Below are positions 1-64,000 of a DNA stretch of 64,000 nt, one piece after another. The DNA is taken from contig JALHSZ010000006.1 in NCBI GenBank assembly GCA_022865485.1, positions 1 to 64,000 on the forward strand, read 5' to 3'. The position numbers and the translations under genes are program-made. Under the pieces are notes generated by a model that was not told the origin of the DNA, did no database searches, and saw only the letters and a list, made by a program, of their open reading frames with translations. The number at the start of each line of letters is the position of its first letter. Positions within the stretch are counted from its first letter, which is position 1. This stretch comes from Dehalococcoidales bacterium (GTDB lineage: Bacteria > Chloroflexota > Dehalococcoidia > Dehalococcoidales > BS750m-G39).

Positions 1-91
1 AAAAATAGCTAACATCACGGACTTTCCCCTGATGTTATCACAGACAACTATAACACACTTTCTCCCTTTGTCAAGCCCTCGTTGTGGCTAT

Positions 92-763
92 TCATCCACC
101 CGGTGTACCCCAGTTGACCTCCAGCGGCCAGCAAGCCCAGAGCGTGTCATAAGCGCCCCACACATGGTCGCCGTTATCAACCCAGGCTTTCACGGAGAGC
201 ATACCCTCTGGCACAAGCACCCCCCCGATGGTATCTGGCACTTCCCAAAACATTATCGGAGTAGTCACGAACGCCCCGCAGGCGTTGACCGTTATATCCT
301 CGACCAGAACGATATTCGTTTCACAGATGGTGATGTTCACATGACTACCAGGGGTAAAGTTCGAGCCGTACACACTGATGGTGTAAGAGCCGGACGCCGA
401 AAACTCGCTAATTACCGTATCCGAGCCAGACTCGGAATACGTCGCCACCACTATCGTCGCGTTAGGCCCTGCTGGCCCCGCCGGCCCCATCGGCCCCATT
501 GAGCCTCGGTCGCCCCTGTCGCCCTTCTCCCCCTGCGGTCCGGCTGGCCCCGCTGGTCCCGCTGGTCCGGCTGGTCCGGCTGGTCCCGTCTCTCCTCCGG
601 CTCTGCCCGCCGGTCCCGCCAGCCCCTGGTCGCCCTGTGGGCCTTGCGCCCCCGTCGGCCCCGCCGGCCCCGCCGGTCCCTGAGGTCCCTGGCAGGCCGC
701 CAGCGGCACCAGGAGCAGCGAAATAACTATCAGAAAGGCAATAACTATACCTGTTCTCTTCAT
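92..763 (-). CDS. Collagen-like (Gly-X-Y repeat) lipoprotein, paralogue 1
   Basis: Signal peptide with lipobox (LVPLAAC) followed by about 25 G-X-Y triplets ([19 protein letters not shown]...) and a ~110 aa non-repetitive C-terminal domain. Confidence 0.85.
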
Positions 764-803
764 TTCCCCTCCTTAGAGCGGTTCATACTAGATTGGGCTA
801 GCA

Positions 804-1457
804 TCAGGGAACTACCCAGGTGACGCTTAGCGGCCAGCAAGCCCAGAGCACATCGCCCGAGTCGAATACGCCGTCGCCGTCGTCAACATAGGCTTTCACC
901 GAATGCATACCCGCTGGCACAAGCACCCCCGCATTCTCCACTTTTTCCAACAGCACATAAATCATGGCGAACGCCCCGCAGGCGTTGACCAGTATATTCG
1001 AGGCCAGAAGGGTGTCGTTTACGCAGATGGTCAGGTGAACATGACTACCGGGGGTAAAGTTCGAGCCGTACACATTGATGGGGTATGTTGAGGCAGCTGT
1101 CCTCAGGTCCACCAGTACCACATCGTTAGCATTACTGGTAACCACTATGGTGGCGATTGGTCCCGCTGGCCCCTGCGGTCCCATTAGCCCCATTGGGCCC
1201 GTTAGGCCTCGGTCGCCCTTCTCACCCTGTGGTCCCGCTGGCCCGGCTGGCCCCGCTGGTCCTGCCGGTCCGGCTGGTCCCGTCTCGCCTCCGGCTCTGC
1301 CCGCCGGTCCCTGCGGTCCCTGGTCGCCCTGTGGGCCTTGCGCTCCCGTTGGCCCCGCCGGCCCCGCCGGTCCCTGTTGTCCCTCGCAGGCCGCCAGCGG
1401 CACCACGAGCAGTGAAATAACTATTAGAAAGGCAATTATCGCCCCTATTTTTTTCAT
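804..1457 (-). CDS. Collagen-like (Gly-X-Y repeat) lipoprotein, paralogue 2
   Basis: Same architecture and near-identical signal/collagen region as 92..763; lipobox VPLAAC; C-terminal domain shares [14 protein letters not shown]-type segment and terminal LWACWPL motif. Confidence 0.85.
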
Positions 1458-1524
1458 TGAACTCGCTCCTTTCTACCCCTTATTCTAGCCCCTAATATAG
1501 CACAACATTACCTTTTGTCAATCC

Positions 1525-2787
1525 CTACACCTCCTGGGTCAGGGTAGCCAGGAACTCGGCGTTAGTCTTGGTCTTGCGCATGCGGTCGAGCACCCGTTCC
1601 GTGGTCTCGGTAAAATTGACGGCATCGGAAGAAATCATAGAAACCATCCGCCTCAGCAACCACACCTGCTTTATCGTCTCCTCGTCCAGCAGCAGCTCCT
1701 CCCGCCTGGTGCCGCTGCGCGGGATATCCATGGCCGGGAAGATGCGCCGCTCGGCTAATCGGCGGTCCAGGTGCAGCTCCATATTGCCCGTCCCCTTGAA
1801 CTCCTCGTAGATGAGCTCGTCCATGCGGCTGCCGGTATCGATGAGGCAGGTGGCGATAATGGTCAGGCTGCCCCCCTCCAGCGTGTTACGGGCGGCGCCG
1901 AAAAAGTGCTTGGGCGGGTAAAGGGCGGCGGGGTCGATGCCCCCCGAAAGGGTGCGCCCGCTGGGAGGCATAACCAGGTTATAAGAGCGGGTCAGGCGGG
2001 TAATGCCGTCCAAAAGTATCACCACGTCCTTGGCGCTCTCCACCATCCGCTTGGCTCTCTCCAGCGCCAGCTCGGCGACGCGGGTGTGATTCTCCACCGG
2101 CTCGTCGAATGTAGCCGATATAACCTCCCCCCGCACCGACTGCTTCATATCGGTAACCTCCTCCGGCCGCTCCCCGATAAGGCAAACGATGAGGTGAATA
2201 TCGTTATAGTTGGTGCTGATGGCGTTGGCGATAGACTTGAGCAGGATGGTCTTACCCGCTTTGGGCGGCGACACAATCAAGCCCCGCTGCCCCCGCCCGA
2301 TGGGGGCGATCAGGTTCAAAAGTCGGGTGGAAAGCTCCTCGGGCTTGGTCTCCAGGTCGATTAATTTATTGGGAAAGGTGGGGGTCAGCGAGCCGAAAGG
2401 CGAACGCTTCTTGACCATCTCCGGGTTCATCTCGTTAATCGTCTCCACCCTCACCAGCCCGAAATACTTCTCGCCGTCCTTGGGCGCTCTCACCTGCCCC
2501 GCCACCACGTCCCCCGTGCGCAGCCCGAAACGCCTTATCTGCGACTGGGAAACATAGACATCGCCCGAGCTGGGCAGCAGGCTGCTCTGCCTCAAGAAGC
2601 CGTAGCCCTCGCCGATAATCTCCAGGATACCCCCCGAAAAGTTATAGCCCTGTTGCTCGGCGTTAGCCTGCAGCAGTCGCTTCACCAGGTCCTGCTTCTT
2701 AAGATTGGTGTAGCTGGAAACGCCCATCTCCTTGGCCATTTCGAGCAACTCGTCTCTGTTTTTACCTTCTAGTTCGCTAATGTTCAT
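1525..2787 (-). CDS. rho: Transcription termination factor Rho
   Basis: Full-length Rho motifs: Rho_N helical start, GYGFLR cold-shock RNA-binding part, SPPKAGKT Walker [25 protein letters not shown]. Confidence 0.97.
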
Positions 2788-2827
2788 AAGCGTCCTCCAC
2801 CTTCTATGGTTATTTAACTATCCCACC

Positions 2828-3484
2828 CTATTGCTCTGAGAGGCGTTGCCAGTCGCCTTGGAAACGGGCGACGCCGATATCAGTAAGCGGGTGTTGTATC
2901 ATCTGTGTCAGAACTTTATAAGGCACGGTGGCGATATGCGCCCCGGCCAGGGCCGCCGACACACAGTGCTGGGCATGGCGGATACTGGCGGCAATCACCC
3001 GGGTGTCGAACTCGTAGTAGTCAAAGACATCCACGATGTCCCTGACCAGCCCCATGCCGTCCTCGCCGATATCGTCCAGCCGCCCCACGAAGGGGCTGAC
3101 GTAGCTGGCGCCGGCCAGCGCTCCCAGGATGGCCTGGTTCAGCGAAAAGCACAGGGTCATATTCACCTTTATCTTCTTCTTGGCCAGGGTCGATGTCGCC
3201 TCCAGCCCCGCGGCGGTAGCCGGTATTTTAACCACCACGTTAGGTGCCCAGGCGGCGATTTTTTGCGCCTGCTCGATCATGTCCTTGGCCTTCTCCACCA
3301 CCACCTCCGCCGAAACCGGCCCCGGTATGATGGAACAGATTTCCTTGACTACCGCCTCGTAGTCGGCTCTTCCCTCCTGGGAAACCAGGCTGGGGTTGGT
3401 GGTAACCCCGCTAATAACCCCCAGCCTGGCCGCCTGCCTGATTTGTTCGATATTGGCTGTATCCAGGAATATTTGCATACACAC
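2828..3484 (-). CDS. Transaldolase / fructose-6-phosphate aldolase family
   Basis: MQIFLDTANIEQIR, VTTNPSL, VVKIPAT, SPFVGRLDDIG motifs of the small transaldolase (Fsa/TalC) family. Confidence 0.9.
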   Translation of the reverse strand: MCMQIFLDTANIEQIRQAARLGVISGVTTNPSLVSQEGRADYEAVVKEICSIIPGPVSAEVVVEKAKDMIEQAQKIAAWAPNVVVKIPATAAGLEATSTLAKKKIKVNMTLCFSLNQAILGALAGASYVSPFVGRLDDIGEDGMGLVRDIVDVFDYYEFDTRVIAASIRHAQHCVSAALAGAHIATVPYKVLTQMIQHPLTDIGVARFQGDWQRLSEQ

Positions 3485-3513
3485 CTCCTTTTAGGTTGGT
3501 GTATTCTGTCACA

Positions 3514-5148
3514 CTAGGGGGAAATGGGCAGGGGTGGTTGCACCCCTTCCCGTAATACTTCTTTGGCGACACCGACGAAGTCGCGGAAGAGGGGATGGGG
3601 GTGGCCCGGTCGGGAGCCGAATTCGGGGTGGAACTGGCAGGCCAGCATCCAGGGGTGGTCGGCTAGCTCGCAGACCTCGACCAGCCGCCCGTCGGGCGAA
3701 AGCCCGCTAAAGACCATGCCCGCCTTCTCCAGCTGTTCGCGGTACTTGTTATTAAACTCGTAGCGGTGACGGTGGCGCTCCTCGACCAGCTCCTGCCCGT
3801 AGGCTTGAGCGGCGAGGCTGCCGTCCAACAGCTGGCAGGGGTAGTTGCCCAGGCGCATGGTGCCCCCCTTGCTCTTCTTGTCCTTCTGGTCGGGGAGGAG
3901 GTCGATGACGGGGTGTCGGGTGTCGGGGTCGAACTCGGTGGAGTTGGCCTCAGCCGAACCCAGAACGAAGCGGGCGAACTCGATAACCATCACCTGCATC
4001 CCCAGGCAAAGCCCCAGATAGGGGATTTTATTCTCCCGGGCATAGGTGGCGGCTTTTATCATGCCCTCAATACCTCTAATGCCGAAGCCCCCGGGCACGA
4101 CGATGCCCTGAACTGAGCGCAGCGCCGAATAGTTGCCGTTATTTTCCAGCGTCTCCGAGGGCACCCAGCTCAGTTCCAGCTCCCGCCCGTGGTACAGGGC
4201 GGCGTGGTAAAGCGCCTCCCGCACCGAAAAATAGGCGTCCTTCAGCTCCACGTATTTACCCACCAGGGCGATGTTAACCGGCTGGCGGGGGGTCTTGATA
4301 AGGTTGACCAGCTCCCGCCACTGGCTCAAGTCGGGTGGCTTGGGGTTAATCTTCAGCTTGTCCGTAATCAGTTGCCCCAGCCCCTCCGCCTCCAGCACCA
4401 GCGGCACCTCGTAAATGGTGGCTACCGTGGTCAGGGGTATAACCGCCTTCTGCTCCACGTCGCAAAAGAGCGATATCTTATTCCTTATCTCCTCCGAGAT
4501 AGGGTGGTCGCTGCGGCAGACGATAATATCGGGCTGGATACCGATGCGCCGCAGCTCGTTGACGCTGTGCTGGGTGGGCTTGGTCTTAATCTCCTGGGTG
4601 GAATTAAGATAGGGCAGCAGGGTAACGTGAACGTAGAGAATATTATCCCGCCCCACCTCGTTGCGCATCTGCCGGATAGCCTCCAGGAAGGGCTGCCCCT
4701 CGATATCGCCCACCGTACCCCCCACCTCGATAATCACCACATCGGCTTTCGATTTCTCGGCCAGCCGCTTAAAGCGCTCCTTAATCTCCGAGGTAACGTG
4801 GGGCACCACCTGTATCGTCCCCCCCAGGAAGTCCCCCCGCCTCTCCTTGGCGATAACGTGGCTGTAGATTTGCCCCGAGGTCACGCTGGAATCGGCGGTC
4901 ATGTTGACGTCGATAAAGCGCTCGTAGTTGCCCAGGTCGAGGTCAGTCTCGGCTCCGTCCTGGGTAACGAAGACCTCGCCGTGCTGGTAGGGCGACATCG
5001 TCCCCGGGTCGACGTTGAGGTAGGGGTCCAGCTTCTGCGCCGTCACCGTAATCTGGCGACTCTTGAGGATGGTGCCGATGGAAGCGACGGTGATGCCTTT
5101 TCCAACGGAACTAACTACGCCACCAGTAACAAAAATATACTTTGACAT
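3514..5148 (-). CDS. pyrG: CTP synthase
   Basis: [20 protein letters not shown]-terminus; [23 protein letters not shown]; glutaminase GLCLGMQ. Confidence 0.98.
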
Positions 5149-5261
5149 CTGGGGAACCGAACTCTAAGAACTCAATAAAAGCAGCCTTGGCATTAGAGTG
5201 GGGGTTTCTTAATATTATAAAGACGTAAGCACACCTTGTCAATAGGCTGAAATGCCCAGTT

Positions 5262-5290
5262 TGTCTTGGCGGGCAGGGCGGTGCTATTAT
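5262..5290 (+). promoter_or_regulatory. Putative sigma-A promoter, -35 TTGTCT / 17 bp / -10 TATTAT
   Basis: Hexamers read directly; GTG start at 5300 is only 9 bp after the -10. Confidence 0.45.
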
Positions 5291-5299
5291 GGTAGAGCT

Positions 5300-5866
5300 G
5301 TGAAACAAAAGCTCCGGGAAGCCTTTGCCCGCCGCCAGAAGCAAACCATCACCGCCCCCGGGCGCATAGCCTCGGCGGTGCTGTTGCCCATATATTATAA
5401 AGAAGGGCAGTGCCATATCCTCTTCACCCGCCGCACCGAAAAGGTCAAGGAACACAAAGGGCAAATCTCCTTCCCCGGCGGCGCCCGCCAGGACGGCGAA
5501 AGCCTGCTCGATGCCGCCCTGCGCGAGGCGGCGGAAGAGATAAGCCTCTCCCCCGCCGACGTCGAGGTGCTGGGCGAGCTGGACGACACGGTGACGGTGG
5601 TCTCCAACTATATCGTCACCCCCTTCGTCGGCGTTATCCCCTGGCCCCATAACCTCAAGGCCGACGGCTGGGAAACCGACGAGCTCATCGAGGCGCCCAT
5701 TGCCACGCTGCTGGACAAAAACTCGCGGGAAGATAAGGACGAGGTCATCGAGGGCAAACCGGTCACCTCGTACTTTTACCACTACGGGGGCAGGGTCATC
5801 TGGGGAGCCACCGCCCGCATCCTCTACCAGTTCCTGGAGCTATACGCCCGGGCCATAAAGAGCTAG
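5300..5866 (+). CDS. NUDIX hydrolase, CoA pyrophosphatase-like
   Basis: GGARQDGESLLDAALREAAEEI Nudix box; ORF track starts at 5252 but GTG at 5300 (VKQKLREAF) fits the family and promoter. Confidence 0.85.
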   Translation: MKQKLREAFARRQKQTITAPGRIASAVLLPIYYKEGQCHILFTRRTEKVKEHKGQISFPGGARQDGESLLDAALREAAEEISLSPADVEVLGELDDTVTVVSNYIVTPFVGVIPWPHNLKADGWETDELIEAPIATLLDKNSREDKDEVIEGKPVTSYFYHYGGRVIWGATARILYQFLELYARAIKS

Positions 5867-5919
5867 GCAACCACTCCTTGTCAACCTTAGAAAATTTTGT
5901 TAACTTTCCTCTTAAATTA

Positions 5920-5948
5920 TTGACAAAATCCCTATTATCGTTTATAAT
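5920..5948 (+). promoter_or_regulatory. Consensus sigma-A promoter for the dnaJ operon, TTGACA / 17 bp / TATAAT
   Basis: Exact consensus hexamers with 17 bp spacer, ATG 25 bp downstream with a purine-rich SD. Confidence 0.85.
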
Positions 5949-5972
5949 AGTCCCTACCTGGAGAGAGTTAAA

Positions 5973-6872
5973 ATGGCCGGCAAGAACTACTACAATATAT
6001 TAGGGGTTAACCGCAGTGCCACCGAGCGCGAGATAAAACAGGCTTACCGCAAGCTGGCGCGCCAGCACCACCCCGACGTCAACCCCGGCGACAAGTCGGC
6101 TGAGGAAAAGTTCAAGCAGATAAACGAGGCTTACGAAGTCCTCTCCGACGAGAAAAAGCGCCGGAAATACGATAAGTACGGCGACCAGTGGCAGCACGCC
6201 GACCAGTTCGAACAACAGGCGCGGCAGCAGCCGGGCTGGAACTTTCAGCGGGGTGGTGGTGGCAGGGTCTATTTCAACGAGGAAGAAGCCGGCAGCATCT
6301 TCGACGACCTCTTCCGCGGTTTCGGCGGCAGGGCGGGGGGACGCCCCCAGCCGAGGAAAGGCCGCGACCTCGAGTTCCCGCTGGAGGTGACCCTGGAAGA
6401 AGCCTACAGCGGCACCACCCGCACCCTGAGCATGGCTGACGGCAAGCGCCTCGAGGTCAAGATTCCCCCCGGGGTCAAGGACGGCTCCCGCGTCCGCATC
6501 AGCGGCAAAGGCGGAGAGGGCCACGGCGGGGTCAAGGGCGACCTCTACCTGGTGACCTCGGTCAAGCCCCACCGCCTCTTCCACCGGCACGGCGACGACC
6601 TCCATGTCGATGTGTCCGTGCCCCTGGTGGTGGCGATGCTGGGCGGCGAGGTCAAGCTAACCACCCCCAAAGGCAAGCTGTCGTTAAAGATTCCCCCCGA
6701 GACCCAGAACGGGCGCACCTTTCGCCTGGCGGGGCAGGGCATGCCCCATCTGGGCGATTCGTCGCGGGGCGACCTGCTGGCCCTGGTCAAGGTGGTGCTG
6801 CCCACCAAACTGACCGACGAGGAAAAGGAGCTCTTCCGGAAGCTCGGCCGGCTCCGCCCCGGTAAGGGTTAA
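5973..6872 (+). CDS. DnaJ/CbpA-type J-domain co-chaperone
   Basis: J domain [33 protein letters not shown] and CTD substrate-binding regions, no zinc-finger (CbpA-like). Confidence 0.93.
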
Positions 6873-6884
6873 GGAAGGCTAACG

Positions 6885-7208
6885 ATGAGGATGAAAGATT
6901 CAGCTGAAAACGAGCCCCGCTACGTGATAAGCATTGCCGCCCGCATGGTCGGCGTGCAGACCCACACCCTGCGCTACTACGAAAAGGTCGGCATCGTCGA
7001 GCCTTCCCGCTCGCGGGGCAACATCCGCTTATACTCGGAGAGAGATATCGCCCACCTCAGGCGGGTCAAGACCCTCATGGACGATATGGGGGTCAACCTG
7101 GCCGGGGTGGAGGTTATAATGCGCATGGTGCAGCAGATGCTAGAGATGCAAAACCAGTTGCAGGAGCTGGAGTCGGAGCTCCACAGATTCGAAGAGCCCG
7201 GGCCGTAG
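6885..7208 (+). CDS. hspR: MerR-family heat-shock repressor, HspR-like
   Basis: YVISIAARMVGVQTHTLRYYEKVGIVEPSRSRGNIRLYSERDI; lies between dnaJ and clp. Confidence 0.87.
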   Translation: MRMKDSAENEPRYVISIAARMVGVQTHTLRYYEKVGIVEPSRSRGNIRLYSERDIAHLRRVKTLMDDMGVNLAGVEVIMRMVQQMLEMQNQLQELESELHRFEEPGP

Positions 7209-7252
7209 TCGTAAGACGGCAATAAATATATTAAATATATAAGGTATGTGAC

Positions 7253-9703
<2,451 letters not shown>

Positions 9704-9764
9704 AACCGGCTGATATAAATTCTTGATATTTATTAATGATAGCATTAATATATGAGGAGAATTT

Positions 9765-10421
9765 TTGTGTCCGGAAAGACAGGCGAGGTTAAGGGTGGGC
9801 TTTAGCTGGGAATGGCTCAAAAGAGCTTCAAAGCGGTGGGAGTATTACGTCGGTATCGGTGGCTTACTCATAACGGTGGCGGTGGTGGTGGCGGTCATTT
9901 TTTTCCGGGAGGAGCTACGCGCCCTTGAGCATTTCGGCTATCTCGGCGCCTTTGTTATCAGCGTCTTCGGCGGCGCCACCATCATCGCCCCGATACCGAT
10001 GACGCCGGTGATTTTCGCCCTGGGCGCGGTGATGAAGCCCGACTTCGCCCCCTACATGGGCCCCATCTTTGTCGGTATCGCCGCTGGTCTGGGCGAAACG
10101 TTGGGGGGAATTTCCATCTATATGACGGGCTACGGCGGCGGCACCGCCCTCCATGATATGAAGGAAGGCAAGATTAAGGCGGGTTACCAGCGCATGACGG
10201 GCTGGGTGGAAAGACGGGGCTCGCTGACCCTATTTGTCCTCTCGGCGGTGGTCAACCCCTTCTTCTATCCGGCGGCGCTGGCGGCGGGGGCGCTCCGCTT
10301 CGGCATCTGGCGCTATACTTTCATTTGTATTATTGGTAAGACGATTAAGGGGATAACGGTGGCAGCGGTGGGCTACTGGGGCCTGGGCGGCATCCTCCGG
10401 GCGCTGGGCGTTCCGGTCTAG
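9765..10421 (+). CDS. DedA/VTT-like small multipass membrane protein
   Basis: Hydrophobic helices with GGATIIAPIPMTPVIFALG and GLGETLGGISIYMTGYGG motifs. Confidence 0.65.
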   Translation: MCPERQARLRVGFSWEWLKRASKRWEYYVGIGGLLITVAVVVAVIFFREELRALEHFGYLGAFVISVFGGATIIAPIPMTPVIFALGAVMKPDFAPYMGPIFVGIAAGLGETLGGISIYMTGYGGGTALHDMKEGKIKAGYQRMTGWVERRGSLTLFVLSAVVNPFFYPAALAAGALRFGIWRYTFICIIGKTIKGITVAAVGYWGLGGILRALGVPV

Positions 10422-10467
10422 GCTTGCACCCGCCGCCGTTTTTTGCTAGATTAACTATTGTCCTGAT

Positions 10468-10543
10468 GGGGCCGTAGTTCACTTGGGAGAACGTTTGACT
10501 GGCAGTCAAAAGGTAGGGGGTTCGAATCCCCCCGGCTCCACCA
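10468..10543 (+). tRNA. tRNA-Ala (anticodon GGC)
   Basis: Cloverleaf folds: acceptor GGGGCCG/CGGCTCC with G3-U70 wobble (Ala identity), anticodon loop CTGGCAG, T-loop TTCGAAT, encoded CCA. Confidence 0.95.
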
Positions 10544-10660
10544 CCCCACCCCAGGTCTTTCTCCGCCTCCCCAATTAGCTCTTTCGCCCTTCGGCGGGAC
10601 GATGACTGTAAAAATTTTGGCTGTTGGCGTATAATGGTGAACTAATTTGGGGATGCAAAG

Positions 10661-11308
10661 GTGACGACTAAAGAGACTACAAGCTCGCGCAAGAGGCAAT
10701 ATATTGCCCTCGGCTTAATGGCCGCCATAGTAATCATAAGTGTCGGTGGCTCCATTTTCCTCGTTTTTAACTGGGAATACGTAGAACAGCTTCAGAGTAA
10801 AGGTCTTTTCGGGCTTCTCATCATCTCCCTGTTCGCCGGCTCGCCGATACCGATACCGACCCCCAGCATGATATTGACCTTTACTTTAGGCAGTCTGTTG
10901 AACCCGGCGTTAGTGGGGCTGGTCTCCGGTCTGGGCAATGGTATCGGCAACGCGCTTATCTACTGGAGCGGTCGCGGCGGGCTCGAGTTGTTCAAGAGTT
11001 TCGGCATTTCCGGTCAGGATGGCGAACCTTCCTCGCGAATAGGTCGGTTTTTCAAGAAGCTAAAAATACAGCAACTGCTGAATCGCGCCAGGGGCAGGGT
11101 ACTGCTGACCGTTTTCTTGCTCTCCATCTATCCCAACCCCGTCCTCACCCCGATGATTCTCGGTATGGGAGCGTCGCGCTTCAGCTTTACCAGATTCTTT
11201 GTTACCATCTGTGTGGGTAAGACCGTCCAGAGCATGCTCCTGGCCTATCTGGGTTATTTCGGTCTGCGTTCCCTGTTGAGTTATTTTGGCATATTTGATA
11301 TACCCTGA
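10661..11308 (+). CDS. DedA/VTT-like small multipass membrane protein (paralogue of 9765..10421)
   Basis: FAGSPIPIPTPSMILTFTLGSLLNPALVGLVSGLGNGIGNALIYWSGRGG parallels the upstream gene. Confidence 0.65.
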   Translation: MTTKETTSSRKRQYIALGLMAAIVIISVGGSIFLVFNWEYVEQLQSKGLFGLLIISLFAGSPIPIPTPSMILTFTLGSLLNPALVGLVSGLGNGIGNALIYWSGRGGLELFKSFGISGQDGEPSSRIGRFFKKLKIQQLLNRARGRVLLTVFLLSIYPNPVLTPMILGMGASRFSFTRFFVTICVGKTVQSMLLAYLGYFGLRSLLSYFGIFDIP

Positions 11309-11344
11309 ACTCTAACCCCGCCCCACCCAGGTTGTTTTCCCCCC

Positions 11345-12616
11345 CTAAATCACCACCCTCTTCGGCCAGGCTTCCTTGAGGCAGGCTCCCCAGAGCCTCT
11401 CCAGATAGGCGTGCGTGTATTCCTTCTCGATGAGGTGGAAAAGGTAAGCCCCACTTTCGGTCAGATAGATGGTATCCCCCCGCCGCTCGATAACCCCCAG
11501 CCCCTTGAGCAGGGGCAGCAGCCCCCGGATAGGGAAGGGAAGCCCCCGGCCGAAAAGCTGCTTGAGCTTACCCGTGTCGATGGCTAAATCGTAGCACCGC
11601 CAGAACAGCCAGTAGGCGAGCTTATCCCTGTCGTCCAGTTTGGCAGCCAGAGCCGGCTTCAAGCCTTTTGCCGTCGCCCTGATATATTCGGGCAGGGAAA
11701 AGGTGTTCACCGAGAAGTAGTCCCCCATCATCGTCGAGGCGCCCACCCCCACCCCCACGAAAGAGTCCTTGGTGACGGTGGTGTAGCGTCTCGCCTCCGG
11801 CTTGTTGAAACTCCAGATAGACGTCCTCCGGTAGCCCGCCGCCGAGGCTGCCTTTACGGCGACCTTGAGCATCTCCCTTTCCGCCCACCAGCCCGGCATT
11901 TCAGCCTTCGCCCTCTCCAGCTTTTGCCTGAAGGGCATATAGGCAAAGAACATCAGTGGATAAGCGGATAGCTGGTCGGCGCCGAGCGCAACGGCGTAGC
12001 CGATGTCGTCCTCCAACTCGTCTACGCTCTGCCCGGGGATGGCGAATATCAGGTCGATATCCACGGTGGCGAAGCCCGCCCCGAGAACTCTCTGGCAGGC
12101 CTCTTTAGCTAAATTACTATCGTAGTCGCGCCCCAGGGCTTTGAGCCGCTGGTCGTTAAAGCTCTGCACCCCCAGGCTCACCATATTAACCCCGCTATCC
12201 CTCAGGGACTTTAGAACGGAATTAGTGGCATCCAGCGGATGCACCTCGACCCCAATCTCGCCGCCGAGGTGGAAATTCCGCTTCAGCCATTCCAGGGTTT
12301 CGCCGATTATCTCCGGTGTCAGCGAGGGGGTGCCCCCGCCGAAATAGACCGACTCCACGCTGGCGTTTCCCCACCGCCCCCGGTAGCCCTCCAGCTCCTT
12401 GATTATCGCCTGCTTATAGGCGGCGCTGGTTGCATGGTTGTAGACTGCTTTCACGTAGGGGCAGAAGGGGCAGAGCTGGCGGCAGAAGGGCAGGTGGATG
12501 TAGAGGTTGATGCCTGACGGGTTCGGCGGCAGAGTAACCTCCTGCGGCTCGAAAACGAAGGAACTGGTTTTGCCGGAAAGGAGGAGGCGAAAGATTTTGG
12601 GTAGAAGGCGTCTCAT
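11345..12616 (-). CDS. HemN/HemW-like radical SAM protein
   Basis: LYIHLPFCRQLCPFCPY (CX3CX2C cluster motif), VYFGGGTPSL, GVQSFNDQRLKALGR. Confidence 0.88.
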   Translation of the reverse strand: MRRLLPKIFRLLLSGKTSSFVFEPQEVTLPPNPSGINLYIHLPFCRQLCPFCPYVKAVYNHATSAAYKQAIIKELEGYRGRWGNASVESVYFGGGTPSLTPEIIGETLEWLKRNFHLGGEIGVEVHPLDATNSVLKSLRDSGVNMVSLGVQSFNDQRLKALGRDYDSNLAKEACQRVLGAGFATVDIDLIFAIPGQSVDELEDDIGYAVALGADQLSAYPLMFFAYMPFRQKLERAKAEMPGWWAEREMLKVAVKAASAAGYRRTSIWSFNKPEARRYTTVTKDSFVGVGVGASTMMGDYFSVNTFSLPEYIRATAKGLKPALAAKLDDRDKLAYWLFWRCYDLAIDTGKLKQLFGRGLPFPIRGLLPLLKGLGVIERRGDTIYLTESGAYLFHLIEKEYTHAYLERLWGACLKEAWPKRVVI

Positions 12617-12735
12617 AAAACGGAATTATACCACCAATTGCTAGACCGCCTCACCCTTTCCCCCCCCAAAGGTCTTTCTTCCCACCCTGCCCACCCTACA
12701 GAGGTGTCACCTCTATAGACTTCTCTCCCCCAACA

Positions 12736-12764
12736 TTGCACCTCACAGGCTTTATTGCTACAAT
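12736..12764 (+). promoter_or_regulatory. Putative sigma-A promoter for leuS, TTGCAC / 17 bp / TACAAT
   Basis: Hexamers read directly; ATG at 12778. Confidence 0.55.
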
Positions 12765-12777
12765 TAGCCCCAGTAAA

Positions 12778-15225
12778 ATGACCGCCAACTATAACCCCGG
12801 AGCAATCGAAAAGAAGTGGCAGCAGCGCTGGGCGGATGACAAACTTTATGAAACCAGCGAGGACTCCCCCCGCCCCAAGTGGTACGCCCTGACCATGTTC
12901 CCCTACACCTCGGGCGACCTGCACATCGGCCACTGGTACGCCATGGCGCCCTCCGATGTCAGCGCCCGCTTCAAGCGGATGCAGGGCTACAACGTGCTCC
13001 ACCCGATGGGCTTCGACGCCTTCGGGCTGCCCGCCGAGAACGCCGCCATCAAGCGCGGCATTCACCCCTTCGTCTGGACGATGCAGAACGTAGATAACAT
13101 GCGCCGCCAGCTCAAGAGCCTGGGCGCCATCTACGACTGGAGCCGCGAGGTCATCACCTGCCTGCCCGACTACTACAAGTGGACGCAGTGGTTCTTCCTG
13201 AAACTCTACGAGCACGGGCTGGCTTACCGTGGCCAGGCTCAGGTCAACTGGTGCCCCCAGTGCCAGACGGTGCTGGCTACCGAGCAGGTACTGGACGGCT
13301 CCTGCGAGCGTTGCGGGGAGGACGTCATCAAGCGCGATTTAGAGCAATGGTTCTTCCGCATCACCAAATACGCCGACGAGCTTATGGAGTTCGACGGCAT
13401 CGACTGGCCCGAGCGCATCAAGATAATGCAGCGCAACTGGGTGGGCAAGAGCACCGGCACCGAAATCTCCTTCGCTTTAGACCACCCCGCCGCCAAAGAA
13501 AAAGAAATACGGGTCTTCACCACCCGCCCCGACACCGCCTTCGGCGTCACCTTTATGGTCTTAGCCCCCGAGCACCCGCTGGTAGAAAGGCTGACCTAGC
13601 CCGATAAAAAAGCCGAGGTCGAGGACTATATCGCCAGGACCCGCCGCCAGACCGAGATAGAAAGGCTATCCACCGAAAAAGAGAAGGACGGCGTCTTCAT
13701 CGGCTCTTATGTTACCAACCGCCTCAACGGCGAAAAGGTGCCCATCTGGATTGCCGACTACGTGCTGTTGGGCTACGGCACGGGCGCGGTAATGGCGGTG
13801 CCCGCCCACGACGAGCGCGATTTCGCCTTCGCCAAGAAGTATAACCTGCCCATCAGGGTGGTGGTGGCGCCCCCCGACTGGGACGGCAAAGAACTCGAAG
13901 AAGCCTATATTGAGCCGGGGGCTATGGTCAATTCGGGGCAGTTCAACGGCCTGCCCAGCGAAAAGGGCATCGAGGCTATCAGCGATTTCCTGGAGAAGAA
14001 AGGCTGGGGCAAACGCGCGGTAAGCTACCGCCTCCGCGACTGGCTCATCTCCCGCCAGCGCTACTGGGGCGCGCCCATCCCCATGGTTTACTGCCAAAAG
14101 TGCGGCGTCGTCCCCGTCCCCGAAAAAGACCTCCCCGTATTACTCCCCGAAGACGCCGAGTTCAAGCCCACGGGCGAATCTCCGCTCAAATACAACGAGA
14201 AGTTCGTCAACACCAAGTGCCCCAGGTGCGGCTCTCCGTCCAAGCGCGAGACGGACACTATGGACACCTTTATGTGCTCATCGTGGTATTTCCTGCGCTA
14301 CGCCAGCCCCCACTACGAAAAAGCCGCCTTCGACGATAAAAAAGCGAAGTACTGGTTGCCGGTAGACCTCTATACCGGTGGCGCCGAGCACGCCGTGATG
14401 CACCTCTTCTACGCCCGCTTCTTTGCCAAGGCGCTGCGGGATATGGGAATTATCGGCTTCGGCGAGCCTTTTACCCGCTTATTCAACCAGGGCGTCATCA
14501 TCGCCGAAAAGCATAAGATGAGCAAATCGCGGGGCAACGTCATCACCCCCGATGCCTATGTCTCCGAGCTGGGCGCCGACGCCGTGCGCGCCTATCTCAT
14601 GTTTGTCGCCCCCTGGGAGCAGGGCGGCGAGTGGAACGACAGCGGCATCAGCGGTATAAGCCGCTGGCTCAACCGCCTCTGGAACCTGGTGCTGGGTGGC
14701 TATAGCCAGGATGCCAAAGACAACCCCGCCGACCAGGAACGCGCCCTGTCCCGCCTCACCCACCAGACCATCCGCAAGGTAACCCAGGACCTGGAAAAGC
14801 TCCGCCTCAACACCATGATTGCGGCCCTTATGGAATACACCAATTACATGGCTAAAGCCAGGGATGAAGGGATAATCAGTAACGCCGCCTGGAAAGAGGC
14901 TATCGACACTCTTATGCTGCTTTTGGCCCCCACCGCCCCCCACCTCGCCGAGGAGCTCTGGCAGCAGACCGGGCACCAGTACAGCATCCATAACCAGAGC
15001 TGGCCCAAATGGGACGAGGCATTAGCTAGAGACGAAGAACTGACGTTAGTCGTTCAGGTCAACGGCAAGCTCCGCGAGCGTATGGCGGTGCCCGCCTCCA
15101 TCACCGAGGACGAAGCTAAAGAAAAGGCTCTAGCCAGCCCGAAAGTCAAAGCCTACACCGAGGGCAAGAAGATAATTAAAGTAATATATGTCCCCGGTAG
15201 GCTAGTAAATATTGTCGTTAAATAA
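12778..15225 (+). CDS. leuS: Leucyl-tRNA synthetase, interrupted by an in-frame TAG at 13597-13599
   Basis: [18 protein letters not shown]..., [17 protein letters not shown] (HIGH), KMSKSRGN (KMSKS); 12778..13599 and 13600..15225 are the same frame and the intervening segment [47 protein letters not shown] is intact LeuRS sequence. Confidence 0.93.
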
Positions 15226-15240
15226 ATAAAAGAAGTCCGA

Positions 15241-15257
15241 GAGGGACAAAGTCCCTC
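15241..15257 (+). repeat. Hairpin GAGGGAC-aaa-GTCCCTC
   Basis: Perfect 7-bp inverted repeat in the leuS-proC intergenic region. Confidence 0.7.
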
Positions 15258-15280
15258 TTAAGAAAAAGGGGTAAGACAAA

Positions 15281-16081
15281 ATGAAAATAGCCTTTATCGG
15301 CGGCGGTAATATGGGGGAAGCCATGCTGGCGGCTGTCCTGGCTAGAGCCTTAGCTCAGCCGGAGTCCATCTCGGTAAGCGATGTCAGCCATAAACGCCTC
15401 GAGCACCTGAAAAAGCAATACTCCGTAACGGTAACCCCCGATAACCCCGAAGCCATTTCGGATAAAGACATTATCATTCTGGCGGTCAAGCCCCAGAACC
15501 TCGCCGAAGTCATGGCTGAACTCAAAGACAATCTCAACCCCGCCCAGCTCATTCTTTCCATCATTGCCGGCGCTAAAATAAGCACTATCTTTTTGGGCTT
15601 AACCCACAACGCCGTCGTCCGCGCTATGCCCAACGCCCCCGCCCGGGTCGGGGAGGGGATGAGCGTCTGGACGGCGACCTCCGATGTAACCGACCAGCAA
15701 AAGCAGGCGGCTAAATCCATCTTAGGCGCTATGGGCAGAGAGCTTTACGTCGATGACGAGGCTTATCTCGATATGGCCACGGCTATCAGCGGCAGCGGCC
15801 CCGCCTACTTCTTTTTGATGGTCGAAGCGCTGGTCGACGCCGCTATCGAAATCGGCCTCCCCCGCGAAATGGCTCAGGAACTGGTCCTGCAGACCATGCT
15901 CGGCTCGGGCAAGTTCATCCGGCAGTCGGGCGCTTCACCCGCCGAGCTGCGCCGAAAAGTCACCTCTCCCGGCGGCACCACTGCCGCCGCCCTGGCTCAG
16001 TTCGAAAAAGGCGGCTTCGGCGGGCTGGTCAGGCGGGCGGTCAAAGCCGCCTACGAGCGGGCTAAAGAACTGGGCAAATAG
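15281..16081 (+). CDS. proC: Pyrroline-5-carboxylate reductase
   Basis: MKIAFIGGGNMGEAMLAA; VVRAMPNAPARVGEG; SGSGPAYFF; VTSPGGTTAAAL. Confidence 0.96.
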   Translation: MKIAFIGGGNMGEAMLAAVLARALAQPESISVSDVSHKRLEHLKKQYSVTVTPDNPEAISDKDIIILAVKPQNLAEVMAELKDNLNPAQLILSIIAGAKISTIFLGLTHNAVVRAMPNAPARVGEGMSVWTATSDVTDQQKQAAKSILGAMGRELYVDDEAYLDMATAISGSGPAYFFLMVEALVDAAIEIGLPREMAQELVLQTMLGSGKFIRQSGASPAELRRKVTSPGGTTAAALAQFEKGGFGGLVRRAVKAAYERAKELGK

Positions 16082-16095
16082 CTCTGAGCTGGATT

Positions 16096-16584
16096 ATGAA
16101 CTGGCTGGATATAGTCATACTGGTCGTCATAGCCGCAGCCACCTTCGCCGGGCTCTTCATCGGGCTTATCGCCGCCGGCCTCTGCCTGGCGGGGATAATC
16201 GTGGGCGTAATCCTGGCCGGGCGCTACTACCTCCCCTTCTCCCAGTGGCTCGGCTTCATCCCCGAAGAAAACATCGCCCGGATAGTCGCCTTCGCCATTA
16301 TCCTGGTGGGGGTGATGCTCATCGCCGTGGTGCTGGCGATGGTTTTGCGCTGGGCGTTCTCGCTTATCAAGCTGGGCTGGGTTGACCGCCTCGGCGGCGC
16401 CGTCTTCGGGCTGGCTACGGGCGCTCTGCTCTGCGCCGCTACTCTGGCGATGTGGGTCAAGTTCGTCGGCGCTGGGGCGTCCGTCAGCGGCTCGGTCCTG
16501 GCGTCAATAACGCTGGAGCACTTCCCCGTCGTGCTGGGGCTGCTTCCCGCCGAGTTCGATGCCGTGCGCGCTTTCTTTCAGTGA
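16096..16584 (+). CDS. CvpA family membrane protein
   Basis: MNWLDIVILVVIAAATFAGLFIGLI; WVDRLGGAVFGLATGALL. Confidence 0.8.
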   Translation: MNWLDIVILVVIAAATFAGLFIGLIAAGLCLAGIIVGVILAGRYYLPFSQWLGFIPEENIARIVAFAIILVGVMLIAVVLAMVLRWAFSLIKLGWVDRLGGAVFGLATGALLCAATLAMWVKFVGAGASVSGSVLASITLEHFPVVLGLLPAEFDAVRAFFQ

Positions 16585-16589
16585 GGTCT

Positions 16590-17075
16590 CTAGAACTTCC
16601 CCTTAAACTTCTTCCGGAGCGCCTCGACCACATTGGGGGGGACGAGGTCGTGGATATCGCCGCCCAGGCTGGCGGCTTCCTTGAGCAGGCTGGAGCTCAG
16701 GAACTGGTACTCCACTCTCGACATCAGGCAGACGAACTCCAGCTTGGGATAGAGCTTCTTGGTCATCATGGCCATGTCGAACTCCCGCTCGAAATCGGCG
16801 CTCATGCGCAGTCCCCGCACCATGGCTACCGCCTTCACCCTCTTGGCGAAATCGACGGTCAGCCCCCCGAAAGACTGCACCTCGACGTTGGGCAGCTCGG
16901 CGATGGCTTTACGTATCAGCTCCTCCCTCTCCGCGGTGCTAAAAAGAATGGGCTTGTTGGGGTTCTCGTAGACCCCGATAATCAGCTTGTCGAAGAGCCT
17001 GGCGGCTCTGGTGGCGATATCGAGGTGGCCATTGGTGACGGGGTCAAAGGTGCCGGGGTAGATAGCAATTCTCAA
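16590..17075 (-). CDS. coaD: Phosphopantetheine adenylyltransferase
   Basis: MRIAIYPGTFDPVTNGHLDIATRAARLFDKLIIGVYENPNK; FLSSSLLKE. Confidence 0.96.
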   Translation of the reverse strand: MRIAIYPGTFDPVTNGHLDIATRAARLFDKLIIGVYENPNKPILFSTAEREELIRKAIAELPNVEVQSFGGLTVDFAKRVKAVAMVRGLRMSADFEREFDMAMMTKKLYPKLEFVCLMSRVEYQFLSSSLLKEAASLGGDIHDLVPPNVVEALRKKFKGKF

Positions 17076-17629
17076 GGTTTACCCTCCTTTTGGTATATTG
17101 CGATGCAACTATCGCCGTGGCGACGCTCTTTGAGCAGGGTTAAGGGGGGATAGCTGAACTCTAGGGTGAGGTGGGGTGAGTGCGTCACCACTACTATCGT
17201 ATCTCTGCCGACCAGCGCCGAGGTCGCCAGTCGCTGAATCGTTTCGCCTATAGTCTCGTCGGCGTAGGGGGGGTCTATCACGATAATATTATACTCCCCT
17301 TTCAGAAAGGTGAGCGCTTTTGATACGCTGCGGCAGTAAACATGCGCCTGGCCCGCCAGCTTCGTCCTTTCCAGGTTTTGCCTGATTATACTACAACAAC
17401 GTGGTTCCTGTTCAACAAAGTCCACCCACCCCGCCCCCCGCGACAGGGCTTCGATGCCCAGCGCCCCGCTCCCCGAAAAGAGGTCGAGCACTCGCGACCA
17501 GTCGCCGGCGATGCCCTCCAGTATGGAGAAGATGGCCCCCCGCACCAGGTCCGTGGCCGGGCGGGTGCCCGTCCCCTGGGGCACTTTAAGGTGGTGTCCC
17601 TTGGCGCTGCCGGCAATAACCCGCATCAT
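17072..17629 (-). CDS. rsmD: 16S rRNA (guanine-N2)-methyltransferase RsmD
   Basis: MRVIAGSAKGHHLKVPQGTGTRPATDLVRGAIFSIL; VLDLFSGSGALGIEALSRGA; VIDPPY. Confidence 0.95.
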   Translation of the reverse strand: MMRVIAGSAKGHHLKVPQGTGTRPATDLVRGAIFSILEGIAGDWSRVLDLFSGSGALGIEALSRGAGWVDFVEQEPRCCSIIRQNLERTKLAGQAHVYCRSVSKALTFLKGEYNIIVIDPPYADETIGETIQRLATSALVGRDTIVVVTHSPHLTLEFSYPPLTLLKERRHGDSCIAIYQKEGKP

Positions 17630-17793
17630 CCTATATATGATATTGGGTTACGGGGAGAAGGTCAATAAGGGGAAGAAACAGCGTAAAAATACTTAAGTCA
17701 AAACCTTTCCCCACCTCTAAAAACTCTTGCCCTGAAAAAGTCTATTATGATATACTTGTTTGCCGTCATTCCGAGCTTCAAGGAGGTATATAG

Positions 17794-18270
17794 TTGCTGG
17801 CAGACTATGGCTACATCGGCTTACTCTTGATAGTCGCCATTTTTTTTGCTGTCACCACCCTGCTCATCCCCTTTTCTCTAAGTCTGCCGGCCAGGCTGGC
17901 GATATATTCCCGTAAATTCCGCCACTACATCCAGACCCGCTGGCCCCTCCTGGCCCGGTTTATTCCTCCCCTCCCCTCTCCCCCCAAATTCATGCAAATC
18001 GTCCCCTATAACCCCAGCCCGGTGAAAAACTCCACCTTCGAGTGCGGCATGGAAACCATCGGCAAGAGCTGGGTTCAGTTCAACTTCCGCTACTACTTCT
18101 ATGCGCTGGTCTTTATCGCCCTCGACGTGCTGGTTGTTTTCCTCTATCCCTGGGCGGTTGAGCTGAGGGGGCTGGGGTTTTCCGGGCTTTTTGCCGTGCT
18201 CATTTTCATCGGCATCATTATTGTCGGCTATATCTACGCCTGGAAGAAGAAGGTTCTGGAATGGAAATAG
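17794..18270 (+). CDS. nuoA: NADH-quinone oxidoreductase subunit A
   Basis: TTG start after [46 protein letters not shown]. Confidence 0.93.
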
Positions 18271-18851
18271 AAGAAGTCTATTCCCGCCAGCAGCTTGACG
18301 AGGCTGAGGGCAGGCAGATAAACGAGCTTATCGCCCGCAGCCAGCGGATTATCCCCGACCCCGACGGCTGGCTGGACGAAGAACTCAAGCGCAACATCCT
18401 GGTCACCTCGGTGGATGCCGTGCTCGACTGGGCGAGGCGCACTTCGCTCTGGCCGGTGTTTTGTTTCCCCGCCTGCTGCGCCTTCGAGTTTATGACCACC
18501 GCCGCTTCCCGTTTCGATATCTCCCGCTTCGGCATGGAGATTGTCCGCGCCTCCCCCCGCCAGGGCGACCTGATGATTACGGCGGGCACATTAACCTGGA
18601 AGATGGCGCCCCAGGTAAAACGCATCTACGACCAGATGGCGGAGCCCAAGTGGGTCATCGCCATGGGGGCCTGCGCCATCAGCGGCGGCATCTTTCGTTC
18701 CTCCTACAGCGTGGTGCCGGGCTATAACCGCATCATTCCCATCGACGTCTACGTGCCGGGCTGCCCCCCCCGCCCCGAAGCCCTGCGCTACGGAATCAGG
18801 ATGTTACATAAAAAGATAAGCAAAACGAGCATTACTCGAGGGGTTAGATAG
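18261..18851 (+). CDS. nuoB: NADH-quinone oxidoreductase subunit B
   Basis: [38 protein letters not shown]. Confidence 0.96.
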
Positions 18852-18854
18852 CCA

Positions 18855-19295
18855 ATGACGACGGCCCTTTCCGGTGCCAGGATAGCCAAGCAGATAGGCA
18901 AGAAGTTTCCCGAAGCCGTCATCGAATCGGGAGCGGATAGCCTGCTGCTCAAGGCCGAGTCGCTGTTGGAGGTGGCAGACTATCTAAAGAAGACCCCCGG
19001 CCTCGACTTCGCCTACCTCAATTACATTACCGCCGTCGACTACTACGACTACTTCGAGGTCGTCTATCAGCTCGCCTCGATACAGCATAATCACGGGCTG
19101 GTGTTAAAAGTCCGCTGCTACGATAGGCAAAACCCCACCCTGCCCTCGGTAGTCGGCATCTGGCGGGGCGCCGATTTTCAGGAAAGGGAAATCTACGACC
19201 TGCTCGGTATCAGCTTCGAGGGCCACCCCAATCTCAGACGCATCGTCCTCTGGGAAGGCTTCGAAGGCTACCCCTTAAGGAAAGAATTTCTATGA
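18855..19295 (+). CDS. nuoC: NADH-quinone oxidoreductase subunit C
   Basis: [50 protein letters not shown]. Confidence 0.95.
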
Positions 19296-20419
19296 CGACT
19301 AAGACGACTAGAGAAATAACCCTCCCGACCGAGCCCTTCGCGGTCAATATCGGCCCCGCCCACCCCAGCACCCACGGGGTCTTCCGCATGCTCACCACCC
19401 TCGACGGCGAGGTCATCCTCAACATGGAGCCCATCTTCGGCTATCTCCACCGCGGCATCGAAAAGCTGGCTGAGGAGCGCACCTACGGCGGCTGCGTCCC
19501 CCTCACCGATAGGCTCGACTACCTGGCTTCGATGAGCAACAACCTGGCTTATGTTCTGGCGGTGGAAAAGCTGGCCGGGATTGCCGTCCCCGAGCGGGCG
19601 GAATACATCCGGGTGATTATGGCTGAACTCCAGCGCATCGCCAGCCACCTCATCGCCGTCGGCGCTTTCCTCAACGACTGCGGCGCCTTTATGACTCCCA
19701 TCCTCTATATGCTCCGCGAAAGGGAGAAGATTCTAGACCTCTTCGACATGGTCTGCGGCCAGCGCCTCACCTACAACTACATGCGGGTGGGCGGCGTCAG
19801 CCAGGACATCCCCGAAGAGTTTGCCCCCGCCCTGAAAAAGTTCCTCAAGGAAATGCCGGGCTGGATTAACGAGTACGAGTGGCTGCTCAAGGAAAACGAG
19901 ATACTGCTGGCGCGCGCCAAGGGCGTCGGCATCTTGACCCGGGAAATGGCTATCAATATCTCGGCCAGCGGCCCCGTGCTCAGGGCCAGCGGGGTGGAGT
20001 GGGACATTCGCCGCGCCGACCCCTACTCTATTTATGACCGCTTTGAGTTCGATATACCCACCGGCAAGGCCGGTGATTGCTACGACCGCTACCGCGTCAG
20101 GGTCGAAGAGATGCGCCAGAGCCTGCGCATCTTAGAGCAGGCTCTAAAGGACTTACCCGGGGGCGAGGTGAGGAGCGAGGTGCCCCACCTTATCCGCCCC
20201 CCCGCCGGCGAGGCCTACAGTCATATTGAAGCGCCGAGGGGCGAACTCGGTTTCTACCTGGTGTCGGACGGCTCCATCGCCCCCTACCGCTTCCACGTGC
20301 GGGCGCCGACCCTCATCAACCTGACGGCGCTCAACGATATGATGCGGGGGTGGAAGGTGGCTGACCTCATACTTATCTTCGGCAGCATTGATATCTGTCT
20401 GGCGGAGGTGGACCGCTAA
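19292..20419 (+). CDS. nuoD: NADH-quinone oxidoreductase subunit D
   Basis: [47 protein letters not shown] end. Confidence 0.97.
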
Positions 20420-21507
20420 TGGCGACGCAGTTCTTGCCCCCCGACTGGCCCGGCAACTTCTGGGCGCACTGGGCGGTATTCACCGTCATCATATTGGTTT
20501 TCCTCCTTTTGACGGTAATGGCCTTCATCTGGTTCGAGCGGCGGGCGATGGCGATTATGCAGTCGCGTCTGGGCCCCAACCGCGCCGGCCCCTTCGGCAT
20601 CTTCCAGCCGGCGGCGGACGCTCTGAAACTATTGATTAAAGAAGACGTCGTTCCCGCGGCGGGCGATAAGGTCGTCCACTGGCTGGCGCCCGTGGTCGCC
20701 TTCGTCCCCGTAATGATGGTCTTCGCCGTGGTGCCCTTCCAGGGCGGCGCCCTGCTGGCCGACCTCAATGTCGGCGTCCTCTATATCGTGGCTATCAGCT
20801 CGTTGACGGCGGTGGGCATCTTTATGGCGGGCTGGAGCTCCAACAACAAGTACTCCCTGCTCGGCGCCATGCGCCAGGTGGCTTCGGTGGTCAGCTACGA
20901 GATACCCGTGGTCTTATCGCTTATCGGCGTCATTCTGCTGGCGGGCTCGCTCTCCCTGCAGCAGATAGTCCAGGCTCAGGAGATACCCTTTATCCTGGTG
21001 CAGCCGCTGGGCTTCCTGCTCTTCTTCTGCGGCGCCCTGGCCGAAATCAACCGCGCCCCCTTCGACCTCACCGAGGCCGACTCCGAGATTGTGGCTGGCT
21101 TTCTCACCGAATATTCGGGGATGAAGTTCGGCTTGCTCTTTCTGGCGGAATACGGCGAGGCGCTGGCAATATCGGCTATCGTCACCACCCTTTTCCTGGG
21201 CGGCTGGCGGGGCCCCCTCCTCCCCGACTGGCTCTGGTTCCTGCTCAAGGTCGGCGCCGTCTTCTTCTTTATCGTCTGGATAAGGACGACCGTGCCCCGC
21301 GTCAGGATCGACCAGCTTATGGCGCTGGCCTGGAAGTTTCTCTTCCCCCTGGCGCTGATAAACCTGCTCGTTACCGCCGTCGAGATTCTGGTCTGGCCCG
21401 ATGTTTCCCTCTGGCTGTTGGTACCGGTCAATTTTGCCGTTATGATAGTCCTGGTGCTCCTCTGGTCGAAACTCTTTAAGCTGGGCTGGGGTAGAGTCAA
21501 TGTTTGA
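20419..21507 (+). CDS. nuoH: NADH-quinone oxidoreductase subunit H
   Basis: ERRAMAIMQSRLGPNRAGPFGIFQPAADALKLLIKED; EINRAPFDLTEADSEIVAGF. Confidence 0.97.
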   Translation: MATQFLPPDWPGNFWAHWAVFTVIILVFLLLTVMAFIWFERRAMAIMQSRLGPNRAGPFGIFQPAADALKLLIKEDVVPAAGDKVVHWLAPVVAFVPVMMVFAVVPFQGGALLADLNVGVLYIVAISSLTAVGIFMAGWSSNNKYSLLGAMRQVASVVSYEIPVVLSLIGVILLAGSLSLQQIVQAQEIPFILVQPLGFLLFFCGALAEINRAPFDLTEADSEIVAGFLTEYSGMKFGLLFLAEYGEALAISAIVTTLFLGGWRGPLLPDWLWFLLKVGAVFFFIVWIRTTVPRVRIDQLMALAWKFLFPLALINLLVTAVEILVWPDVSLWLLVPVNFAVMIVLVLLWSKLFKLGWGRVNV

Positions 21508-21997
21508 ACACTACGGAATAGGCATCGTCAAGGGCATGTCGGTGACGCTCAGGAATCTCTTCCGCCGTCCCGTCACCACCCAGTACCCCGAGCAGCGCCT
21601 CAATCCCTCGCGCCGCACCCGGGGCAACGAGCTTATCTGGAACCAGGAAAGGTGCACTGGTTGCGGCACCTGCGCCAAGAGCTGCCCCCAGGGCAGCATC
21701 GATATCGTAACCTCGACCAAAATCGAGGAGAATAAATACAGGGTCGAGAAGTTCGAGGTGGATATGGGCTACTGCATCTTCTGCGGCTTGTGCGTCGAAG
21801 CCTGCCCCTACAACGCCATCTTTCTGGGCTACGCCTACGAGCGGGCGCGCTATCGCCGCGGCGAGCTGGTGCTGGCTAAAGAAGGCTTGCTGGAATCGGC
21901 GGAGCGTAAGCCCAGCGGCTACGCCCATCCTGAAGTTGCCGCCGAATTACCCGCGCAGAGCCTGCTCCTGGATAAAGACAGGGGGAGAAGAAGTTAA
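21500..21997 (+). CDS. nuoI: NADH-quinone oxidoreductase subunit I
   Basis: Two 4Fe-4S motifs CTGCGTCAKSCP and CIFCGLCVEACP. Confidence 0.95.
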   Translation: MFEHYGIGIVKGMSVTLRNLFRRPVTTQYPEQRLNPSRRTRGNELIWNQERCTGCGTCAKSCPQGSIDIVTSTKIEENKYRVEKFEVDMGYCIFCGLCVEACPYNAIFLGYAYERARYRRGELVLAKEGLLESAERKPSGYAHPEVAAELPAQSLLLDKDRGRRS

Positions 21998-22485
21998 TGG
22001 GTCTTGATGTCGCCTTCTGGATACTGGCTGTCGTCGGCGTGACGGCGGCGCTGGCTGTCGTCCTGCTGGGCGATGTCTTCCGTGCTGCCCTGTCGCTGGT
22101 GCTCTGCTTTCTGGCGGTGGCGGGAATCTATCTCACCCTGAACGCCGACTTCCTGGCGGTGGTGCAGATTCTGGTCTATGTCGGCGCCATCTCGGTCTTA
22201 ATCATTTTAGCCATTATGCTCACCCGTGAGGTCCAGCGGGGCAGTCCCTCCAATAGGCTGCGCATTCCCGCCCTCTTCGTCGCCGCCCTGTTCTTAGTCG
22301 TGGTAATCTATGCCCTGCTCAATACTAACTGGCAAATTTCGTCCGTCCCGCCCCTGGAGCCGACCACTCCTGCCATAGCCGGGCTGCTCTTCGGCGAAGG
22401 CGGCTTTATCCTGCCCGTGGAGATTGCCCCCATCCTCTTGCTGGCGGCAATCATAGGGGCTATCGTCCTGGTGAGGGAGAAATAA
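21997..22485 (+). CDS. nuoJ: NADH-quinone oxidoreductase subunit J
   Basis: Position in operon; FLAVVQILVYVGAISVLIILAIMLTRE. Confidence 0.94.
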   Translation: MGLDVAFWILAVVGVTAALAVVLLGDVFRAALSLVLCFLAVAGIYLTLNADFLAVVQILVYVGAISVLIILAIMLTREVQRGSPSNRLRIPALFVAALFLVVVIYALLNTNWQISSVPPLEPTTPAIAGLLFGEGGFILPVEIAPILLLAAIIGAIVLVREK

Positions 22486-22487
22486 CC

Positions 22488-22796
22488 ATGGTAGGACTGG
22501 AGCACTATTTAATACTGGCGGCGGTGCTGTTCGCCATCGGCCTCTACGGCGCGCTGGCTAAGCGCAACGCCATCATCATCCTGATGTCCATCGAGCTTAT
22601 GCTCAATGCGGTCAACATCGCTATGGTCGCCTTCTCCCGCTATATCGTGCCCCTCCAGCTCACGGGGCAGATTTTCGCTATCTTCGTTATGGTGGTGGCG
22701 GCGGCTGAGGTCGCCGTCGGGCTGGCCATAATCATCGCCATCTACCGCCACCATAAGACTATAGACGCCACTAAAATCGATTTAATGAAATGGTAA
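22488..22796 (+). CDS. nuoK: NADH-quinone oxidoreductase subunit K
   Basis: YLILAAVLFAIGLYGALAKRNAIIILMSIELMLNAVNI; AAAEVAVGLAIIIAIYR. Confidence 0.96.
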   Translation: MVGLEHYLILAAVLFAIGLYGALAKRNAIIILMSIELMLNAVNIAMVAFSRYIVPLQLTGQIFAIFVMVVAAAEVAVGLAIIIAIYRHHKTIDATKIDLMKW

Positions 22797-22830
22797 GTAA
22801 ATAGGGTGAAATAGTAAAGGAGGCAAAACT

Positions 22831-22977
22831 ATGAACAAGGGTGCACCGGGCGCGCTGGCGGGAACAATCTGGTTTATGGGCTGGCTCTTCACCATCGGCT
22901 TTGCCCATCTCGTCTGGTGGAAGATTATCCTGGGCATCGTGGTCTGGCCGTTCTACCTGGGCGGATTCATTAGCTGA
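22831..22977 (+). CDS. 48-aa hydrophobic microprotein inside the nuo operon
   Basis: Not in the ORF track (below cutoff); AAAGGAGG ribosome-binding site 7 bp upstream; MNKGAPGALAGTIWFMGWLFTIGFAHLVWWKIILGIVVWPFYLGGFIS. Confidence 0.7.
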   Translation: MNKGAPGALAGTIWFMGWLFTIGFAHLVWWKIILGIVVWPFYLGGFIS

Positions 22978-23177
22978 AATCGGCCGTTTAAATCTTTTGG
23001 TGGGGTGTTGGGTGGGGTAAAGCCCCGGATAGCGGGGGTCAAGCGGGGATAAATCCCCGAAAACATAAACAGGGAGTCCAAGAGGGACGAAAAGGGGCCC
23101 CCGCAAAAACGAAGTTTTTGTGGGGTAAGGAGTCTCTCTTACCAAAAAATCGACTGGGGAGAGGTAGACAACAAATC

Positions 23178-23372
23178 ATGTGGGTAGAAGTCAAAAAAGC
23201 CAGGGGCTTGGCGCTGGCGGAAATGTGGAAGGAGCTCTTTGAGGGTGAGGGCATCCCCACCCGTCTCCTCCCCCTCGCCGGCGAGCCCCGTGACCGGGAG
23301 CTGGGCACCTATTCCGTGCTGGTGCCCCAGGATAAGGAGCACGTGATACAGGAGGTCTTGAGGAAGCTGTAA
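23178..23372 (+). CDS. 64-aa conserved small soluble protein (possibly DUF2007-like) between nuoK and nuoL
   Basis: MWVEVKKARGLALAEMWKELFEGEGIPTRLLPLAGEPRDRELGTYSVLVPQDKEHVIQEVLRKL; stop overlaps nuoL ATG (TAATG). Confidence 0.7.
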   Translation: MWVEVKKARGLALAEMWKELFEGEGIPTRLLPLAGEPRDRELGTYSVLVPQDKEHVIQEVLRKL

Positions 23373-25261
23373 TGCCCTATCAACTGGTCTGGCTCATCTT
23401 TCTATTGCCCCTCTTCTCCTTTATCATAATAGCGCTGTTCTTGAGGCCCTTCCTCAAGAGCCAGCCCAAAACGGCGGGCTACATCACCATCGCCGCCCTT
23501 ACCGGCTCGCTGGGTCTTTCCGTCTGGGCGCTCATGGAGGTAATGGCCACGGGCCAGCCCCTGCCCGTCCCCGACATCACCTGGGCGGTTGTCGACGGGC
23601 TGACCATTCACCTGGGGCTGCTTATGGACCAGCTGACGGCGGTGATGCTCATCGTGGTTACCGTGGTCAGCCTTATGGTGCAGATTTACTCCCAGGGCTA
23701 TATGAAGGGCGACGCCGGCTATCACCGCTACTTCGCCTTTATGTCCCTCTTCACTGCCTCGATGCTGGGGCTGGTTTTAGCCGATAACCTCCTCTTCGTC
23801 TATGTCTTCTGGGAGATGGTCGGCCTGTGCTCCTACCTGCTTATCGGCTTCTGGTTCCACCGCCCCTCGGCGGCTAACGCCGCCAAGAAGGCGTTTATCG
23901 TTACCCGCCTGGGCGACTTCGGTTTCCTGGCGGCAATCCTGCTCATATTCTTCAACACCGGCACGCTCGATATTACCCAGCTTCATTCCCTGGCGGCGAC
24001 GGGCGCTCTGGCCGGCACCACCCTGACCTGGGCGGCCATCGGCATCTTTGCTGGCGCGGCGGGCAAGTCGGCGCAGTTCCCGCTCCACACCTGGCTGCCC
24101 GACGCTATGGAAGGCCCCACCCCGGTCAGCGCCCTCATCCATGCCGCCACTATGGTCGCCGCGGGCGTCTTCCTGGTGGCGCGCACCTTCCCGCTCTTCT
24201 CCCACTCCACCGAAGCCGTAACCACGGTGGCGGTCGTCGGCGGCTTCACCGCCATCTTCGCCGCCACTATGGGCTTGGTGATGACCGATATCAAGCGCGT
24301 CCTGGCCTATTCCACCATCAGCCAACTCGGCTATATGATGCTGGGGCTGGGGGTGGGGGGAATCGCCATCGGCATCTTCCACCTCTTCAACCACGCCTTC
24401 TTCAAGGCTCTGCTCTTTTTGGGCGCGGGCAGCGTCAGCCACGCCACCGGCACCTTCGATATGCGTAAAATGGGCGGGCTGCGTAAAATAATGCCCTGGA
24501 CCTACGCTACCTTTCTTATCGCTAGCTTAAGCATCGCCGGCATCTGGCCCCTGGCTGGCTTCTGGAGCAAGGACGAGATTCTGGCTTCGGCGCTGGAGAA
24601 CCAGCCGGTGCTCTTCATTCTGGCCATGATAACCGTTTTTATGACCGCCTTCTATATGTTCCGCGTCGTCTTTATGACCTTCGGCGGCAGCTATCGCGGC
24701 GGCGACCCCGAGGCTCACGGCAAGCCCCACGAATCGCCCCCGGTCATGGTCATGCCGATGGTCGTTCTGGCAATACTGGCGGTGGTTTCGGGCTTGTGGA
24801 ACGTTACCGGTGACTTCGGCGCCTTTATGGGTCACGGCGAGACGCACAGCTTTACCGAGGGCTTTTTCGGCATCCTCACTCACTCCCTGCCCTGGATATC
24901 GCTGATGCTGGCCGGGCTGGGCATCCTGCTCGCCTACGCCATCTACAGCGCCAGGTGGCTGTCGGCGGAGAGCATCGGCGGCATGTTCCAGCCGCTCTAT
25001 AACCTGTTCCTGCATAAATACTGGCTCGACGAGCTTTACGAGAAGGTCTTCGTGGGCAGGGTGCTGCTCAAGGGCTTCTTTGCCGGCCTTCAGGGCTTCG
25101 ATGTCTACGGCGTCGACGGCGCCGTCAACGGCATCGCCAGCGGCGCTATGGCCACCGGCCGGGCGATAAGAAAAGCCCACAGCGGCCAGTTGCAATTATA
25201 TGGTCTGTTTATCGGCATCGGCATCATCGTGATTGTTGCCTGTGTATATTTCTTCGGCTAA
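23372..25261 (+). CDS. nuoL: NADH-quinone oxidoreductase subunit L
   Basis: FWEMVGLCSYLLIGFW; GKSAQFPLHTWLPDAMEGPTPVSALIHAATMVAAGVFLV. Confidence 0.97.
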   Translation: MPYQLVWLIFLLPLFSFIIIALFLRPFLKSQPKTAGYITIAALTGSLGLSVWALMEVMATGQPLPVPDITWAVVDGLTIHLGLLMDQLTAVMLIVVTVVSLMVQIYSQGYMKGDAGYHRYFAFMSLFTASMLGLVLADNLLFVYVFWEMVGLCSYLLIGFWFHRPSAANAAKKAFIVTRLGDFGFLAAILLIFFNTGTLDITQLHSLAATGALAGTTLTWAAIGIFAGAAGKSAQFPLHTWLPDAMEGPTPVSALIHAATMVAAGVFLVARTFPLFSHSTEAVTTVAVVGGFTAIFAATMGLVMTDIKRVLAYSTISQLGYMMLGLGVGGIAIGIFHLFNHAFFKALLFLGAGSVSHATGTFDMRKMGGLRKIMPWTYATFLIASLSIAGIWPLAGFWSKDEILASALENQPVLFILAMITVFMTAFYMFRVVFMTFGGSYRGGDPEAHGKPHESPPVMVMPMVVLAILAVVSGLWNVTGDFGAFMGHGETHSFTEGFFGILTHSLPWISLMLAGLGILLAYAIYSARWLSAESIGGMFQPLYNLFLHKYWLDELYEKVFVGRVLLKGFFAGLQGFDVYGVDGAVNGIASGAMATGRAIRKAHSGQLQLYGLFIGIGIIVIVACVYFFG

Positions 25262-25286
25262 AAAATGTCTATAGGAGCGAGACTAG

Positions 25287-26780
25287 TTGGACTTTAACTA
25301 CCTGACCTGGATAATCTTCCTGCCCGCGCTGGGGGCGCTCATTATCGCCTTCCTCCCCCGCCTCTCCCCCCGCGGCGTAAGGTGGCTGGCGGCTGTCTTC
25401 ACCTTCATCCCGCTGGCGCTGTCCATCTATCTCTTCACCATCTTCGACCGTTCGGCGGAAATGGCGGGGGTAATGCAGTTCGAAGAAAGCCTCTCCTGGA
25501 TTCCGGCTATCGGCGCCAACTACCACCTGGGCGTGGACGGCTTGAGCCTGCCCCTGATGATACTGATGGCTTTCCTCGGCTTCCTGGTGGTGCTCATCTC
25601 CTGGAAGATTGACCTCAGGCCCCGCGAGTACTTCGCCTGGCTCCTGCTCCTGGAAACCAGCATTCTGGGCGTATTCTGCTCCCTCGACCTGCTGCTCTTC
25701 TTCCTCTTCTGGGAGATAGAGGTCATCCCGATGTACTTCCTCATCTCCATCTGGGGCACGGGCCGCAAAGAGTACTCGGCCATCAAGTACGTTATATATA
25801 CCCTGTTCGGCTCCGCCATGATGCTGGCGGGCATACTCAGCCTCTATTTCACCACCGGGTCCCTGAACATGGTCGAGATCGCCCAGGGCGGGCTGGGCAT
25901 GATTCAGACGGCTATGCCCGCGGCGGCAATCTTCTTCCTGTTGCTCACCGGCTTTGCCGTCAAGCTGCCCGTATTCCCCCTGCATAGCTGGCTGCCCGAC
26001 GCCCACACCGACGCCCCGACGGCGGTAAGCGTGGTGCTGGCGGGCGCCCTGCTCAAGATGGGCGGCTACGGCATGATTCGGCTCTGCGTCTCTATCTTCC
26101 CCGGCGTCGCCCATGACTACGCCCTTCCCTTGATAATACTGGCGGTGATAAGCATCCTCTACGGCGCAGCCGTTACTTTAAGGCAGACCGACTTAAAGAG
26201 GCTTATTGCCTATAGCAGCATCAGCCACATGGGCTATGTCCTCCTGGGCGTCTTTGCCCTGGGGCAGCTAAGCCTGACCGGCGCCGCCCTGCAGATGTTC
26301 AGCCACGGCGTCATCACCGGACTGCTCTTTGCTATGGCTGGCCTGGTAATGCATAACGCCGGCGAAAGAGACTTGAGAAAGCTGGGAGGCTTGGCGCGGC
26401 AGATGCCGATTATCGTCGTCGTCTTCTCGGTGGCGGGGGTGGCTTCACTGGGTCTGCCCACCACCAGCGGCTTCATTGCCGAGTTCCTGGTCTTTGTCGG
26501 CAGCTTCTCCAGCGGCGTCGTCCCCGGCATTCAGGTCGCCACCATCCTGGGCGTGCTGGGCATCGTCATTACCGCGGGCTATATCCTCTGGATGCTGCAG
26601 CGGGTGTTCTACGGCCCGCCCCTGAAGCAGTTCGATAAGGTCAAGGACGCCAGCGTTTTAGACCGGGTCTATATGTTCGCCTTCATCGCCGTGATTATGC
26701 TGGTCGGCATCTACCCCGCGATTCTAACCGATGTCATCAAGATGGGCATTTCGCCTATAGTGGGGTTATTAGGTGGTTAA
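25287..26780 (+). CDS. nuoM: NADH-quinone oxidoreductase subunit M
   Basis: LLLFFLFWEIEVIPMYFLI; VKLPVFPLHSWLPDAHTDAPTAVSVVLAG. Confidence 0.97.
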   Translation: MDFNYLTWIIFLPALGALIIAFLPRLSPRGVRWLAAVFTFIPLALSIYLFTIFDRSAEMAGVMQFEESLSWIPAIGANYHLGVDGLSLPLMILMAFLGFLVVLISWKIDLRPREYFAWLLLLETSILGVFCSLDLLLFFLFWEIEVIPMYFLISIWGTGRKEYSAIKYVIYTLFGSAMMLAGILSLYFTTGSLNMVEIAQGGLGMIQTAMPAAAIFFLLLTGFAVKLPVFPLHSWLPDAHTDAPTAVSVVLAGALLKMGGYGMIRLCVSIFPGVAHDYALPLIILAVISILYGAAVTLRQTDLKRLIAYSSISHMGYVLLGVFALGQLSLTGAALQMFSHGVITGLLFAMAGLVMHNAGERDLRKLGGLARQMPIIVVVFSVAGVASLGLPTTSGFIAEFLVFVGSFSSGVVPGIQVATILGVLGIVITAGYILWMLQRVFYGPPLKQFDKVKDASVLDRVYMFAFIAVIMLVGIYPAILTDVIKMGISPIVGLLGG

Positions 26781-26802
26781 AGGAGTGTAGTGTAGCTAAG
26801 CG

Positions 26803-28290
26803 ATGTTCAGTGAAACGGTTTTTACGCCGCTGTTTTTGCCGGAATTGACCCTGCTGGTCTCCGCCGTCGTGGTCATTCTGCTCGACCTGTTCGTCAAGCG
26901 CAAGTGGTGGCTGGCGGCGGTCAGCATCGCCGGTATCGTCGTCTCGGCGGGCTTCGCCATAGCCATGTGGGGCGGCGATTCGCAGTCCATCTTCTTCGGC
27001 ATGATGGCGGTGGATAACTTCGCTATTTTCTTTAAGTTATTGTTCTTGGTCATCGCCGCCCTGGTCATACTGGCCTCGACGGATTACGTCGCCAAGTTTG
27101 CTCGTTTTCAAGGGGAGTACTACGCTTTAGTGCTGCTCTCGGCGCTGGGCATGATGCTCATGGCGGCAACCACCGAGCTCATCTCCATCTATATTGCTTT
27201 AGAGCTCACCAGCATCTCCCTCTATATCCTGGTCGGCTTTCTCAAGGACCCCAAGTCCACCGAGGCTTCATTGAAATACCTGTTGCTGGGGGCGGTGGCT
27301 TCGGCCATCCTGCTCTTCGGCATGGCGCTGGTCTTCGGCTTTACCGGCCAGACACAGCTGGGAGAGATTGCCGCGGCTATCCAGTCCCTGTCGCTTTCGG
27401 GCGTTGTGTCCAGCCCCGGCCTTATGCTGGGCATAGTATTAATGATAGCCGGCTTCGGCTTCAAGATTGCCGCCGTCCCCTTCCACATGTGGGTGCCCGA
27501 TGTTTATGAGGGGGCGCCGACACCGGTCACCGCCTATCTCTCGGTAGCCAGCAAGGCGGCTGGCTTTGCCGTTATCCTGAGGGTGTTCTACTCCGCCTTC
27601 GGGATTCCATCCTGGCTGAGCCTGGACTGGATGTTAATCTTCGCCATCCTGGCTGCGGTCGGCATGACGGTGGGCAATATCATCGCCCTCACCCAGACCA
27701 ACATCAAGCGCATGTTAGGTTATTCCAGCATCGCTCAGGCGGGCTACCTCATGGTGGGCTTGGCGGCGGTGAGCTTTCTTTGGGAATCAAGCTATCGCGG
27801 GACCGTTACCGGGCAGGGCGGCTTGCTTTTCTTCCTGGCCAGCTATGCCCTGACCAACCTGGGCGCCTTCACCGCCATCATCGCCATCTCCAACAAGCTC
27901 GATAGCGACCTGATTGCCGACTATTCGGGGATGGGCAAACGGGCGCCGCTTTTGGCTCTAGCCCTGACCCTCTGCCTTATCTCCCTGATTGGCATGCCCC
28001 CCGCCGCCGGCTTTATGGCCAAGTTCTATATCTTCAGCGGGGCGGTACAACAGGGCCTGCTCTGGCTGGTGATTATTGCCGTCATCAACAGCGTCATCTC
28101 CGCCTACTACTATCTACGGGTGGTCAAGGTGATGTGGTTGGGCAAGCCCGCCTCCGCGACCAGGGTGCCCTCCTCCATCGCTTTGAGGGTGGCTTTAGCC
28201 ATCTCCTGCCTCGGCGTCCTGGTGCTGGGCATTATCCCCGGTTTCGTGATGAAGCTCGCCGAGATGGCGGCTCAGATGTTCGTCTCCTAA
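26803..28290 (+). CDS. nuoN: NADH-quinone oxidoreductase subunit N
   Basis: FKIAAVPFHMWVPDVYEGAPTPVTAYLSVASKAAGFAV. Confidence 0.97.
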   Translation: MFSETVFTPLFLPELTLLVSAVVVILLDLFVKRKWWLAAVSIAGIVVSAGFAIAMWGGDSQSIFFGMMAVDNFAIFFKLLFLVIAALVILASTDYVAKFARFQGEYYALVLLSALGMMLMAATTELISIYIALELTSISLYILVGFLKDPKSTEASLKYLLLGAVASAILLFGMALVFGFTGQTQLGEIAAAIQSLSLSGVVSSPGLMLGIVLMIAGFGFKIAAVPFHMWVPDVYEGAPTPVTAYLSVASKAAGFAVILRVFYSAFGIPSWLSLDWMLIFAILAAVGMTVGNIIALTQTNIKRMLGYSSIAQAGYLMVGLAAVSFLWESSYRGTVTGQGGLLFFLASYALTNLGAFTAIIAISNKLDSDLIADYSGMGKRAPLLALALTLCLISLIGMPPAAGFMAKFYIFSGAVQQGLLWLVIIAVINSVISAYYYLRVVKVMWLGKPASATRVPSSIALRVALAISCLGVLVLGIIPGFVMKLAEMAAQMFVS

Positions 28291-28302
28291 CCCCCCAATT
28301 CT

Positions 28303-28347
28303 GTCATTGCGAGGAGTCCTTCCGCTGAAGGAGGACGAAGCAATCTC
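28303..28347. repeat. Dispersed repeat family A (GTCATTGCGAGGA...GACGAAGCAATCTC)
   Basis: Hairpin-forming unit; further copies near 32.8, 34.35 and 42.4 kb. Confidence 0.85.
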
Positions 28348-28407
28348 ACCGATTAGCCCCCACCCCCCAATTTTATCTATTCCCGCCCGCCGCCCTTTTA
28401 AGGTAAA

Positions 28408-28426
28408 GAGGGGGCAAAGCCCCCTC
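28408..28426. repeat. Hairpin GAGGGGGC-aaa-GCCCCCTC
   Basis: Perfect 8-bp inverted repeat; related hairpins at 15241 and 61336. Confidence 0.7.
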
Positions 28427-28602
28427 TTAAACACCACCAAATAAGGAGTCGAAAAGGGGTCTAACCCCGATTGGGTGGGTAGGGTGGGAAAACAAACGCA
28501 CGCTAGATAAGGAGGGGTTGTGTGGCGTCACCCATGCCCCCTTCCTTATCGGGAAAACTTGTTGTATAGTTATGCTTAATCCTTAACCTAAGGAGGCTTG
28601 AA

Positions 28603-29034
28603 ATGTTGTTATATCTCTTCCTGCTGGCGGCTATCGTGCTCATCATCCTGGCGGTAGTCAAGCTGGGCAGCATCGCCTTCCAGCTTACCGGCATGGAGCC
28701 CAGGATGGCCATGTTCCAGGCTCTATCCGCCTTCACCAACACCGGATTTACCACCAGCGCCTCCGAAGATGTGGTAAAAAACCGCAAGAGGCGGGTGGTA
28801 GCCTCAGTTTTAATCGTCATCGGCTATATCGGCATCGTCGGGGTGATTGTAACCCTGGTGCGCTCCTTCGCCGTTGAGGAGGGCGAATGGCTGCCCGTCT
28901 TGAGACGGCTGGTCTTTATCCTGCTCGGCATATACGCCCTCTATTTTGTCTTTATCTTCAGCCCCCCCGGACGGAAGCTGGGCAGGAGATTTGCCCGCTA
29001 TCGGGAAAGGAAGAACAAGGCGGGGAAGGAATAA
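28603..29034 (+). CDS. Small membrane protein with TrkH-like pore-loop motif
   Basis: TM segments plus FQLTGMEPRMAMFQALSAFTNTGFTTSASEDVVKNRKRR, resembling the TrkH/KtrB P-loop region. Confidence 0.6.
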   Translation: MLLYLFLLAAIVLIILAVVKLGSIAFQLTGMEPRMAMFQALSAFTNTGFTTSASEDVVKNRKRRVVASVLIVIGYIGIVGVIVTLVRSFAVEEGEWLPVLRRLVFILLGIYALYFVFIFSPPGRKLGRRFARYRERKNKAGKE

Positions 29035-29095
29035 TCGGGGCTTTGCCCCCGACCTCTCCCATATGTTATGATTGCCCTGTATAAGGAGGGGGAAA

Positions 29096-29953
29096 ATGTC
29101 AGCAACGTTAAAGAAGTTATTACTGCTATCCCTGGCGCTGGTCCTGTCCTTCACCCTGGTCGCCTTCGTCGGCTGCAAGGCACTGCCTCAGGAGGAGATG
29201 GACCAGATAATCGCCGACGCCGTCGCCGCCGGCTACTATACCGTCAGCTTCGATATGGACTTTCCCATGACGATAACGGCGGAGGGCGGCTCCGACCCGG
29301 GCACGATGACGGCCGACACGAGCGGCACGGGTGCCATAGACACTATCAGCCAGGCGATGAGGATGACCCTGACCATGGCCATTGGCGCACCGGGCACGGA
29401 ATCTCAGAACGTGAGCGCCGAAATCTATGTCGTCGAGGGCTGGATGTACACCGGTGCGAGCATCACCGACGAGGGCATGCAGTGGGCGAAGATGGCGTTA
29501 ACCGAGCCGCTGTGGCAGCAGCAGGACCAGGTCGGGCAATATGCAGAACTGCTGGCGACGGCCGTCGAGGTCAAATATAAGGGCACCGAGACGGTAAACG
29601 GCGTCGAATGCTACGTTTTCGAGCTAGAGCCCGATATGGATACCTTGGGCGACCTGCTGGTTACGGTGACATCGAGTCTGGGCTTAGTAAACTTGAGCGG
29701 CCTCGACCTGGCTGCGCTCTACCAGGAACTATCGGTCAAAGAATGGCTGGCTAAGGACAGCCACCTGTTGCAGAGGACAGAGATTGAAATAGTCATGGAA
29801 ATCAGCCCCGAAGATGTCGGCGCCACCAGCGATGATTTCGAAAAGATGACCATGGATATCGGAATGACCATGCGCTTCTACGCCTACGACCAGCCCTTCA
29901 CCGTGGTACTGCCCCCCGAAGCGCTGGCTGCCGAAGAGGTGACCATACCCTGA
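29096..29953 (+). CDS. Putative lipoprotein, LppX/DUF6612-like
   Basis: Signal peptide and lipobox (VAFVGC); SD AAGGAGGGGG before ATG 29096; beta-rich C-terminal region. Confidence 0.65.
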   Translation: MSATLKKLLLLSLALVLSFTLVAFVGCKALPQEEMDQIIADAVAAGYYTVSFDMDFPMTITAEGGSDPGTMTADTSGTGAIDTISQAMRMTLTMAIGAPGTESQNVSAEIYVVEGWMYTGASITDEGMQWAKMALTEPLWQQQDQVGQYAELLATAVEVKYKGTETVNGVECYVFELEPDMDTLGDLLVTVTSSLGLVNLSGLDLAALYQELSVKEWLAKDSHLLQRTEIEIVMEISPEDVGATSDDFEKMTMDIGMTMRFYAYDQPFTVVLPPEALAAEEVTIP

Positions 29954-30092
29954 TATTGCCCCTGGCCTTAAAGAAGGACTGACCCTTGAACCGGACGCGG
30001 GGCTTTGTCAACCAGAACCGCTTCAGGTCGAGCAGGGTGGTCAAAAAGCTGGGCAAGGTCAAACCTCCGAGCCCTAAAAAGGGGAAGCTGCG

Positions 30093-30521
30093 TTGAGCGA
30101 TAAACTGCGCTGGTCCACCTTCTGGGCGCTGGTGGCGGTCTTCGTTCTCATCATCTGCCTCTTCGCCATCCCCGCCTTCGGCGAGCTGCTGGGGGGCTCC
30201 CTTTTGTTTCTGACGCCCTTCGCCCTCTTCTTCCTGCTCGGTATCGCCCTGATAATCTTTACCGTCCGGGGCGGGCTCAGCGGCTGGCTCAAGAAGTTTT
30301 TCATCCTCACCGGGGCTTCGGCGGCGGGTGTGCTGGTCAGCGTCCTGCTGCATAACCTGGTCTACGGTCTCTTCGCCCACTTCGCCGGCGCCGACTTCTG
30401 GAACGGCGGCGACGAGTTCTTTTTCTTTATCATGGCTATCGTCGTCTGCCCGCTGGGCTTCCTGGTCGGGGTGGTGGGCGCTATCATTATCGGCGCCAGG
30501 AACCGTAAGGCTTCCCCTTAA
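30093..30521 (+). CDS. Hypothetical membrane protein
   Basis: Four predicted hydrophobic segments, 142 aa; TTG start. Confidence 0.55.
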   Translation: MSDKLRWSTFWALVAVFVLIICLFAIPAFGELLGGSLLFLTPFALFFLLGIALIIFTVRGGLSGWLKKFFILTGASAAGVLVSVLLHNLVYGLFAHFAGADFWNGGDEFFFFIMAIVVCPLGFLVGVVGAIIIGARNRKASP

Positions 30522-30530
30522 CCCCCCGCC

Positions 30531-30559
30531 TTGACACCTAAAAGGGGCGATGCTACACT
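30531..30559 (+). promoter_or_regulatory. Putative sigma-A promoter upstream of nadK, TTGACA / 17 bp / TACACT
   Basis: Hexamers read directly. Confidence 0.55.
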
Positions 30560-30619
30560 TTGGGCTGCCTTAGCGGTGATTTTCGCTGTGATGACGAGCG
30601 GTAATAAAGCGGTAATAAT

Positions 30620-31447
30620 ATGAAGAAAATCGGTATTCTCTACCACCCCATGAACGACGCCGCCCGCGGCATGGCTGAGGAGGTCAAGGCTTTCCTGGCC
30701 GCCCGGGGCATATCGGCCTGGCTCTGCTCGGTATGGGAGGGCGAGCAGGCCAAGCCTCAGGTTGACGGCACCGACTTGCTCCTCACCGTCGGCGGCGACG
30801 GCACGATTCTCAGGGCGGCTCAAATAGCCGTCGGCGCTCAAGCGCCCGTCCCCATCACCGGCATCAACCTGGGCAAGCTGGGCTTCATGACCGAACTTGG
30901 CGCCGCCGAAGTCAAAGAAAAACTGCCCGCCCTGCTCGAGGGCAAGGGCTGGCTCGACGAGCGTGCCATGCTCGAAGCCACCATTGATGCCGAAGGCACC
31001 ACCTATTACGCCCTGAACGACGTCGTGGTGGCGCGGGGGGCGGTAGCCCGTGTCGTCTATGTCGAAGCCAGCATCGACGGCAAAAAGCTGACCACCTATA
31101 AAGCCGACGGCGTGGTGGTGGCTACCGCCACCGGCAGCACCGGCTATTCGCTTTCGGCGGGCGGCCCCATCCTCCACCCGAGGGCAAAGGAGTTTCTGCT
31201 CCTGCCCATACTGCCCCACCTCAGCCTGGGCTACAGCCTGGTCCTGCTGTCGACGGCGGTGGTCAGACTGCGCGTGGGCACCGTCCACGAAGCGACGCTG
31301 AGCATAGACGGCCACATCAATCCGCCCCTGGCTGACGGCGCCGTCATCACCGTCCGGCATAGCTCGAAATGCGCCCGTTTCCTGCGGATTCACCCCGAAA
31401 ACGCTTTTTATAGCTCCCTGGAGCAAAAACTGAAAGGAAAACACTGA
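30620..31447 (+). CDS. nadK: NAD kinase
   Basis: LLTVGGDGTILRAAQ; GINLGKLGFMTE; ATGSTGYSLSAGGP. Confidence 0.96.
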   Translation: MKKIGILYHPMNDAARGMAEEVKAFLAARGISAWLCSVWEGEQAKPQVDGTDLLLTVGGDGTILRAAQIAVGAQAPVPITGINLGKLGFMTELGAAEVKEKLPALLEGKGWLDERAMLEATIDAEGTTYYALNDVVVARGAVARVVYVEASIDGKKLTTYKADGVVVATATGSTGYSLSAGGPILHPRAKEFLLLPILPHLSLGYSLVLLSTAVVRLRVGTVHEATLSIDGHINPPLADGAVITVRHSSKCARFLRIHPENAFYSSLEQKLKGKH

Positions 31448-31448
31448 G

Positions 31449-31907
31449 TTGAAGATAGAAAAAGCCAAAATCAGCGACGTCCCCCAGATGCACAAGCTCA
31501 TCAACTACTTCGCCGATAAGGGTGAGATGCTGCCTCGCCCGCTCAGCGAGCTATATGAAAATATCAGGGATTACTTTGTCGTCAGGCAGGGTGAGGGCGT
31601 TATCGCCTGTATCGCGCTGCATATTAGCTGGTCCGACCTGGCGGAGATAAAGTCGGTGGCGGTAGCCGAGGGCAGCCAGGAGCAGGGCATTGGCGCCCAG
31701 TTGGTCAAGGCTTGCCTTGAAGAAGCTGAGGGACTGGGTATTAACACCGTCTTTTGCCTGACCTACAAGCCAGCCTTTTTTGAGAAGTTCGACTTCAAGC
31801 AGGTGGACAAGATGGAACTGCCGCGCAAGGTCTGGACGGAGTGCTACCGCTGCCCCAAGTTCCCCGACTGCGACGAGGTCGCCCTTATCTACAACCTGGA
31901 GGTCTAG
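31449..31907 (+). CDS. GNAT N-acetyltransferase (N-acetylglutamate synthase-like)
   Basis: MKIEKAKISDVPQMHKLINYFADKGEMLPRPLSELYENIRDYFV; EIKSVAVAEGSQEQGIGAQLVKACL. Confidence 0.85.
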   Translation: MKIEKAKISDVPQMHKLINYFADKGEMLPRPLSELYENIRDYFVVRQGEGVIACIALHISWSDLAEIKSVAVAEGSQEQGIGAQLVKACLEEAEGLGINTVFCLTYKPAFFEKFDFKQVDKMELPRKVWTECYRCPKFPDCDEVALIYNLEV

Positions 31908-31908
31908 T

Positions 31909-32451
31909 TTGGCGGAAGAGACGCTATCCAGCCGGAAGGTCTTCGAGGGGCGGGCGCTGAAGCTGCGGGTCGATACCGTTAAGCTCCCCGGCGGCAAGCA
32001 GACGACCCGCGAGATTGTCGAGCACGAAAACTGCGTGGCGATTGTCGCCCTCGACGACGCCGATAACATCCTGCTGGTGAAGCAATTCCGCAAGCCCGTG
32101 GAAAAAGACTTACTGGAGATACCCGCGGGGGGCATCGACCCCGGGGAAACCCCCGAGGACGCCGTCCGCCGCGAGATGCGCGAAGAAACCGGTTTTCTCC
32201 CCCGGAAAGTGGCCAAACTGGGCGGCTTTTACTCCTCGCCGGGCTTCTGCACCGAATACCTCCACCTCTACCTGGCTGGCGACCTGGTAACCAGCCCCCT
32301 TCAGGCCGAGGACAGCGAGAGCATTAGCCTGGTGCGGGTGCCTTTGAGCCAGAGTCCGGGCTTGATTGCCTCGGGCGCTATCTGCGATGCCAAGAGCATT
32401 GCCGGGCTGCTCGCCTTCCGGGAATACCAGAAGTCAGCCGACCTGGTCTGA
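31909..32451 (+). CDS. NUDIX hydrolase, ADP-ribose pyrophosphatase-like
   Basis: TTG start after the GNAT stop; GGIDPGETPEDAVRREMREETGF Nudix box. Confidence 0.88.
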   Translation: MAEETLSSRKVFEGRALKLRVDTVKLPGGKQTTREIVEHENCVAIVALDDADNILLVKQFRKPVEKDLLEIPAGGIDPGETPEDAVRREMREETGFLPRKVAKLGGFYSSPGFCTEYLHLYLAGDLVTSPLQAEDSESISLVRVPLSQSPGLIASGAICDAKSIAGLLAFREYQKSADLV

Positions 32452-32775
32452 GAGCTGGCGCCCCCCCACCAGGTGCAGGTGTAGATGGGGCACCAACTGC
32501 CCCCCCTCTTTGCCGCAGTTTATCACCACCCGGTAGCCCTTCTCCGATAGCCCTTCGTCTTCAGCCAGCTTATTGGCGACGGCGACCATGCGCCCCACCA
32601 GCGCTGAGTCGCTTTCAGAAAGGTGAGAGAGGGCGGCGATGTGCTTGCGGGGGATAATCACTATGTGCACGGGCGCCTGCGGGTTGATGTCGCGGAAGGC
32701 GATTATCTCTTCGTCCCGATAGACGGTATCGCTGGGTATTTTACCCTCTACAATCCGGCAGAAGATACAGTCCAT
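32434..32775 (-). CDS. HIT family (HinT-like) protein
   Basis: MDCIFCRIVEGKIPSDTVYRDE; HLHLHLVGG (HxHxHxx). Confidence 0.95.
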   Translation of the reverse strand: MDCIFCRIVEGKIPSDTVYRDEEIIAFRDINPQAPVHIVIIPRKHIAALSHLSESDSALVGRMVAVANKLAEDEGLSEKGYRVVINCGKEGGQLVPHLHLHLVGGRQLSDQVG

Positions 32776-32798
32776 TGTTCCTTCTCCTAGACCTTATT

Positions 32799-32940
32799 GT
32801 CATTGCGAGGAGCGCCCCATTCTGTCATTGCGAGGAAGTCCTGCGCAGGCAGGACGACGAAGCAATCTCTAGGTATACTGTCATTCCCGCGAAAGCGGGA
32901 ATCCAGCCTCTCTTTTCCCTTTGTCATTGCGAGGAATCTC
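32799..32940. repeat. Composite of dispersed repeats: family A (GTCATTGCGAGGA...) and family B (GTCATTCCCGCGAAAGCGGGAATCCAG)
   Basis: Several units in tandem; family B unit is a perfect hairpin ATTCCCGC-GAAA-GCGGGAAT. Confidence 0.85.
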
Positions 32941-33485
32941 TAGTCCTTCTTATACTCCGCCCTTCCCCGCTCGAAGAGGTCTCCCCCGTGAATGTCGTTG
33001 GCGACCACGGCCGGGAAGTTCTCCACCGTCAGCCTCATAACGGCTTCGGGCCCCAGCTCCTCATAGGCGATGACCTCGGCCTCTTTAATGGCGCTGGCGA
33101 GCAAAGCGCCGGCGCCGCCGGCAGCGGCTAAATAGACGGCTTTATATTTTTTGATAGCCTCTTTCACCTCGGCCGAACGGCTGCCCTTGCCTATCATAGC
33201 TTTAACGCCCGCGGCGAGCAGGCGCGGTGTGTAGGCATCCATGCGGCGGCTGGTGGTCGGCCCCGCCGCCCCGATGACCTTCCCCGGTGGCGCTGGCGAC
33301 GGCCCCATATAGTATATCGTCTGCCCTTCAAGCTCGAAGGGCAGCTTCGCTCCCTTATCCAGCGCCTGGATAAACCGGTAGTGGGCGACGTCCCGGACGG
33401 TATAGATGACCCCGGAAATGAGCACGCTGGTGCCAGCGGTCAGCTTTTCTATAACCTGGGCGCTAATCGGCGACGTTATATTCAT
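32940..33485 (-). CDS. Class I fumarase / tartrate dehydratase beta subunit
   Basis: GPTTSRRMDAYTPRLLAAGVKAMIGKG; position after alpha subunit. Confidence 0.92.
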   Translation of the reverse strand: MNITSPISAQVIEKLTAGTSVLISGVIYTVRDVAHYRFIQALDKGAKLPFELEGQTIYYMGPSPAPPGKVIGAAGPTTSRRMDAYTPRLLAAGVKAMIGKGSRSAEVKEAIKKYKAVYLAAAGGAGALLASAIKEAEVIAYEELGPEAVMRLTVENFPAVVANDIHGGDLFERGRAEYKKD

Positions 33486-34327
33486 AGCATCACCTCTTTA
33501 TGCCGGGCGCTGTGGCACTGCAGGTTGACCGCCACCGGCAGGCTGCCGATATGGGCGGGCGAAACTTCGGCGTGCACGGCCAGGGCGGTGACGGTGCCCC
33601 CGAAGCCCATCGGCCCCACCCCCAGCGCGTTGACTCTGGTTAGCACCTCTTGTTCCAGTCGGGCGATTTCGGGGTCGGGGTTGGGCTCGCCCACCCTGCG
33701 CAGCAAAGCCTTCTTGGCCATGAGCATCGCCTTCTCCCCCGTCCCGCCGATGCCCAGCCCGATAATCAGCGGCGGGCAAGCATTACCCCCCGCCTCCTCC
33801 ACCGTCTTCAGCACCAGCTCGATAATGCCCTGCTGGCCGTCGTTGGGCAGCAGCATGCCCAGCCGGCTCATGTTCTCGGCGCCGGCCCCCTTGGGCAGGA
33901 CGCTAATCTTGAGCCTGTCGCCGGGGACGATTTCAGTGTGAATGACGGCCGGGGTGTTGTCTTTGGTGTTTATCCGTTCGGAGAAGGGCTGTTTGACCAT
34001 GGCTTTCCTGAGGTAGCCCTGCTCGTAGCCCCGCCGCACCCCCTTCTCGACGGCTTTATTGAGGTCGCCGCCGCTGATGTGGACGTCCTGCCCTATATCC
34101 AGGAAGATGACAGCGGTGCCGCAGTCCTGGCAGAGGGGCAGGTTTTCCTCTCTGGCGATGCGGGCGTTCTCGATAATCTGGCTCAGGAACTCCCGGCCCA
34201 GCGGCGACTGCTCGGTCTGGTGGGCTTTTTTGAGGGCGGCGAGCACGTCTTCGCCCAAGCTAAAGTTGGAATCCTGGCAGAGCTTGGCTACGGCCCGGGT
34301 GATGGCGCTGGCTTCAATCTCTTTCAA
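33482..34327 (-). CDS. Class I fumarase / tartrate dehydratase alpha subunit
   Basis: LPLCQDCGTAVIFLDIGQDVHI; GKGAGAENMSRLGML-like; IGLGIGGTGEKAMLMAKKAL. Confidence 0.93.
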   Translation of the reverse strand: MKEIEASAITRAVAKLCQDSNFSLGEDVLAALKKAHQTEQSPLGREFLSQIIENARIAREENLPLCQDCGTAVIFLDIGQDVHISGGDLNKAVEKGVRRGYEQGYLRKAMVKQPFSERINTKDNTPAVIHTEIVPGDRLKISVLPKGAGAENMSRLGMLLPNDGQQGIIELVLKTVEEAGGNACPPLIIGLGIGGTGEKAMLMAKKALLRRVGEPNPDPEIARLEQEVLTRVNALGVGPMGFGGTVTALAVHAEVSPAHIGSLPVAVNLQCHSARHKEVML

Positions 34328-34347
34328 TCCCCACCCCCGACGCTATT

Positions 34348-34393
34348 GTCATTGCGAGGAACTCCTGCGCAGGCAGGAGGACGAAGCAATCTC
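34348..34393. repeat. Dispersed repeat family A
   Basis: GTCATTGCGAGGAACTCCTGCGCAGGCAGGAGGACGAAGCAATCTC. Confidence 0.85.
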
Positions 34394-34409
34394 CCCTATT
34401 ATACTCTTT

Positions 34410-34850
34410 TTAAGGAAGATAGCGGTCAGGTTTGCCTTCTAAACAATCTTGGCAACCTTGCATGAATCCACTATAAAATCCCCAGTTGTTTGCTTCCACA
34501 GCTTGCTCTTTCTGCTTGTTATTGAAAGGAGCGCCATCTGGGAAGTGAGCATTAGCTACATCCTCTATCGTCCAATAACCTTTAGGGATATAGAACTCTC
34601 GGATATTGACCTGTGGGTTAAACTTCTGAGCGTCATCAACTTTGTCTGGAGGAGTCCAGAATATATCAGTCCTGTCTTTATCTTCAGCCGTCAGCCAGTA
34701 TCCCCACCCGTATCCTGTCTCATAGGCGAGGGCAAAGAACGTTTCATCCTCTTCTTTTGGTAAATCTGCTGCACAGCCCGCTACCATCCCTGAAGTCAGC
34801 ACCAAAATTAGCAGAATTATTATTGGGTATCGTTTCATTGCTCTTTTCAC
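34410..34850 (-). CDS. Hypothetical lipoprotein
   Basis: Signal peptide with lipobox (MVAGC); lower GC than neighbours. Confidence 0.6.
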   Translation of the reverse strand: MKRAMKRYPIIILLILVLTSGMVAGCAADLPKEEDETFFALAYETGYGWGYWLTAEDKDRTDIFWTPPDKVDDAQKFNPQVNIREFYIPKGYWTIEDVANAHFPDGAPFNNKQKEQAVEANNWGFYSGFMQGCQDCLEGKPDRYLP

Positions 34851-34870
34851 CCCACCCCTTAGACTACACT

Positions 34871-34942
34871 GTCATTCCCGCGTTCCACTTTGTCATTCCC
34901 GCCCCGTATCTGTGTACGGGGTAAACTCCGGCGGGAATCCAG
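34871..34942. repeat. Dispersed repeat family B (GTCATTCCCGC... GCGGGAATCCAG)
   Basis: Two left half-units and one right half-unit. Confidence 0.75.
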
Positions 34943-34947
34943 CCTCT

Positions 34948-35871
34948 CTACACCCCCAACGTTTTTATCAGCTCCCGCACTCCCTCGGCTGAGCTATGCA
35001 GGGCTTGCTTTTCCTCGGCGCTCAGCTCCAGCTCTATTATCTCCGCGATGCCCTTTTTGCCCAGCTTTACGGGCACGCCGATGACGCTGTCCTTTATCCC
35101 GTATTCCCCGTCGAGGCAGGCGGCGCAGGGCAGGACCTCTTTCTTGTCCAAGACGATAGCCTCGGCCATGCGGGCGATGCCCGCCGAAGGCGCGTAGAAG
35201 GCGCTGCCCGTCTTGAGCAGGTCGACGATTTCCCTCCCCCCGTGTATGGTGCGCTCCACCAGCCTATCAATAGTTTCTTTGGGCAAAAGCTCGGTAAGCG
35301 GCTTGCCCCTGACCGTGGTCAGGCGGGGGATGACCACCATGTTCAGCCCGTGCGCCCCCAGCACCCAGGCGGAGACATCTTTGGGCGAAACCTTGAGCTC
35401 GGCGGCGACGAAGGTGCTCAGTCGGGCGGAATCGAGCACCCCCGACATGCCGACGACGCGCTGGCGGGGGAACCTACTGGCTCTGACGGCAAGGTAGGTC
35501 ATGGCGTCTAAGGGGTTGCTGACCATGAGGATGATAGACTGCGGCGAATATTTTACGATGTTAGCGATGACCCCGCTGACGATTTTAGTGTTGGCCAGCA
35601 GCAGCTCATCGCGGGTCATGCCCGGTTTGCGGAAGAGCCCCGCGGTGACGATGACCAGCTCGGAGTCGGCGATATCCTTGTAGTCGCTGGTGCCGGTGAG
35701 CCTTATCTCGGCGTTGAGGACGGGCGCCGACTGCAATATATCCAGCGCCTTACCCGGCGCCAGCCCTTCGACGATATCGAGCAGGACGACCTCGGCGTAG
35801 CCCCGCTCGACGATGCGCTGGGCACTAGCCGCGCCCACATTCCCCGCCCCGATAATGCTGATCTTGGCTAT
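34948..35871 (-). CDS. mdh: Malate dehydrogenase (lactate/malate DH family), apparent ATA start
   Basis: IAKISIIGAGNVGAASAQRIVERGYAEVVLLDIVEG; ORF track starts at internal GTG 35838, which would delete half the GxGxxG motif; frame is open upstream but without ATG/GTG/TTG until a TAA at about 35967. Confidence 0.88.
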   Translation of the reverse strand: MAKISIIGAGNVGAASAQRIVERGYAEVVLLDIVEGLAPGKALDILQSAPVLNAEIRLTGTSDYKDIADSELVIVTAGLFRKPGMTRDELLLANTKIVSGVIANIVKYSPQSIILMVSNPLDAMTYLAVRASRFPRQRVVGMSGVLDSARLSTFVAAELKVSPKDVSAWVLGAHGLNMVVIPRLTTVRGKPLTELLPKETIDRLVERTIHGGREIVDLLKTGSAFYAPSAGIARMAEAIVLDKKEVLPCAACLDGEYGIKDSVIGVPVKLGKKGIAEIIELELSAEEKQALHSSAEGVRELIKTLGV

Positions 35872-36950
35872 TTTGCTTCCCTCATCTTTTTGATTACCGC
35901 GTCGGCGACCTGCGAGGTGCCCACGGACTCGGCGCCGTTGGGCTTCATGTCGTAGGTGACATCCTTACCCTCGGCGATAACGGCGGCGATGGCATTCTCC
36001 AGCCTGTCGGCGGCTTCCTTCTCGTCGAGGTGCCTTAGCATCATCACCCCGGAAAGCATCATGGACATCGGGTTCACCTTATTCAGTCCCTTGTATTTGG
36101 GGGCGCTGCCGTGGGTGGCTTCGAAGATAGCCATGTCGTCGCCCAAGTTGGCGCCCGGTGCCAGCCCCAGCCCCCCCACCAGCCCCGCGCAGAGGTCGGA
36201 GATAAGGTCGCCGTAGAGGTTGGGCAGCACCAGCACGTCGAACTGCTGCGGCCTCTTCACCAGCTGCATGCAGAGGTTGTCCACGATTCTATCCTCGAAC
36301 TCGATGTCGGGGTATTCCGGGGCAACTTCTCTGGCGGCGGCTAAAAACAGCCCGTCGGAAAACTTCATGATGTTGGCTTTGTGGGCGGCGGTTACCCTTT
36401 TTCGCTTATTGGCCCGGGCGTATTCGAAGGCGAATTTGACGATGCGGCGGCTGGCGGTCTCCGAGATGACCTTCAGGCTGACGCCGGAATCCTCCCTGAC
36501 CTCGCTGCCGGTGGCTTCGGCGACCAGCTGCCGCAGTCGGGCTGTCTCCGGCTTGTTCTTCTCGAACTCGATGCCCGTGTAGAGGTCCTCGGTGTTCTCC
36601 CTGACCACGACGATATCGACATTCTTAAATACCGTCGGCGCGCCGGGGTATATCTTGCAGGGGCGCAGGCAGGCGTAGAGGTCCAGCTTCTTGCGCAGGG
36701 CGACGTTGACGCTGCGGAAGCCCGCGCCGATGGGGGTGGTCACCGGCCCCTTGATGGCGACGCGGTTCTTCCTGATGGAAGCCAGCGTGGCTTCGGGCAG
36801 GACCGCCCCGAATTTCTCCAGGGCTTCGGCGCCGGCATAGACTATCTCCCAGTGGAAGCGGGCGCCGCTGGCTTCGAGGACCCGTATCGTGGCCTCGCTG
36901 ACCTCAGGCCCTATCCCGTCGCCGGGGATAAGGGTGACATTGTGAACCAT
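35868..36950 (-). CDS. Isocitrate/isopropylmalate dehydrogenase family, probable NAD-isocitrate dehydrogenase
   Basis: VTLIPGDGIGPEVSEA; RENTEDLYTGIEFE; YGDLISDLCAGLVGGLGLAPGAN. Confidence 0.92.
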   Translation of the reverse strand: MVHNVTLIPGDGIGPEVSEATIRVLEASGARFHWEIVYAGAEALEKFGAVLPEATLASIRKNRVAIKGPVTTPIGAGFRSVNVALRKKLDLYACLRPCKIYPGAPTVFKNVDIVVVRENTEDLYTGIEFEKNKPETARLRQLVAEATGSEVREDSGVSLKVISETASRRIVKFAFEYARANKRKRVTAAHKANIMKFSDGLFLAAAREVAPEYPDIEFEDRIVDNLCMQLVKRPQQFDVLVLPNLYGDLISDLCAGLVGGLGLAPGANLGDDMAIFEATHGSAPKYKGLNKVNPMSMMLSGVMMLRHLDEKEAADRLENAIAAVIAEGKDVTYDMKPNGAESVGTSQVADAVIKKMREAK

Positions 36951-36959
36951 CGTTATTCC

Positions 36960-37454
36960 TTAAAGCTTAAAGTCGCCGTGCTTCCGGATGTAGGGGAGAA
37001 GCCCCCCCTCCCCCAGAATCTTGAGCATGACCTCGGGCAGCTTGCCGAAGGTGAGCTGCTGGCCGTTGGTTTTATCATAGACGGTGCCCTTGGCCAGGTC
37101 GACCTCCAGCTCGTCGCCGTCGTTAATGCCGTCGGTATCACATATTAACACCGGCAGCCCCAGATTGATAGCGTTCCGGAAGAAGATACGGGCGACCGAC
37201 TTGGCCAGTACCGCGCTCACCCCGGCCATCTTTATCACTAATGGGGCGTGCTCGCGGCTGGAGCCGAGCCCGAAATTGCTGCCGGCGACGATAAAGTCCC
37301 CTTTCTTTACCCGGGAGGCGAAGGTCGGGTCGGCGTCCTCAAGGACGTGCTTGGCCAGTTCGGGCAGGTTGCTCCTGAGGGGGGCAAAGCGACCCGGTAT
37401 GATGTGGTCGGTGGAGATGTTGTCGCCGAATTTAAAGGCTCGTCCTTTAAGCAC
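36960..37454 (-). CDS. Aconitase/IPM dehydratase small subunit (LeuD-like)
   Basis: GDNISTDHIIPGRF; GSNFGLGSSREHAPL. Confidence 0.93.
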   Translation of the reverse strand: MLKGRAFKFGDNISTDHIIPGRFAPLRSNLPELAKHVLEDADPTFASRVKKGDFIVAGSNFGLGSSREHAPLVIKMAGVSAVLAKSVARIFFRNAINLGLPVLICDTDGINDGDELEVDLAKGTVYDKTNGQQLTFGKLPEVMLKILGEGGLLPYIRKHGDFKL

Positions 37455-38706
37455 CTGTCACCTCTCTGGGGTCGCTAATCTCGCCCTTAATGGCGGAAGC
37501 CGCCGCCGTAGCCGGGCTGCCCAGGTAAATAAAGGCTTCGGGATTGCCCATCCGCCCCTTGAAGTTGCGGTTGGCGGTGGACAGGCACGACTCCCCGTCG
37601 GCGAGCACCCCCTGGTGCAGTCCCAGGCAGGCGCCGCAGCCCGGGGGCAGGATAACCGCCCCCGCCTCCACCAGCGTCTTGATGTAGCCCGCGGCGATAG
37701 CCTCCAGCAAAACCTGGGGCGAAGCCGGGGCAACGATGAGCCGGGTATCGGGGTGGTGTTTTTTGCCCTTCAGGATATTGGCGGCTATAGCCAGGTCTTC
37801 CAGCCGCCCGTTGGTGCAGGTGCCGATAAACACCTGCTCAATTTTAGTCCCCTTTAGCTCTTTAGCCGGGACGGTGTTATCCACCTGGTGGGGCTTGGCC
37901 ACCATCGGCTCGATAGCCCCCAAATTTATGGCAATCGTCTTTTCGTAGCTGGCGTCTTTATCGGGCGAAAGAGGCTGGAAATCTTTTTCCCGCCCCTGCG
38001 CCTTCAGGTATTCCTGCGTAACCTTATCCGAGGGGAAAAGCCCCACCTTGGCTCCCGCCTCCACCGCCATGTTGGCCACGGTGAACCTGTCGGACATGCT
38101 CAGGTTTTTCAACCCCTCCCCCCCGAACTCCAGCGCCTTGTAGGTTGCCCCGTCGGCGCCGATAGAGCCGATAAGGTGCAGCACTAAATCTTTAGCCCCG
38201 ACGCCGGGGCGGAACTTCCCCCTGAGATTTATCTTGATGCTCTTGGGCACCCTCAGCCAGGTCTTGCCCAGGGCGAAGACTATGGCGACATCCGAGGAGC
38301 CCATGCCCGTGGCGAAAGCCCCCAGCGCCCCCGCGGTCACGGTGTGGGAATCGGCCCCGACGACGACGTCCCCCGGCTTAGCCAGGGCTTCGGCGACCAC
38401 CTGGTGGCAGACGCCGCTGCCGACGTCGTATTTCAGGCAGCCCGTTTCTTTAGCGAACTGCCTTAAAAGCTGGTGGTCGTTGGAAAGCTGCCGGTTGGGG
38501 CTGGGCGAGGCGTGGTCGAAAAACAGGGCCGTCTTTTTGGGGTCGGCCAGCCGCTGAAATTTGCCGGCCTGGAACTGCCTTACCGTCAGCGGCCCCGTGG
38601 TGTCCTGCACGAAGGCCAGGTCCACGCGGGATATGACGATATTGCCGGCACAGGCATCGCCCGCCGGCTTTTGCGTCAGAATCTTCTCAGCTAATGTTTT
38701 AGCCAC
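37447..38706 (-). CDS. Aconitase/IPM dehydratase large subunit (LeuC-like)
   Basis: VVGADSHTVTAGALGAFATGMGSSDVA; FIGTCTNGRLEDL; PPGCGACLGLHQG. Confidence 0.94.
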   Translation of the reverse strand: MAKTLAEKILTQKPAGDACAGNIVISRVDLAFVQDTTGPLTVRQFQAGKFQRLADPKKTALFFDHASPSPNRQLSNDHQLLRQFAKETGCLKYDVGSGVCHQVVAEALAKPGDVVVGADSHTVTAGALGAFATGMGSSDVAIVFALGKTWLRVPKSIKINLRGKFRPGVGAKDLVLHLIGSIGADGATYKALEFGGEGLKNLSMSDRFTVANMAVEAGAKVGLFPSDKVTQEYLKAQGREKDFQPLSPDKDASYEKTIAINLGAIEPMVAKPHQVDNTVPAKELKGTKIEQVFIGTCTNGRLEDLAIAANILKGKKHHPDTRLIVAPASPQVLLEAIAAGYIKTLVEAGAVILPPGCGACLGLHQGVLADGESCLSTANRNFKGRMGNPEAFIYLGSPATAAASAIKGEISDPREVTGA

Positions 38707-38720
38707 GTGAGCCTGTATCT

Positions 38721-40643
38721 CTAGCCGATTACCGCCAGTACCTCGTCTCTGGCCACCATGTCGCCATCGGCAAAGTTTATGGCCTTGACCTTCCCCCCCA
38801 CCGGGGTGGTTATGGCGTTAGCCATCTTCATCGCTTCCAGGATGAGCACCACGTCGTTAGCCTTGACGGTGTCGCCCACCTTTACCTCGTAGCGTATTAT
38901 GATGCCGGGCATGGGGGCGGTAATCACCGTCTCGCCGGCTTTGGGGAGCGGTGCTTGGGGCTCGGCTTTCTTTACCTCGGGAGCCCTGGCGGCGGGCCTG
39001 GATGACGGAGCCGCTACCGGCCGTGTTGGCGGTGCCGCGGCTGGCGCCGCTGTCAGCGGCGCGTCAGTCGCTTCCACGCCGACGCTGTAGACCTCGTCGC
39101 CGACATAGACCTTAAAGGTCCTGACGCCTGTCCCTGCCGGTTGAACGTCTCGCTCGGTCAGCTTGCCCGCCCTTACCTTGGCGATAAGCTCGTCCTCGCG
39201 CTTTATATCCTCCAGCGTCTTGCCCTTGGCATCCGCTGGCGGCGCCTCCAGCCCGTATTTCCAGCGCAAAAAGCGCATCCCCGTGGTGGGGTATAAGGCA
39301 TAGATGAGCACATCGCCGATATCCTTGGCGATGCCCTTGGTCGCCTCTTTAGCCTTCTCCAGCTCCGGCTCCAGCATGTCGGCGGCGCGGCAGGTGATGG
39401 GCTTCTCCCCCCGCGGGTAGCCCTTGAGGGCCAGCTTCTGCACCTTGGGGTCGATGGGGGCGGGGGGCTTGCCGTAGAGCCCGTAGCAGTAGTCCTTTAT
39501 CTGGTCGGAAATCATCTTGTAGCGCCCGAAGAGGACGTTCTGCACCGCCTGGATGCCCACAATCTGGCTGGTGGGCGTCACCAGCGGCGGGTAGCCCAGC
39601 TCTTTTCGCACTCGCGGCAGCTCGGCATAGACCTCCTCGATTCTATCCAGCGCGCCTGCCTCTCTTAGTTGAGCCACCAGGTTGGTTATCATCCCCCCCG
39701 GCACCTGGTGCATCAATACGGCGGTGTCGATAATGGACATCTTGGTGGTGTCCAGGAAGTCGCGGTATTTGGGGGCGATGGACTCGAAATACTGCCCCAG
39801 TTTCAGGAGATGGGCCAGGTCGAGCCCGGTATCCCGGTCCGTCCCCTGTAGGGCGACCACGATGGGCTCCACGGCGGGGTGGGAAGAGCGCAGGGCGAAG
39901 GGGGCTAAAGCGGTATCGATAATATCCACCCCGGCCTCGATAGCCTTGAGACAGCTCATGGAAGCCATACCGCTGGTGTAGTGGGTGTGCAGGTGCACGG
40001 GTATCTTTATCGCCTTTTTCAAGGCTGTAATCAGCTTGAAGGAGTCGTCGGGCGAAAGCAGCCCGGCCATGTCCTTGATGCAGAGGCTGTCGGCGCCCAT
40101 CTTCTCCAGGATAATCGCTTTGTTGACATAATAATCAATGTTATAGACCGGCCCCCCCAGCTTGGGCTCGGTCAGCGAATAGGAAAGCGAAAGCTGGGCG
40201 TGCTTACCGCACTCTTTGATCGCCTTGAGGCTGGTCTCGAAGTTGCGCTCGTCGTTGACGGCGTCAAACACCCGGAAGATATCTATCCCCACCTCGGCGG
40301 CGTGGTGGACGAAAGCGGTAACCACGTCGTCGGCGTAGTTGCGGTAGCCCACCAGGTTCTGCCCCCGCAAAAGCATCTGCAGGGGAGTATCGGGCATAAG
40401 TTTCTTTAAGATTCTCGGTCTCTCCCAGGGGTCCTCGTTCAAGAAACGGGTGGGCACATCGAAAGTAGCCCCGCCCCACACCTCCATGGAATAATAGCCC
40501 GTCTTGTTCATCTCGGGGGCGATTTCGGCCATGTCCTGGGTTATCATCCTCGTCGCCAGCGAGGACTGGTGTCCGTCGCGGAGGGTAACGTCGGTTATCT
40601 TCAACGGGTTTCTGGCGGCTGTCTTTTTCTTTACCGTCGGCAT
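38721..40643 (-). CDS. Oxaloacetate decarboxylase alpha / pyruvate carboxylase subunit B
   Basis: TDVTLRDGHQSSLATRM carboxyltransferase start; C-terminal biotinyl motif EAMKMAN. Confidence 0.93.
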   Translation of the reverse strand: MPTVKKKTAARNPLKITDVTLRDGHQSSLATRMITQDMAEIAPEMNKTGYYSMEVWGGATFDVPTRFLNEDPWERPRILKKLMPDTPLQMLLRGQNLVGYRNYADDVVTAFVHHAAEVGIDIFRVFDAVNDERNFETSLKAIKECGKHAQLSLSYSLTEPKLGGPVYNIDYYVNKAIILEKMGADSLCIKDMAGLLSPDDSFKLITALKKAIKIPVHLHTHYTSGMASMSCLKAIEAGVDIIDTALAPFALRSSHPAVEPIVVALQGTDRDTGLDLAHLLKLGQYFESIAPKYRDFLDTTKMSIIDTAVLMHQVPGGMITNLVAQLREAGALDRIEEVYAELPRVRKELGYPPLVTPTSQIVGIQAVQNVLFGRYKMISDQIKDYCYGLYGKPPAPIDPKVQKLALKGYPRGEKPITCRAADMLEPELEKAKEATKGIAKDIGDVLIYALYPTTGMRFLRWKYGLEAPPADAKGKTLEDIKREDELIAKVRAGKLTERDVQPAGTGVRTFKVYVGDEVYSVGVEATDAPLTAAPAAAPPTRPVAAPSSRPAARAPEVKKAEPQAPLPKAGETVITAPMPGIIIRYEVKVGDTVKANDVVLILEAMKMANAITTPVGGKVKAINFADGDMVARDEVLAVIG

Positions 40644-40727
40644 TATTTACTCCTCTCTCCGGGTATTTTGCCCCTTGCTGGCCCTGGTTTCGGGCTTGCC
40701 CCGGGGTAGGGGGTAGCTGATTTTCTC

Positions 40728-42275
40728 CTAAAGCGGGATGTTCCCGTGTTTCTTCTTGGGACGGGTGTCGTCCCCTCGGTTCGGCAACGACTCCAGCGCC
40801 CTGATTAGCTTGGGTCGGGTCACCCTGGGGTCGATGACGTTATCGATATAACCCCGGGCGGCCGCCTGGTAGGGGTTAGCGAAACTCTCCTTGTATTGCG
40901 CCACCAGCTCCTGCCGGGTCTGCTCGCCGTCCTTGGCTTTGGCGATAGCCTCCCGGTAGATGATATTGACCGCCCCCTCCGGCCCCATCACGGCGATTTC
41001 CGCCGTCGGCCAGGCGTAGTTAATGTCGCCCCGCAGGTGCTTGGAGCTCATCACGATGTAAGCCCCCCCGTAGGCTTTGCGGGTAATCACGGTCAACTTG
41101 GGCACGGTGGCTTCGGCGTAGGCGTAGATAAACTTGGCGCCGTGCCGGATGATGCCCCCCTGCTCCTCCCTGGGCCCGGGCATAAAGCCGGGCACATCGA
41201 CAAAGCTCACCAGCGGTATGTTAAAGGCGTCGCAGAAGCGGACGAACCTGGCCCCCTTGACCGAGGCGTTGATATCGATAATCCCGGCCATGTGGGCCGG
41301 CTGCTGGGCGACGATGCCCACCGCCTTGCCGTTGAGGCGGGCAAAGCCGACGATAAGATTAGGGGCAAAGCTCTGGTGCACCTCCATAAAGTCGCCGTTA
41401 TCGAAGACGCTGGAGATTATCCGCTTCATATCGTAGGCCTGGCTCGACTCGTCGGGGATGATGTTGAGCAGGTCTTCGTCCGTCCTCTCCGGGTCGTCCG
41501 TTGGTTTTAACTCCGGCGGCGGCTCCTTATAGCTCTGGGGCAGGAAGCCCAGCAGGCGCCGCACGCTCTTCAGGCAGTCGGGCTCGTTATCCGAAATAAA
41601 GTGGGCCACCCCGCTCTTCTCGGCATGGGTCTTGGCTCCCCCCAGTTCCTCGTGGGTTATATCGATGCTGATGACCGCCTTGACCACGTCGGGCCCCGTG
41701 ATGTACATCTGGCTGGTGCCCTTGACCATGAAGACGAAATCGGTGATGGCCGGCGAATAGACGGCTCCCCCCGCCGAAGGCCCCATCACCACCGACAATT
41801 GCGGGACCACCCCTGAATATAGACTATTGCGCAGCAGTATCTCGCCGACGCCGCAGAGGCTCATCACCCCTTCCTGGATGCGGGCGCCCCCCGAGTCCCA
41901 GATGGCGATTATAGGCGCCCCGTTCTTAACGGCCAGGTCCATCACCTTGCAGACCTTCTGCGCCGATACCTCGGAAATCGTCCCCCCCAGCACGGTGAAG
42001 TCCTGCGCGTAGACGAAAACAGTTCTGCCGTCAATCCTGCCGAAGCCGGTGACGACGGCGTCGCCCGGGTATTGCTTATCGGCCAGCCCGAATTCGGTGG
42101 CGCGGTGGGTAACAAACGGGTCCAGCTCTTCGAAGCTGCCCTTGTCGAGGAGGAGGTCGATCCTCTCCCTGGCGGTCAGCTTACCCTTGTCGTGCTGCTG
42201 CTGGATACGCTTTTCCCCGCCCCCCGCCCTGGCTTTTTTCTCCAGCTCGGATAGTTTGGCCAGCTTGTCCTTCAT
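40728..42275 (-). CDS. Acyl-CoA carboxylase/methylmalonyl-CoA decarboxylase carboxyltransferase subunit (MmdA/PccB-like)
   Basis: [82 protein letters not shown]; start set to ATG 42275. Confidence 0.93.
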
Positions 42276-42411
42276 CGCAATCTGGGCTCCAAATCGGTAA
42301 GAAAATTGGGGTGTAATCGTCAATAATCATATCATAATGCCCAAAAGATAGGCAAGCCCATCTGGCAAACGTTTACCGCCTCCCGCCCCAGGTATTTCTT
42401 CCCACCCACCT

Positions 42412-42585
42412 GTCATTGCGAGGAAGTCCTTCCGCTGAAGGACGACGAAGCAATCTCTCTGTATATTGTCATTCCCGCTCCCCATTGTCATTCCCGCTCC
42501 CCATTGTCATTCCCGCGAAGGCGGGAATCCAGTCCCCCTTTTCCCTTACTGTCATTCTGAGGGAGCGAAGCGACCGAAGAATCTC
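42412..42585. repeat. Composite of dispersed repeats families A and B plus GTCATTCTGAGGGAGCGAAGCGACCGAAGAATCTC
   Basis: Units read directly: one full family A unit, three family B left arms and one right arm, one third-type unit. Confidence 0.85.
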
Positions 42586-42643
42586 CCCCTCCATCTAGTC
42601 ACCCCGCCCAAAGAGTGCTAAAATATAAGCGGGGTTTTTGGTT

Positions 42644-43525
42644 ATGGAAAGCCAGTCGGTTTTAGCCACCACTTGCGGCGAGCTGGAGCTACGCTGGGGC
42701 GAGCGCACCTATGTCATGGGCATCCTCAACGTCACCCCCGATTCCTTCTCCGGTGACGGCGTTGGCTACGATGTCAAGGCCGCCGTGGCGCGGGCGAAAC
42801 AGCTGGCGGAAGAAGGCGCTGACATTATCGACATCGGCGGCGAGTCCACCCGCCCCGCCTCCCCGCCCGTCTCGGCGGAAGAAGAGCTGCGCCGCGTTAT
42901 TCCCGTCATCGAAAGGCTGGCGGGCGAGCTCTCCGTGCCGATGAGCATCGACACCACCAAGTATGAGGTGGCGCGGCGGGCGCTGGCAGCGGGGGCGAGA
43001 ATGCTCAACGACCAGTGGGGCTTAAAAGGCGACCCCCGCCTGGCCGAGCTGGCGGTTGAGTGGCGGGTCCCCATCGTCCTGATGAGCAACCAGCGGGACA
43101 AGGGCGGCTACGCCGCCGCTCTCAAGCGCGACACCGCCGACTATGCCGACCCCATCACCGAGATAATAAACTCCCTCAAGGGGAGTTTGAAGATAGCCGC
43201 CGAAGCGGGCGTGCCCGGGGAAAACATCATCATCGACCCCGGCATCGGCTTCGGCAAGAGCTGGCAGCACGACCTGGAAATAATCCGCCGCCTGGGCGAG
43301 CTTACCGGGCTGGGCAAGCCCATTCTGCTCGGCCCCTCGGGCAAGTCCTTCATCGGCAGGGTGCTCGACCTTCCCGTCAGTGAGCGCCTTCAGGGCACCG
43401 CCGCCGCCGTGGCTATCGGCATCGCTCACGGAGCCGACATGGTGCGCGTTCACGATGTCCGGCAAATCGTCCGGGTCTGCCGTATGAGCGATGCTATCAT
43501 TCGAAGGAGGCAAATTGGCAACTGA
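42644..43525 (+). CDS. folP: Dihydropteroate synthase
   Basis: VMGILNVTPDSFSGDG; DIIDIGGESTRP; LGPSGKSFIG. Confidence 0.96.
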   Translation: MESQSVLATTCGELELRWGERTYVMGILNVTPDSFSGDGVGYDVKAAVARAKQLAEEGADIIDIGGESTRPASPPVSAEEELRRVIPVIERLAGELSVPMSIDTTKYEVARRALAAGARMLNDQWGLKGDPRLAELAVEWRVPIVLMSNQRDKGGYAAALKRDTADYADPITEIINSLKGSLKIAAEAGVPGENIIIDPGIGFGKSWQHDLEIIRRLGELTGLGKPILLGPSGKSFIGRVLDLPVSERLQGTAAAVAIGIAHGADMVRVHDVRQIVRVCRMSDAIIRRRQIGN

Positions 43526-44012
43526 AGCGGTAACCGCCTATCTCGGCCTGGGCTCCAATCTGGGAGACCGCCAGGCCAATCTCGACCGGGCTCTGGAGTT
43601 TCTGGGGCAGAGGCTGCGGGTAAAAAAGATTTCCTCGATATACGACTCCGAGCCGGTGGGCAATATCGAGCAGCCCCGCTTTCTCAACCTGGTCTGTGAG
43701 ATCGTCACCAATCTAACCCCGAAGGGGCTGCTGGCTCTGGCTAAGGGCATCGAGAACAAGCTGGGGCGTATAGGCGGCCACTCCGGTGCCCCCCGCACCA
43801 TAGATATCGATATCCTGCTCTACGGCGACGAGGTCATGGAGACCCCCGAGCTGACCGTCCCCCACCCCCGCATGGCCAAGCGCGCTTTCGTCCTCGTCCC
43901 CCTGGTGGAGATTGCCCCCGACGTGGTGCACCCCGTAACCGGCAAGACCGCCAAGGAACTGCTCAAGGCGGCCAAAGAGGTCCAGGGCGTCTTCAAGTGG
44001 GAGGGGGTCTAG
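43515..44012 (+). CDS. folK: 2-amino-4-hydroxy-6-hydroxymethyldihydropteridine pyrophosphokinase
   Basis: TTG start; AYLGLGSNLGDRQANL; GAPRTIDIDILLYGD; VPHPRMAKRAFVLVPL. Confidence 0.95.
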   Translation: MATEAVTAYLGLGSNLGDRQANLDRALEFLGQRLRVKKISSIYDSEPVGNIEQPRFLNLVCEIVTNLTPKGLLALAKGIENKLGRIGGHSGAPRTIDIDILLYGDEVMETPELTVPHPRMAKRAFVLVPLVEIAPDVVHPVTGKTAKELLKAAKEVQGVFKWEGV

Positions 44013-44014
44013 GG

Positions 44015-44386
44015 GTGTACAAGATATCGGTGGAGCAGCACTTCGACGCCGCCCACGCCCTGCGCGGCTATAAGGGCAAGTGCGAGGCGTTGCACGGCCA
44101 CCGCTTTAATGTGGTGGCTAAGATAGAGGCTTCGGGCCTTAACGATATCGGGCTGGCTTACGATTTTGTCGAGCTTAAAGCCCGTCTGGCTGAGATTGTT
44201 GAGAGGTTCGACCACACCAACCTCAACGATATTCCCCCCTTCGACAAAATAAACCCTTCCTCCGAGAATATCGCCTCGACTGTCTATAAGAAGCTGAAAT
44301 CCCGGCTGGCCGGGGAAAAGGTTTCACTGGCGGCGGTGGAGGTGTGGGAGTCCCCCCAGACCGGGGTAAGCTATAGCCCGGAGTAA
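44015..44386 (+). CDS. 6-pyruvoyltetrahydropterin synthase / QueD family
   Basis: GTG start; FDAAHALRGYKGKCEALHGHRFNVVAKIEA; FDHTNLND; VEVWESP. Confidence 0.93.
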   Translation: MYKISVEQHFDAAHALRGYKGKCEALHGHRFNVVAKIEASGLNDIGLAYDFVELKARLAEIVERFDHTNLNDIPPFDKINPSSENIASTVYKKLKSRLAGEKVSLAAVEVWESPQTGVSYSPE

Positions 44387-44436
44387 GATCAAGTTACGGT
44401 GGGGGAGGTTGAGGTTTTCTAAATTTGGGCTACCCC

Positions 44437-44464
44437 TTGTAAAAAAAAATTAAAGGTCTATAAT
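44437..44464 (+). promoter_or_regulatory. Putative sigma-A promoter, TTGTAA / 16 bp / TATAAT
   Basis: Exact -10 consensus ending 9 bp before ATG 44474. Confidence 0.7.
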
Positions 44465-44473
44465 ACGTTTGTT

Positions 44474-44638
44474 ATGGCAAGACGAGATGAGTCAGGGAAA
44501 CTAAAAGGACCTATTTCAAAAAGAGTTCAGGCATTAAATCCAGTTACTAAGAGATGGGTAAAAATTGATACTTCTACTGGAAAGATTATCGCCCATAAGA
44601 AGTCCTCTACCCCTTATAAAGGTGTAAGGAAGAAATGA
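44474..44638 (+). CDS. 54-aa basic small protein
   Basis: Not in ORF track; MARRDESGKLKGPISKRVQALNPVTKRWVKIDTSTGKIIAHKKSSTPYKGVRKK; directly after promoter; ATGA overlap with next gene. Confidence 0.75.
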   Translation: MARRDESGKLKGPISKRVQALNPVTKRWVKIDTSTGKIIAHKKSSTPYKGVRKK

Positions 44639-45312
44639 TCATTTGTCCACTTACTTTGGACGAATGTAGCAGGCACATACTCCTGCGTCCCAAAACTGTA
44701 TTTCTGATGACACCCGCTAAAGCCAAACGCGATGACGCATTAAAAAATGTTATTTCTCGTGTGTCTTCCGCAGTGAAACGAAAAGGCCTTTCACCGTTAG
44801 ATGGAAATGATGTGATTGGACTTGGGGACACCCTATGTAATATTTGCTCTACAATGCAAGGGTGTGCAATGGGTATCGGTTTTTTTCATCCCGAAGTACC
44901 TGCTGACACTCTGTCTAACATTTTTTGGGAAATGGGGTTATTACAAGGCTTGGGCAGACCCGTATTAATAGTGACAAACAAAAAAGAGAGTTTGCCTTCA
45001 GATTTTAGCCGTGATTTCTGTATTTTTTATGGATCTAACCCACAGTATATAAGAGCCTTCTCGGATCTAGTTCAGTCGATAAAGGAACGAGAAAACTATT
45101 ACATCGGCTCTTTGGCTGATGAGGCGCTTCGGAACGCTGACTACGAAAAGACTATTAAGTATTATCAAGAGGCATTTCTAATAAATGGTAATCGTCGAAT
45201 ATTAACTAAAATGCGTAGACTGAGAAGAGATGTTAAGCCCAAGCATATACCGCTAGAGTTGAAAAATAGACTCATAAGCATGATTGATAGTTTTCTGGAC
45301 GATGCGTCCTGA
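44635..45312 (+). CDS. TIR/nucleoside-deoxyribosyltransferase-like domain protein with C-terminal TPR-like helices
   Basis: VFLMTPAKAK, ALSNIFWEMGLLQGLGRPVLIVTNK-type segment resembles the catalytic-Glu 'NVxxElG.A.alGkPvi' motif; C-term ADYEKTIKYYQEAFLINGN. Confidence 0.5.
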   Translation: MIICPLTLDECSRHILLRPKTVFLMTPAKAKRDDALKNVISRVSSAVKRKGLSPLDGNDVIGLGDTLCNICSTMQGCAMGIGFFHPEVPADTLSNIFWEMGLLQGLGRPVLIVTNKKESLPSDFSRDFCIFYGSNPQYIRAFSDLVQSIKERENYYIGSLADEALRNADYEKTIKYYQEAFLINGNRRILTKMRRLRRDVKPKHIPLELKNRLISMIDSFLDDAS

Positions 45313-45362
45313 AGTCTTATAAGATAGGCGTTGGATATTCTTTTTTTCCCCCCCCCCCCGCA

Positions 45363-45599
45363 TTAGACCTCTATGCTTACCAGCTCTTCCTCGGCTGTCG
45401 GCTCAAACGGGGTGTTGAGCATATCCTCGGCGCCAATCTTTAAAGATTCTATAAGTTCTTTCTTAGTTTTTTCCTGCGCGTTTACCCCCGGCAGGTCGAT
45501 AAGCCAGCCAATCCACCAGTCGTCGCTTTTTTTAATAACCGCTCTATATTGCACTAATGTCACCCCACTCCTCAATTCTACCACATTTAAGGAAATCAC
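45363..45599 (-). CDS. HicB-like antitoxin family protein (no adjacent HicA)
   Basis: YRAVIKKSDDWWIGWLIDLPGVNAQEKTKKELIESLKIGAEDML typical HicB partial RNase-H fold. Confidence 0.75.
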   Translation of the reverse strand: MISLNVVELRSGVTLVQYRAVIKKSDDWWIGWLIDLPGVNAQEKTKKELIESLKIGAEDMLNTPFEPTAEEELVSIEV

Positions 45600-45638
45600 C
45601 CCAGAAATTAACTTTATTGAAATTCGTTGGCAGGGGAC

Positions 45639-45666
45639 TTGACAAAATCAATAATTATGCTATAAT
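45639..45666 (+). promoter_or_regulatory. Consensus sigma-A promoter, TTGACA / 16 bp / TATAAT
   Basis: Exact consensus hexamers upstream of the DUF2089 gene. Confidence 0.85.
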
Positions 45667-45731
45667 ATCATTAAATAAATTAATTGTAGCCTTAATAAAA
45701 CTGATAATTCTAACCAAGGAGGTTTTAAACT

Positions 45732-46094
45732 ATGCCCAATGAATGGTCCGACCTGACCCGGCTCACCCAGGGCGCGCCCGTAGTTGTCGAGCGCGTCCGT
45801 CTGGCGGAAAGCGGCATCGCCATCGAGGGCGAATTCGAATTGCCGCCCCTGGCGCGCCTCTCCGCCGAGGACCAGATTTTTGTCACCGCCTTCGTCCTCT
45901 GCCACGGCTCCATCAAAGAAATCGAACGCATCTTCGGCGTCAGCTACCCCACGGTGAAAAACCGCCTCAACCGCCTGGCCAACAAGCTTGAGTTCGTCGA
46001 GAGCTTCGACTTCCCCGACGAAGAAGACGTGCTGGCTCAGCTTGAGAGTGGCGACATCAATGCCGAAGAGGCAATCAGGAGGTTATCGCAATGA
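45732..46094 (+). CDS. DUF2089-family regulator
   Basis: LPPLARLSAEDQIFVTAFVLCHGSIKEIERIFGVSYPTVKNRLNRL; SD AAGGAGG. Confidence 0.82.
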   Translation: MPNEWSDLTRLTQGAPVVVERVRLAESGIAIEGEFELPPLARLSAEDQIFVTAFVLCHGSIKEIERIFGVSYPTVKNRLNRLANKLEFVESFDFPDEEDVLAQLESGDINAEEAIRRLSQ

Positions 46095-46375
46095 ACTGCC
46101 CACCCTTACTCTTACGCCTGGATATATCCGAGACCGAGCACCACGGGCATACCGTCCTCTGGCTGCCCATCTTCCTGGCCTGGCTGATTCTGGCCGCCAT
46201 TTTAATCGCGCTCTCCCCGCTGATAATCCTGGCGGCGCTGCTGGCGTGGCCCTTCGGCTGGGGCAAGACGGTGCTCCTCTTCATCCCGCTGGTGTGTAAC
46301 TGCATCTGCCACCTGCACGGCTTAGAAGTCAACATAGAACGCAAAGACCGCGTCCTGTTCATATCTTTCAAATAA
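46091..46375 (+). CDS. Small membrane protein
   Basis: ATGA overlap with DUF2089 gene; two hydrophobic helices. Confidence 0.7.
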   Translation: MNCPPLLLRLDISETEHHGHTVLWLPIFLAWLILAAILIALSPLIILAALLAWPFGWGKTVLLFIPLVCNCICHLHGLEVNIERKDRVLFISFK

Positions 46376-46387
46376 GGAGGCAAGAAA

Positions 46388-46846
46388 ATGAGTGATAATC
46401 AAAAGAGAATTCTGGATATGCTTGCCGAAGGCAAAATAAGCGCCGACGAAGCCCAAAAGCTGCTGGCGGCTATCGGCTCAGGAGGCGATGAACCCAGGTC
46501 CACCGGGGCACCCCCCCGCTCCCCCAAATACCTGCGCGTCGTTATCCAGCCCAACCCCGAAGGGGAAGGCGCCAAAAGAGCCAACCCCGACGCCACTAAG
46601 GAGGACGATGTCAAGCGGGTCAACGTGCGCGTGCCCATAAACCTGATACGCGCTGGCATAAAGTTCACCTCCCTGATTCCCGCCGAGGCTTCCGAGCAGG
46701 TCAACGAGGCCCTCAAGGAAAAGGGCATTAATTTCGATGTCCGCAACCTCAAGCCCGAAGACCTGGAGGAGCTGATAGAGGCGCTGCACGACCTGGAGGT
46801 GGACATTCAGAACGGCCAGGAAAAGGTGCACGTCTACGTGGAATAG
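46388..46846 (+). CDS. SHOCT-like domain-containing protein
   Basis: RILDMLAEGKISADEAQKLLAAI N-terminal motif; SD AGGAGG. Confidence 0.75.
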   Translation: MSDNQKRILDMLAEGKISADEAQKLLAAIGSGGDEPRSTGAPPRSPKYLRVVIQPNPEGEGAKRANPDATKEDDVKRVNVRVPINLIRAGIKFTSLIPAEASEQVNEALKEKGINFDVRNLKPEDLEELIEALHDLEVDIQNGQEKVHVYVE

Positions 46847-46865
46847 AACGGGCATATCCCGAAGA

Positions 46866-46896
46866 CAGGGCGGGACGAAAGTCCCGCCTTTTGCGT
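46866..46896 (+). terminator. Rho-independent terminator
   Basis: GGCGGGAC-gaaa-GTCCCGCC followed by TTTTGCG. Confidence 0.75.
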
Positions 46897-46985
46897 TCCC
46901 CCTCCCCCCAAGCTCCGAGGGGGGATGGTTAGCCTCGCCCGTTTTATAGTATACTTCAGGCAAACTTTCGTTAGGGGGTAAAGAT

Positions 46986-47750
46986 ATGCGGCTCAAAGAT
47001 AAAGTGGCTATCGTCACCGGCAGCGCCCGCGGCATGGGACGGGTTTTCGCCCTCCGTTTCGCTAAAGAAGGCGCCAAGCTGACCGTCTGCGATGTCCTCG
47101 ACTGCCAGCCCGTCGCCGAGGAGATAAAAGCTATCGGCGGGGAAGCGCTGGCGCTCAAGACCGATGTCACCAGCGAAAAAGACGCCGCCGAGATGGCTAA
47201 AAAGACGGTCGAGCGCTTCGGGCGGATAGACATCCTGGTCAACAACGCCGCCGTTATCGGCACTATCGAGACCAAGGACTTCGTCAAACCGGTGGAAGAG
47301 ATAGTGTCGGCGGACTGGGACCGGATTCTGGCGGTCAACATTAAGGGCGTCTTCCTCTGCTCTAAAGCCGTTATCCCCTACATGAAGAAGCAGGGCGGGG
47401 GTAAAATCGTCAATATGGCTTCCACCGTCGCCTTCTCCGGTCTGCCCCACTTTATTCACTACAGCACCTCCAAGGGCGGCGTGGTCACCATGACCCGTGG
47501 CCTGGCCTGGGCGCTGGGTGAATTCAATATCAACGTCAACGCCGTCGCCCCCGGCCTCATCATGACCGAGGCGATGCAGGGGGCATATACCCCGGAATTT
47601 TACCAGGAAATGGTGGCGACCAAGCAGCTTATCCACAAGAACGTGGAACCGGAAGACGTGGCCAGCGCGGTGCTCTTTCTGGCCTCCGATGAAGCCGACA
47701 AGATAACGGGGCAAACGCTGGCCGTTAACGCCGGCGAATACCTGCATTAA
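46986..47750 (+). CDS. Short-chain dehydrogenase/reductase
   Basis: TGSARGMGR, NNAAV, YSTSKGG motifs. Confidence 0.93.
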   Translation: MRLKDKVAIVTGSARGMGRVFALRFAKEGAKLTVCDVLDCQPVAEEIKAIGGEALALKTDVTSEKDAAEMAKKTVERFGRIDILVNNAAVIGTIETKDFVKPVEEIVSADWDRILAVNIKGVFLCSKAVIPYMKKQGGGKIVNMASTVAFSGLPHFIHYSTSKGGVVTMTRGLAWALGEFNINVNAVAPGLIMTEAMQGAYTPEFYQEMVATKQLIHKNVEPEDVASAVLFLASDEADKITGQTLAVNAGEYLH

Positions 47751-47818
47751 AAGGGGAATTCTTCAGGCTCCCTTTCTGCCCTGGACTAAACCCAAGTCTG
47801 CCTTCGATACTAAACTGG

Positions 47819-48418
47819 CTAGCTTTCCGGTTCGGGTCTCAGGGGAGGCCTGACACCGGCTGGCCATGACTTGGTTTCCAGCGGCTTGCAGATAATCTCG
47901 GTGATGTGGAGCTCGTGGAGCTTGGTGGAGCCAGCCGCAATAGCCACCACGGCGGTGTCGGAGCCGCGGCCGGTGCCGGTCACGGCGATTACCTTTTCCC
48001 CGGCAGCGATACACCCGCCGTCTGTCGCCATCAGGATTATCTCGACGCCGACCTTCATTCCCTGGCATAAGGTGCGAAGAAGGATAGCCATGACGCTGGG
48101 TGTCGTCGTGCCGTAGAGGCCGTCGGTGTGGAACAACATGGTGCCGAAGTGGACGCGGTGCCCTTTCTGCTCCAGCTCGGAGACCAGCGCCGCGGGGAAC
48201 CTCTGTTTGCCGATAAAGCCGTATTGATGAGGCACTACCACCATCTTAATCCCGGTGCCGGCAAAACGCTCTGCGGCTAGGCGGGCGGTCTCTCCCGTCG
48301 TCGAGGCGAGGACGATTTTCTTTATGCCCCGGGCCTTGGCCCGCTCGGCTGCCAGGCGTAGCGTTTCCTCGGTATTCTCCAGCCCCGCCGTCTCGAAATA
48401 GGTTATTTTCTCTTCCAA
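47819..48418 (-). CDS. Stand-alone pyruvate kinase C-terminal (alpha/beta) domain protein
   Basis: TLRLAAERAKARGIKKIVLASTTGETARLAAERF; GVEIILMATDGGCIAAGEKVIAVTGTGRGSDTAVV. Confidence 0.8.
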   Translation of the reverse strand: MEEKITYFETAGLENTEETLRLAAERAKARGIKKIVLASTTGETARLAAERFAGTGIKMVVVPHQYGFIGKQRFPAALVSELEQKGHRVHFGTMLFHTDGLYGTTTPSVMAILLRTLCQGMKVGVEIILMATDGGCIAAGEKVIAVTGTGRGSDTAVVAIAAGSTKLHELHITEIICKPLETKSWPAGVRPPLRPEPES

Positions 48419-48515
48419 GTTTTCTCTCCTCTCTCTTTATTAACTTTTCGTTAAAGCCCCGTCGGGTGATTAGCCGCGCTGCTCTCGTTTCATAGCTAAT
48501 CCCTTAAGCTCTTTA

Positions 48516-50195
48516 TTATTTGCTGTTAAGTACCAACTCGGACTCTGTTTGAGATGGCTTTTTGCCTTTGGGACGTCTTTTCTTCATGCGCTCGGCTTGA
48601 AACCGTATCATTTCATCAAGCTTCTCGTACATTTCTTCAGATGACTCACTGTCATTCCTTGCAAAGCAGGCGGCAATCGCTCTAAAAACGACAATTTCTA
48701 TGCAATCCTCGTTTATGCCTTGCTCGTAGGCAGGGTGGTCAAGATTGACAAGTATGAGCGATTCTTGTTGTCTTATATCGCATTCAGGCCAATCCGCACC
48801 TAAAGGATGTATCTTTATATCATACATTTGATTTCTAAAACGCAGACGTCCTGAGCCGAAAATTGCTTTTATCTCTTTCATGAGCTTGGATGGTATAGGC
48901 GTGTGGTCTCTATGTCTCTCCAATCGCCTTTTAGTTTCAATGTGTAGGTCAGGGCGGATCACTGTTCTCCCAGTCTCGTCCACTCTCCCCTTTATTGTAC
49001 TGTCTTGCCTAGCTTTGCGCTTTAAGAGTTCATCATAGGCGTTGAAGTCTTCCGCAACTTGTTTTATAGCCTCATCGACTTTTGCTTTTTTCTCAGCCTC
49101 TTCCTTTGCTTGGTGTTTTCTTTCCTCTTCTCTACAGATGTCTGTAAGCAATTTTTTCATATAGTCAGCGTAGGCTACGTATTTAGGGTGAGTCTCAACA
49201 AAACCCTCTCTATCTGTCTTTATAACCGGCATCTCGTCCGTTTTATCCTCTGGGTCAAAGCTAGCTACCTCCGCCGAACCAGCTATCAAATCACCAACAT
49301 GGTATGTAAAACTGGTTGGTGATAAGCCAAAGAGACTAGGTTCTCCAACAACACGACCCCTTACCGTAGTGAAGACTCCTGGTTTCTTAAGCATTTTCGT
49401 AGCTATGAGAATCTCCCCAACAATATAACCGCAAATGGGGTCTGTATGATTTATGGGGATTTTCCTGCGAGCGGGAATATCTTTTGGCTCACAAGGATGA
49501 CCGTTTACTATCACCCTGAAATTTTTCCCTAATGGCAATTCATGGGCTAAATGAGCAATTACCTTATCCACATCTATTTTACCGCACTCTGGCCTGAGTT
49601 TCCTCAGTATTACTGTGGTCCCATTGCGTTCACCTTTCGCGTCAAATTCCATAATCGGCATGGAGGCACGGTCTAGGACGGGCTCTTTTAACTTTCCCAT
49701 TCTCTCAGTATTTTCAAGTTCGTCTCGGTCTAAACAGAATTCGAAAGCCTTGCCATTTTTGACAGTTCTAACCTCTATTCTCTTTGCAATACCAAAGCCA
49801 TCGAGCTTACCGATCCCCTTGTTGCCAATAGGGAGACGGTGGAAAATGGGAGTTTGCTTAACAGCCCGTTTTTGCCCTGATCCCAAGAACATGTACCCTT
49901 CTCGGATATCCAGCTCATCCATGCCCTCTCCGTTGTCTTGAATTACGATCTTATCATGCCCTTTATCTCCGAGGACTGCGCGCATGAGCTTTTCTTCCGG
50001 GGCAAGTCCTCCCCCAGCTTTGATATCGACGGTTACGTAATTAGCATCAGCGTCGTAGCCATTTACTACGAGCTCGCTAATTGCCTTAGAATACTTGCTA
50101 TACATGGTGAGACCAATATGATCCAACATTTTTATTGCTGTAAAGAACTTTAAATCGCGCAGCCTGTGCCCTTCAGTTTTTTCCTTTCCGTTCAT
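48516..50195 (-). CDS. GHKL ATPase, MORC/Hsp90-like
   Basis: N box KAISELVVNGYDADAN, G1 IVIQDNGEGMD, G2 IGNKGIGKLDGFGIAKR; GGGAGGGG SD before ATG 50195. Confidence 0.8.
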   Translation of the reverse strand: MNGKEKTEGHRLRDLKFFTAIKMLDHIGLTMYSKYSKAISELVVNGYDADANYVTVDIKAGGGLAPEEKLMRAVLGDKGHDKIVIQDNGEGMDELDIREGYMFLGSGQKRAVKQTPIFHRLPIGNKGIGKLDGFGIAKRIEVRTVKNGKAFEFCLDRDELENTERMGKLKEPVLDRASMPIMEFDAKGERNGTTVILRKLRPECGKIDVDKVIAHLAHELPLGKNFRVIVNGHPCEPKDIPARRKIPINHTDPICGYIVGEILIATKMLKKPGVFTTVRGRVVGEPSLFGLSPTSFTYHVGDLIAGSAEVASFDPEDKTDEMPVIKTDREGFVETHPKYVAYADYMKKLLTDICREEERKHQAKEEAEKKAKVDEAIKQVAEDFNAYDELLKRKARQDSTIKGRVDETGRTVIRPDLHIETKRRLERHRDHTPIPSKLMKEIKAIFGSGRLRFRNQMYDIKIHPLGADWPECDIRQQESLILVNLDHPAYEQGINEDCIEIVVFRAIAACFARNDSESSEEMYEKLDEMIRFQAERMKKRRPKGKKPSQTESELVLNSK

Positions 50196-50213
50196 TTTTA
50201 CCCCTCCCAATTT

Positions 50214-50444
50214 TTATAATTTAAAACCCTCTTTGTTTGAGAAGTGAAATTTTGACTTGGTTTCTCTCACTCTTTTAGTTATTGCCGAGAATATTTTATT
50301 TATATCTTCTTCTGAGTAGCCATAAATCTGTCTATTGGAGCAATTGCCGAGTAGCCTGAGTTTATCAAGAACAGCGCTGGTTCTTGCTTCAGCAACTCTC
50401 TTAAAGCGCTCTTCTGGAGTCTCATTATTACTTATTCTTCTCAT
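50214..50444 (-). CDS. Small helical protein co-transcribed with the GHKL ATPase
   Basis: MRRISNNETPEERFKRVAEARTSAVLDKLRLLGNCSNRQIYGYSEEDINKIFSAITKRVRETKSKF; SD GGGAG before ATG 50444; 18 bp from next gene. Confidence 0.75.
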   Translation of the reverse strand: MRRISNNETPEERFKRVAEARTSAVLDKLRLLGNCSNRQIYGYSEEDINKIFSAITKRVRETKSKFHFSNKEGFKL

Positions 50445-50484
50445 TAAAAACTCCCTATACAAAATATTCGTCGTATATTTAAAA

Positions 50485-50513
50485 TATATAGCATATTTTT
50501 TATAAAATGTCAA
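50485..50513 (-). promoter_or_regulatory. Sigma-A promoter, TTGACA / 17 bp / TATATA
   Basis: Reverse-strand hexamers upstream of the two-gene AT-rich operon. Confidence 0.75.
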
Positions 50514-50552
50514 GCATTTATTTTTATAATACTATTATATTTTAACATATTA

Positions 50553-50585
50553 GGAAATAATAAAGGCTAGGCACAAGCCTAGCCT
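50553..50585 (-). terminator. Rho-independent terminator after the initiator tRNA
   Basis: AGGCTAGGC-TTGT-GCCTAGCCT followed by TTATTATTT on the minus strand. Confidence 0.75.
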
Positions 50586-50596
50586 CTTCTCTTCTT

Positions 50597-50671
<75 letters not shown>

Positions 50672-50734
50672 CCGCTCCGTTTGTTCATGACGGACTTCCA
50701 GTATAACGTCTGGGGGGAGAACCTGTCAAGACGT

Positions 50735-51370
50735 TTAGATTGCCCCAAACCCCTCCCCGAAGAACCGGCTCACCTTCTCGGCCACCTCTTTTTCATACCC
50801 GCCCCAGAAGTGGTCGGCGCCGGCGATAACCTGATACTGTGCGGGCGTATCCGCAGCCAGCTTCAAGAACCTTTCCCGCGGTATGACGAAGTCGTTCTCC
50901 CCGGCGATGACGAACTTGGGCTTACTGTACCGCTCCAGCTCCTCCCAGCCCCCCTCCGCCAGCGCCGGCGAGACCAGCGCCAGCATCTTCACCCTCCCGT
51001 CTTTAACGGCCACGGGCAGAGCGACCCCGCCCCCGAAGGAATAGCCCGCCAGCCCGATTCTCTCCCTGTCGATGTCCTCTCTGGCTGTGGCGAAATCCAG
51101 CGCCGCCCTGACGTCTTCCTGCTCGGCTATGCCCTCCCCGAACTCTCCTTGGCTCTGGCCCACCCCCCGGAAGTTGAACCTGAGAGCGGCGATGGCCCTT
51201 TCCGCCAGCGCCTGGCAGATGGCGAAGACGACGTTGCTCGACATATTCCCCCCGTATAGCGGATGGGGGTGGCAGACGACCACCGCCGGCCAGGGGGCAT
51301 TAGCTTCGGGGAAATGCCAGACCGCCTCCAGGGAAATATCACCGGGGATGGTGGTGTGCTCTCGGCTCAA
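50735..51370 (-). CDS. Alpha/beta hydrolase, dienelactone hydrolase-like
   Basis: VVCHPHPLYGGNMSS; IGLAGYSFGGGVAL nucleophile elbow. Confidence 0.88.
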   Translation of the reverse strand: MSREHTTIPGDISLEAVWHFPEANAPWPAVVVCHPHPLYGGNMSSNVVFAICQALAERAIAALRFNFRGVGQSQGEFGEGIAEQEDVRAALDFATAREDIDRERIGLAGYSFGGGVALPVAVKDGRVKMLALVSPALAEGGWEELERYSKPKFVIAGENDFVIPRERFLKLAADTPAQYQVIAGADHFWGGYEKEVAEKVSRFFGEGFGAI

Positions 51371-52749
51371 GCTTTCTTCTTTCTTTCAGTAGGGGGCTTT
51401 CTGTCCGGTTTTTTCGGCTTCGTCTGCTTGACGCTCTCCCACCAGGCTTTGAGCCGCTCGGCGACCTGCTTCTCGTAGCCCTGGTCGCTGGGCTGGTAGA
51501 AACGCTTATCTTTAAGGGAATCGGGCAGGTGCTGCTGCCCGGCAAAGTGCCCGGGGAAGTCGTGGTCGTATTTGTAGCCGTCCCCGTATCCCATCCCCTT
51601 CATCAGCGGCGTTACCGGGTTGCGCAGGTGCTTGGGCACCTCCGCGTCGGGTCCCTCTTTAATCTCCTCCTGCACCTTGGAGTAAGCCCGGTAGAGCGCG
51701 TTGCTCTTGGGGGCGGTAGCCAGGTAGACCACCGCCTCGGCTATGGCCAGGTTGCCCTCGGGCATGCCGATAAAGTGCACGGCCTGCTGGGCGGCCATAG
51801 CCACCACCAGCGCCTGCGGGTCGGCGATGCCGATATCCTCCGAGGCTAAGCGCACCAGCCGCCTCACGATATAGAATGGACTTTCCCCCGCCTCCAGCAT
51901 CCTGGCCACCCAGTAGAGCGCCGCGTCGGGGTCGGAGCCTCTCAGCGACTTGTGCAGCGCCGAGATGAGGTCGTAGTGCCGTTCCCCCGCCTTGTCGTAG
52001 GGCAGATAGCGCTGCTGGACAGCGTCCTCGATAGTCTTCAGCGAGATTCTGCGCTTGCCCTGGCTGTTGGGCGGGGTCGTCAGGGCGGCTATCTCCAGGG
52101 TGTTGAGGGCGACCCGCGCGTCCTTGTTGGAGACCATGATGAGGCGGAGCAGGGCGTCCTCGTCCAGCTCGACGTTGAGCTTGCCCAGCCCGTTGAGCTC
52201 GTCCTTGAGCGCCCTCATGATGATAACCTGCAGCTCGTCCTCGGCGAGGGGGTTGAGGGTGAGCACCTGGCAGCGCGATAGCAGGGGGGAGATGACCTCG
52301 AAGGAGGGGTTTTCGGTGGTGGCGCCGATAAGCGTAATAGTCCCGTCCTCGACGTAGGGCAGGACGGCGTCCTGCTGGCCTTTATTGAAGCGGTGAATCT
52401 CGTCGATAAAGAGTATGGTTTTCTGCTTATAGAGCTTGCGGCGCTCTTTGGCTTCCTCGATGATTCTCCTCAGGTCGGCGACTCCCGCGCTGACGGCGCT
52501 TACCGGGCTGAAGTGGGCCTCGGTGCTGTTGGCGATGATAAAGGCGAGCGTGGTCTTGCCGCTGCCGGTAGGCCCCCAGAGAATCAGGGAAGGCACCTGC
52601 CCGGCCTCGATAGCCTTTCTCAGGACGTGTCCTTCCCCTATCAGGTGCTCCTGCCCCACGAACTGGTGCAGGGCAGCTGGTCTCATCCGTGCCGCCAGCG
52701 GCGCTCCCTGCCCCTTCTCTTGCTGGAGATTATAGTCGAATAGGTCCAT
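51367..52749 (-). CDS. rarA: Replication-associated recombination protein A (RarA/MgsA AAA+ ATPase)
   Basis: AARMRPAALHQFVGQEHL; LWGPTGSGKTTLA; LFIDEIHRFNKGQQDAVLPYVEDGTI. Confidence 0.95.
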   Translation of the reverse strand: MDLFDYNLQQEKGQGAPLAARMRPAALHQFVGQEHLIGEGHVLRKAIEAGQVPSLILWGPTGSGKTTLAFIIANSTEAHFSPVSAVSAGVADLRRIIEEAKERRKLYKQKTILFIDEIHRFNKGQQDAVLPYVEDGTITLIGATTENPSFEVISPLLSRCQVLTLNPLAEDELQVIIMRALKDELNGLGKLNVELDEDALLRLIMVSNKDARVALNTLEIAALTTPPNSQGKRRISLKTIEDAVQQRYLPYDKAGERHYDLISALHKSLRGSDPDAALYWVARMLEAGESPFYIVRRLVRLASEDIGIADPQALVVAMAAQQAVHFIGMPEGNLAIAEAVVYLATAPKSNALYRAYSKVQEEIKEGPDAEVPKHLRNPVTPLMKGMGYGDGYKYDHDFPGHFAGQQHLPDSLKDKRFYQPSDQGYEKQVAERLKAWWESVKQTKPKKPDRKPPTERKKKA

Positions 52750-52751
52750 AT

Positions 52752-53135
52752 CTATGCTTTCTTTAAGGTCTGGTTGAAGGTCAGCTTATAGCCGTCGATG
52801 TCCTCGACGGTGAAGTCTCTGACGCCGAAGGGTTCGTTCTTGATGTCGGCGGCTATCTTGACCCCCTTCTGCTTTAGCTCATTGTAATACTTATCGATAT
52901 CCCCATCAATCTGGAGGTAGAGGTAGACTCCGGTGCCGAATTTTTCTTTGGTGTCGAGGCCGTGGTTTTTGGCGGGTACGAACATCATGACCATGCCGTC
53001 TTTAACGATGTCGGCGTATTCGGGGTTGTCGGGGGTGGGGAAGGCCATTTTGAGTTCGAAGCCGAGGGATTTGGTGTAAAAGTCCAGTGTCTTCTTCATG
53101 TCCCTGACCGCCAGCAGTGGAGATAGATAGCCCAT
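52752..53135 (-). CDS. VOC/glyoxalase family protein
   Basis: VRDMKKTLDFYTKSLGFELKM; YLYLQIDGDIDKYYNELKQKGVKI. Confidence 0.88.
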   Translation of the reverse strand: MGYLSPLLAVRDMKKTLDFYTKSLGFELKMAFPTPDNPEYADIVKDGMVMMFVPAKNHGLDTKEKFGTGVYLYLQIDGDIDKYYNELKQKGVKIAADIKNEPFGVRDFTVEDIDGYKLTFNQTLKKA

Positions 53136-53264
53136 TTTATCCTCCTTTACTTTAAGGTGACCCTATTCTCTTCCACTTAACTAGGGGAAGAAATCTAAAA
53201 AGAGGGGGCGAAGCCTTTCTTCACCTCATATTACTCTTTGGCTTCTCTAGCCGCTACGCCAGCT

Positions 53265-53735
53265 TCAAAATGACGTAGTGCCGGGCGAAACCCAGTGCTG
53301 TCGTGTCCAGCTGGAAGAGCCGTAGATTTGGTTACCCTTGTACTCCCCTTTAAAGGTGTAGTATTCCCCTTCGGGGAGGAAGTTTGGGTCGCAGGGCAGA
53401 TTGCGGACGACTTCGGAGCAGCATCCTGTCGCATCTGTCTTACTGGACACCGTCTTGAAAAGATTGGTGGCGTTTTGCCGCCAGATGTAAAAGGTTACCG
53501 GTTGAAAGGGTAGATTGTGATTGAGTCGTGGCTTCGCGGTCCTTAGCAGTATTTGCATGGTAACGCTGTCCAAGTAAACCGTCTCGCCGTCGGTATAGCA
53601 CATGGCCCCGCCCAAGCATTCGGTCTGTATTTTTACAGAGGCAAGTGGTGTTACCAACGGGGGTTTGATGACCTTTTCTCCGGCAGGCGTCTTTTCGGGC
53701 TTTTGACTTTTGGATGGATTTACCTGTTTTGCCAT
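53265..53735 (-). CDS. Hypothetical protein
   Basis: 156-aa ORF with SD AGGAGG upstream; no recognisable domain. Confidence 0.55.
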   Translation of the reverse strand: MAKQVNPSKSQKPEKTPAGEKVIKPPLVTPLASVKIQTECLGGAMCYTDGETVYLDSVTMQILLRTAKPRLNHNLPFQPVTFYIWRQNATNLFKTVSSKTDATGCCSEVVRNLPCDPNFLPEGEYYTFKGEYKGNQIYGSSSWTRQHWVSPGTTSF

Positions 53736-53790
53736 TTTGGTTCCTCCTTTTATTTATCCCTATTTTTTCCTGTCACCCTGTTTTCCCTTT

Positions 53791-53955
53791 GTCATTCCCG
53801 CTTTTCCCCTTGTCATTCCCGCGTTCCACTTTGTCATTCCCGCGCTCCACTTTGTCATTCCCGCGAAGGCGGGAATCCAGTTTCCCCCTTTGAAAAAGGG
53901 GGATTAAGGGGGATTTTGCCCCCCCTGTCACCCTGAGCGCAGCGAAGGGTCTCTC
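53791..53955. repeat. Composite of dispersed repeats family B plus CCCCCTTTGAAAAAGGGGGATTAAGGGGGATTTT unit
   Basis: Four copies of GTCATTCCCGC left arm, one full hairpin, additional GTCACCCTGAGCGCAGCGAAGGGTCTC unit. Confidence 0.85.
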
Positions 53956-54060
53956 TTTAGATTCTTCAGTCGCCTCGCCCCTCTAAAACTCCCTGTTAAG
54001 AATAAAGAGTGGGAGAAACGTAGTCCATTTAGTGACCTCCTAAAGCAAGTAGCTTCACAG

Positions 54061-54654
54061 CTATTCATTACATGCAGGAAATAAATCAGCTAAGAGTATG
54101 TCTAACTTATATAGTTTTGCGAGATTTATATATTGCTGAACCATCAGGGAGTCTTTTACTTTTAAATACCCGCTCTTTTTAGCACCTTTGTAGTTATGGT
54201 TTCTCATACAAATGTATAGTTTCTTGACTCTTGAGTCCAATAACGCTTTTAAAACATCTTTAAAAAATTCAGCGAAAGCGTCTGACAAACTAATTTCAAA
54301 AGCTGTCCCTGTTTCAATGTCCAAGATGTCAAAAGCCTGCAATTTTTTCGAGTCGATACTGATAGCCTCATTATTGACATTGTCAGAGGCAAATCTTAAA
54401 GTCATTCCTTCAGCGACAGAGGCTTCCATATTCAGCCTATCTCCGAACTTGTTCTTAAGGTATTCCTGCAATTTCTTAGTGGTTCTTGATGCTTTAGCTT
54501 CATCCCTGTCATAATGGGATAAGCCTAGTTGTTTAAGCCATTCAACTTTATAATCAGCGTAGGCATATCCATCACTTCTCTTTTTTAACAGAAAAATCTG
54601 TCCAAAGAACTTTTCTATTTCAGTGAGTACATCCTTATCTACTTTCATTCTCAT
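54061..54654 (-). CDS. Uncharacterised protein (possible PD-(D/E)xK-like fold)
   Basis: AT-rich ORF, 197 aa; FDILDIETGTAFEISLSDAFAEFFKDVLKALLDSRVKKLYICMRN core; 14 bp after zinc-ribbon gene. Confidence 0.65.
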   Translation of the reverse strand: MRMKVDKDVLTEIEKFFGQIFLLKKRSDGYAYADYKVEWLKQLGLSHYDRDEAKASRTTKKLQEYLKNKFGDRLNMEASVAEGMTLRFASDNVNNEAISIDSKKLQAFDILDIETGTAFEISLSDAFAEFFKDVLKALLDSRVKKLYICMRNHNYKGAKKSGYLKVKDSLMVQQYINLAKLYKLDILLADLFPACNE

Positions 54655-54668
54655 CTTTACTCCGATGT

Positions 54669-54854
54669 TCAGTAAGATATTTCTTCAAAAGATTCAACTC
54701 TATACTCTTTTTGGCATTTTCTACATTTTACCTCTATTACTGCCTCATTGTCAGGAACACATTTTAGGATACCGTCTTCTATTTCTCCTTCATAAACTTT
54801 TTCAGAAATAACAAGGAACACATTACTGCCGCAGTTACAATTTTCTACAAACAT
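54669..54854 (-). CDS. Small zinc-ribbon-like protein
   Basis: CNCG...CRKC cysteine pairs in 61 aa; AGGAGG SD upstream. Confidence 0.65.
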   Translation of the reverse strand: MFVENCNCGSNVFLVISEKVYEGEIEDGILKCVPDNEAVIEVKCRKCQKEYRVESFEEISY

Positions 54855-54904
54855 CTCTGTCTTACCTCCTGTTACTTATACCTCCTTACCCCCAACCTCC
54901 CCCC

Positions 54905-54960
54905 TTTAGAGTTTAGGATTTAGTATTTAGAGTTTAGAATTTAGTGTTTAGTGCTTAGTG
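54905..54960. repeat. Heptanucleotide tandem repeat, 8 units of (T/C)TTAGNR
   Basis: tttagag tttagga tttagta tttagag tttagaa tttagtg tttagtg cttagtg read in register. Confidence 0.85.
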
Positions 54961-54975
54961 CTTCCCCCTTCTCCC

Positions 54976-55560
54976 TCATCCCCCGCACCCCACAATAATA
55001 TCATCCAGCGCCCGCTTGGGCACGTGGTGCACCTCGTCCTTATCCCGCCAGTACTTAATATCGCCGTCGGCGCCCACCTTCTCCAGCGTCACCTTCTCCC
55101 TGGGCTTGCCCAGCGCCAGCACGAGCAAAATCTCATAGTGCTCCGGAATCTTGAGCAGCTTGCGCAGCTTGGTCCTTTGCACTGCCGCCAGGATGCATCC
55201 CCCCAGCCCCCTCTCGGTAGCACCGAGCATGATGCTCTGGGCGGCGACGCCGTGGTCGCAGAGGAAAGCGGAGCTGATGCTGGTATCCCCGAGCACGATG
55301 ATATAGGCCGTCGGCCTCTCGCCCTCGGCGGGACCGCGCCAGTCCTTGATGTAGCCCGCCCACCTGAGGCAGGGGAAGATGAGCGCGTTCCTCTCTGGCT
55401 GGCAGGACAGGATATATTTGAGCGGCTGCAGGTTAGCGGCGGAAGCCGAGAGCCGCCCCAGGTCGACCAGCTCCTTCAGCGTCGCCAACTCCACGGGCAC
55501 TTCCTGGTGAAAGCGCCGGTAGCTGCGGTTTTTAACTATCAAGTCTCTTATCATCGGCAT
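54976..55560 (-). CDS. Nitroreductase family protein
   Basis: MPMIRDLIVKNRSYRRFHQEVPVELATLKELVDLGRLSASAANLQPLKYIL; start ATG 55560 or 55554. Confidence 0.85.
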   Translation of the reverse strand: MPMIRDLIVKNRSYRRFHQEVPVELATLKELVDLGRLSASAANLQPLKYILSCQPERNALIFPCLRWAGYIKDWRGPAEGERPTAYIIVLGDTSISSAFLCDHGVAAQSIMLGATERGLGGCILAAVQRTKLRKLLKIPEHYEILLVLALGKPREKVTLEKVGADGDIKYWRDKDEVHHVPKRALDDIIVGCGG

Positions 55561-55576
55561 CTCCTCGTCTTGCTTC

Positions 55577-55748
55577 ACATAACGGCAAGACCAAAACAAA
55601 TAAACTTTACCCCGAATCCGTGCCTATATTACATAACGGAGCGAGCAAAACAAATCAAAACAATTCCCCTTTTTCCCGAATTCCTGCCTGATTTAACATA
55701 ACTCGAAAAACAAACAATTAAAGCTGTCAGGCGTGAATTGTTTTCCCC
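55577..55748 (+). repeat. Left arm of a ~172-185 bp degenerate inverted repeat
   Basis: Reverse complement of 60685..60869 shares ACATAACGG...AAAACAAATAAACT...CCCGAATCCGTGCCTAT...CATAACGGAG..GCAAAACAAATCAAAACAA...TAACATAACTC..AAACAAACAATTAAAGC...CGTGAATTGTTTTCCCC. Confidence 0.9.
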
Positions 55749-55772
55749 AAACAAAACGCCTTTTTGTCGCCC

Positions 55773-56276
55773 CTACTTATACCTCTTCACCTCGAACCGG
55801 TACAGCTCCACCGGCTCGTCGGGGTCTATGCCCGCCTTCAGCCGGCAGATGCCGACCTGCTCCTCGACCGTATTCACCCCTTCCAGGTCGGGCAGGAGCA
55901 GCCCCTTGCGCCACCCCGCCTCCACGATGACCCCGTACCGCTTGGGGTCGAGCTGGTCCTGGCTCTCTACCCACTCGGGCTTGCTCAGCACGTCTATACT
56001 GTAGTCAAGGTGCTTAAGCTCGGCTCTGGTGACCGGCAGGAAGCGAGGGTCTCTACTGGCTGAGCTGATGGCGTTGGCTACTATCTCCTCGGCCACGTTA
56101 GCGTGCTGGGGCTCGAAGGTGCCGATGCAGCCCCTCAGCTCGCCGAGCTTATGGATGGAAACGAAGACGCCCCTCTTCTCCTTCATCTCGGCGCTAAGCC
56201 TTTTAGGCTGAAAGACTTCGCCCTTTCTAACGTAGGCCTCCACCGTCTTCTGGGCCAGTCTCACCAGTGGGTGCAT
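55773..56276 (-). CDS. AMMECR1 family protein
   Basis: [23 protein letters not shown]; motif LRGCIG. Confidence 0.94.
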
Positions 56277-56277
56277 C

Positions 56278-57096
56278 TCATTCCCCTCCGCCCTTAATGA
56301 TTATCCCCGCATAGCCTACCACGCTCGAGTAATCGCCGGTGACATCACCGCTGGTCTGGTATTTGACCAGTTCCGCCCCCGTGGCTCCCAGTTCCTTGGC
56401 GGCAACGATAAGGCTGACTGCGGGGGCGTAGCCGCACATGGTGATATTGAACTCAACGACCCTTTTCAGCAGCTCATCTTCGTTCAAATCCAGCATGGCT
56501 TCTATGGCTTGCCTGTCCTTCTCCTGCGCCGACTCCTGTGGCTCGTAGTGGCTCATGTCGCTTGAGGCTACGATTACCACCTCTTTACCCAGTTCCTTGA
56601 CCGCCTCGGCTATCTCACGGCCGACCTCCTTGTAGATAGCGCCGCTGGGGTGGCCAAAGACGATGGGGACTAGCTTAAAATCGGGCTTAAAGTATTGCAA
56701 AAACGGGAGCTGAACCTCGATAGAGTGCTCGTAGATTTGAGCTTTATCATCCTCTTCCAGGTGCTTGGAGGTGGCTAGAATCTTCTTGCCCAGTTCCGAA
56801 TCAATCTCCACCTCTCCCAGTGGCGTTTTCCACTTGCCTTCGGTCATGATGCTTAAAGGCTTGCCGGCTCCGGTGTGGTTGGGCCCCATGATGATAAAGG
56901 TGTCCTTAAACCTGATTCTGGATACAACCGCCCCCGCCACCGGCCCGGAATAGATATAGCCAGCATGGGGCAAAACCAGGCCAATTACCTCTTCTTTGGC
57001 CATCTCCTCAATTTTAACCATTCCCTCAATCATCGCCTTAAGCTCTGAGGCTGATGCCGGATAGAACTGCCCGGCGACAACTGGATTTCTAACCAT
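56278..57096 (-). CDS. MEMO1 family protein (AmmeMemoRadiSam system protein B)
   Basis: [46 protein letters not shown]. Confidence 0.94.
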
Positions 57097-57110
57097 CTTG
57101 CGCTCCTCTC

Positions 57111-58133
57111 CTAGGCCGGAGTCCTGAAGTTAAGCTCCGCCCCGCAGAACCGGCACTTTGAGCCCTCCAGCCCGACCAGCTGGGTCTGGTAACCGAACCT
57201 GTTGACAATAGTGTTGCCACAGGAGTAGCAGACAGTATTTTCACGGCTGTGCCCGGGGACGTTGCCCGTATAGACAAACTTAAGCCCGGCCTTGGCCCCA
57301 ATCTCGCAGGCATGCTCCAGAGTTGATACCGGGGTTGGGGGTAAACCTTTCATGTTGTGATAGGGATAGAACCGGGTCACATGCCACGGCGTCAGTTCGC
57401 CCAGCCCTTCCCTTATCCAGTTGGCGATGCCCTCAAGCTGCTGGTCATCGTCGTTCATGGTGGGTATGATATTGGTCACCACCTCAACGTGCATATTCCA
57501 CTTATCTTTAGCTCGTTGAGCAACCTCAAGTATTCCCCGCCAGCGGTTTACCTTAGCCAGCTTTTGGTAGAGGGAGTCGGTGAAACCCTTGATATCAACC
57601 CGCCAGGCATCAAGGTAAGGCCCGATGGTATCCAGCGCCTCAGGGGTGAGGAAGCCGTTGGTCACATAGACGGTGTAGAGGTGGTTCTGCTTAGCCAGCT
57701 TGGCAGAGTCGAGGGTATATTCAAACCAGATGCTGGGCTCATTATATGTCCAGGCGATACCCTGGCAGCAATAGCGTATTGCCAGTTCCACGGCCGCCTG
57801 GGGCGGGACTTCGTTGCAACCGAGCCACGGCTCGTTATCGGCGGGGCAGGAAATCTCCCAGTTCTGGCAGTCCCAGCAGTGGAAGTTGCATCCCCACCCC
57901 CCTATGGAGAAGGCCAGAGTGCCGGGAAAGAAGTGGAAAAGGGGCTTCTTTTCGATAGGGTCGGCGGCTACCGATGACGCTTTGGCGTAGTTCAGGTTAT
58001 ACAATACGCCGTCATGGTTCTGATAGACCCGGCAGACGCCGAACTTACCGGGAGCTATATTGCAGCGCCACTGGCAGGTATTGCACCTTACCCTGGAGTG
58101 GGGTAGCTTCTCATAGAGCATTGCCTCGTGCAT
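57111..58133 (-). CDS. AmmeMemoRadiSam system radical SAM enzyme
   Basis: VRCNTCQWRCNIAPGKFGVC; GGWGCNFHCWDCQNWEIS radical SAM CX3CX2C. Confidence 0.94.
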   Translation of the reverse strand: MHEAMLYEKLPHSRVRCNTCQWRCNIAPGKFGVCRVYQNHDGVLYNLNYAKASSVAADPIEKKPLFHFFPGTLAFSIGGWGCNFHCWDCQNWEISCPADNEPWLGCNEVPPQAAVELAIRYCCQGIAWTYNEPSIWFEYTLDSAKLAKQNHLYTVYVTNGFLTPEALDTIGPYLDAWRVDIKGFTDSLYQKLAKVNRWRGILEVAQRAKDKWNMHVEVVTNIIPTMNDDDQQLEGIANWIREGLGELTPWHVTRFYPYHNMKGLPPTPVSTLEHACEIGAKAGLKFVYTGNVPGHSRENTVCYSCGNTIVNRFGYQTQLVGLEGSKCRFCGAELNFRTPA

Positions 58134-58206
58134 GATGCTCCTTTTTGTAATTATAGCACTTGCCTTGGGTCAATTATAACCCCTTTAGAGGTAGAAAAAT
58201 AATACC

Positions 58207-58235
58207 TTGACTACATAACTACCACCAGCTAGACT
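58207..58235 (+). promoter_or_regulatory. Putative sigma-A promoter for coaE, TTGACT / 17 bp / TAGACT
   Basis: Hexamers read directly; ATG 58243 is 7 bp after the -10. Confidence 0.5.
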
Positions 58236-58242
58236 TGGTGGG

Positions 58243-58851
58243 ATGAAGGTTATTGGTCTTACCGGTGGTATAGGCAGCGGCAAGAGCACTGTGTCCCGGT
58301 TCCTTGAGGAATTGGGGGCGGTGACTATTGATGCCGATAAGGTAGGGCATGAGGCGTTCAAGCCAGGTACCGAGACCTGGCGGGAAGTGGCAGCTGCCTT
58401 CGGCAAGGAGATTCTCAACCCCGATGGTGAGATTGACCGTCAGAAGCTGGGCAAGATAGTCTTTAGCGACTCCCAGGCTCTAGCCCGCCTGAACCAGATA
58501 GTGCACCCCCGCATATATGCCTTGGTGAAAGCCAAAATCGAGGACTATCGGCGGTGGGGGGTGGGGGTGGTGGTGCTGGAAGCCCCGCTCCTGCTGGAAG
58601 TGGGCAGACCTTCGTTGGCCGACGAGGTAGACGAGGTCTGGGTTACGGTTGCCCCGGAGGCTGTCGTCTTGAAGCGGCTGGAGAAGAAGACAGGGCTTTC
58701 CCAAGCGCAGTCCCGGGCCCGCATCCGTTCCCAGCTGCCTTCAAAAGAAAGGCTAAAGCACGCCGACGTGGTTATTGATACCGATTGCCGTCTTGACGAG
58801 TTGAAGGCGAGGGTGGAAAAGCTATGGCGGAGGCTTTCGCTTGACACCTAG
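58243..58851 (+). CDS. coaE: Dephospho-CoA kinase
   Basis: MKVIGLTGGIGSGKSTVSRFLEELGA; DADKVGHEAF. Confidence 0.96.
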   Translation: MKVIGLTGGIGSGKSTVSRFLEELGAVTIDADKVGHEAFKPGTETWREVAAAFGKEILNPDGEIDRQKLGKIVFSDSQALARLNQIVHPRIYALVKAKIEDYRRWGVGVVVLEAPLLLEVGRPSLADEVDEVWVTVAPEAVVLKRLEKKTGLSQAQSRARIRSQLPSKERLKHADVVIDTDCRLDELKARVEKLWRRLSLDT

Positions 58852-58870
58852 CCTTAGTGCTTGGTAGAAT
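58841..58870 (+). promoter_or_regulatory. Putative sigma-A promoter for rplU, TTGACA / 18 bp / TAGAAT
   Basis: -35 overlaps the 3' end of coaE. Confidence 0.55.
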
Positions 58871-58891
58871 ATTCTGTTTGTTTTCGGAGGT

Positions 58892-59281
58892 TTGAAGATT
58901 TACGCTGTTATTGAAACTGGTGGTAAGCAGTACAAGGTAAGCCCCGGCCAGACCATAGATGTGGAACGCCTGGACGTGGCGGAAGGTAAAACCGTTGACT
59001 TGGACAGGGTACTGCTTATTGGCGACGGTAAACGGGTAACGGTAGGCGCGCCCACTGTGGATGGAGCCAAGGTAGTGGCTACCTCGCAGGGGGAGGGCAA
59101 GGGCGATAAGGTTATCATCTTTAAGTATAAGCCCAAGGTGCGCTACCGTAAGAAGACAGGACACCGTCAGTTTTATACCAGATTGGTTATAGATAAGATA
59201 ATTGAGCCGGGGGCGGCATCAGCCAAGCCGCCAAAGAAGGCTCAGCGGCGGAAAAATGAGGTGACTAAGGATGGCACATAA
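58892..59281 (+). CDS. rplU: 50S ribosomal protein L21 with C-terminal basic extension
   Basis: [30 protein letters not shown] start after CGGAGG. Confidence 0.96.
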
Positions 59282-59525
59282 AAAGGCAGGCGGCACCAGC
59301 CGTTGCGGCCGCGATAGCCAGTCCAAGCGGCTGGGAGTCAAGATATACGCGGGACAGAAGGTAAATGCCGGTACTATCCTGGTGCGGCAGCGGGGCACAC
59401 GCATTCACCCTGGCGATAATGTGGGTGTGGGCAAGGACTACACCCTCTTTGCCTTGGTTGACGGCGTGGTTGCCTTTGAACCGACCAGCAACAACCGGAG
59501 AAAGGTCAGCGTTTACGCTAGCTGA
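59271..59525 (+). CDS. rpmA: 50S ribosomal protein L27
   Basis: [44 protein letters not shown]. Confidence 0.97.
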
Positions 59526-59533
59526 TTGGCTTA

Positions 59534-59740
59534 ATGAAGAGCAAGATTCACCCTGAATTTTATACTGATGCCAAGGTGATTTGTGCCTGTGGCAATACCT
59601 TTACCGTCGGTTCGACCAAGAAGACGTTAAAGGTTGAGCTTTGCAGTAAGTGCCATCCCTTTTTCACCAGGGAGCGCCGAATGGTGGACACACTGGGGCG
59701 CGTGGAACGGTTTAAGAAGCGCTACAAGCTGGAGGATTAG
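59534..59740 (+). CDS. rpmE: 50S ribosomal protein L31
   Basis: [45 protein letters not shown] (zinc-binding form). Confidence 0.96.
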
Positions 59741-59793
59741 ATAAACATCTTTTAAGGGTAGGAGCGGGTTGTAAAGCCGCTCCTTTTTCTATT

Positions 59794-60672
59794 ATGGCGG
59801 AACGATTTTATTACGGAGGTCAGGCGGTTATTGAGGGGGTGATGATGCGGGGGCGGAAGGCGATGGTGACCGCCGTGCGTCGTCCCAATGGCGAGCTGGC
59901 TATGGATAGCCAGCCGCTGGGGGGTATCTATTCGGGCTGGATGAGAAGAACCCCGCTGCTCCGGGGCATCATCGTTTTGATTGAGGTCATGGTGCTGGGG
60001 ATGAAGACGCTGCTCTATTCAGCTAATGTCTCTCTGGAGGAGGAAAAGGCGGAGATCTCGGGGTGGCTGGTCTGGCTGCTGGTAGGTGTTTCCCTGGCGG
60101 TGGCCGTTGTCCTCTTCTTTATGGCGCCTCTTTTCCTGACCAAGTTGCTGGGCTCTTATATCACTTCGTCAGTGGTGTTCAGCCTGGTAGAGGGCTTAAT
60201 ACGGGTGGCTATTATTATTGTCTACCTGTGGGCGATTGGGCTGATGCCTGATATTAAGCGGTATTTCGCCTATCACGGCGCTGAGCATAAGACGGTTAAT
60301 GCCTATGAGGGTGGGGTGCCGCTGGAGGTGGAGGCCGTTAAGAAGTATAGTACGGCCCACGTCCGCTGCGGTACCAGTTTCCTCTTTACCGTGGTCATCA
60401 TAGCTATCATTGTCTTTGCCCTGGTGGGGCTGCCGGCGACGTGGATGCTGGTGCTATCCAGGATAGTGCTGCTGCCGGTGATTGCCGCCTTCGCCTATGA
60501 GGTCATCTACCTCAGCGGCAGGCATGCCGATAACGTCTTCGTGAGGGTGCTGATGGCACCGGGGCGGTGGCTGCAGAGGCTGACCACGAGGGAGCCTGAC
60601 GACGGCCAGCTCGAGGTGGCTATATCGGCGCTCAAGAGGGCAGTGGAGTTGGACGAGGCGAAGGCGACATAA
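59794..60672 (+). CDS. DUF1385 family membrane protein
   Basis: YYGGQAVIEGVMMRG; YHGAEHKTVNAYE. Confidence 0.93.
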   Translation: MAERFYYGGQAVIEGVMMRGRKAMVTAVRRPNGELAMDSQPLGGIYSGWMRRTPLLRGIIVLIEVMVLGMKTLLYSANVSLEEEKAEISGWLVWLLVGVSLAVAVVLFFMAPLFLTKLLGSYITSSVVFSLVEGLIRVAIIIVYLWAIGLMPDIKRYFAYHGAEHKTVNAYEGGVPLEVEAVKKYSTAHVRCGTSFLFTVVIIAIIVFALVGLPATWMLVLSRIVLLPVIAAFAYEVIYLSGRHADNVFVRVLMAPGRWLQRLTTREPDDGQLEVAISALKRAVELDEAKAT

Positions 60673-60684
60673 GCCTCTTTTTCG

Positions 60685-60869
60685 GGGGAAAACAATTCAC
60701 GGGTGGATGGCTTTAATTGTTTGTTTCTAGAGTTATGTTAATTCAGGCACGAATTTGGGAGAAAAGGGATTTGTTTTGATTTGTTTTGATTTGTTTTGCC
60801 CTCTCCGTTATGTAAAAATAGGCACGGATTCGGGTTTTGAGTTTATTTGTTTTTCTTCCCCGTTATGTT
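60685..60869 (-). repeat. Right arm of the degenerate inverted repeat, includes 3x ATTTGTTTTG
   Basis: Reverse complement aligns to 55577..55748; overlaps the hisI stop codon. Confidence 0.9.
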
Positions 60870-61206
60870 AATCTTCCACATCTTTCGGGTTTAGCCGCTG
60901 GAAGAAGCAGGTGGGGTTGCCGGTGTGGCAGACGGGGCCGCTGGCTTTGCCCTTGATTAAGATGGTGTCGCTGTCGCAGTCTTTCCAGACCTCGCGGACC
61001 TTGATGATGCTGCCGGAGGTTTCGCCTTTGTGCCAGAGCTCCTGGCGGCTGCGGCTGTAGAACCAGGCTTCGCCGCTGGTCAGGGTGCGGCGCAGGGCTT
61101 CGGCGTTCATGTAGGCGAGCATGAGGACTTCGCCAGTGTCGGTGTCCTGGGCGATGGCGGGGATGAGGCCGTCTTTGTTGAATCTGATGTCTTTGGTCAG
61201 TTTCAT
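60868..61206 (-). CDS. hisI: Phosphoribosyl-AMP cyclohydrolase
   Basis: GLIPAIAQDTDTGEVLMLAYMNAEALRRTLTSGEAWFYSRSRQELWHKGETSG; DCDSDTILIK. Confidence 0.96.
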   Translation of the reverse strand: MKLTKDIRFNKDGLIPAIAQDTDTGEVLMLAYMNAEALRRTLTSGEAWFYSRSRQELWHKGETSGSIIKVREVWKDCDSDTILIKGKASGPVCHTGNPTCFFQRLNPKDVED

Positions 61207-61335
61207 TTTTTAGTCCTTCAGGGGAAGGATTGCCTAATTATATAACATTTTGGGGGGTTTTGCTTCCACCCCACGCCCCATCTTGGATAGCAAAGGTATT
61301 TTTGTCCCACCCGCCCACCCACAAGCGTTTTTTAA

Positions 61336-61355
61336 AAGGGGGCGATGCCCCCTCT
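61336..61355. repeat. Hairpin AAGGGGGC-gat-GCCCCCTCTT
   Basis: Inverted repeat read directly; similar to 28408. Confidence 0.7.
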
Positions 61356-61514
61356 TAGGCTCCCCTTTTATCTAGTAGGGTGGCGACATGGCATTATATT
61401 GGCTGTGGGCGTTTTGTGTTATTGTAGTCTTACGGTTGCGTTTAGTCCATAGATTGCACAATTCGGTAGTGGGTCAATTTGAAATCATTGACAAGGCTGG
61501 TTGCAAGGATTATT

Positions 61515-62195
61515 ATGAAGAAAAGGGATGTATTAAGAGGCTCTCCAATGCTAATGACTGACGATATGATTCGTTCAGCAGTACATGAGGGCAACCTGCA
61601 AATCCACGATTTTGACGATTCCTGCTTACACCCAGCAACATATGATGCCCGTCTCGGTGAAGAAGCCATAACAAGCTCTTTCAGGGAAAAGATAAACCCC
61701 AGTAACAAGGGGCTATTCACGATACCAGCTGGAGACTTTGCCCTTGTAACCACGCATGAGAAATTCAAACTCTCTGCTAGTGTGGCAGGTCATATTGGTT
61801 TACGTTCGCATTATAGCAAAAAGGGGTTGTCTTTATTATCCGGCCCGCAGATAGACCCAGGCTTTAATGGTGTTCTTGTTGTAGGGTTGTCTAATCTAAG
61901 CCCTAGAGATGTCACAATTCCTTACAAAGAGAGATTCTGCACTTTGGAGTTCTATAAACTAGCTGAGCCAGCCAGTGTACTTTATCATGGTGAGTATCAA
62001 AACCAAAAGGGAATCTCTCCACGGGACTTGGAAAATCTTGTAGAGGCTCAGGGGATGACTTTCGGGCAGGTGATAAAGCTATTGGGAGATTTATCACTTA
62101 ATGTGAAATCACTATCAGATTCAGTTACATTTCTTAAATGGGCGATTCCAGTAGCCTTTGCTATAATAGCTATATTAATAGCTGTCATTAGATAA
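61515..62195 (+). CDS. dCTP deaminase/dUTPase-fold protein with C-terminal transmembrane helix, catalytic residues apparently lost
   Basis: LHPATYDARLGE, GHIGLRSHYSKKGL, QIDPGFNGVLVVGLSN align with Dcd motifs; C-term FLKWAIPVAFAIIAILIAVIR is a TM segment; ATG 61515 has AAGGA upstream. Confidence 0.75.
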   Translation: MKKRDVLRGSPMLMTDDMIRSAVHEGNLQIHDFDDSCLHPATYDARLGEEAITSSFREKINPSNKGLFTIPAGDFALVTTHEKFKLSASVAGHIGLRSHYSKKGLSLLSGPQIDPGFNGVLVVGLSNLSPRDVTIPYKERFCTLEFYKLAEPASVLYHGEYQNQKGISPRDLENLVEAQGMTFGQVIKLLGDLSLNVKSLSDSVTFLKWAIPVAFAIIAILIAVIR

Positions 62196-62227
62196 TTAAA
62201 GCTAGTCAACAATAATGGAGGGATGGG

Positions 62228-62683
62228 ATGGCAAAATATACTGCTAGGGATGTGGCGGAATACTATCTCTGTTGTTCTACTGATAGGGAATCGGGGGATT
62301 TAATCTCTAACCTAAAAATTCAAAAACTAGTCTATTATGCTCAGGGTATTCATCTAGCAGCCACAGGTAAGCCACTATTTGATGAGGAGATTGTAGCATG
62401 GATTCATGGGCCTGTAGTTGAGAGTTTATACCACCAATATAAGCATAATGAAGATGGCCCAATTGAGCCTACACCAAACTATGATTTGCCGAAGTTTGAT
62501 AAAGATACCAAACAACTCTTAGATGAAGTATATCGTGTTATAGGTCAATATTCTGCTTGGAAGCTCAGGGAAATGACACACAATGAGACTCCTTGGATGA
62601 GAGCGTATAGAAATGGCCCTGGCTCAGTCATTGCACATGCAGATATGGCTGAATATTTCAAACCTTTTGTTAAGGTTAATTAG
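62228..62683 (+). CDS. Panacea (SocA-like, DUF4065) antitoxin-domain protein
   Basis: LISNLKIQKLVYYAQGIHLAATGKPLFDEEIVAWIHGPVVESLYHQYK; WKLREMTHNETPW. Confidence 0.85.
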   Translation: MAKYTARDVAEYYLCCSTDRESGDLISNLKIQKLVYYAQGIHLAATGKPLFDEEIVAWIHGPVVESLYHQYKHNEDGPIEPTPNYDLPKFDKDTKQLLDEVYRVIGQYSAWKLREMTHNETPWMRAYRNGPGSVIAHADMAEYFKPFVKVN

Positions 62684-62685
62684 TC

Positions 62686-63111
62686 TTGCCTAAAAAACGC
62701 ACAACTTATGTTACTTCACCTGCCCAACCCACAACTAGCACCAGCATAAATATTCCTGAAAGGGTATCTACCCCATTTACACAGCAGCCCATAACTTTCA
62801 GTATTGAATGTTGTGATGGAAAGTGGTGCTTCAATAAAATAAAAGAACTGCGAGAAAAGGCTAATCTTGCTGCCAGATTACATGAATTGAGCCAATTGGC
62901 TTGGGGCGATAGTAAACAAACTAGTAGACAATCGCTTGGTTATGAGACTTTAGACCATATTAAAGTAACTAGTAAGAAATTACCAGCGGGGGCTAGAAAA
63001 ATAGGATTTGTTTACCATAATAATCATCGGATGATAGGTTATCGAGATGTGCAAGGCATTTTTCACATTCTTTGGTTTGATTACAATGGGAAGTTATACA
63101 AACACAACTAG
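62686..63111 (+). CDS. Uncharacterised protein, candidate partner/toxin of the Panacea protein
   Basis: Starts 2 bp after the Panacea stop (TTG); KIKELREKANLAARLHELSQLAWGD; C-term RMIGYRDVQGIFHILWFDYNGKLYKHN. Confidence 0.65.
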   Translation: MPKKRTTYVTSPAQPTTSTSINIPERVSTPFTQQPITFSIECCDGKWCFNKIKELREKANLAARLHELSQLAWGDSKQTSRQSLGYETLDHIKVTSKKLPAGARKIGFVYHNNHRMIGYRDVQGIFHILWFDYNGKLYKHN

Positions 63112-63283
63112 TCTTAAGGGGCGAGTTCTAAAATGTTTTCAATAGTCCAAATCCGGCTTGCAATCCCCGCTGCCATTGCTGGCGTTCTCGGATATGGATT
63201 AGCCAGTGTCTTATGTGGCCTGTCCCATTAAGATATTGCATATCCCTTTAAACTACCCCTTTGAACAGGTCAGCATTTAAGTT

Positions 63284-64000
63284 TTAGCTGATGATGTCAA
63301 GCGCCTTCTTCAGGTCAATATCTCCCGTATAGAGGGCGGTGCCGACAATAGCGCCTTCGGCGCCGAGGGCTTTGAGCATCTTGAGGTGGTTTAGAGAGGA
63401 GATACCGCCGGCGGCGATGACGGGCTTTCGGATGGTATCGATAAGCTCGGCGGTGGCGGCGAAGTTGGGCTCGGTGAGGGTGCCGTCGCGGCTGATATCG
63501 GTATAGATGAAGCGCTTTACTCCCAGCGGGGTCATTGAGCGCGCCAGGGTTACCGCCCTGATTTCGGTGGGCTGGCGCCAGCCGTGGGTGGCGACAAAGC
63601 CATCGCGGGCGTCGATGCCGACGATGATGGTATCGCGGTAGCGCTTACAGGCCTCTTTGACCAGTTCGGGGTCTTCCACGGCGGCGGTGCCTAAGATTAT
63701 GCGCTCGACGCCGGCCTTGAGCAGCTTGTGTATGGTCTCGATGTCGCGGATGCCGCCGCCGAGTTGCGTTGGAATCAATAAGACGCGGGCGATGTCGGTG
63801 ACTATCTCGATGTTGCGTACGCTGCCCTCGGCGGCGCCGTCGAGGTCAACGATGTGGAGGCGGGGTGCCCCCAGCGACTGCCACTGCAGGGCGGCCTCTA
63901 CCGGGTCTTCGGAGAATACCGTTTCGCGCTCATAGTCGCCCTGGTAGAGGCGGACACACCTGCCGCCGCGGATATCTATGGCCGGGATGATTTCCGTAGC
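63284..64000 (-). CDS. hisA: HisA, 5' end outside window
   Basis: Frame continues past ORF-track start to the window edge: ATEIIPAIDIRGGRCVRLYQGDYERETVFSEDP...LHIVDLDGAAEGS; GGGIRDIETI; AAGGISSLNHLKMLKALGAEGAIVGTALYTG. Confidence 0.95.
   Translation of the reverse strand, partial: ATEIIPAIDIRGGRCVRLYQGDYERETVFSEDPVEAALQWQSLGAPRLHIVDLDGAAEGSVRNIEIVTDIARVLLIPTQLGGGIRDIETIHKLLKAGVERIILGTAAVEDPELVKEACKRYRDTIIVGIDARDGFVATHGWRQPTEIRAVTLARSMTPLGVKRFIYTDISRDGTLTEPNFAATAELIDTIRKPVIAAGGISSLNHLKMLKALGAEGAIVGTALYTGDIDLKKALDIIS

Follow-up and report, generated by a model that had tools for sequence, protein, structure and literature searches.

A small protein family encoded directly upstream of several classes of GHKL-type ATPases, with a member in an accessory tRNA-Met cassette of a Dehalococcoidales bacterium

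A family of proteins of about 75 residues, of which P0002 is the member considered here, is shown by sequence comparison to be encoded immediately before several classes of GHKL-type ATPase and to have changed the class of its partner repeatedly. P0002 and its partner P0001 are encoded in a draft genome (1.19 Mb) of a Dehalococcoidales bacterium, within the 64,000-nucleotide stretch that was analysed (the window), as a cassette of two genes, acquired by horizontal transfer, that adjoins the 3′ end of an initiator tRNA-Met gene; the role of the cassette would most likely be defence against foreign DNA. We hold with middling confidence that, in genome defence, P0002 serves ATP-gated GHKL clamps as a shared adaptor, the window encoding a minimal pair in which no nuclease is recognised.

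The cassette and its chromosomal site

The features of the cassette and its surroundings are as follows.

50597–50671, minus strand: initiator tRNA-Met (CAT), the attachment-site gene, with its 3′ end toward the cassette
50562–50587, minus strand: terminator-like hairpin with a T-run, just past the tRNA 3′ end (pattern match only)
50485–50513, minus strand: promoter-like TTGACA-17-TATATA, upstream of P0002 (consensus match only)
50214–50444, minus strand: gene for P0002, a predicted helical-hairpin protein of 76 residues (ORF, family alignment, structure model)
48516–50195, minus strand: gene for P0001, a GHKL ATPase of 559 residues (ORF, Pfam, structure model)
50046–50078, minus strand: N box of P0001, SELVVNGYDAD, residues 40–50, with the putative catalytic Glu41 and Mg-binding Asn45
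48478–50596, no strand: variable segment, from the gene for a 199-residue PK_C-domain protein to the tRNA 3′ end (synteny with the same-genus genome G001 ends near 48477)

An earlier note on this DNA, made from its letters alone, had described an AT-rich two-gene operon with one promoter abutting the initiator tRNA gene, and all of these elements were found. The P0002 gene comes first and that for P0001 follows after a spacer of 18 bp, each preceded by a plausible ribosome-binding site as read from the sequence. The promoter was read by eye, the automated scan having skipped it because it demands T at the last −10 position. GC3 is 0.434 for P0001 and 0.325 for P0002, well below the mean of 0.724 (s.d. 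0.125) over 41 window ORFs, in keeping with the foreign origin that the note had proposed. The tRNA-Met is assigned as the initiator because, as read from its sequence, the first acceptor pair is mismatched and the anticodon stem carries GGG:CCC.

The cassette is accessory and horizontally acquired: far from being core to all relatives, a possibility that the note had entertained, a match to P0001 was absent from the 10 genomes searched (two of the same genus, eight of the same family). The slot between the tRNA and the PK_C gene is occupied in G001 by an acetyltransferase-like ORF and in G002 by an isochorismatase-like gene with a tRNA 3′-end copy at its flank. Past the tRNA, the family member G006 has isochorismatase and serpin genes with more tRNA-end copies, and in G004 and G008 25-nt repeats spaced 655 bp apart enclose the gene for a 133-residue protein; direct repeats of the tRNA 3′ end are thus present in G002, G004, G006 and G008. 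Because the same tRNA 3′ end carries such varied cargo in relatives, it is a cassette hotspot, and the suggestion that the tRNA gene serves as an integration site holds. The tRNA-derived repeat predicted for the far boundary did not materialise at the window's far edge, where the best match is 12/25, equalled by 517 of 1000 shuffles. Across the initiator tRNA-Met loci of the family (L079, L080, L083, L091, L102, L105) the cassettes comprise one or two genes and in several cases lie between 22–25-nt tRNA-end copies, and isochorismatase, serpin and the 133-residue protein recur across genomes at this site.

Other parts of the window also contain low-GC genes. A pair at 62228–63111 (plus strand), encoding a SocA/Panacea-domain protein (Pfam E 1.4e-22) and then a 141-residue protein, is probably a toxin–antitoxin pair; a dCTP-deaminase-like gene lies ahead of it at 61479–62195. 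The ORFs at 54061–54654 (minus strand) and 44635–45312 (plus strand), with GC3 of about 0.36–0.37 and without a Pfam match, are possible recent acquisitions.

The GHKL ATPase P0001

The earlier description of P0001 as a MORC/Hsp90-like GHKL ATPase, with N, G1 and G2 boxes and a following coiled coil, stands. Pfam HATPase_c_3 matches with E = 1.7e-16 (60.9 bits, cut-off 25), and all the boxes can be located (N box, residues 40–50; G1, 83–92; G2, 123–131; GT, 192–193). Together with the catalytic Glu and Mg-binding Asn, these assign P0001, at the level of sequence, to the GHKL ATPase superfamily. Residues Glu41, Asn45, Asp87, Gly91, Gly124, Gly192 and Thr193 show no variation among the 35 aligned relatives; of the 25 sequences that extend to Arg329, in the S5 region, 23 have this residue. 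Because these motif residues are invariant and Arg329 is mostly kept, P0001 is expected to be an active ATPase.

An AlphaFold2 model (mean pLDDT 71.5) suggests a GHKL domain (residues 20–240), an S5-like domain (245–335), a long helix (337–398) and a C-terminal α/β domain (416–558), the last modelled at low confidence and including an NLDHP motif at 484–488. The coiled coil is predicted as a single 62-residue helix, i.e. residues 337–398. The best PDB folds for the model are MORC2 with DNA (E 5e-12), MORC3 and TRAP1, and phage RIIA proteins are prominent among its viral fold matches; of the fold searches that had been suggested for both proteins, that with P0001 gave these matches, whereas the P0002 model matched nothing. 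The modelled succession of a GHKL and then an S5 domain is that of prokaryotic MORC/paraMORC proteins. The MORC S5 motif, GhXhhpXXRhl, is partly recognisable in GVFTTVRGRVV (residues 273–283), where the hh pair is missing and the G, the R and the final residues remain. In sequence, P0001 stands closer to GHKL domains of the BbrUII/paraMORC type, and to the partner ATPases of class C described below, than to MORC proper.

Single-protein scans of GTDB and of viral contigs returned no close relatives of P0001, and among 400 genomes of the phylum there was no clear relative of its C-terminal region; one match, at L030, proved to be a coiled-coil SMC-like protein. Three viral contigs (L263, L271, L320) encode P0001-like GHKL proteins of about 530–560 residues with a different C-terminal domain, by eye resembling the HEPN/Ymh type, in L263 with a C5-methylase gene directly ahead.

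The P0002 family and its partners

Searching with the small protein alone gave a family of 145 bacterial and archaeal GTDB loci, and the neighbourhood counts use the 80 that were retained; relatives also occur on plasmids. Common to all is a loop of the LGNxSNRxxY type that joins two predicted helices, a block modelled with pLDDT 94–98, and in 76 of the 80 loci the protein ends in an F-x-L-type tail. The window P0002 has the GNxSNRxxY loop, the two predicted helices and the C-terminal F-x-L, and its model as a helical hairpin with an invariant loop fits the small helical protein that had been foreseen. Its relatives, which reach 70% identity within its class (E 5.8e-30), and the depth of the family indicate that the gene pair is more than a chance arrangement. 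No convincing match to P0002 was obtained in Pfam, PADLOC or the PDB, the family profile giving weak, coiled-coil-like PDB matches only. Nor was a published account found in a literature search that covered neither preprints nor most subscription papers; within searchable sources neither the family nor its exchange between ATPase classes seems to have been described. P0002-like proteins are also phage-borne, in viral contigs (L247–L250, L254–L262) and cyanophage records (H61–H71), most of their genes being without a GHKL neighbour in the sequence covered; these could be decoys or reflect an independent use.

At 70 of the 80 loci a GHKL-type gene is the first or second gene downstream of that for P0002; at L169 it lies just upstream, so that 71/80 have such a gene no more than two genes away. 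The doubt raised beforehand, that the small protein might not be linked to such ATPases elsewhere, can therefore be set aside. Where the direct downstream gene is large, the median gap is 12 bp, and in 56 of 58 cases it is within 50 bp. The partners fall into at least four classes that BLAST does not join, A (36 loci), B (15), C (10) and D (10), class C having an extra gene of about 210 codons between P0002 and the ATPase. Among the class A partners scanned, 25 match the PADLOC candidate PDC-M33A.

The Pfam HATPase domain is recognised in only 15 of 69 scanned proteins, and the profiles of classes A, B and D, searched against the PDB, met with no GHKL protein, so that for these three the GHKL assignment rests on motif order and profile alignment. 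Aligned to the profile of the P0001 family, class D scores E 1e-9 and class B E 8e-5; a C-type pair (L177/L226) aligns over nearly its full length (E 7.5e-10), and P0001 is reached from the main class C profile as well. Class A is marginal in this comparison (E 0.03); the Glu/Asn, G1 and G2 residues are kept in 21 divergent class A members.

The linkage is one-way, in that M33A-like genes occur without P0002: ten PDC-M33A-like loci from the same phylum, Chloroflexota, lack it. As a control, none of 110 loci encoding P0001-like (BbrUII-like) GHKL ATPases from other systems carries P0002. Nine P0002 loci are without a GHKL neighbour (L170–L172, L174, L188, L203, L232, L235, L236); in L170–L172, from Veillonellaceae/Selenomonas, the P0002 homologue directly precedes a ResIII/DEAD helicase gene. 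With respect to conservation of the pair itself, P0002 with a GHKL-type gene recurs, but P0002 with a close relative of P0001 is seen only in the window, none having been found at any other P0002 locus. Because this combination is seen only once, we infer the P0001–P0002 partnership from the wider pattern.

A tree of P0002 homologues (75 sequences, 76 columns), the details of which are unsure, requires at least 15 changes of partner class in its best form; strongly supported branches alone require at least four changes for class A and five for class C. In the sister pair L177/L181 (support 100/98) one partner is of class C and the other of class A, and the sequence nearest to the window P0002, whose own partner is P0001, comes from a Dehalococcoidales relative in which the partner is of class A. 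Thus, despite the 76 columns, exchange of partner class is shown at the sequence level by well-supported mixed groups.

Possible roles and comparison with known systems

In the window, the genes flanking the pair encode, by inspection, SDR, PK_C-domain, hydrolase and RarA-like proteins, and no nuclease, methylase, restriction or other defence gene adjoins it; the restriction/defence-island setting that the earlier note had associated with such ATPases is not found here. A defence role is instead suggested by analogy with relatives. Raw counts over 97 genes near P0002 loci include 14 C5-methylases, 14 PDC-M33B and 13 DUF6339 genes, and a motif scan gave C5-methylase-like ORFs in 23 of 65 loci (a raw count; that in L183 overlaps the partner ATPase and may be spurious). 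Genes for Vsr, MutH/Sau3AI, Shedu and Gabija-like OLD/UvrD proteins lie beside plasmid-borne P0002 copies. On two plasmids (L140, L141) class B pairs are beside OLD-type ATPase genes, in L141 also with a UvrD helicase, as in Gabija.

To our knowledge, how bacterial MORC-like ATPases are switched on is mostly unknown; the occurrence of one small family with several ATPase classes, in different phyla and domains, suggests a control step that they have in common. P0001 would act as a dimeric ATP-gated GHKL clamp, with P0002 as its small adaptor. By analogy with the families concerned, ATP binding would cause the GHKL domains to dimerise and close around a DNA or protein target, with Glu41 as the likely catalytic base and the S5 arginine, Arg329, completing the site. 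P0002 may dock on the ATPase via its invariant tip loop or its F-x-L tail, so licensing loading or closure, and the choice of target or the effect may come from the variable C-terminal domain of the ATPase or from a downstream gene. Because no nuclease is recognised in the window, it is proposed that P0001 either clamps or compacts invading DNA, as MORC proteins do, or recruits an effector encoded elsewhere; the outcome would be exclusion of foreign DNA. It may be, more tentatively and with the balance against it, that the family is a general exchangeable adaptor needed by several GHKL defence systems, a 'clamp loader' or sensor tail that allows ATPases to be swapped, which some phages, perhaps to make a decoy, have copied without the ATPase (the stand-alone genes of viral contigs and cyanophages).

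Other explanations share some of this evidence. The small gene coming first, the tight coupling and the AT-rich, horizontally moved character of the cassette would suit a toxin–antitoxin system, with an antitoxin-like P0002 keeping a toxic GHKL ATPase in check until the cell is infected or a plasmid is lost. We regard this as quite unlikely, given that the loop and tail of P0002 are nearly invariant across phyla, unlike typical fast-evolving antitoxins, that its predicted hairpin is no obvious DNA-binding fold and that one small protein is common to several ATPase classes. The window pair might also be a reduced piece of a larger system, inactive by itself, since larger systems have more parts, i.e. 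the extra gene of about 210 codons in class C, to which P0001 is closest, or PDC-M33B and DUF6339 in class A, and no effector was found in the window. Against such a remnant, which seems unlikely, both reading frames are intact, the promoter, ribosome-binding sites and ATPase residues are kept, and class B and D partners also follow P0002 without the extra class C gene.

That P0001 is a GHKL restriction endonuclease of the BbrUII/HgiDII type is improbable: NCBIfam NF050001 (E 2.3e-37) and PADLOC REase_II models do match, but over residues 20–240, the N-terminal half, only and with 128.9 bits against a cut-off of 550; no methylase gene adjoins P0001 and its C-terminal region differs. A chaperone-like or nucleoid-compaction module, carried on a neutral cassette unrelated to phages, could account for the TRAP1/HtpG-like matches, the lack of adjoining defence genes in the window and the other, not defence-like, cargo at the tRNA site (isochorismatase, serpin). 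It is nevertheless highly improbable, as C5-methylase, DUF6339 and PDC-M33 genes are often near relatives, to which plasmids add Vsr and restriction genes; as an Hsp90/HtpG chaperone proper P0001 was rejected, the full-length HtpG model scoring 19.5 bits against a cut-off of 371.

The shared-adaptor reading can be set beside several known systems. The connection of bacterial MORC-like ATPases with restriction loci dates from 2008 (Iyer et al. 2008, PMC2292703). As described in the accessible part of that paper, the prokaryotic MORC/paraMORC proteins of R-M systems resemble P0001 in their N-terminal GHKL and S5 domains, variable C-terminal extension and sporadic horizontal distribution; they differ in that P0001 appears to retain just part of the MORC S5 motif, and in having a helicase, methylase or nuclease partner, no SFII helicase, methylase or nuclease gene being seen among the flanking window genes. 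The same part of the paper does not mention a conserved partner of about 75 residues. In VcSduA/paraMORC3 of Shedu type I-D (PMC12137116) a GHKL ATPase is likewise the control module of a defence protein, but there in one protein with a DUF4263 nuclease; P0001 has no Pfam match to DUF4263 or a PD-(D/E)xK nuclease, and this identity was rejected. With the BbrUII/HgiDII enzymes P0001 shares the GHKL domain (residues 20–240), whereas its C-terminal half and gene context differ.

With respect to its location, the cassette resembles the ssrA genomic islands of Dehalococcoides (PMC3146451), which comprise tandem cassettes bounded by RNA-gene 3′-end repeats, some without integration genes; here, by contrast, the site is an initiator tRNA-Met gene and the cassettes contain one or two genes.

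A further relation is to PDC-M33, an uncharacterised phage-defence candidate in PADLOC, the A gene of which is the class A partner behind the P0002 homologue at a large proportion of the loci. P0001 itself is not PDC-M33A, matching only REase_II models in PADLOC, no PDC-M33B or DUF6339 ORF was seen by inspection between 46.4 and 53.1 kb, and P0002 is in no PADLOC model. If the shared-adaptor reading is true, P0002 would be a missing part of PDC-M33; the GHKL module itself is of a known kind, and the small partner family appears to be the new part.
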